This document shows positions 1 to 32,006 of a stretch of 32,006 nt of DNA, piece after piece. The translations under genes were made by a program, and so were the position numbers. This DNA comes from Candidatus Nitrosocosmicus sp. (GTDB taxonomy: Archaea; Thermoproteota; Nitrososphaeria; Nitrososphaerales; Nitrososphaeraceae): the NCBI GenBank assembly GCA_025934495.1, contig JAICXY010000035.1:1-32006 (forward strand). The letters run 5' to 3'. The notes beneath the pieces were generated by a model. It was given only the letters and a program-made list of their open reading frames with translations. It made no database searches and was not told where the DNA came from. Numbering within the stretch: the stretch's first letter is position 1; the number at the start of each line of letters is the position of its first letter.

Positions 1-339
1 AATATAGCTTATGTAGCTAACTTTGAAGGTAACACTATTTCTGTTATTGATGGTAAAACAAATAGCGTTGTAAATACCATCAAGGTAGGGACTCATCCTG
101 ATGCTGTTTCTGTCAATCCACGCGCCAATATAGCTTATGTAGCTAATAGTAATGATAACACTATTTCTGTTATTGATGGTAAAACAAATAGCGTTGTAAA
201 TACCATCAAGGTAGGGACTCATCCTGATGCTGTTTCTGTCGATCCACAAACTACCATGGTTTATGTAGCTAACTTTGGAGATAATACTATTTCTGTTATT
301 GATGGTAAAACGACTAAAGCATTATCTGAGTCCCATTAG
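1..339 (+). CDS. YVTN-family beta-propeller repeat protein, 3' end (partial)
   Basis: The frame is open from base 1 to a TAG at 337-339, so only the last 112 residues are in the window. They consist of a 42-residue (126-nt) unit whose core is AYVAN..DNTISVIDGKTN followed by VVNTIKVGTHPDAVSV. This is the YVTN beta-propeller blade unit found in archaeal surface and secreted proteins. The first two units are nearly identical at the DNA level; the third diverges and ends in a short tail (TTKALSESH). In this family each unit forms one blade and the protein usually acts as an extracellular binding or scaffold domain. The start, any signal peptide and the number of blades lie outside the window. Fold assignment is strong; function is unknown. 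Confidence 0.85.
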   Translation, partial: NIAYVANFEGNTISVIDGKTNSVVNTIKVGTHPDAVSVNPRANIAYVANSNDNTISVIDGKTNSVVNTIKVGTHPDAVSVDPQTTMVYVANFGDNTISVIDGKTTKALSESH

Positions 340-362
340 TTTAATATATTACTCTATAATAT

Positions 363-660
363 ACTAGATCTCTTGCATAATTGCTTACAAACAGCTTAAT
401 GACCAGTAGTTCTCCATCAATCTGTTCTCTCTTTGCTTTCATATGATAGTCTATCCAGAAAACCCATACTTTTTAAATCATTTACTGCAGGTCTTACAGT
501 ACAGGAATTTGATGAGATTTACGAGGAAATAGTAAAAAGATATGATAAGCATGAGATACAACGTTTATCAAAAAGAAAGAATAGGAAGCGATCTATGGGT
601 GCTGGCATATTCTGTAAAACCCTTACTAAACACAGTTCTCATTATAATTGTTAATCATGT
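363..660 (+). pseudogene. IS5-family transposase, N-terminal remnant (copy 1)
   Basis: A short frame encodes a helix-turn-helix start typical of IS5-family transposases: LSRKPILFKSFTAGLTVQEF, then a basic stretch RLSKRKNRKRSMGAG. Intact transposases continue with the catalytic DDE domain; here the frame ends at about 654 and nothing catalytic follows. About 60 nt upstream is the sequence GATCTCTTGCATAATT, which recurs in front of a second copy of the same N-terminus at 15.2 kb, so it is probably the left end of the element. A third decayed copy lies near 29.95 kb. Non-functional relic that closes off the cas1 side of the Cas remnant. Confidence 0.6.
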
Positions 661-769
661 AGTTTTAGATTTAATCTCAAAACAAAGGCAAAATAAACAT
701 TCAACCATGAGATGAAGACTTATAGCAGTTTTAACATGTTAATTGAAAAACCTATAGATTGAAGATACT

Positions 770-1601
770 TTATAAGGTCCTTTTTCCATTTTCATTTAAA
801 TAACACGAATTTAACTCGTAAAAATTTTCTTTTTTTATTATTCTGTTATTTATAAGATTGAAAATAACTCTATCAACGATTAACGGTTTAAAAATCTCGC
901 TAATATCCAAAGATAAAGAATATCTTCTTTCTCCAGATTCATGTAAATAACTTATCAGTGGATTTAATTGAGTATAGTAAACTTCTGTTAAAATTGTGGA
1001 ATATAATAAGGAATTACCAAAAGATATCATCGAATTTAGCATGTTTTGTGGTGGCATTTTAGTTCTTTTGTCAAATGAAAATTCATCTCTGAGAAAAGAA
1101 CTAAATGAAGAGTAATAATGCTCTCTTATTCGTCCCTCGATACCCATTAGAGATTGAATATCTAGTGTTTTCGCTATTTTATCAATCTCTATATTAATTT
1201 ATGTAATAAATGGATCTACATCTTTACCATTTTTTTTATAATGATTGAGATTACTTAGAATGTTACTTACTACAGTTTTTACTATTTCCTTCGCAATTTC
1301 AATTCTTTTAGAGAAGTCAATATAATATTTAACTTGATTTACCAATAAAAATCCTGACAATAGTTTTTCTCGCGGATAAAAACTACCAGAGTAATATCCA
1401 TAATAATTATAAAAATGCACTGGAATGCTGAATTGATTTAGAAAAATAATTGCTTTTGTATTAAACTCAATTTCACCAAATAGGTGGATTGAATATACAT
1501 CATTAATAGGAATTGAACGTTTTTGGCCATCAGATTTTTCTACTTAGCGTATTTTCATGTCTTCTGAGCCTTCCGCTACTAAATAAGTAATAATCTTTCA
1601 T
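770..1601 (-). pseudogene. cas1: CRISPR-associated integrase Cas1, broken gene
   Basis: Cas1 integrates new spacers into CRISPR arrays. Reading leftward from the ATG at 1601-1599, the protein begins MKDYYLFSSGRLRRHENTL. A one-base frameshift near 1545 moves to the frame with VYSIHLFGEIEFNTKAIIFL and PVHFYNYYGYYSGSFYPRE, the typical Cas1 N-terminal fold. An in-frame TAA at 1199-1201 follows VDPFIT. The same frame then resumes with the catalytic half: GIEGRIREHYY (metal-binding Glu), KMPPQNMLNSMISFGNSLLYS, LHESGERRYSL (His) and LDISEIFKPLIVDR (acidic ligand). The catalytic triad is therefore still legible, but the C-terminal tail is lost after NENGKRTL. Next to cas4 with 26 nt between them, as in type I-B-like adaptation modules. 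No cas2 or array was found. Frameshift, stop and truncation make it a pseudogene. Confidence 0.88.
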
Positions 1602-1627
1602 TTTTTTGTTTTAATACTCTTTTTAAA

Positions 1628-2116
1628 TCATGACCAACAAAGATCTCCATATGCACATGATTTACAATAGTTTTTCCAAATAGGTTCTGGAGGAACGTCT
1701 TTCTCGATAATCCTTTTAATATCTAATAATATATCTTGCAGCTCCTTTTCTTTATCTAATGTTAATTCTATTTGAATTTTTTTTCGGAGTAATGGATAAT
1801 TTAATACTCCTTGTAATATCAAATCAAAGTTTGTTTTCATATAATAAAGGTAGTATAATAATTGGAACAGATGTGCATTTTCCATTTTTTTAGCTCTTTT
1901 TATTTCATGTATTTCGTTTTTGTTTTCAATAAAATCTAATTTTATTCTATCTATTTGTATCTCCTTTAATCTTTTTTGGTACCGTTCTTGATGGAGTATC
2001 TCTCCTAATTTTACTAGATCCGATTCTTTTTTCAATTCAATATGATGTGAAAACAACCAAAGTTTTCTTGTACATACAAAATAATAATTTATTTGAGTGC
2101 CTGTAAAAAATATATA
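1628..2116 (-). CDS. cas4: CRISPR-associated exonuclease Cas4 (start codon lost or non-canonical)
   Basis: Cas4 is a RecB-type nuclease with an Fe-S cluster that trims prespacers for Cas1-Cas2. The frame shows the N-terminal Cas4 signature FTGTQINYYFVCTRKLWLF, carrying the first cluster cysteine. It continues with HHIELKKESDLVKLGEILH, then nuclease motifs KLDFIENK, IHEIKRAKK and QLLYYLYYM, and ends with the cysteine triad YCKSCAYGDLCW. All four cluster cysteines and the D/ExK/QxxxY motifs are present. The only in-frame ATG (2056) lies after the signature cysteine, and a TGA stands at 2117-2119, so the true start must be non-canonical or has been lost; an out-of-frame ATG sits at 2118-2120. 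It lies just upstream of broken cas1 on the same strand. The reading frame is well preserved, but the gene is probably orphaned. Confidence 0.85.
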   Translation of the reverse strand, partial: YIFFTGTQINYYFVCTRKLWLFSHHIELKKESDLVKLGEILHQERYQKRLKEIQIDRIKLDFIENKNEIHEIKRAKKMENAHLFQLLYYLYYMKTNFDLILQGVLNYPLLRKKIQIELTLDKEKELQDILLDIKRIIEKDVPPEPIWKNYCKSCAYGDLCWS

Positions 2117-2690
2117 TCATATTTAGAAAATTCATCTAAAACAAAATTATCCGTGTCAACGATCCCCAATAATAAAATTACAAAACCGTTTAAATTAATA
2201 TAGGTTATTTATTACAAAATAATTTTATATTAAATGATTCCTGATCAAATAAGGTAAATTTCCAATTTTCTATTAAAATAATTCCATCTAATATAAAAAA
2301 TCGTTATTTAGATTAAAAGATAATACAAATGTTTTTTGTTATCATTTAAAAAAACAAAAAATAAAAATAAAATTTAAGAAATATTGCCAGGTATAATTAA
2401 ATTCACGAATTTGAATTCATCATGGTTAAAACTAACTTGCTATAACATTACTCAAACAAATCATTAAAGCATTAATCACGATTTTAACATCATTTAATCA
2501 CTGCTATGAATTGTTGTATAAATTGTATAAATTAAAATATATTCAAATTTTTACAGATAGCATATTTACATAATAAAATTAATCCACATTTACACATCTT
2601 TTATAAAAGTAATATTTCATACAGAATCTTATTTATTTAAATTATTTTTTTTGAACAAATTTAGAATAAGAATTAAAAACATTGGAAAAA
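2117..2690. other. AT-rich intergenic region, no gene seen
   Basis: Very AT-rich sequence with many poly-A/T runs. I looked here for a CRISPR leader or repeats and for more cas genes upstream of cas4, and saw no regularly spaced direct repeats and no coding frame. Confidence 0.6.
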
Positions 2691-3010
2691 ATGGCGTACC
2701 TGAAAAAGATAATGGCGAAACTGGCCCACTACTCATAAAGGAATATTTTCTTGACATGGCATTAAATGAACTTGCTGGATCTGTAAACGATCGATATAAT
2801 TGGTCGATTTAGCGTCATACCATTTACTTCATGGTAATAGAATCCATTCTAATGAAAAGATCAAATCCATAGAAAACTATTTCAATTGTTGAATGCATAC
2901 AAACCAAAGAAGGTATTGTGCAAGAGGAAATGCTAAAGGGAAAGGTACCTCCTATTTTAGATTATAGTACAATAAACAGAAGGATAAACAGGTGCTATAA
3001 AACCAAATGA
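2690..3010 (+). pseudogene. Probable DDE-transposase relic, heavily decayed
   Basis: Short pieces in shifting frames resemble archaeal DDE transposases: LLIKEYFLDMALNELAGSVN, then about 70 codons later LDYSTINRRIN, which recalls the DYTTIxRRIN element seen between the N-terminal and catalytic domains of such transposases. Stops interrupt the frame at about 2809 and 3008. The match is by eye and weak; the sequence is certainly not a working gene. Confidence 0.35.
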
Positions 3011-3208
3011 TAGAAAAATCAATTTATAAAAGTGTATTGTAATTATTAATTTAATAATTTTGAGAATAAATGAATATTATTAACAATTTTTCAATTTATA
3101 GTAAAAAGGGGCAAAAACAATAATAATATCCTTTACTTTAGTAAAATCACCTATCTATGAATAAGATCAAGTTTATGAAAAACACAGTGCGCAGGAATAG
3201 TGTGTATA

Positions 3209-3976
3209 ATGTTTAATGTATCAGATAATTTGAAAAAGTTAATGAACAAAAAAACTGACTCTTTGTTCATAGATGAACCCCGATCTAAAACTATACAAGA
3301 GCAATCAAAAGAATTTTTTTCAAAGATCTATGCACTAGACCTAATGAAAGAAAACATTTACAGGGCACTATTAGCAAAGGAACAGGTCAATATTTTATTA
3401 ATCGGACCTCCTGCAACTTCAAAGACTCTGTTCATGGAACAAATACAAGAAAAATGCAATGATGTTTGCTACTTTGATGCATCTAATACAACTAGCGCAG
3501 GATTCTTGGAAGTTCTTTACGAACATCAGAGAGCAAAGGTACTGATAATCGATGAAGTTGACAAACTACGAAAGAATGATTTGAATTCTTTATTGGGGCT
3601 GTTAAATAATGGAAGAGTTGTCAAAACCTTAAAAGAAATAAGATACAATTTTTTGATGAATTGCAAAGTTTTCGCTACATCAAATAGCAATGCGAGCCTT
3701 ACAAAACCTATGCGTTCACGTTTCCAAGAATATCACCTACCAGAATACTCTGATGATGATTTTATAGAGGTAGTAAAGTTCTGTGTTGCGCAAAGGATAA
3801 CTGAGGCAACTGCTGAAATCATAGCAAAAATTCTTCTTGCCCATGAAAGGAAAGATGTAAGGGCAGCAATATCCATCAGCAACCTACTTCAAAGAGGCGA
3901 TACGCTAGAAGATATATCCAGAGTAGTCGAAACATGGCTCACTTATAAGAGTCAAAATACCATAGATTATAATTGA
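3209..3976 (+). CDS. AAA+ ATPase, RuvB/MoxR-like single-domain type
   Basis: A complete single-domain AAA+ ATPase. Counting from the upstream in-frame GTG at 3200, it shows Walker A GPPATSKT (about 69-76), Walker B VLIIDEVDKL (about 114-123), sensor 1 VFATSNSN (about 157-164) and arginine-finger candidates in PMRSRF (about 170-175). A helical lid region follows. The family couples ATP hydrolysis to remodelling of DNA or protein partners; no substrate-recognition domain is visible, so the target is unknown. The frame begins with GTG at 3200, but ATG at 3209 gives a more natural N-terminus (MFNVSDNLKKLM) and is preferred. It stands alone between mobile-element relics and has no frame damage, which suggests it is under selection. 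Confidence 0.85.
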   Translation: MFNVSDNLKKLMNKKTDSLFIDEPRSKTIQEQSKEFFSKIYALDLMKENIYRALLAKEQVNILLIGPPATSKTLFMEQIQEKCNDVCYFDASNTTSAGFLEVLYEHQRAKVLIIDEVDKLRKNDLNSLLGLLNNGRVVKTLKEIRYNFLMNCKVFATSNSNASLTKPMRSRFQEYHLPEYSDDDFIEVVKFCVAQRITEATAEIIAKILLAHERKDVRAAISISNLLQRGDTLEDISRVVETWLTYKSQNTIDYN

Positions 3977-4197
3977 TCAAAAAGTAAAAACTTTTTGGTA
4001 TAAATCTCTATTAAGGTAACTAAAAAAAATTTATTGTTATTTTGATTTGCTTTTTTGCATAACTAAATCTATTTGCTAGGCATAGAATTATCCATCATTG
4101 TTGAATTGGCCCTCTTATAATCAATCTCTTGATGAGATGAGATAAAAGGTACTTTTTTCATATGATTTTCTGAATGTATGGACTAGAATTAGTAAAG
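3977..4197. other. Intergenic, nothing recognised
   Basis: AT-rich spacer between the AAA+ ATPase and a truncated reading frame. No RNA gene or clear terminator beyond T-rich stretches. Confidence 0.5.
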
Positions 4198-4296
4198 ATG
4201 AACGAAAATAAAGAAGGACAAAAAGTACAACTCCTGATTCCTTCATTCTTATCATCGGCTCGCATCAAAATTTTGCTCATATATGGATTTGTTTGA
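4198..4296 (+). pseudogene. Possible regulator N-terminus truncated by the dispersed repeat
   Basis: From an ATG at 4198 the frame reads MNENKEGQKVQLLI then PSFLSSARIKILLI and stops at 4294-4296, just inside repeat copy A. The piece SSARIKILLI resembles the first helix of an ArsR-type winged-helix regulator. The break coincides with the left edge of the repeat (about 4282), so the repeat appears to have replaced the remainder of the gene. Too short to be certain. Confidence 0.35.
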
Positions 4297-4918
4297 TTAT
4301 GGTGAATTGGTCATGTCCATCCACCTACAGCGGTCAACTATTTTATAAAATGGTCAATAAATCGGTCAATTTGGTCAAATCATCGGTTAAAGTGGTCAAT
4401 AAATCGGTCAAACTTTTCCATAATCATCTTAAGCATCATAGTAAGGAGAATACAATAAGGATAGCCTTCTGTTGATATTTTTATGTAATATAGAATGTTC
4501 GACCTTCCATTCGGTATTTCTTCTAGGCATAAAAATATTGTTACAACTACTTGCTATTCTAGCCTGTCTGTTGATATCCGGAGAACCTGGTGTTTTCAGT
4601 TTCAGAAAGCATGTAATGCGCTGTTTGTTTGAAACGATGTTTAAACCATCTTTACAATGAATCATCTTATATGCTATTGTTAGAGAGATCTATCCAAGTC
4701 TATCTGCTTCCTTGATACAACAGTAAATAGTAATAGCATACCACATATCACGTACAGAATGTTAAAAAGATGGGGATTCTACACATCCATCCAAGATGTA
4801 TGTGAATAGGCGTTCAATATCTAGATAAATCGAACTTTCAAAATCATTTTAGAGGCTCCGTCTGCCAGGAAATCAAATCTACCAAGAGGAAATTTGATTG
4901 AAGGGCAAGGCAAGGTAA
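4282..4918 (+). repeat. Dispersed ~640-bp repeat, copy A (IS630-like relic with 21-nt array)
   Basis: This block is clearly similar, base for base over most of its length, to 9722-10352 (copy B). Both begin with TATGGATTTGTTTGAT and end near AATCAAATCTA..CAAGGCAAG. Near the left end is a tandem array of 21-nt units of the form GGTCAAtaaatcGGTCAAttt (about 4333-4415), which reads as heptad peptides VNKSVNL / VKSSVKV / VNKSVKL. The right half holds YRMLKRWGF and, after shifts, YVNRRSIS and TFKIILE, resembling the segment of IS630-family transposases around RLLxKWGFxxK. It is probably a decayed, multi-copy mobile element. Confidence 0.65.
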
Positions 4919-5585
4919 GCCTTACTTCTAAATCCAAGAAGAAAGGAATATGGGACATTTTCCATTGAAATATCTATTTTGTTGTGAGAAACGTTCGCGT
5001 TACGTTGAATATGTTGTAGTGTTTAAATTCCTGGATGCATATAGTATATTATGGAAAAATATGTATAGCTTTGTGTCTTTTGTATCGTTTTCTAAAAGTT
5101 TAAATATAAGTTACTCGTTGAAAGGTTTTGCGCTAGATGGTCATCATCCATAAATTCAGGAACATTCCTTTACATCCACCACCTTCCTTCCACTTCAAAG
5201 CATCGTATTTCTTAATATTCTAGGCAGTAATTTCAATATTGTCCATCAGTACAACTACCACATCGATAGAAAGTGGTGTTCGTTATCAAAGTCTGGGCAG
5301 GAATACGATTATGGTGTGATATAGAGCATGTAGATGCTCAAGGATGATCATAATTTGAAATCTTTTCGTATTACATAGAACTCCTTTTCAGCAGCTAGCC
5401 CCAAGTATGATTTTATCGATTTTGGATTGAATTTATCCTCTTATAGTTAATGCAACAAATCAGATATAACAAAACTGACAAAATACTACTGTAGATGCAA
5501 TGTTAAATCCATATTTGTGTGACGAATCTTTGAGTCTATCCCAAAATTCGATAGGATTATAGCTTTTCTCCTTTTTTGATAAACT
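4919..5585. other. Degenerate spacer, no supported gene
   Basis: Short frames here (for example 67 codons at 4950-5153) have no recognisable motifs and look like chance openings. The sequence lies between two mobile-element relics and is probably decayed DNA. Confidence 0.5.
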
Positions 5586-6505
5586 GTGGCCTTCATTCAG
5601 AAGAAGGCGAGAGCAAAGGAGAAAAATAAACAACCTCAATACTCAAGATTCCTAATGAATTATGGAATGAGATTGAGTATTTTTCCAAAGGAGAAACCAC
5701 TCAAGACAGTTGGTAGCCGACCAATTATACCATACAGAAAAGTGATTGATGGAATTATCTATATGTGCTAAGAACAAGAGGATGTCAATGGAAGATGCTA
5801 CCTAAAGAATATAGATGGGCTCTACATGTCATCGTAGATTTCAGCAATGGAATAGCCTTGATATCTTCAAAAAGGGATGGATCAGAATATTGAAAATCTA
5901 TGATGATTGTATTGGTATCAACTGGACATGGCAATCCATCGATAGCATATCTATAATATCGCCTTTAGGGGGCGATGACTGTGGGAAATAATCCCACTGC
6001 AGATAGAAGCAAACTAGGCAAAGCAAAAAGACATAATTTTAACAGATAAAAACGGAATCCCTTTATCTGTTGTAATATCATCTGCTAATACTAATGACAT
6101 CAAACTTGTAACAGATGTGGTTGATAATATAGTTATCAGAAGGCCACCACCATCACATAAAACTAAAAAGATAGAAAGAAAAAGAAAGCTTCAACATCTA
6201 TGTTTAGATAAGGTATACAATTCTGAATCTGAAGAGCAATAATTAATCAAACGAGAATATGTACTGCATATTCCTTCAAAAGGAAAAAGAAGAGTAAGAG
6301 GAGATCAAGATTACAGTACAGCATTGCTTATCGAAAAAACCATTCTGCAAAAAGATGAGTTGTAGAGCGAACCAACTCGTGGCATAACAGATTTAGGAAA
6401 CTGTTCACCCGGTATGAGAAAAAGTCAGAAAACTATCTTGGATTGGTACAGTTATCCTGTTGTATGATCATTTATAGAAAGATGATTTTAGGTAGGCTCT
6501 AATAT
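5586..6505 (+). pseudogene. IS5-family transposase, near full-length pseudogene
   Basis: Pieces of one transposase appear in order but in different frames. The N-terminal DUF4096-type region reads FPKEKPLKTVGSRPIIPYRK then VIDGIIYM, and after a shift GCQWKMLPKEY. The middle DDE region reads TDKNGIPLSVVISSANTND, followed by LCLDKVYNSESEE. Near the end is the conserved C-terminal box ERTNSWHNRFRKLFTRYEKK, followed by YLGLVQLSCCMIIYRKMI. At least four frameshifts and several stops separate the pieces, so the element is dead. The order and spacing match a roughly 250-280-residue IS5-type enzyme. A second, shorter relic of the same family is at 27.1-27.35 kb. Confidence 0.8.
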
Positions 6506-6576
6506 AATATTCAATATCTATGTATGAAAAATTTTATAAATAAAACAACATTAAAAGTAATTGGTATACTATGTAC

Positions 6577-6850
6577 TCAAAACAATATGAAAAAGTAAGT
6601 TTCATCAAATAAGTTAAAAAAGAGATGATAGAAAATGTATTCGTATGTAAATTCTAAAGAATATCCAATTAATTTTGTTAATGCATTTGATAAACTTAAC
6701 GAACATAGAAGGAAATTGTTATAGTTCTTGTTGCATGTGATAATACTAATAATATCATTGGGATTATAACGAGTCACGATATCATAACAGAATGTTGAAG
6801 GAAGAACTAACTCCAATAAGGCTGTGAAATTGCAATAAAATAAGAAACTA
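6577..6850 (+). pseudogene. CBS-domain protein fragment, decayed
   Basis: The plus strand carries VNAFDKLNEHRRKLL and, one frameshift later, IVLVACDNTNNIIGIITSHD (6721-6780) followed by IITE. This is the usual pattern of a CBS domain (helix, strand, loop, G-I-I/V-T-x-x-D-I). CBS domains bind adenosyl nucleotides and regulate partner proteins. No intact start or full domain pair remains, so I treat it as a relic. The opposite-strand 93-codon opening here is its shadow. Confidence 0.45.
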
Positions 6851-7006
6851 AAAGACACGGTTAATTTAAAAGATACTGATGTTATTGTCTTAATCTTTTG
6901 TATAATAAATTATAAATGTTTAACAGATTTTTATACTTCAAAGCATATGTAATATAGGTAGGGGTTCTTTTTCTATAAAAAAAGAATGAAAAAAAGTTGA
7001 TCCAAT

Positions 7007-9211
7007 GTGAAAAAAACTGAGATCTTACATGGTCAAGATAACATTAAAAAAAGAACTATAAATGATTTTCACCTAATACAGAATAGGTTAGATAATTGCA
7101 CTGATTCTACTGGCCCTTATGTAATTGATACGCCTTTATGGAATGAATTTCTTGAGCTTAAGAAAAAGGGAATAAAACTAAGACTTATCACGGAAATTAC
7201 TAAGGACAATATTGGTTACTCAAAAAAGATTGTCAAAGTATTTGAAACGAGGCACCTAGATGAAGTTAAAGGGAATTTTGGAATTGCAGACGGTAGAGAA
7301 TATGGTGGAGGTGCTAGCATAACAAAGGGAGAACCTCCAATTGAATTTATACGCAGTAATGTCAAAGCATTTGTTGACCAACAGCAGTTTTTCTTTGAAA
7401 CTTTATGGAATAAGGCAATCCCTGCTGAACAAAGAATAAGAGAAATCGATGAAGGAATAGAACCGATAAAAACCAAAATATTGGAAAATCGCGAAGAAAT
7501 ATATAGATACTTTGTTAAATCAATAGAAAAATCCAATCAATTGTATATCTGTTCATCCATTGGTGGGCTATATATGGTTTATAATAATTTCTTTAACTTG
7601 TATAAGGAAATTATAGGAAAACAAAAAAGACATGATGAATATAATGGAGTCAAATGGCTTACTTTTATAGATGATAACAAAAATAGTATTGAAACGGTCA
7701 AGTCATTTTTAAATGAGGGTATACAAATAAGGCATATAAAAAATCACCCATCAATGAATTTTTGGGTAGACAACAACAACATTCATGCAACAATTGGAGC
7801 AATGGATAAGGACGGGACAATAGATAAATTATTAGTGAGCAATGAACCTGTATATGTTAACCATTTTATATCCTATTTCCAAGATTTATGGAATAACCAA
7901 GGGATTGATGCTAAAGAAAGGATTAAAGATATTGAAGAGGGCATGGAATATGATATTGAAGTAATAAGACATTCAGATAGAACCCTGAATATTTATCTAA
8001 ATATTGTCAAATCCTCTCGAAGCGAAATATTTTTTATACTTCCAACACCCAAGGCTTTTGTCCGCCAGTTTAAAACAATGTATTTAGCTAGTCAAGTATC
8101 AAAAGAAAGAAAAGTTAAAGTTAGGATATTGACACCTAAAGATGAAATAGTCGAGAATTTTATAAAGCATTTACTAAAAGAAGAAAATGGAAACTCAAAT
8201 GATTCAATCGTTTCTAATTCTGATGGTGATATAAAAGTTAGATACATTGAGCAGATGTCATATACCAAATCATCAATTGTGATAGTAGACCGGAAAGAAT
8301 CTCTAGTGATGGAACTCAAAGACGATACAAAAGATTCTTTTACCCAGGCGATAGGACTTAGCACACACTCAACTAGTAAAGCAAGTGTATTGTCATATGT
8401 AGCAATATTTGAGAACTTGTGGAAACAATCCGAATTATATCAGGAGATAAAAGAAACAAATGAAAAACTAGAATCTAAAGATAAAGTTCTCAACGAGTTT
8501 ATCCATATTGCATCTCATGAATTAAGAAATCCGATACAACCAATTCTAAGTTTATCTCAATTAGTTAAATCAGAATTATCAAAAAAAATAGAGTTAGGAA
8601 CAGATAAAAACAAGATTTTTAATTTGCTGGATGTTATTATACGTAATGCAAAAAAACTAAATAAACTTACAGATGATGTTTTAGATATAGCTAAAATTGA
8701 AACAAATTCACTTATCCTCAACATCGAAATATTTAATTTAAAAGACTTGATACAAGATTTGATAGATGATTACAAAAGTCAACAAAAAAATGACACATGC
8801 AATATAGAATTGTATTTTAATATAGACGGACAGCAAAAAGATCTAGATAATAATCTCTTTCTTATAGAAGCAGACAAGGCAAGAATATCACAAGTAGTTT
8901 CTAATCTATTAATCAATGCCTTGAAATTTACAAATAAAGATTGTTTGATACAAGTTACCATAGAACGAAAGGTAATAGGCAATATGCGAAAAGAGGCTAT
9001 TGTAACCATAAAAGACACAGGAACAGGTATCGATCCTGAGATAATACCAATATTGTTCACAAAGTTTGCATCAAAATCGGACAAAGGAACCGGATTAGGG
9101 CTATATATTTGCAAGAATATTGTTGATGCCCATGGCGGTAAGATATGGGCTAAGAACAATGAAGACAAAAAAGGCGCGACATTTTCTTTCAGTCTACCTC
9201 TTGATAATTAA
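7007..9211 (+). CDS. Soluble sensor histidine kinase with three tandem sensor modules
   Basis: 734 residues, GTG start, no membrane segment: a cytosolic sensor kinase. The C-terminal third has H-box ASHELRNPIQPI with phospho-acceptor His504, N-box NLLINALKF (N633/N637), G1 DTGTGIDPE (about 670) and G2 GTGLGLYICK (about 700). The N-terminal two thirds comprise three roughly 150-residue modules. Module A (about 1-155) includes ITEITKDNIGYSKK and ends EQRIREIDEGIEP; module B (about 158-310) ends KERIKDIEEGMEY; module C (about 315-475) ends at SYVAIFENLWKQSELY. A short coiled coil leads into the kinase. Modules A and C recur in the kinase at 12.0 kb. The sensor region resembles TrmB/PLD-like folds in layout, but I cannot name the ligand. 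No response regulator adjoins it. Confidence 0.88.
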   Translation: MKKTEILHGQDNIKKRTINDFHLIQNRLDNCTDSTGPYVIDTPLWNEFLELKKKGIKLRLITEITKDNIGYSKKIVKVFETRHLDEVKGNFGIADGREYGGGASITKGEPPIEFIRSNVKAFVDQQQFFFETLWNKAIPAEQRIREIDEGIEPIKTKILENREEIYRYFVKSIEKSNQLYICSSIGGLYMVYNNFFNLYKEIIGKQKRHDEYNGVKWLTFIDDNKNSIETVKSFLNEGIQIRHIKNHPSMNFWVDNNNIHATIGAMDKDGTIDKLLVSNEPVYVNHFISYFQDLWNNQGIDAKERIKDIEEGMEYDIEVIRHSDRTLNIYLNIVKSSRSEIFFILPTPKAFVRQFKTMYLASQVSKERKVKVRILTPKDEIVENFIKHLLKEENGNSNDSIVSNSDGDIKVRYIEQMSYTKSSIVIVDRKESLVMELKDDTKDSFTQAIGLSTHSTSKASVLSYVAIFENLWKQSELYQEIKETNEKLESKDKVLNEFIHIASHELRNPIQPILSLSQLVKSELSKKIELGTDKNKIFNLLDVIIRNAKKLNKLTDDVLDIAKIETNSLILNIEIFNLKDLIQDLIDDYKSQQKNDTCNIELYFNIDGQQKDLDNNLFLIEADKARISQVVSNLLINALKFTNKDCLIQVTIERKVIGNMRKEAIVTIKDTGTGIDPEIIPILFTKFASKSDKGTGLGLYICKNIVDAHGGKIWAKNNEDKKGATFSFSLPLDN

Positions 9212-9530
9212 TGACAATATGAAAATGCATTTTTGGATTAGACAACTATTCAAAAATCTTTAAATGAAACAATCTCTTTTTAAATAATGGAATCTATTTT
9301 AAAGAAACGATATTAGCATTAGCAATCTTGAATTAGAACCATATAAAACCGATAAATTGATTCAAAATTAAAACCAAATATAAACTCGAGATCAAAACTA
9401 TATATTTTCCCTATTTTGTATTAATTATCCAAATCGATTCATATACTATGCAAACAATATATAAAAGATAACGTTTTTACTATGGTCAGAAATATCTAAC
9501 ACACACCCTATTGCAATTTAAGTGTAAATC
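9212..9530. other. Intergenic, no gene seen
   Basis: AT-rich spacer downstream of the kinase; no coding frame, tRNA or clear hairpin recognised. Confidence 0.5.
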
Positions 9531-9722
9531 TTAAAGATTCATTGTCTTTAACTCATTAAACTCTTTTTGAAATTCGTTTATTGTATCCTTATCAAGTAAG
9601 CAAAATCCTACAATAGTAATAATTGAATTTTCCCTTTGAAACAAATATTTTATTGATACTCTTGAAATGCCAGTTTCATCGGTTTTTTGATTTGTAGATG
9701 CCTTGCAGATATTTCGCTCTTC
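9531..9722 (-). pseudogene. C-terminal fragment of an unknown gene cut by repeat copy B
   Basis: The minus-strand frame ends ISRVSIKYLFQRENSIITIV then GFCLLDKDTINEFQKEFNEL. Its apparent N-terminus (MTDSSRSNKSIEE) is simply the reverse complement of the left end of repeat copy B, so the natural start is missing. The remaining sequence has protein-like composition, but I do not recognise the family. Best read as the 3' remnant of a gene interrupted by the repeat. Confidence 0.4.
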
Positions 9723-10352
9723 TATGGATTTGTTTGATCGTGATGAATCGGTCATCTTTATCCATCATACGGTCAACTATTTTTTAAAAATGGTCAAATC
9801 ATCGGTCAATTTGGTCATATCATTGGTCAAAGTGGTCAATAAATCGGTCAAATTCTTCTATAATCATCTTGTGTATCATAGCAAGGAGAATATAATAGGT
9901 AGTCCACTGTTGAAATTTAGGTAATATGGAAATGGTCATAATCATCCATCAGTATTTCTTTTAGACATAAGTATTGTTAGGACTACATTCCCGTTTAGTC
10001 CATCTGTTGATATCCTGAAAACCTGATGCTTTCAGTTTCAGAAAGCATGTAAAGCGCTGTTCGTCTGAATCGATTTTAGACCACCTTTACAATCAATCGT
10101 TTAATATGCCATTGTTAGAGAGATATATACCCAAGTATATCTGCTTTCTTGATACAACAGTAAATAGTAATAGCATACAACATATCACGTATAGAATATT
10201 AAAAAGATGGAGATTCTTCTATCCATTCAAGATGTATATGAATAGACGTTCAGTATCTAAATAAATTGAAACTTTCAAAATCATTTCAGAGGCTCCGTCT
10301 GCCAGGAAATCAAATCTATCAATAGTCAATATGATTGAATGGAAAGCAAGTC
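9722..10352 (+). repeat. Dispersed ~640-bp repeat, copy B
   Basis: Second copy of the repeat at 4282-4918, same orientation. The 21-nt array here has four units between about 9771 and 9854, starting GGTCAACTATTTTTTAAAAA, and reads as heptads VKSSVNL / VISLVKV / VNKSVKF followed by FYNHLVYHSKENI. It therefore keeps the same reading frame as copy A despite base changes. Towards the right end YRILKRW and MYMNRRSVSK echo the IS630-like segment. A gene fragment is cut at its left edge and a broken ATPase gene begins at its right edge. Confidence 0.65.
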
Positions 10353-11165
10353 AAGGCAAGAAAATTTATACAGATTGCTCAATACAAATATGATATAGAA
10401 GCATTCACAAAGGCAGATATCGAAGACTTTATCAAAAAATATCCTCAACAGCAGGAGCAGATAACTGAATCAGCATTCTCTAAAGAAAAACTATCTTACA
10501 TGGTTGACAAAATCTTTGATAGTACAAAAGGATATCCAATCAGGGTAAGATTCTATGTTTTTGGTAAAGGTCTAGGAGAAGATGTGGAGGATAGATATTA
10601 TCGCTACCTTTTTGACCAATCAACTTCGCAACCAGATATATCAAAAATTCAAACTATGTTCGTACGTTCTTTATTAGATATTAGCAATTTACCAATAACT
10701 GACAAATTACCTGAAGAGACGAACCTTCTTACTCATGCTTACGATCTAGAACATGCACTATTACATCAATATTAAGAAGGTTTATGGAAAACCATTCATC
10801 CACGATAGGATATGGATCTATTATCTTTTTTATATAATGTAAAAAATAAGGATATACTCTTAAAGAGAATTGAATACCTAAAGTCAGCAATAGATTTGAT
10901 ATTCAATGTTTCTAATGAAAATATTACAGCAAATACAATACAAACTATATATAACATTGCATCTTTTAACAATATTCCAATAAACATTATAAAAACAATC
11001 TGTCATATGCCAAACTATTTAAGTAATAAAACAAAGTCTATTTTGTAAATATTTGCCATTGTTTTGACATATAGAAGATTGCAAATGTATGAAGAAACTC
11101 TAGATAACTGTAATAAAGCATTGGAATTAGATTCTAATATTATTCCTCCTTGTGCTATGCCATAA
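10335..11165 (+). pseudogene. Fragment of a large ATPase/TPR protein with in-frame stops
   Basis: One frame runs for about 830 bp, interrupted only by stop codons at 10773 (TAA), 10806 (TAG) and 11046 (TAA). The pieces join sensibly: IEAFTKADIEDFIKKYP, KIFDSTKGYPIRVRFYVFGK and GLGEDVEDRYYRYLF look like the distal half of a STAND/AAA-type ATPase domain. EGLWKTIHPR*DMDLLSFLYN crosses the second stop, followed by a helical region, and LQMYEETLDNCNKALELDS is a TPR unit. The ATP-binding N-terminus is missing; the gene begins at the right edge of repeat copy B. There are no frameshifts, only nonsense codons, which suggests fairly recent inactivation. Pseudogene by inference; the exact family is uncertain. 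Confidence 0.6.
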
Positions 11166-11970
11166 TACAATTCTAAGAGGAGAGATTATCAATTATATTT
11201 ATATCAATAAATAATTTCTAAATGTATTAAATGACCAAATGCTAAATTAAAAATAAATCCACTCTATTTTTTTTATATTAATGTTACAGAAGGCATGAAA
11301 AAATAATAATATGGATAACCGTTTAGTCCATCGAATAGCATTAGATAGAAATGCTCGGGTAAATTAAAGCATAATTTTATAAAATAGTTGACCATCAAAT
11401 AATTAACTTTTGATCAAAAAACAACAAAAAGTTGGAACAGGATATTAAGGAAATACCTCAGATGGAACATCATTGGATAATCTCCAATTAAAAATATCTT
11501 TCATTGCTTCATCAATTAAAAAATCAATGGATTATTTTCCCAAATACTATATCTATCTTAAATTCATTGAACTTGACATCATCTCACCAAAAAAATAATG
11601 GCACATAAAAAAGCTGCCCCTAATTTTAATGTCATTTCTTAAATAGAGAACCTTTGAAATCAATAATGAATAATCTATTAATTGGGGTAAACGGTAGGCA
11701 ACACCTTCCATAACAAAATAAAAGACATGACACAATGATGAACTATTGAAGATGATGAGTTATACTCGGATGACACAAAAATACACACCTTTTTTTGAAA
11801 AACATACAATTAGTACTTCTATCTATTTTTCTAGACTCCAAGTATAAATTTCAAATTTAATGTTTTCCACCTTCTCCTTCTCCTGTTCTGATGTTTTCAA
11901 AGTAGTTGATAATCCGAAAATATCATTAAATAGAATCCATTTTGTTTATATATAGTGCATAAACAAGAAG
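11166..11970. other. Long AT-rich intergenic region
   Basis: No supported gene. A 60-codon minus-strand opening at 11553-11735 has no recognisable features. At 11319-11338 is CCGTTTAGTCCATCGAATAG, whose core recurs at 14025-14038 and, in part, at 9991-10004 (see findings). Confidence 0.5.
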
Positions 11971-11972
11971 AT

Positions 11973-11982
11973 TATTTATAAG
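11973..11982 (+). promoter_or_regulatory. TATA box of the second histidine kinase
   Basis: TATTTATAAG is centred about 32 nt before the TTG start at 12010, implying a leader of only a few nucleotides. A second candidate, TTTATATATAG, lies at about 11944-11954. Confidence 0.45.
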
Positions 11983-12009
11983 CCAGACAATCTTGTTTGA
12001 AAATATCGG

Positions 12010-13821
12010 TTGACAGTACCTGAAAATATCAATACAAATATCGAAAAAACTCAGGTTCTATATGGCACAGAGAACTCGGTATCATGCGGAGTTAAATTCA
12101 TGCAAAATGCAAAAGAAAAAATGGATCTTTTTGGAGACAAAAACGGACCTTCCATCATTATAAAATATAAAGAGTACAAAGATAACTACATCAAAGCAAG
12201 AGATCGAGGTGCAAAAATTAGATTTGTTACCGAGATAACAAAGGATAACATCCAATACTGTAAAGAAGTGAGAAAAATTGTTGATGAATTTAGACATTTT
12301 GATGGATTTAGAGGAGGGATAGCTGTAAGTGAATTAGAGTTTATGGGTACAACGGTATTAAAAGAAGAACAACGTTTAACCCTTGTTATACAAAGTAAAC
12401 AAAAAGAGGTAGTAGAACAGCAGCAGTATATTTTCAATACAATATGGGAAAAAGCCATTCCATATGAACAAAGAATTAGAGAAATAGAACAAGGCATCGA
12501 GGAGCCTGAATTTTTAAATACAATTAGAGAACCACGAGAAATACAAAATCTTGTGCACAAGATAATCGATTCCTCAAAGGAAGAAATAATAGCAATATTG
12601 ACTCCGCCATCATCATCATCATCTTTTTCCAAGGATATTGTCTTAAAAATAAATGAAAAAATATCATCACCTTCTACTAAAAACAAAATCAAATCTAAAA
12701 TTTTGGTTCCATCGTCATCATCACAATCATCTTCTTTTAACAAATCCAACGATAATAATTTAGATATAGTTGATGATGACGATGCTAATTCTTCTTACTT
12801 GTTCAATCCAGCAGAAAACATTCAAATAAAGTATCTTCAGAAGAAACTGCTACAGCCTACAATATCCATACTAGTAATAGATAAAAAATATTTTCTTGTA
12901 GTTGGTTTAAACGATGGTGAGGGTAACTTTGACGATATTTCTGATACAATCGGGTTAGCACTGTACTCAAATAATAGTCCTCTTGTTTTAACCTACCTGG
13001 CAATATTCAATGCCTTGTGGCATCAAGTTGATCTATACAACAAGATAAGCCAAATATACAAGTCTCTTTTAGCTAAAGATGAGGCTCAGCAGGAGGTTAT
13101 TAATATCGCGGCCCATGAACTGCGCAATCCCCTGCAACCAATAATTGGATTTATAAAGGTTTTACATTCATCTGGAAATCCAATAACAGAAAATTATAAT
13201 GAAATGTTAAACATTATTGCAAGAAATGCAATAAAACTCCAAAGGCTATCTGAGGATATTTTAGATGTTACAAAATTAGAGAATGATAATTTTAAAATAC
13301 AAAAAGAAGAATTCGATCTCAATGAATTGATATTATCTGTAATTCATGATTTTAAACATGAGGCTGAGAAAAAAAATGCAAAGGTAAAAATATCAAATCA
13401 AAATGAAAAAAATATCAAATCAAAAACAGGATCAGTATCATCTTCGTCAGCTAATCCTGTCATAATTTTTGCAGATAAATATAGAATCTGTCAAGTTATC
13501 ACCAACCTTTTAATCAATGCGATACAATTTACCAAAGATGGAGAAATAACCATATCTTTTTGGAAAAAAACAGATAAAAAAAATACTAAAAATGATACTG
13601 TTTGTATTTCAGTTAATGATACAGGAACAGGCATATCTGCCGATATGATGCCTAAGATATTTACGGCCTTTGCAACCAAATCAAATAAGGGCACGGGTTT
13701 GGGACTATATATTTGCAAGAAAATTGTAGAAGCTCATGGTGGTACAATATGGGTCGAAAATAACAGCAACGAAGGAAAAAAAGGATCTACATTTACATTT
13801 GAGTTGCCATTAAATAATTGA
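12010..13821 (+). CDS. Soluble sensor histidine kinase, two-module paralogue
   Basis: 603 residues, TTG start placed just after a TATA box. No membrane segments. It matches the 7.0-kb kinase module for module but lacks the middle module B. Module A (about 1-165) carries FVTEITKDNIQYCKEV and EQRIREIEQGIEE; module C (about 170-345) ends TYLAIFNALWHQVDLYNK. The kinase core has H-box AAHELRNPLQPI with His369, N-box NLLINAIQF, G1 DTGTGISAD and G2 GTGLGLYICK. Module C and the ATPase domain contain serine-rich low-complexity inserts (S201-205, S235-242 and SVSSSSAN) encoded by TCA/TCT runs, absent from the paralogue. The pair probably arose by duplication, with separate loss or gain of a sensor module. 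Signal and partner are unknown. Confidence 0.88.
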   Translation: MTVPENINTNIEKTQVLYGTENSVSCGVKFMQNAKEKMDLFGDKNGPSIIIKYKEYKDNYIKARDRGAKIRFVTEITKDNIQYCKEVRKIVDEFRHFDGFRGGIAVSELEFMGTTVLKEEQRLTLVIQSKQKEVVEQQQYIFNTIWEKAIPYEQRIREIEQGIEEPEFLNTIREPREIQNLVHKIIDSSKEEIIAILTPPSSSSSFSKDIVLKINEKISSPSTKNKIKSKILVPSSSSQSSSFNKSNDNNLDIVDDDDANSSYLFNPAENIQIKYLQKKLLQPTISILVIDKKYFLVVGLNDGEGNFDDISDTIGLALYSNNSPLVLTYLAIFNALWHQVDLYNKISQIYKSLLAKDEAQQEVINIAAHELRNPLQPIIGFIKVLHSSGNPITENYNEMLNIIARNAIKLQRLSEDILDVTKLENDNFKIQKEEFDLNELILSVIHDFKHEAEKKNAKVKISNQNEKNIKSKTGSVSSSSANPVIIFADKYRICQVITNLLINAIQFTKDGEITISFWKKTDKKNTKNDTVCISVNDTGTGISADMMPKIFTAFATKSNKGTGLGLYICKKIVEAHGGTIWVENNSNEGKKGSTFTFELPLNN

Positions 13822-14214
13822 ATTTGTCGTAATATAACATAATAAATCTTGCATAATTAGAGATGTAACAAAATTTTAATTATTCTCATGATAATTTGTA
13901 ATATATCTTAAAAGCTGTTTTCAAATGCCAAAGAACAAATATTTTTTTAATGAGAAACTATTTCTGTGGCATTATAAAATTATTATAAAAGAACCTTTTT
14001 ACCACAAGGAATCTAATTCCGCTCAGTCCATCGAATAGTTTTGGAAGGTTTCGGTAAAATTTAAGTTTGGAAAACGAAATTGTTAAAACGTAGGATTTTA
14101 AAAGTAAAAAAAATACAAATTAACAAATTTCTAAGTAAGAGAAATTTGTCTTATAGTTTAATGAGTAGTAAAATATAAAATTGCTACTACCAACAAGGCA
14201 AGCAAAACTATTGC
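13822..14214. other. Intergenic with IS-end-like motifs
   Basis: No gene. TTGCATAATTAG at 13849-13860 matches presumed IS ends elsewhere in the window. AGTCCATCGAATAG at 14025-14038 repeats the 11325-11338 sequence exactly. Confidence 0.5.
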
Positions 14215-14675
14215 TCATTTAAAATTTGATTTTTTCTCAACTTTTAATAAACCTCGGGTCTTTTTGGCATGACAATCAGGACACAAGGCCTGACAATTTG
14301 ACATCTTATTATTAGATCTGTTTCCATCTTTATGATCATAATCCCAAAGGCCTTTATTTCTTTTACAGATTGCACATTTATTATCCTGATTTATACGGAC
14401 TTCCCTTTTTACACCTTCTGGAAAAGAACGCCTTTTTTTGTTCTATGAGTTACCTTCCAAATTTTATATACAACTACAATAAAAATTATAAATAATATCA
14501 GATATACTATAATATTATTAATGGAAACAGATTTCTGATAGACACTGTTGTAAGCCATAACTTGCTTGTTGAAAATAAAAGAAATTGCTAAAGAAATAAA
14601 GAGAAACGCAAGTATAAAAAATTTATACTTTATGTTTTGTGATAGAAATTGACTATAACTGCGACTAGATGGCAT
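14215..14675 (-). pseudogene. Membrane-anchored HNH nuclease split by an A7-tract frameshift
   Basis: The first frame (14675 to 14409) encodes a protein with two hydrophobic segments (KFFILAFLFISLAISFIF and NIIVYLILFIIFIVVVYKIW), so it should sit in the membrane. It then reaches ACA AAA AAA GGC. One base off, the other frame continues RRSFPEGVKREVRINQDNKC and then an HNH zinc-finger nuclease core: CAIC, DYDHKDGNRSNN, and CQALCPDCHAKK. The HNH frame has a stop immediately upstream of the tract and no start of its own. One extra A in the C-A7-GG run would fuse the halves into a roughly 150-residue protein. It may be an inactivating indel, a sequencing error or a slippery site; the HNH residues are intact. 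HNH enzymes cut DNA with one catalytic His and a metal. Confidence 0.7.
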
Positions 14676-15200
14676 TAATTAACAAAATATTCTTATCCTA
14701 TTATTTTATAAGCTTTTGTTTCTTTTAATTACATCATAACCAGAAGAAATTTGAACCAGATTTGACCGATATATTATCTTTATAAACAACTATTCTAAAA
14801 TTTTCTTTCTTTTCTCTTTGCAGGTATCCTTTGAGGTTTGTATTTTTGCATCCACTTCCAAATGGACATGATTTACTTTGATAAAGCAGAATGGTAGCCT
14901 TTCATAGGCTTCTTTTAAAAAAAGGCCAGAAAATACCATATAACATAAGACAATAAGATAAAGCATGATTTTTCTTAAATTCTCACAGGAAATAAAAGTT
15001 CAAGCCTATTGGATTTTCCTTGGGTGAAAAGAATCATTTTGATAAAAAAAATAGAAAATATGAAAAGGATGTAAACCTTCTTGTCATTTATAAAACATCA
15101 AATAAAAAAAAGAACAAATCATATGTTTTTATTTATCTCCATATGGCCAGACAACAAATTTTATTTTATCATAAAAATAAAATATAATAAAAAGTATAAT
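14676..15200. other. Intergenic, no convincing gene
   Basis: A minus-strand stretch at about 14740-14920 (KAYERLPFCFIKVNHVHLEV in one frame) has some protein-like composition but no start or motif that I recognise. The remainder is AT-rich spacer. Confidence 0.4.
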
Positions 15201-15202
15201 CA

Positions 15203-15380
15203 GGATCTCTTGCATAATTAGAACAAACAGCTAAATGATATGAATCTCATCATTTTCTTATCCTTTCTTTGTTCTCCTATGCTAGGCTATCCAAAAAACC
15301 ACTACTACTTTTCAAATCATTTGCTGCTGGCTTGACAGTACCAGAATTTGTTGATATGTACAATAATAAATAAAATGTGA
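15203..15380 (+). pseudogene. IS5-family transposase, N-terminal remnant (copy 2)
   Basis: Begins with GATCTCTTGCATAATTAG, the same end sequence as the 363-660 remnant, and after about 70 nt shows the same protein start in decayed form: LLFKSFAAGLTVPEFVDMYN. It breaks off at about 15375. This is a short, dead copy of the same element, lying about 200 nt upstream of the nickel permease gene. Confidence 0.55.
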
Positions 15381-15550
15381 TGGAATTAAAAATGCATAGA
15401 TTACGTATAACACGTTGTATAAAAATGATAATTTAGTTAATATTTTGAAATATCTATATACTCATATCAATAGATATCAGAGTTTAACATCAGTAACCGT
15501 AAACTACACATTAGTTAATAATGCTTATGTATTACTAATCATCAAAAAAG

Positions 15551-15585
15551 TGATACTTATGATACAAATATTTGGAGCAGTATCA
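15551..15585 (+). promoter_or_regulatory. Candidate operator in front of the nickel permease
   Basis: TGATAC occurs at 15551-15556 and 15560-15565, and its reverse complement GTATCA at 15580-15585, two bases before the ATG. The two inner elements form a dyad with a 14-nt spacer. The position over the presumed transcription start or leader would suit a repressor such as a metal-responsive NikR-type protein, but the regulator is inference. Confidence 0.35.
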
Positions 15586-15587
15586 AA

Positions 15588-16463
15588 ATGGTAGATGATA
15601 TAAAGTCGTTTCTTGTAGTATCCATTCCTTCAATGGTAATGTTTGGAATGCGTCATGCACTTGATGTCGATCACATTACTGCAATAGATAATCTTGTAAT
15701 ATTGCATAATGCAAAAAAAAGAGCTCGTTATGTTGGCACCGGATTTGGTATGGGACATATGATAGCAGTACTGGCTGAAATGCTCTTGATTATATATGTA
15801 ATAGGTGGCGCAACTAATGGCAAAATAGATGATCTCTCTCTTTGGGGTGGTGTAATAGGAGCTATTTCTCTGGCTACAATAGGCGCTATTAATATATATT
15901 CTATGAAAAAATGGGGCAAAACAGGCTCTGCTATCATTGCAGGCAAAGTATCAAATAGAACTGGAATATTAGGACCTTTTGGTTCTGCTTTAATTACAGG
16001 CATGGTCTTTGGTTTAGGATTTGATACTGCTACTCAAATTTCGGCTCTTACATTGTCAGCTGTTGCGTCTGCTACACTTGGAGTACAGGTAGCTTTGTTA
16101 CTTGCAGGATTTTTCGCTATGGGTATGATACCTGTTGACACTCTGGATAGCGTTGTCCTTCGTTCAGCTTTCAATAGGATATTTGATAAAAAAGGATTTC
16201 GATACATGTCATATGCATTAAGTGGATCTGCTATGACAATTGCAGCACTTGCTTCTTATGGGATATTTACAGGCTCTCAAATTTTACCAGCATTAACAGG
16301 CCCTTGTTTAGCGATAGTAATTATAGGAGCAAGTTTTGTATATGGATTTACAACACGCAACAGAAGAAAAACAGTAAATGAAGAAATACAACAAAAGGAC
16401 CTGCAAGATACATTATCAGCGAGAATAGTAGCAGCAGACATTAATCATGATAATAATAAATAG
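15588..16463 (+). CDS. NiCoT-family nickel/cobalt permease
   Basis: A 291-residue polytopic membrane protein that imports Ni2+ or Co2+. The diagnostic TM2 signature RHALDVDHITAID (22-34, with the HxxxxDH metal ligands) and the TM5 signature LGFDTATQI (143-151) are both present, as is the later GMIPVDTLDS motif (179-188). Alternating hydrophobic stretches give about seven to eight helices; the C-terminus is polar and ends in HDNN. ATG start two bases after a TGATAC/GTATCA dyad. In ammonia oxidisers nickel is needed mainly for urease, and Ni-dependent ureohydrolases are also known; a ureohydrolase lies 6 kb downstream. Whether Ni or Co is preferred cannot be read from the sequence. Confidence 0.92.
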   Translation: MVDDIKSFLVVSIPSMVMFGMRHALDVDHITAIDNLVILHNAKKRARYVGTGFGMGHMIAVLAEMLLIIYVIGGATNGKIDDLSLWGGVIGAISLATIGAINIYSMKKWGKTGSAIIAGKVSNRTGILGPFGSALITGMVFGLGFDTATQISALTLSAVASATLGVQVALLLAGFFAMGMIPVDTLDSVVLRSAFNRIFDKKGFRYMSYALSGSAMTIAALASYGIFTGSQILPALTGPCLAIVIIGASFVYGFTTRNRRKTVNEEIQQKDLQDTLSARIVAADINHDNNK

Positions 16464-16937
16464 GAATCAAAATCATCAAAATATTCCTATGATATTTGAT
16501 CATCTGAAAAGATAAAATCCAGTTTTAACATTCGTAGGATATTGTTTCTATAATACAAATCTCTTAAACCAAGGCATCCCCCTTCTTTCCCTCTGCCACT
16601 TATAACAAAATACTATTGAGATCTAATTATATCAAGGATAAAGTAAAGTTTTGAAAATAATTTTCTACCTAGGAAAAAAGGATTCAAGTTAAAACATATT
16701 AATCTGTTACATCTTTTATTTTATTATAATAAAGAATTAAATCATAAAATAAATAACTTTTTTTGTATTATCACAAAAAATAAAGTTTGTAATCATGAGG
16801 ATAAAATAAAAATATACATATTTGAAACTTTTAAATAAAAAAAACTGAATAAGTAAAATGTAATGATAATCATATAATGTTATAACTTGTTTAATCGTGA
16901 TTTCATTTTGAAATTAAATTAAATTAAATTAATTAAA
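16464..16937. other. Intergenic between convergent genes
   Basis: AT-rich; nothing coding. Near 16911-16936 is a run of AAATT/AATTA repeats that abuts the stop codon of the P-II-like gene. T-rich stretches could terminate transcription from either side. Confidence 0.5.
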
Positions 16938-17297
16938 TTATTTTGCAAGTAATACATCATCGCCAGTTAAATTCGTTCCTAGTTCATAGGCGTTAGAAAC
17001 GTCCTTAATAAATAGAACACCATATGGTTCTGTTTGTAATTCAAAACCATTTCTAATCGCATCAACTATCGATTTTGCAATAGAATCAGGTACAACGGAG
17101 ATAACCAGGATCCTCCCTATAAACTTTGGAATAATTGTTCTGCCAGTTTGATATGAATGGATTATTTCGGAAGTCGCTCTAGGAGTTCTTCCAGTACCTT
17201 GAATATTAAAAAAAGTAATACCTGCATTATGTTTTTGAAGAATATCAGTCACTTTAGAAAGATCATCAGAACGAATAAAAATATTTATTTCTTTCAT
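16938..17297 (-). CDS. P-II-like nitrogen/metabolite signalling protein
   Basis: 119 residues, the usual length for GlnB/GlnK proteins, which are trimers that sense ATP/ADP and 2-oxoglutarate and bind transporters or enzymes. The N-terminus MKEINIFIRSDDLSKVTDIL fits beta1-alpha1. GITFFNIQGTGRTP corresponds to the GxTxxxxxGxGR segment, followed by a T-loop (about 41-56) with a Tyr (IIHSYQTGR) and by RILVISVVPDSIAKSIVDAI for beta3-alpha2. The C-terminal YGVLFIKDVSNAYELGT matches the beta4 and C-loop region. The T-loop is divergent from classical GlnB. Thaumarchaea carry several such paralogues. It stands alone, not beside amtB, so the partner is unknown. Confidence 0.8.
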   Translation of the reverse strand: MKEINIFIRSDDLSKVTDILQKHNAGITFFNIQGTGRTPRATSEIIHSYQTGRTIIPKFIGRILVISVVPDSIAKSIVDAIRNGFELQTEPYGVLFIKDVSNAYELGTNLTGDDVLLAK

Positions 17298-17525
17298 GAT
17301 GATTAGTAATTACTCGATCAGATAAACTTTTCCTTAAATCAAAAGATAATAAAATTTTTACTAAACCTGTATAAAAGAAAGGAAATCCTAAAAGATCCAC
17401 AACTATTTTTTATACTAGTTAATTGAATTAAGGAACTTATCAAAGCTAAATAAAACAATTTATTGATACTATTTATCAAAGCCAAATAATTTGCCAACAA
17501 AACAATTTAGCATGTATTATATTGA

Positions 17526-18050
17526 CTATGAATTTAACTTTATTTTAGTAAATAAAAATGGATCTAGTTTTTTTGCTGCGTTTAAGCAAAATTGTGCTTT
17601 TTCTGAATTTCCAAGTAATTCATAACATCTACCTTTATTATACCATGCTTTTGAATAACTTTCATCAAAAGATATAGCATTGTCAAAACAATTTATTGCC
17701 TCATCTATTTTTTTTAGATTTACAAAAGTCAACCCTTTATTATGCCATGTAATTGAATTTTTTGGATTTAAATTTAATGCTTTTGAATACATCTCTAAAG
17801 ATTCATTGAATTTACCTATTTTATCCAATACTAATGCCTTGTCGCCATAAGAGCAATCATAATTTGGGTCTATGGTAATTGCTTGTTCAAAAAGTTTTAA
17901 CGCCTCATTAAAATTATGCCGGCTAATTTCCTTTTCTCCCTGTTTTACTAATTCTTTTAGAACCATGTTTTTGTCAGTCTTTTCATTCCCATTAGGAATA
18001 AAATTACCATTAAATTTAAAAAATTTTTTAATTATTTTAAACAATTGCAT
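17526..18050 (-). CDS. Small TPR protein
   Basis: 174 residues with four tetratricopeptide repeats from about residue 32: ISRHNFNEALKLFEQAITID, KIGKFNESLEMYSKALNLNP, NLKKIDEAINCFDNAISFDE and a last unit ELLGNSEKAQFCLNAAKKLD. The short basic N-terminus (QLFKIIKKFFKFNG) is not a clear signal or membrane segment. TPRs form a superhelix for protein-protein contacts; the partner is not evident. The ATG overlaps the last 19 nt of the upstream small gene, so the two are probably one operon with coupled translation. Confidence 0.82.
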   Translation of the reverse strand: MQLFKIIKKFFKFNGNFIPNGNEKTDKNMVLKELVKQGEKEISRHNFNEALKLFEQAITIDPNYDCSYGDKALVLDKIGKFNESLEMYSKALNLNPKNSITWHNKGLTFVNLKKIDEAINCFDNAISFDESYSKAWYNKGRCYELLGNSEKAQFCLNAAKKLDPFLFTKIKLNS

Positions 18051-18298
18051 ATCCCTAACCTATTTAATAAGTAAAAACACAAGCTAATGTCTCTTTTATT
18101 TATTTTTGGTATTGTTATATTTAGGTCATTTTGTAAATCCTGTAGAAAATCATAAATTTCATTGACAGATACTCTCTCGTTTTTATCTTTTGTATCGATA
18201 TTTGTTACATATAAGGAAATATAATAAGATAAAAAGGTGGATTTACAAAGATTGTCAAAATTGTTAAGGTTTTTCATAGATTCTATAAAACTTTGCAT
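18032..18298 (-). CDS. Hypothetical 88-residue protein, coupled to the TPR gene
   Basis: Starts MQSFIESMKNLNNFDNLCKS and ends INKRDISLCFYLLNRLGICN. No family recognised. Mostly helical composition with a charged middle (TNIDTKDKNERVSVNEIYDF). Its 3' end overlaps the start of the TPR gene by 19 nt on the same strand, an arrangement typical of real archaeal operons and the main argument that it is a gene. Confidence 0.55.
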   Translation of the reverse strand: MQSFIESMKNLNNFDNLCKSTFLSYYISLYVTNIDTKDKNERVSVNEIYDFLQDLQNDLNITIPKINKRDISLCFYLLNRLGICNCLK

Positions 18299-18470
18299 CC
18301 TTAAAGAATAATGTCTAACGATATAAATATTATTTAATATGACGTAGTTTACGAATTCCTATTTAAATTTTATAAGTATTTTACAATTTTTGAATATATC
18401 CTTATCTTAAGTAAATTTTTAAAATTAAAATATAATAATAATAAGATGAAATACCATATAATAATAACCA

Positions 18471-19238
18471 ATGAAAATTAAAAACATATCAGTTAATCTT
18501 ATAGATATAGCAGAAGAAAATGTCCGTAAGGATTTTTCTTTTGGTAAAGATTCTAGCGATAACCTAATAAAAGAACATCTTTCAAAATTCGATCTACTCC
18601 AGCCTGTAGTAGTTCGTTTTGATATCCAAACTAAGAGATATAAATTATTGATAGGACGAAGGCGGTTTTTGGCATTGCAAGATAGAGGAGAGAAAGAAAT
18701 TCCAGCAGTAATTACAAAGTTAAAGGGGGCAGAGGCAGAGGCAGCTTCATTATTTGAAAATTTAATACGCAAGGATCTCTCACCATTAGAAAAAGCAAAA
18801 ATGGTAAAAAGGTTAGTTGATTCCACAAAGTCCGGAATTACAGGAGTTTCTAAAAAATATGGTCTTCCAAAAAGTACAATTAGTGAATGGTTAAGCATTT
18901 TAACCTTGCCAAAACAATTGCAAGAAAAAATCGAAAGTGGGGAGATAACATCATTTGAAGGTAGAAAAATAGCAAGGCAGCCAAAAGAAATTCAAGAAAA
19001 ATTAGCATCAACTGCACCGGATTCTTTAGAGGAGCAAATGATAAATTTGGGAGTAAAGAGAGGGGCTCCAAAAGGATTATTAACAGTTAGATTAGTCTTT
19101 AATCCATCTAAACCAAAAGACAAAAATCTATGGAATAGTCTTGAAGAAAAAGCAAAACAAAATGGTAATGATATAAATGATTTTGTAAAAGAAATACTTT
19201 CAAATTATGTAAAAAATAATAGTGTTGTCACACCTTAA
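18471..19238 (+). CDS. ParB/Spo0J-like DNA-binding protein
   Basis: 255 residues. The N-terminal ParB nuclease-like domain (about 5-110) has LLIGRRRFLALQ at 59-70, matching the GxRR CTP-binding motif of ParB, and ENLIRKDLSPLEKA at 96-109, matching the ENxxRxxL box. A helix-turn-helix follows (GVSKKYGLPKSTISEWLSIL, 125-144). The C-terminal 90 residues differ from bacterial dimerisation domains. ParB proteins bind parS-like sites and slide as CTP-dependent clamps in chromosome or plasmid segregation; some archaeal homologues are transcription factors. No parA neighbour is present, so it may be a stand-alone regulator. It ends 9 nt from the convergent usp gene. Confidence 0.85.
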   Translation: MKIKNISVNLIDIAEENVRKDFSFGKDSSDNLIKEHLSKFDLLQPVVVRFDIQTKRYKLLIGRRRFLALQDRGEKEIPAVITKLKGAEAEAASLFENLIRKDLSPLEKAKMVKRLVDSTKSGITGVSKKYGLPKSTISEWLSILTLPKQLQEKIESGEITSFEGRKIARQPKEIQEKLASTAPDSLEEQMINLGVKRGAPKGLLTVRLVFNPSKPKDKNLWNSLEEKAKQNGNDINDFVKEILSNYVKNNSVVTP

Positions 19239-19247
19239 TAATAACTA

Positions 19248-19706
19248 CTATCTTATTATTAACACCGGGCAGGTGGAGTGACTACTTAAACCTGAAGCAG
19301 TACTTCCTAATAACAATTGCTTAAACTTTGAAAGACCTCTGGAACCTAAAACAACCAAATCGATATTATTTTCTTTTATATATTCTATAATAATTTTAAG
19401 TTTAGAACTACCCTCATCTTCCAATATTGTTAGTGCAGTTTTAATTCCTTTATCTTTTGCCTCTTTTTGTATTGGTTTTATCCATTCTTCTGCTTCCTGT
19501 TTCCTAACTCTTTTAAATCCATCTACTAAATCCATATCCCCATAACGGGCTCTGAGACCTATTGCTCCTCCTTGTTTGATATTATCAAGGACGTGAAGGA
19601 AAGTGAGAGTCGAATTTTCTAAAGTGGCAATATGAATAGCATATTCAGCTGCCTTTTTTGAAGTGTCTGACCCATCGAAAGGCATTAATACGTTATTAAA
19701 AAGCAT
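19248..19706 (-). CDS. Universal stress protein (UspA family)
   Basis: 152 residues, the full length of a single-domain Usp. The first strand NNVLMPFDGSDTSKKAAEYA holds the conserved Asp, and the C-terminus has the ATP-binding motif G-2x-G-9x-G-S: G121, G124, G134, S135 in GSRGLSKFKQLLLGSTASGL. It is therefore of the ATP-binding type. Usps accumulate under stress and often bind other proteins. It lies 10 nt behind the small gene at 19717-20004 on the same strand, so the two are very likely co-transcribed. Confidence 0.92.
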   Translation of the reverse strand: MLFNNVLMPFDGSDTSKKAAEYAIHIATLENSTLTFLHVLDNIKQGGAIGLRARYGDMDLVDGFKRVRKQEAEEWIKPIQKEAKDKGIKTALTILEDEGSSKLKIIIEYIKENNIDLVVLGSRGLSKFKQLLLGSTASGLSSHSTCPVLIIR

Positions 19707-19716
19707 TCTAAAAAAA

Positions 19717-20004
19717 TTATATTGGAGTCATTGTATCAATAACCCTTACATAACTTACTTGTCCATCTTTTTCATGGATCAAAAGATCTACCGTATATTT
19801 GATACCATTTAATAAAAAGGTAACTTGAATATCCCATGAATCTTTTGATGGAGTATCAGTTGATCCGGATTTAGCAGCAATCTGGCCTGAAGTATATGGA
19901 AAAACTTCTCTTACTTTGAAATCTTCTATGTTGGGTCCAAAAAGTGCGTTTATTGCTTTCTTCGATGCCTCTTCAATTTCAATATCTGTTGTCACACATG
20001 TCAT
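19717..20004 (-). CDS. Conserved-looking 95-residue hypothetical protein, Usp partner
   Basis: Starts MTCVTTDIEIEEASKKAINA and contains DSWDIQVTFLLNGIKYTVDL then HEKDGQVSYVRVIDT. A helix followed by a beta-sheet in which W-x-V-x-V and G-x-V-x-Y-x-R patterns recall GvpO or PepSY-like small domains; that resemblance is weak. No signal peptide. It is the first gene of the pair with the universal stress protein, and its minus-strand TATA element (about 20026-20034) sits about 25 nt upstream of the ATG, suggesting a leaderless transcript. Confidence 0.65.
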   Translation of the reverse strand: MTCVTTDIEIEEASKKAINALFGPNIEDFKVREVFPYTSGQIAAKSGSTDTPSKDSWDIQVTFLLNGIKYTVDLLIHEKDGQVSYVRVIDTMTPI

Positions 20005-20025
20005 ACCTGAATTAATAATTAATAA

Positions 20026-20034
20026 CTATAAAAA
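20026..20034 (-). promoter_or_regulatory. TATA element of the small gene/usp operon
   Basis: On the minus strand the sequence TTTTTATAG is centred about 25 nt before the ATG at 20004, the spacing expected for a leaderless archaeal transcript. Confidence 0.4.
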
Positions 20035-20150
20035 AGTATTGATAATAAATGGAAATTACGAATTTCATCAGATTTTATAATACGTAATATACATTTGTTT
20101 TTTAAACCCATTTTGAAAATTTTTTGTAATATACACTTTTTATAATGCCA

Positions 20151-20158
20151 TATATAAA
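20151..20158 (+). promoter_or_regulatory. TATA box of the chaperonin gene
   Basis: TATATAAA is centred about 26 nt before the ATG at 20180, so transcription should start at or next to the A of the start codon (leaderless mRNA). Confidence 0.6.
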
Positions 20159-20179
20159 CATCGAAATAAATAAAAAACT

Positions 20180-21883
20180 ATGGCATATATGGAATTACTA
20201 GATAATGATACTCACCGAATTAAAGGTGGTCAAATAAGACAGTTTAATATTTTAGCTGCAAAGATGTTAAAAGAGATGATAGGAAGTACGTTTGGCCCAC
20301 TAGGAAAAGAAAAAATATATATCGATATTATTGGTGAGGCAACGTTCACTAAAGATGGTGCGACGTTCCTACGTAAGATCGATGTTGGTCATCCCGGAGC
20401 AAAGGTATTGATAGATGCATCAAATACCGTGGATAATGAAGTAGGTGATGGCACGACCTCCGTTGTTATTATTGCAGGGATGCTTTTAGAAAAAGCCGAA
20501 GGTTTATTAAAAAATAATATAGCCCCTGCGATAATTATCAATGGATATGATATTGGTTTAAAACTTTCTCTTGAATTATTACACAATATTTCAAGAAAAG
20601 AGTGTAATAACGATTTCAAAATTATTGAAAAACTTGCAATGACATGTTTAGGAACAAAGATCATTTCATACAACAACAAAACTGAAATTAAAAAAATTGT
20701 GGACATAACAGTTAATGCAATTAAAGCAATCTATAATTATGATAATAATAATATCGATATAGACGATATAAAAATAGAAGAAAAAATAGGGCATATGTTG
20801 GATAGTCAGCTAATTAATGGTACTGTAATAGATAAAACAATAGATAATAGGTCTATGCCCAAATTTATGGAGCATGCCAAAATTCTTCTAATAGATGAAG
20901 ACTTGGAATTACAGAGAACAAAATCAGATGTAGAAATAACCATAAATAATCCCAAACAAATGCAACTTTATATTGATGAAGAAAATACAATAATAAAGCA
21001 TAAAATCCAAAATATAATTGACTGTGGGGCAAATGTTGTAATTTCTCGTAAAGGTATTGATTTGAGGTCACAGGACTATTTATCTAAAGCTGGGATAATG
21101 TCAATTAGACGAGTAAAAGAGAACGATTTAATGTGGTTAGAAAAAGCAACTGGGGGAAAGATAACTAAAGAATTAGCCAGCCATGATTTGAAAAAGAATT
21201 TGGGATATGCTGGAAAAGTTCATGAAAAAATTGTAGGTGATGATAAAATGGTATTTGTTGAAGAATGCAAATCTCCAAAATCCGTGACTATTCTATTACG
21301 GGCTAATTCAAAAATGGTTCTTGATGAATATCACCGTGCTATACTCAGTACAATAATACTCATAAAAAACTTTATTTCTAAACCTTCAGTTGTAATAGGA
21401 GGTGGTGCTTGTGAAGCATTAATTGCTCACTTCTTAAGAAAAAAAGCGTTAGAATATAGCGGAAGGGAACAAATAGTATTGATGAAATTCGCCGAGGCGT
21501 TAGAGGAAATTCCTTTGGCAATTGCAAAAAATTCCGGCATGGATGTAACTGATACATTAATCCACCTTAAAACAAAATTATCACAAAAAACATGTGATAG
21601 CAGTACAAAGTGGTTTGGAATAAATATCCTCAATAAGAATATTGATGAGTTAGGTTGGGAAATTATTGAACCTACCATATTAAAAGAACAGGTGTTAAAT
21701 ACAGCCATAGAAGTTAGTCGCCTATTAATAAATATAGATGATGTAATAATCAAAAAGCCATTAATGGATACCCATACGCATGAAGATGGCACCGAACATT
21801 CACATCAAGGAGGAAGTATAAAGCACGATCACTACTTTGACAAATTAGGCAAACAACAAAGGACTCATCATCACTACTATTAA
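20180..21883 (+). CDS. Divergent thermosome (group II chaperonin) with His-rich tail
   Basis: 567 residues. Thermosomes fold proteins in an ATP-driven double ring. Equatorial motifs are present: GPLGKEK (normally GPxGMDK), TFTKDGATFLRKI, HPGAKVLI, GDGTTS with Asp90, and later VVIGGGACEA and NSGMDVTDTLIHLK. Aligned without gaps to the thermosome segment ILIRGGT..VERALxDAI, this protein reads ILLRANSKMVLDEYHRAILS, so the catalytic Asp of the (N/H/D)DA motif is Ser390. ATP hydrolysis is therefore expected to be impaired. In place of the usual GGM-type end, the last 38 residues hold nine histidines (DTHTHEDGTEHSH, KHDH, THHHYY), a likely metal-binding tail. It is a specialised paralogue, not the housekeeping chaperonin; a nickel link is inference from the tail and neighbouring genes. 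Confidence 0.9.
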   Translation: MAYMELLDNDTHRIKGGQIRQFNILAAKMLKEMIGSTFGPLGKEKIYIDIIGEATFTKDGATFLRKIDVGHPGAKVLIDASNTVDNEVGDGTTSVVIIAGMLLEKAEGLLKNNIAPAIIINGYDIGLKLSLELLHNISRKECNNDFKIIEKLAMTCLGTKIISYNNKTEIKKIVDITVNAIKAIYNYDNNNIDIDDIKIEEKIGHMLDSQLINGTVIDKTIDNRSMPKFMEHAKILLIDEDLELQRTKSDVEITINNPKQMQLYIDEENTIIKHKIQNIIDCGANVVISRKGIDLRSQDYLSKAGIMSIRRVKENDLMWLEKATGGKITKELASHDLKKNLGYAGKVHEKIVGDDKMVFVEECKSPKSVTILLRANSKMVLDEYHRAILSTIILIKNFISKPSVVIGGGACEALIAHFLRKKALEYSGREQIVLMKFAEALEEIPLAIAKNSGMDVTDTLIHLKTKLSQKTCDSSTKWFGINILNKNIDELGWEIIEPTILKEQVLNTAIEVSRLLINIDDVIIKKPLMDTHTHEDGTEHSHQGGSIKHDHYFDKLGKQQRTHHHYY

Positions 21884-22196
21884 ATCAAAAATAAGGAAAG
21901 GATTTATTGTATTATCTTTTATTAACGATTTAGACAAATAACATATAGCGTATACAGATTTTCATAATTGGAAATTTTTTTCCATTTTTTAATATTTCTT
22001 ATCGAATGTATTTTATTCTGATAACTCTATGATAAAAGAAGATAAAAGAATTTAAACTTAATTCCGTAATAAATTAATTCTTTTTGGTTCTTTGTGTATT
22101 GTATCAATCTAAGAACAAATAAAAAAAATTATTTCATGCCATATCACAAATGTATGGGGATATTATTAACGGCTTACATAAATATTACTTTAGTAA
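21884..22196. other. Spacer between convergent chaperonin and ureohydrolase genes
   Basis: AT-rich with several T runs that could end transcription from both sides; no gene seen. Confidence 0.5.
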
Positions 22197-23318
22197 TCAT
22201 TTATTTCTCTCTGGAATATTTGCTTTAGGACCATTTCCGAAATCATATGTGTGTCCTTTCCCTCGGTAAAACTTTGGTCTTACTGGTTTTCCTTCTTTTT
22301 CACCTCGTTTTGTTAATGATAAACCGGCCATTAGTTCGACTATCAACCTATTAGCCAAACCAGATGTAATACCTCCATTATAGGAATTAACATCACTTAC
22401 ATCATATGTCGGTGATACTTCCACAAGATCAAATGCAAATCGATCAGGATCAAAAGACGTAGAAAGCAATCTCATTAATCTCATTCCCTCCCTAGATGTT
22501 AAACCATTTGGCTCTGGTTCACCTGTACCAGGTGCATATGCCGGATCAAATGTATCAATATCCCAACTTACATATACTGCGTCAACATTGTCATTTGCTC
22601 TATCTGCGGCCTCTTTGGCTATTTGATCTATGCCCAATTCTTCTACATCTAGCATAGTAAACCATTGAAAATCTTGGTCCGCCATCCATTTATATAAATC
22701 AGGTCCAGGCCAATATCCTCTGGGACCGATTAATGTATAATTTTTCCCTTTGAGACAACCTAATTCCATTATCCTTCTAATATGAGCGCCATGATCATAT
22801 TTGAAACCACACAGTCCTTGAGGTGCACAATCTGCATGACAGTCTATATGAATCATACCTATATTTTTATACTTTTTAGATAGCGCGCGAACATTAGCAA
22901 AAGTTACTGAATGATCACCACCTAATATAATCGGTATAGCATCAATATCAAGCACTTCTTTTATTTTATTTGTCATCCTTCTGTGAGATTCAATAACATC
23001 GCCTGGAGAAATATTTACATCACCATAATCTACTGCTTTAAAAACCCCAAATGGATCCACCCCTGTTTCAATATTGAAATGCTCGTATGGTGGAGATGGA
23101 ACGGTGGAAGCAGCTCTAATTGCTCTTGGACCATAACGGGTACCTGGTCTTATTGTTGTTCCAAAATCGAAAGGTTCTCCAACAATTGCAATATCTGGTT
23201 TGATTTTTTTTAATTCCTCATACTGTTTTACCAAAGGTAGCTTTAGAAATGTGGGTATACCGACAAAAATTGGTTCATCATTTCCCTTGTATGAGTCACC
23301 ATAAAATTCCATTCCCAT
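22197..23318 (-). CDS. Ureohydrolase (agmatinase/guanidinase superfamily), long form
   Basis: 373 residues. These binuclear-metal enzymes release urea from guanidino compounds. All metal ligands are present: GGDHS (133-137, His136), HIDCHAD (157-163: D159, H161, D163) and SWDIDTFDP (251-259: D253, D255). The Ala of the usual DAHxD motif is Cys160. The substrate loop APGTGEPEPNG and the acidic LVEVSP follow. About 35 extra N-terminal residues include PIFVGIPTFLKLP, like the G-I-x-T-F-x-x-L-P start of guanidinobutyrases and guanidine hydrolases and not seen in short agmatinases, so agmatinase is only one option. The urea product would feed nitrifier urease. Divergent from a sodium:solute symporter; two palindromes lie between them. 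Substrate and metal (Mn or Ni) are not decided by sequence. Confidence 0.9.
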   Translation of the reverse strand: MGMEFYGDSYKGNDEPIFVGIPTFLKLPLVKQYEELKKIKPDIAIVGEPFDFGTTIRPGTRYGPRAIRAASTVPSPPYEHFNIETGVDPFGVFKAVDYGDVNISPGDVIESHRRMTNKIKEVLDIDAIPIILGGDHSVTFANVRALSKKYKNIGMIHIDCHADCAPQGLCGFKYDHGAHIRRIMELGCLKGKNYTLIGPRGYWPGPDLYKWMADQDFQWFTMLDVEELGIDQIAKEAADRANDNVDAVYVSWDIDTFDPAYAPGTGEPEPNGLTSREGMRLMRLLSTSFDPDRFAFDLVEVSPTYDVSDVNSYNGGITSGLANRLIVELMAGLSLTKRGEKEGKPVRPKFYRGKGHTYDFGNGPKANIPERNK

Positions 23319-23375
23319 ATAATATCAATAAACATAAATGTACAATAATTAATAAATATTGGTAAGTAAACTACG

Positions 23376-23400
23376 TTTCCGGAAAAGTTCGACAGTCGAA
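23376..23400. promoter_or_regulatory. Two adjacent palindromes between ureohydrolase and symporter
   Basis: TTTCCGGAAA (23376-23385) is a perfect palindrome, and TTCGACAGTCGAA (23388-23400) is a perfect inverted repeat around a single A. They lie about 58-82 nt upstream of the ureohydrolase ATG, a position suited to an activator or shared regulator. Confidence 0.45.
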
Positions 23401-23634
23401 TAAATCCATCGTAATTTTTAGTAGATTCTAAATAACGTAATCTACGTCTATGATTTTAAAGTCATGTATAGTATGTTAATAATAGTAAAAATTTATTATT
23501 ATTAATTAAATAGGGTCATTATAACAAAATAAACAATTTATAAACAATCAAAATATATAAAATAAAAGGAAAAAATTGTAAAAATTCATAATATTTCCTT
23601 CAAAGGATGTGGCATATATTGTTAAATAATAATG

Positions 23635-23644
23635 CTTATATATT
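23635..23644 (+). promoter_or_regulatory. TATA box of the symporter gene
   Basis: CTTATATATT is centred about 26 nt before the TTG at 23666, indicating a leaderless transcript and supporting that start. Confidence 0.5.
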
Positions 23645-23665
23645 TACAAACTATTTATTTGTGGA

Positions 23666-25186
23666 TTGGTTATTATAGATAGTTATGGTATTGCAGTCCT
23701 ATCATTCATGGGACTGGTATTAACCGTAGGAGTACTTACATCACAACTAGTAAAAAAAAGCAGTAAAAGGTATATGGTTGCAGGAAAGAGCTTACCATTA
23801 TTTTTTGTAGGAACAATGCTTGCAGCTCAATCTATAGATGGTAATTCTTCATTGGGTAACGTATCACTCGTATACCAATTTGGATTTTGGTCCGGAGCAG
23901 CAATTCCTATAGGATTAGCAGTATGTTTAATATTAACTGGAACAATATATGGTCAAAAATTAAATAGAATGTCCATGCTTACACTTCCAGATTTTTATTT
24001 TAGGCGATATGGAGTTCCAGCTGAAAGTATATCGTCAATAATATTGATGATAAGTTTTATTGTTCTTGTTGCAGGAAATTTTGCTGCAGGAGGTTACATA
24101 CTTTCTACAGTTTTACATATTCCACTAGTTTGGGCCATGTTGATTGTTTCTGGTGCGGTACTGATTTATACATTTGCAGGAGGTCTATTTTCATCGGCAT
24201 ATACAGATATTTTTCAAGTCTATTTAACCGTAGGAGCTTTTTGGGCAGCATTTCTTTATTTTGCTCTAGGGTTTTCAGGAGTACATTTAGGAACCATTCT
24301 AACATCAGCTCCTGCTGGTTATTTGGATATTAGCGGATTAACCGATATGAAAAATGGTGCTTTAACCAACTGGGCGTCAATTTTAGCCTTAGGGTTAGGT
24401 GATATAGTTGCATTGGATTTTATGGAACGGGTGTTCTCTGCAAAAAGTGGAAAAACGGCAAGAAATGGCGCTTTAATGGCTGCTGGGCTGACAATTTCAA
24501 TTATTGTTCCTGTAAGTATGATGGGGATAATTGGATTACATTTTTTACCTAAAACAACTGATCCATATACCGTATATCCAACAATAGCAATTCATTATTT
24601 ACCATTTCCAATTGGAGCTGCATTATTAATGGGTGTAATAGGAGCATCAATGTCTACGGCTAACGGAGGTTTGCTTGCAATTTCTAGTGTAATAGCAAGA
24701 AACTTAATTCAGCGCGATTTTCTCAGAACTTTGTTAAAAAAGGCCGGATTAAACGATAAAAAATTGTTACTGACTACGCGAATGGTTACAATACCAATTA
24801 TGCTAACTGGCTTAATATTAGGTTCTACAATTCCACGTCCTGGAGTATATTTAATTTTGGCATTTGACATAGTTTTTGCAGGGGCATTTGCACCATTGAC
24901 TTTAGGTTTATTTTGGAAGAAATCAAATTTACCGGCAGCACTAGCATCACTAATCGTGGGGTCGTCTTTAAGATTGTTAATGTTTTTTATTACCCCAAAA
25001 GAATTAGCTGGTATAGATACTCTTTTACCACCAATCGTTTCGTTCATAGTATTTATAATCGTAGCATTAGTTACACAAAATAAATATCCCGGGTTAAAAC
25101 GAGCTGGCGTGATAGAATATATTCCACCTGAAGAGGATGTGGTCAATGGGGAGGATTTGAAGGGATATAAGCAATATAATCAATGA
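23666..25186 (+). CDS. Sodium:solute symporter (SSS family)
   Basis: 506 residues, about 13 hydrophobic segments, the SSS (LeuT-fold) layout. The helix with GVIGASMSTANGGLLAISSV carries Ser330-Thr331 in the position of the SSS Na2-site Ser/Thr; most family members have STAD where this has STAN. An early SIDGNSSLGNV segment and YTFAGGLFSSAYTDIFQVYL are also typical of the family. Start TTG at 23666 follows a TATA box at leaderless spacing; no ATG lies nearby. The cytosolic tail is acidic (IPPEEDVVNGEDL). Family members carry urea, proline, acetate and other small solutes. Divergent transcription from a ureohydrolase suggests a guanidino compound, urea or amino-acid substrate, but this is inference. 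Confidence 0.88.
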   Translation: MVIIDSYGIAVLSFMGLVLTVGVLTSQLVKKSSKRYMVAGKSLPLFFVGTMLAAQSIDGNSSLGNVSLVYQFGFWSGAAIPIGLAVCLILTGTIYGQKLNRMSMLTLPDFYFRRYGVPAESISSIILMISFIVLVAGNFAAGGYILSTVLHIPLVWAMLIVSGAVLIYTFAGGLFSSAYTDIFQVYLTVGAFWAAFLYFALGFSGVHLGTILTSAPAGYLDISGLTDMKNGALTNWASILALGLGDIVALDFMERVFSAKSGKTARNGALMAAGLTISIIVPVSMMGIIGLHFLPKTTDPYTVYPTIAIHYLPFPIGAALLMGVIGASMSTANGGLLAISSVIARNLIQRDFLRTLLKKAGLNDKKLLLTTRMVTIPIMLTGLILGSTIPRPGVYLILAFDIVFAGAFAPLTLGLFWKKSNLPAALASLIVGSSLRLLMFFITPKELAGIDTLLPPIVSFIVFIIVALVTQNKYPGLKRAGVIEYIPPEEDVVNGEDLKGYKQYNQ

Positions 25187-25258
25187 AATTGTTAACAATT
25201 CCTTTTATAACATTTTTTAAAAGAAAACTAATAAAGAGAAAAATATAAAAATTATTTG

Positions 25259-25780
25259 ATGCCTATGAAAGGGTATGCGACCATTGGATTAAAACCATCC
25301 GTGTTAACTAAACTACAAAAGTCCACTGACGAGTATTATCCTGGGATGTTTTTACCTAGCGCATTAATAATTATGATGAATGAAATAAAACGTGAATATT
25401 ATTCAGTCGAAACACACGATTTTAAAATGGATTTCTCTGGAATGTATACTTCATTGACTATTAGGTTAGATGTTAAAACGTGGTTAAGGGAAAAATATGA
25501 AATTCATAAAGATGAATATGCTTTGAAATACAAATTAAGGAATTTTACACAATTTGCAGGAATATTTATGATAAATATGTTTGAATCAAAAACAGATACC
25601 CAAAGATATTTAATAAAATTAAAAGAATCCGATTTCCTTTGGCTTGAAGAGGAATATGCAAAAAGAAAAGAAGAATATAAGAAAAAATTTGGAATCTATG
25701 GGTTTGATAAATTTGCGGATATATTTATTAAAGAAATATTCGAAAAGATAAACTCTGCCAAAAAAATTCTCACAATCTGA
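25259..25780 (+). CDS. Three-module ribbon-helix-helix-like protein, unknown role
   Basis: About 173 residues; the upstream TTG at 25256 is also in frame, but ATG 25259 is preferred. The protein appears to be three versions of a 40-50-residue unit, each a strand followed by helices: YATIGLKPSVLTKLQKSTDE, SLTIRLDVKTWLREKYEIHK and RYLIKLKESDFLWLEEEYAK. Each is then closed by a hydrophobic helix (FLPSALIIMMNEI, FTQFAGIFMINMF, FDKFADIFIKEIF). A strand with alternating residues followed by two helices is the ribbon-helix-helix plan of small DNA-binding regulators, but a triple chain is unusual. It begins 72 nt after the symporter on the same strand and could regulate it. No family name can be given. 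Confidence 0.7.
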   Translation: MPMKGYATIGLKPSVLTKLQKSTDEYYPGMFLPSALIIMMNEIKREYYSVETHDFKMDFSGMYTSLTIRLDVKTWLREKYEIHKDEYALKYKLRNFTQFAGIFMINMFESKTDTQRYLIKLKESDFLWLEEEYAKRKEEYKKKFGIYGFDKFADIFIKEIFEKINSAKKILTI

Positions 25781-26464
25781 CAGAACAGTTTCCGATATTA
25801 TATAATTAAGTTATAGTTAAATTAAAATAATGTCTATAAACAATATGTTTTACTAAAATCAATAAGGTATCGTTTCTATAAAAATAAGAAAAAGTAGAAA
25901 ATATATTATAGATAAAGTAATTATTTTTATAGACCAATAATTCAAACTGCAAAATTACTGTTTTATCAACTGGTTACAACAATTATTCTGATTATCTTTT
26001 TTACATATATCTTAATTTTATTTCGCATATGCCTGTAAAATAGTAGCCAATTATTTCGTTTTATATATTATATACATAATAGCCATTTTTGGTTGCTCTT
26101 TCAATTTGATTTTTAATTTTTATTATGGGATATACAGAAAGATTTGATCACTTCTTAATAGGTGTTAGTTTACCTTTTTATTTTACCAAAGTAATAGCCA
26201 TCAAAATATTCAATCACATATTTAATGGAAATTGTATTAAATCATGACTGTTTACTTTCGCCATCATAATAATGAATGTTAGTAAATACGATTTATAGAG
26301 GTCATGCTACAAACCAATTATAAATAGAAATTATGGTACTTTTGACCCATTATCGAAATAGTATTTACAGAATAGGTATAGCGTTTATGAGATATTCAAG
26401 GAACATTGCAGTAAAATTTAACAAACTATGTCCATAAAATTAATGGTGATATAAAACAATATAT
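25781..26464. other. Intergenic, no gene seen
   Basis: About 680 nt of AT-rich sequence with no coding frame and no tRNA-like structure that I can recognise. Confidence 0.5.
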
Positions 26465-26632
26465 CTAATTTATTTTTTTATGTTTTCCTTTTTCTTCAAT
26501 GGGTTTTAATACTTTTTGTTCGCGGTTTTTTAAATCCAATTCTATTTCTGGCTGGAATTTATTTTTAGCTAACCATGAAATTAGGCCGCAAGATCCAATA
26601 ATGATGCTTATGGTTAATATCTCTACCAACAT
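26465..26632 (-). CDS. Small single-span membrane protein (55 residues)
   Basis: ATG at 26632, TAG at 26465-26467. The N-terminus MLVEILTISIIIGSCGLISW is one hydrophobic helix; the rest is highly charged (NKFQPEIELDLKNREQKVLK then PIEEKGKHKK). This layout, with no internal stops and sensible codon use, is typical of a small membrane protein. A TATA-like stretch lies about 40-60 nt upstream on the minus strand. The plus-strand 67-codon opening over it is its shadow. No family recognised. Confidence 0.65.
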   Translation of the reverse strand: MLVEILTISIIIGSCGLISWLAKNKFQPEIELDLKNREQKVLKPIEEKGKHKKIN

Positions 26633-26699
26633 GATGTTATATCCAATAAACCTTTACTCTCGATATATAGATATTGTAATAAAAATTTATATATTTTTA

Positions 26700-27094
26700 T
26701 AAATATTGTTAATTTAATATAAATTATTTAATTTTTTTTTAGAATTATTAGATATGAACCTTTAAAGCAAAGAAAACATGTGAATGTATCAAATGTAAAC
26801 TATCATCCAAATGAGGACGATTACCTTATGTTACATCTGGTATATAAAAATGGTAATTTTTATATATTCTATATATGAAAGCAAAGAGTATACATGCAAG
26901 AAATAAACTAATATGCAGATGCCTGTTTCGTGTATTTATGCAAAGGATCTGTCTTAAAGGTGTTCTATTTCTGATATTAAAATTTTGAAAAAAAAATTAG
27001 ACTTGGATTCTCCCAAAATTTGATAGCAATATAGATTGTTGTTAATCTTGATCAAGATGTAACAATCTGCAACAACCATTATGATAATAAGAAT
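26700..27094. other. AT-rich spacer before mobile-element relics
   Basis: No convincing frame; a 38-codon opening at about 26876 has no features. Confidence 0.4.
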
Positions 27095-27350
27095 AAACCT
27101 GCAATTAAACATATTTCAGACAAACTACGGAATATGATTAGTCCCATATTACCAATCGAAAAACCAAATAACACGATAGATTGTCCTGTAATTCGATTTA
27201 GAAAAGTAATGGGTGTTATTGTGTAGGCTCTAATAAGAGGATGTCAATGGTGGAATATGTTGCCTAAAGAATATGGTTCAGGTACAACATATCATACAAG
27301 ATTTCAGAATGGGTTTCAGATAAACAGTTTCGAAAATATGTAAAAGAGTA
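27095..27350 (+). pseudogene. IS5-family transposase fragment (DUF4096 part)
   Basis: The frame reads LRNMISPILPIEKPNNTIDC then PVIRFRKVMGVIV, a TAG, then RGCQWWNMLPKEYGSGTTYH and RFQNGFQINSF. This is the N-terminal insertion-element domain also seen at 5.6 kb (compare RPIIPYRKVIDGIIY and GCQWKMLPKEY). The catalytic part is missing. Confidence 0.7.
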
Positions 27351-27484
27351 AATAAATTAGATATCTTTTAACAGGTTTGATAATAATGATGATGATGATG
27401 ATGAATATGAAGCAAGTAATCATTACAATATACATTAAATACGTCAAGGTAACAAACAGAAGTCAATAGATAAAAGGTAAATGA

Positions 27485-27852
27485 CCACGTAAAAAGAAAT
27501 ACCAAGTTAAAAAATCTATATCCAAAGAACGAAATATGATTGTGGTAGCCGAACGATTTCTGTTTAATGTTATAAAAGAGTACGGAGAGCATCCAGTTTC
27601 AACAGATGGAGGTACTTGGTATCCATCGCCGCAAGCATGCAGCAGGTTCTTGAAGATAAATCATCATCATCTTCATATTCCACTTTGGAGAAAAGTATCA
27701 TTATTGAAAGGACTATCCAGAATATCAAATACAGAACCAAAGAATGTTTTGACGATTATTTTCCTTGTAGAAAAAAGGAGTGTAAACTGAAGCATATGAA
27801 ACAATGGTTTAATCTATTTGCTAACTATTACAATAAAGAAATAACATCTTAA
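27485..27852 (+). pseudogene. IS6-like DDE transposase, C-terminal fragment
   Basis: Frame pieces give KKYQVKKSISKERNMIVVAE, RFLFNVIKEYGEHPVSTDGG and TWYP, then after shifts SRFLKINHHHLHIPL and ERTIQNIKYRTKECFDDYFP followed by CKLKHMKQWFNLFANYYN. STDGG carries the second catalytic Asp and IxERT the Glu of the DDE fold. The same protein in another decayed copy lies at 30.2-30.8 kb, which allows the order to be checked. The N-terminal half is missing and a GAT/ATG repeat region (27383-27400) marks the break. Confidence 0.7.
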
Positions 27853-27975
27853 CTCTACAGAGCCAAAATCAGTAATGATGTACTTTATATATTAAAATTA
27901 CGTTAAAGTATCTTGAGAAGATAATATAATGTCAACAACGGAAAAAATACAAAAGAAAATAGGTGTTCTCAACTT

Positions 27976-28227
27976 ATGAATATAGCTGAAACAGAAACAC
28001 CATTTATAGTAGAAGCAAAAACATGTGGTTTCAATAATAAAAAAAGTATTTCATATCACTTTATAGAATCCTCTCACAGCCTATGCCTAGATAAACGTGA
28101 ATTAGTTTTGGCTCAAATACAGGCATGTGAAAGGCTATTGAAATATGCAAAAGATGGATCAGAATTATCAGCCATAGAAAAGGAAATTGCAGAGCTAAAA
28201 TTAGCTTTGGATATGCTACACTACTAA
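27976..28227 (+). CDS. Hypothetical 83-residue protein with C-terminal coiled coil
   Basis: ATG start, TAA end. The N-terminal half (MNIAETETPFIVEAKTCGFN) is polar with a few cysteines. The C-terminal half (ALAQIQACERLL-like, then LSAIEKEIAELKLALDML) is a strongly amphipathic helix suited to a coiled coil. No frame damage although it is surrounded by IS relics, so it may be a live small gene. Family not recognised. Confidence 0.5.
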   Translation: MNIAETETPFIVEAKTCGFNNKKSISYHFIESSHSLCLDKRELVLAQIQACERLLKYAKDGSELSAIEKEIAELKLALDMLHY

Positions 28228-28330
28228 AATAATTTTTTTATTGCTCACTTATTATTTATTTTAATTAGTTGCTGTTATTTTGGATTTTTAGTTTTCAAAT
28301 ATCGTCATCAAACTTATTAGATCTACTCTA

Positions 28331-29430
28331 GTATAATTAGACATCTTTAAAAATTTCTAAAAGGCGACACGTCTAATAAAAATCTGCAAAGTAATATAAG
28401 AATATTACAAACATCATTTGAAAATTCGAAGATGTAAAAGCAAAGGTGGAATGTTACTTGTTCTTAATGAAATATCCTTGTTTGATTGCAGAAGCAAAGA
28501 TAGTCATGGTATTCCACATAAGCCAAGAGCATGGACATGTCAATGGTTAAAAAGATCTGATAAAGAGGATAGAAGGAATAAAAGATAGAACAAAAAGCGA
28601 GAATAGACCTACAGGCATTAAAATATATAATTTATCAAAAAAAACTATCCAATTCTAAACGGGACAGAGCAACAAAATAGTTGGAATCCAATATAAAAAA
28701 AGTAGAATAAATCATATCATACTCACACAACAGTATCCTTATAAAAGGAGATTCAAACAGAAGAAATTACCACTAAAAGTAATGCTAATACTGAATCGAT
28801 ATAAGAGAAAGATAATTTCAAAAAAGGTCACATAGATACTTGTGGACAGACAAAATCAACATCAACATCTAAAAATAGAAACAGTTTATCATATCATCAC
28901 CGATAAATCTATTTTTCTTTTATGACGATCCACTAATACGGATTTGGATTAATAGAAATAATTGGCAGGTAGTCAGAGTAACAAGTTTACATAAACCTTC
29001 ATGTATATTTATTGATATAAGCATATGGAAGGCAACTTCTATTTAGATAACTCGATATTTAATATAGATACATTCCTTGAGTTTCTAAAGAAAATACATA
29101 CATATCAAATTTCAAAAATGTTATTTGTTTATGGATGAGATATCATTACCACAAAACAAATCAAAGAGAATAATAGTTTATTTTAATAACCATAAAGATA
29201 CTCACATTATACATTCGAACTGCATCACACAAGAATATGATAATGGAAAAGAAGAAGGTATGGAATAACCAAGCCAAACAAGATCGAATTGTCCTGAAAT
29301 ACTATCTATATAATTTACAGATTTAAAGAATAATATATATATAGATATTTCAGTATCTCAGAACAAAAAGAGTAATCTTAATAGAGAAACTATTTATTAA
29401 GAGATGTTCTCTAGCATATGTTAAATGGTC
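28331..29430 (+). pseudogene. IS630-family element with decayed transposase
   Basis: A left-end-like sequence TATAATTAGACATCTTTAAAA (28331 on) precedes transposase pieces in changing frames: RIEGIKDRTKSENRPTGI (HTH linker), KSIFFYDDPL, IRIWINRNNWQVVRVTSLHK, SCIFIDISIWKA, DTFLEFLKKIHTYQI and KCYLFMDEI (second catalytic Asp), then KEEGMEXPSQ (expected catalytic Glu) and SVSQNKKSNLNRETIY. The order is that of IS630-family enzymes (HTH, DDE). More than five frameshifts make it dead. The right end is not defined; it probably lies around 29430-29450. Confidence 0.65.
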
Positions 29431-29544
29431 TATGATTCTGTTCATGTATAAATTAAGCACATTTAACTACTTAGTATATACATATACCAGTAAACAATCA
29501 AGATTTACATATTAATTAATTAATTAATTAACATATTAACAAAT

Positions 29545-29886
29545 ATGACAATAGAAAATCAAAAAGTAGTTGCAGAGATTAGTATAATTCCATTAGGAAA
29601 AAATTACTCCCCTGATACAATGCAAACAAGCATAAGTAAAGAAATAGCGGTTGCTTTTGATGCTATTCAAAAAATTCAACAAGTTAAAGTTACTTTGACT
29701 GCGATGGGAACAGTAATAGAGGCCAATAATATCAAAGATATACTAAAGTCAATTGATATAGCGCATCAAGCATTAAAAGATATTGGTATTAAACGAATAA
29801 TTTCAACAATACGTATTGACGAAAGATTAGATAAATCAGAGACATTAGACGAAAGGGTAAATTCGGTAAAGAAAAAGATGATATAG
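29545..29886 (+). CDS. MTH1187/YqgV-family thiamine-binding protein (DUF77)
   Basis: 113 residues, the normal size for this family of small ferredoxin-fold proteins that bind thiamine or related molecules. The first strand VVAEISIIPLGKNYSP matches the family's AexsviPlG start; VTLTAMGTVIEANNI carries the GTxIEg motif; IGIKRIISTIRIDERLDK matches the final strand with RxDkR. ATG start, preceded by an (ATTA)n run at about 29513-29534 and an AT-rich promoter region. It is intact although flanked by IS relics on both sides. Confidence 0.88.
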   Translation: MTIENQKVVAEISIIPLGKNYSPDTMQTSISKEIAVAFDAIQKIQQVKVTLTAMGTVIEANNIKDILKSIDIAHQALKDIGIKRIISTIRIDERLDKSETLDERVNSVKKKMI

Positions 29887-29934
29887 ATTATCTTTATTAT
29901 AATTGATTGTGCCTAAACAGATCTAGGCCATTAA

Positions 29935-30126
29935 TTCATATGAAATGTCGTCCATCCTTTGCTTTTGTATGATGGATTAGCCACAAAACAAATATTTCAA
30001 ATCATTTACCGGCCTTACAATACAAGAATAAATTTGATAATATTTACAAAAAAATAAAAAGAAAATACCGTAAACGAGTTAACGGTTATCCAAAAGAAAA
30101 AATGGAAAAAGAGAAATAATATTATG
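29935..30126 (+). pseudogene. IS5-family transposase, N-terminal remnant (copy 3)
   Basis: Decayed pieces match the 433-654 and 15.3-kb remnants: KTNISNHLPALQYKNKFDNI (equivalent to FKSFTAGLTVQEFDEI), then YKKIKRKYRKRVNGYPKEK and, after a stop, a Gly-rich stretch where SMGAG is expected. It ends in a GGCA tetranucleotide run. Confidence 0.45.
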
Positions 30127-30150
30127 GGCAGGCAGGCAGGCAGGCAGGCA
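30127..30150 (+). repeat. (GGCA)6 microsatellite
   Basis: Six perfect GGCA units inside the decayed IS5 remnant, strikingly GC-rich for this AT-rich window. Confidence 0.95.
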
Positions 30151-30199
30151 TGGACTCGGTTAACTTAAGAAAATGATATAGCTCAAAGATATTCTATTT

Positions 30200-30840
30200 A
30201 TGATACGGTTTGTAAAAGAAATAGAACTCATTCTTCTTGAAGAAATTGTTTATGGTCTATATTTGTACTTTCTTGGTTTGTCATTAAGGAATGTTGTCAA
30301 AGCATTGTCTTTTCTACGTGCTATCAAAAGAAGTCATGTTTTTTTGTATATAAGAATGGAATTGGATTTAGAAATACAATATTCAATGGACGTCTTCAAA
30401 AAGAAATCGAGTCAAGGAATACATAGTTGATGAAACAACAATTAAGGTTGGCTCACATCATATGTGAATATGGATTGCAATTGAGCTAAAAAAGAGATAT
30501 ATTCTCACACAAAACATTTCCTATGAGAGAAACATATTGATAGCTGAACGCTTTCTTTTAGGTATTATTGATAATTATGGAAAACATCCTATTTCAACCG
30601 ATGATGGCGATACTTGATATCCAATGGCTTGTAAATTTTTGAATCTAAAACATCATCTTCATTCTTCGTTGGGAAAAAGTTTGATAGAAAGATATGGAAT
30701 ACATCAAAGGACCGGACCGAATTTTGTGATTACTATTTTTCCATAAAATAAAAAAGAACATTGTGTTGCTCACATCAGAATTTGGTTTAACATGTTTGTA
30801 GATATTTATAACAAAAGTAGATGCGATAAACGCTTAAGTT
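30200..30840 (+). pseudogene. IS6-like DDE transposase, near full-length pseudogene
   Basis: From ATG 30200 the frame encodes YFLGLSLRNVVKALSFL (N-terminal HTH of IS6-type enzymes). After a shift it gives EYIVDETTIKVGSHH (first catalytic Asp), ISYERNILIAERFLLGIIDN, YGKHPISTDDG (second Asp), YPMACKFLNLKHHLHSSLGK, LIERYGIHQRTG (Glu) and HIRIWFNMFVDIYNKSR. At least four frameshifts or stops separate the pieces, so it is inactive. It matches the 27.5-kb fragment along its C-terminal half. Confidence 0.75.
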
Positions 30841-30897
30841 AACAGGGCCATACCATCCAGTGGCTATCTATATATTTTCTGAAAAAGTTGTGATCAC

Positions 30898-31077
30898 CTA
30901 ACAATATTTATCTATTTTTGTGCCACAAAATGGTCAATATGCTATATCTGTCCATAAATCATCTTGTTTTATACTACTCAAATACATTCCACATAATTTC
31001 CAATCAGTATCAATAAAAAAAGCCTTATAATCTACATATTCTTTAAACTTTTTACAACAGAATGATTTATTATTCAT
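30898..31077 (-). pseudogene. Small zinc-ribbon protein with UGA in place of an expected Cys
   Basis: ATG at 31077-31075 opens a frame MNNKSFCCKKFKEYVDYKAF then FIDTDWKLCGMYLSSIKQDD and LWTDIAY. Codon 48 is TGA (30936-30934), followed in the same frame by PFCGTKIDKYC and a TAG at 30898-30900. Small archaeal zinc-ribbon proteins commonly read YCPFCG here, so the TGA stands where the first Cys of CPxC is expected. Most likely a nonsense mutation (TGT or TGC to TGA) in a roughly 59-codon gene; UGA readthrough is a remote alternative. Not recognised beyond the zinc-ribbon pattern. Confidence 0.5.
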
Positions 31078-31236
31078 AAATATCCTATGAAAATCTTATT
31101 TTATTTATTTTAATTTGGTTAATTGATTTTCTATAGCTGGTACCTTTTTAATTTTAATTGTTAATACATTAGATTTTGCATAATTAGATGTCTATCAAAA
31201 TTTTATAAACTTTTAATCACATTTTGTAATATTTTG

Positions 31237-32006
31237 TTATTTATTTTTTTGTTTTTGTTGTATTAATTGTTTAGCATCTAATGCAATTTTGTCGTTAGGA
31301 TTTATTTTTAAAATTTTATCTAAATATATCTCTGATCCGCTATAGTTGCCCAGTTTCAAAAGCACATTTACCATATCATGATATATCTCAATGTTAATAG
31401 GATCAATAGACAAGTATTTATTAAAGGATTTTACAGCGTCAGTATAGTTACCTATTGCTGATAACATCTCCCCTTTACCTTGTAATGCAAAAGTATCATT
31501 TGGATTTATTTTTAATAAATTATCAAAATATCCTGATCCTATTACTTTGTTAATATAGGATATAGCTTCGGTGTGATTGCCTAATTTATCTAGTATTATA
31601 CCTTTGTTTGCCATACTATTATAATCGGATGAAGTGATATTCAAAGCCTTGTTAAAAGAGTCAATAGATCCAGTATAGTTTTTTAAATAGTACAAGGCCA
31701 AGCCCAAATTATTTAAAATACCAGTATCATTTGGCGCAACAGAAAGGGCTTTAATAAAGTAATTTATAGCACTCACATAATTGCCCGATTTATCAAATAA
31801 ATACACCCCCTTTGAATTTAATGCAGTAGTATCATTTGGATTTATAGACAGAGCCTTGTCATAGTATTGTATAGCTGAAGTGTGATTGCCAAGGTTATTT
31901 AAAACAGTAGCTTTGCTGTCCAAGGCAGCAGTATCATTTGGATTTATAGACAGAGCCTTGTCATAGTATTGTATAGCTGAAGTGTGATTGCCAAGGTTAT
32001 TTAAAA
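31237..32006 (-). CDS. TPR-repeat protein, C-terminal part (runs off the window)
   Basis: The frame is open from the right edge to the stop at 31237. The visible 255 or so residues are tandem 34-residue tetratricopeptide repeats of the type GNHTSAIQYYDKALSINPND, with a short basic tail (LIQQKQKNK). The two units nearest the edge are almost identical in DNA over 76 nt (31831-31906 and 31933-32006, 102 nt apart), indicating recent unit duplication. An internal TTG at 31923 is not the start, since coding sequence continues upstream without a stop. Such long TPR arrays are usually protein-binding scaffolds, sometimes at the cell surface; the N-terminus that would tell is outside the window. Confidence 0.85.
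   Translation of the reverse strand, partial: LNNLGNHTSAIQYYDKALSINPNDTAALDSKATVLNNLGNHTSAIQYYDKALSINPNDTTALNSKGVYLFDKSGNYVSAINYFIKALSVAPNDTGILNNLGLALYYLKNYTGSIDSFNKALNITSSDYNSMANKGIILDKLGNHTEAISYINKVIGSGYFDNLLKINPNDTFALQGKGEMLSAIGNYTDAVKSFNKYLSIDPINIEIYHDMVNVLLKLGNYSGSEIYLDKILKINPNDKIALDAKQLIQQKQKNK

Follow-up and report, generated by a model that had tools for sequence, protein, structure and literature searches.

The window analysed here is the 32,006-nucleotide stretch at positions 1-32,006 of contig JAICXY010000035.1 from Candidatus Nitrosocosmicus sp. (assembly GCA_025934495.1; genome code G000), and its open reading frame at 20180-21883 encodes a complete group II chaperonin, hereafter HisCpn (Table 1). 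The Pfam family Cpn60_TCP1 covers residues 30-526, placing the protein in the family at full length, and its best relatives in the PDB are thermosomes (1e-109). A Foldseek search with an AlphaFold2 model (pLDDT 84, the chaperonin body being confident and the C-terminal tail low-confidence) returned the M. maripaludis chaperonin (Mm-Cpn; 3rus) as the top match (TM 0.85/0.93), with which HisCpn shares the fold, ~37% sequence identity, the LGPxG and GDGT nucleotide motifs and the Lys160 sensor. The genome encodes four chaperonins in all, namely HisCpn, two thermosomes (42 and 41% identity to HisCpn) and a divergent protein, CPN4 (28%).

HisCpn is part of a conserved genomic island, the gene content of which was counted over 43 HisCpn loci (Table 1). 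In many of these loci ureABC, ureEFGH and nickel transporters share the island; the island in the window is without urease and without a UreA-like gene. The latter, a urease gamma paralogue of ~125 aa, forms an operon with the arginase-family gene c2 at L082:9665-10063 and in 36 other loci, is missing in the window as well as in its closest relatives, and looks undescribed as a partner of an arginase-family enzyme. A decayed copy between HisCpn and c2 was considered and rejected, no remnant being seen in window positions 21881-22200. Two large histidine kinases (7007-9211 and 12010-13821) lie upstream of the island, and a TPR-repeat protein (31237-31923) is found at the right end of the window. 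For one soil clade, a 2024 study described the clustering of an SSS transporter and an ‘agmatinase’, leaving the chaperonin unmentioned (PMC11131427).

Table 1. Features of the HisCpn island in the window.
Feature	Coordinates	Strand	Evidence or occurrence
NicO nickel/cobalt transporter	15588..16463	+	Pfam NicO 1.1e-20; family in 9 island loci
P-II nitrogen regulatory protein	16938..17297	-	Pfam P-II 3.7e-10
TPR protein	17526..18050	-	22 loci
Small island protein	18032..18298	-	13 loci
ParB-like protein	18471..19238	+	18 loci
Universal stress protein	19248..19706	-	22 loci
c1, small conserved protein, divergent neighbour of HisCpn	19717..20004	-	37/43 loci
HisCpn, His-tailed group II chaperonin	20180..21883	+	567 aa; Cpn60_TCP1 430.9 bits
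Asp59 codon (Mm-Cpn Asp60 column), kept in window	20354..20356	+	lost in 19/42 relatives
Asp90 codon, GDGT motif (Mm-Cpn Asp91)	20447..20449	+	invariant in 42
Ser390 codon (catalytic Mm-Cpn Asp386 column)	21347..21349	+	alignment to Mm-Cpn
His-rich tail, residues 530-567, 9 His	21767..21880	+	probably flexible (low-confidence in model)
c2, extra arginase-family ureohydrolase, 373 aa	22197..23318	-	Pfam Arginase 1e-78; 34 loci
SSF sodium:solute symporter, candidate urea/organic-N transporter	23666..25186	+	33 loci
c5, conserved island protein	25256..25780	+	27 loci

The nine histidines noted in the last 38 residues by a preliminary description of this DNA were confirmed by counting, and compare with only 11 in the remaining 529 residues (P = 1e-6 when the amino-acid composition of the protein itself is taken into account). 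Six of them (His532, 534, 540, 542, 549 and 564) are invariant in 42 HisCpn sequences, as are Gly537, Gly557, Gln560 and Arg561. The proposal that this tail stands in place of the usual thermosome GGM end is likewise borne out, in that the C-termini of housekeeping paralogues are GGM repeats or acidic stretches; those of the two thermosomes of the same genome read GGMGGM... (L002) and GGMPPGGMDGMM (L003). With these paralogues lacking the tail and a tail-only search finding it about once per genome, an ordinary thermosome feature can be ruled out. In addition to the tail, eight species of one genus carry a second His-rich insert (14-17 His) directly after the position of the Mm-Cpn release loop, the sequence of which drifts while its place and histidine content are kept. 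The tail is probably metal-binding.

Of 400 genomes of the order, 88 proved to carry the tail in a tail-only search; they represent 25 genera and two families, the second of which, beside Nitrososphaeraceae, we take to be Nitrosopumilaceae; nearly all of these genomes have a single match, and nearly all matches are full-length frames of chaperonin size. A sample of 300 genomes from the phylum contained the tail in nine, all of the same two families, and in no other family. Orthologues from related genomes align through to the tail, and in the tree that the preliminary description had proposed, a quick tree with support given as SH-aLRT and without bootstrap, all 42 HisCpn sequences form one branch (SH-aLRT 100), which is the sister group of the thermosomes and lies at a great distance from CPN4. 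In both its C-terminus and its grouping HisCpn thus departs from housekeeping thermosomes. As far as sequence comparison goes, the His-tailed chaperonins are a separate, conserved line in two families of ammonia-oxidising archaea, extending well beyond one genome. Furthermore, Arg65, Lys66, Asn315 and Trp319 are invariant in the HisCpn clade, whereas thermosomes have other residues at these positions; the clade is therefore constrained rather than decaying, pointing to a new role that has been conserved. At one locus, L023 (G012:C45), the HisCpn frame is interrupted around residue 383, close to where the contig ends, reflecting a pseudogene, a frameshift or an assembly error.

Active site residues were assigned by reference to the Mm-Cpn sequence, which was verified with the help of PDB entries, among them that of the D386A mutant (5w74). 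The preliminary reading of this region held: Mm-Cpn Asp386 aligns to Ser390 in the window, so that the Asp of an ATP-hydrolysing thermosome is replaced, and Asp91 aligns to the retained Asp90 of GDGTT. Lys160 (Mm-Cpn Lys161) and Asp59 are also retained in the window protein, and Asp90, Gly91, Thr92, Gly39 and Pro40 of the GDGT and LGPxG nucleotide loops are invariant across the 42 sequences. The catalytic column itself varies (Asp 21, Asn 14, Ser 7), as does the Asp60 column (Asp 23, His 12, Ser 4, Asn 3), requiring by parsimony a minimum of four and three changes, respectively. Aligning the protein with the verified Mm-Cpn and with the 42 orthologues rules out a chance or mis-aligned Asp column. 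Because the D386A variant of Mm-Cpn binds ATP without hydrolysing it (PMC5019054), it is plausible that the HisCpn of the window is ATPase-dead, a reading that is tempered by the difference between Ser and Ala and by the retention of Asp59, Asp90 and Lys160. The tie between Asp loss and tail that the preliminary description implied does not hold, the tail being clade-wide and yet the column still Asp in half of the sequences. Since the tail is common to the entire clade while this column is variable, the tail predates the Asp loss in the sublineage of the window; judged from the alignment, loss of the catalytic Asp is recurrent and later than the tail, with Ser in the window sublineage, Asn elsewhere, and the Asp60 column also lost in some members.

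The arginase-family neighbour c2 is an additional enzyme, because each of eight genomes examined, whether or not it has c2, carries two other arginase homologues (~30% identity). The enzyme is unusually conserved: across 41 homologues, 213 of its 373 positions never vary, and neither do the six metal ligands (GGDH, DxHxD, DxD) of the arginase superfamily. To this superfamily also belong the nickel-dependent guanidinase GdmH and its comammox homologue, and c2 matches GdmH (chain 7esr) with 171.7 bits; however, the GTGWPEPGG motif of GdmH reads GTGEPEPNG in c2, where Glu replaces the specificity residue Trp305 (Synechocystis column). A guanidinase assignment for c2 was rejected on the absence of this Trp, and guanidinase was not found in ammonia-oxidising archaea (PMC11410670). 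The enzyme could be an ordinary Mn enzyme, the metal not being fixed by its sequence. At L128 (G120:C80) an internal TAG splits c2 into two frames.

At a cut-off of E <= 1e-80, c2 was found in 90 of the 400 genomes; ureC was present in 148. Among 209 high-quality genomes, 55 have both the HisCpn tail and c2, one has HisCpn only, four have c2 only and 149 have neither (phi 0.94), and inside the genus of the window the presence and absence of the two genes vary in step. HisCpn was not detected in the four c2-only genomes G020, G038, G110 and G156; the island of G038 (L119, G038:C10) retains c2, the UreA-like gene, urease and NicO, the chaperonin being absent. The two genes lie on one contig in 66 of 80 pairs, at a median distance of 3.3 kb and a maximum of 13.3 kb, and the remaining 14 pairs, on different contigs, may still be linked. 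As a consequence of this physical linkage the co-occurrence is confounded, and the island may simply pass down as a block.

Both a group II chaperonin and a His-rich metal-binding tail are, individually, known kinds. The nickel chaperones UreE, HypB and SlyD, as HisCpn, carry a His-rich terminal extension and are encoded near nickel enzyme genes, but they are not chaperonin rings. Mycobacterial GroEL1, whose His tail binds Cu(II) and which is reported to be a monomer (PMC10170517), is also a chaperonin paralogue in which a His-rich tail has replaced the GGM tail and for which a metal role has been proposed; it differs in being a bacterial, group I protein with a much shorter tail, a copper context and no link to a ureohydrolase. 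Closest in setting is the Hsp60 homologue of the thaumarchaeal urease locus, a chaperonin of ammonia-oxidising archaea whose gene accompanies those of urease and which was suggested to stabilise urease (Abby et al., 2018; PMC5797428); it corresponds to CPN4 here. CPN4 in the genome of the window lies at L110:7904-9463 (G000:C18, minus strand) within a second urease operon, ureABC-CPN4-x-EFGH, and at all nine loci of this kind it lies between ureC and ureE; the sole ureC found in the genome of the window is on another contig, with its own chaperonin. HisCpn is not this homologue: CPN4 forms a deep, separate branch with 28% identity, lacks the His tail and sits at a different locus, and the urease-locus Hsp60 was reported absent from Nitrosopumilales (PMC5797428), whereas HisCpn occurs in both families. 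The presence of CPN4 in the second urease operon does indicate that the chaperonin-urease pairing recurs, and shows that chaperonins pair with urea-metabolism metalloenzymes in these archaea more than once. Searches of the open-access PMC literature for thermosomes or group II chaperonins rich in histidine, and for chaperonins associated with urease or agmatinase, turned up no description of the present His-tailed clade; to the extent that open-access papers show, the combination, the conservation of the tail, the second His insert and the partnership with c2 are undescribed.

A metal-binding chaperone role is what we infer from the histidine content of HisCpn and its genomic context. Inherited with c2 and often with urease genes, HisCpn may be a metal-loading folding cage for these enzymes, and we put at about an even chance the reading that it is a dedicated chaperonin maturing the metalloenzymes of urea and guanidino-nitrogen metabolism, with a lumen that holds a transition metal. 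HisCpn subunits would assemble into a double ring, in which the tails would therefore be packed together inside the lumen around the equator, the site of the C-termini in thermosomes. There they would keep a divalent metal, most likely Ni2+ but possibly Mn, Co, Zn or Cu, in the vicinity of the enclosed client and thereby couple folding to metal loading; the main client would be c2, joined by type-1 urease in genomes that encode it. Where a lineage lacks Asp386, its ring might be slow-cycling, driven mainly by ATP binding, or dependent on active partner subunits. The fullest form of this proposal, in which a chamber lined by the tails, accompanied in one genus by His-rich release loops, loads metal into the folding ureohydrolase or urease, in several lineages without ATP hydrolysis, is put forward tentatively and as somewhat doubtful in its entirety.

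The preliminary description had envisaged a ring specialised either for metal storage or for folding a metalloenzyme; the latter part is strengthened by the genomic context (the linkage to c2 and urease), on which that description had not drawn, and a storage-only role would explain this linkage less well. An unlikely account along such lines is that HisCpn is no longer a foldase and serves through its tail as a cell-wide buffer, store or traffic factor for Ni or Cu, in the manner of the Cu(II)-binding, reportedly monomeric GroEL1 (PMC10170517). The recurrent loss of the ATPase Asp, the His tail and insert, and the NicO genes nearby would all fit, but half of the clade keeps Asp386 and all of it the GDGT loop, and a tie to one specific extra enzyme is unexpected for a general buffer. 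Recurrent loss of the hydrolysis site would be tolerated most easily in a hetero-oligomer, and the genome does encode two ordinary thermosome subunits, so that HisCpn might be a regulatory or adaptor subunit of mixed rings, adding a metal-binding tail or client specificity while housekeeping subunits hydrolyse ATP; given only ~42% identity to those subunits and many clade-specific changes in the core, we hold this to be quite unlikely.

That type-1 urease (UreABC) is the client and c2 a bystander of a urea island is suggested by the many loci, in Nitrososphaeraceae and Nitrosopumilaceae, in which HisCpn adjoins ureEFGH and ureABC, and by chaperonin-urease pairs elsewhere (CPN4; PMC5797428). 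Across the same 400 genomes, however, the association with the HisCpn tail is weaker for ureC (phi 0.54) than for c2 (phi 0.87), which led to the rejection of urease as sole partner; G029 and G035 possess HisCpn and c2 but not ureC, and the island of the window genome itself has no urease, leaving this account improbable. The strong physical linkage would also suit an ordinary thermosome paralogue that is merely carried along by a mobile nitrogen island, with a tail of no special role, but the invariance of tail histidines across two families, the clade-specific constraint and the independent His insert make this very improbable.

For the comammox guanidinase, a chaperone that loads nickel could not be identified (PMC11410670), and a chaperonin that couples folding to metal loading, if it is true of HisCpn, would offer a new answer to how a related enzyme acquires its metal without Hyp-type chaperones. 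The HisCpn clade would also provide a natural series of group II chaperonins with and without the hydrolytic Asp residues, useful for asking what purpose ATP hydrolysis serves. The ammonia-oxidising archaea are globally important nitrifiers, and c2 may reveal an unrecognised source of organic nitrogen for them.
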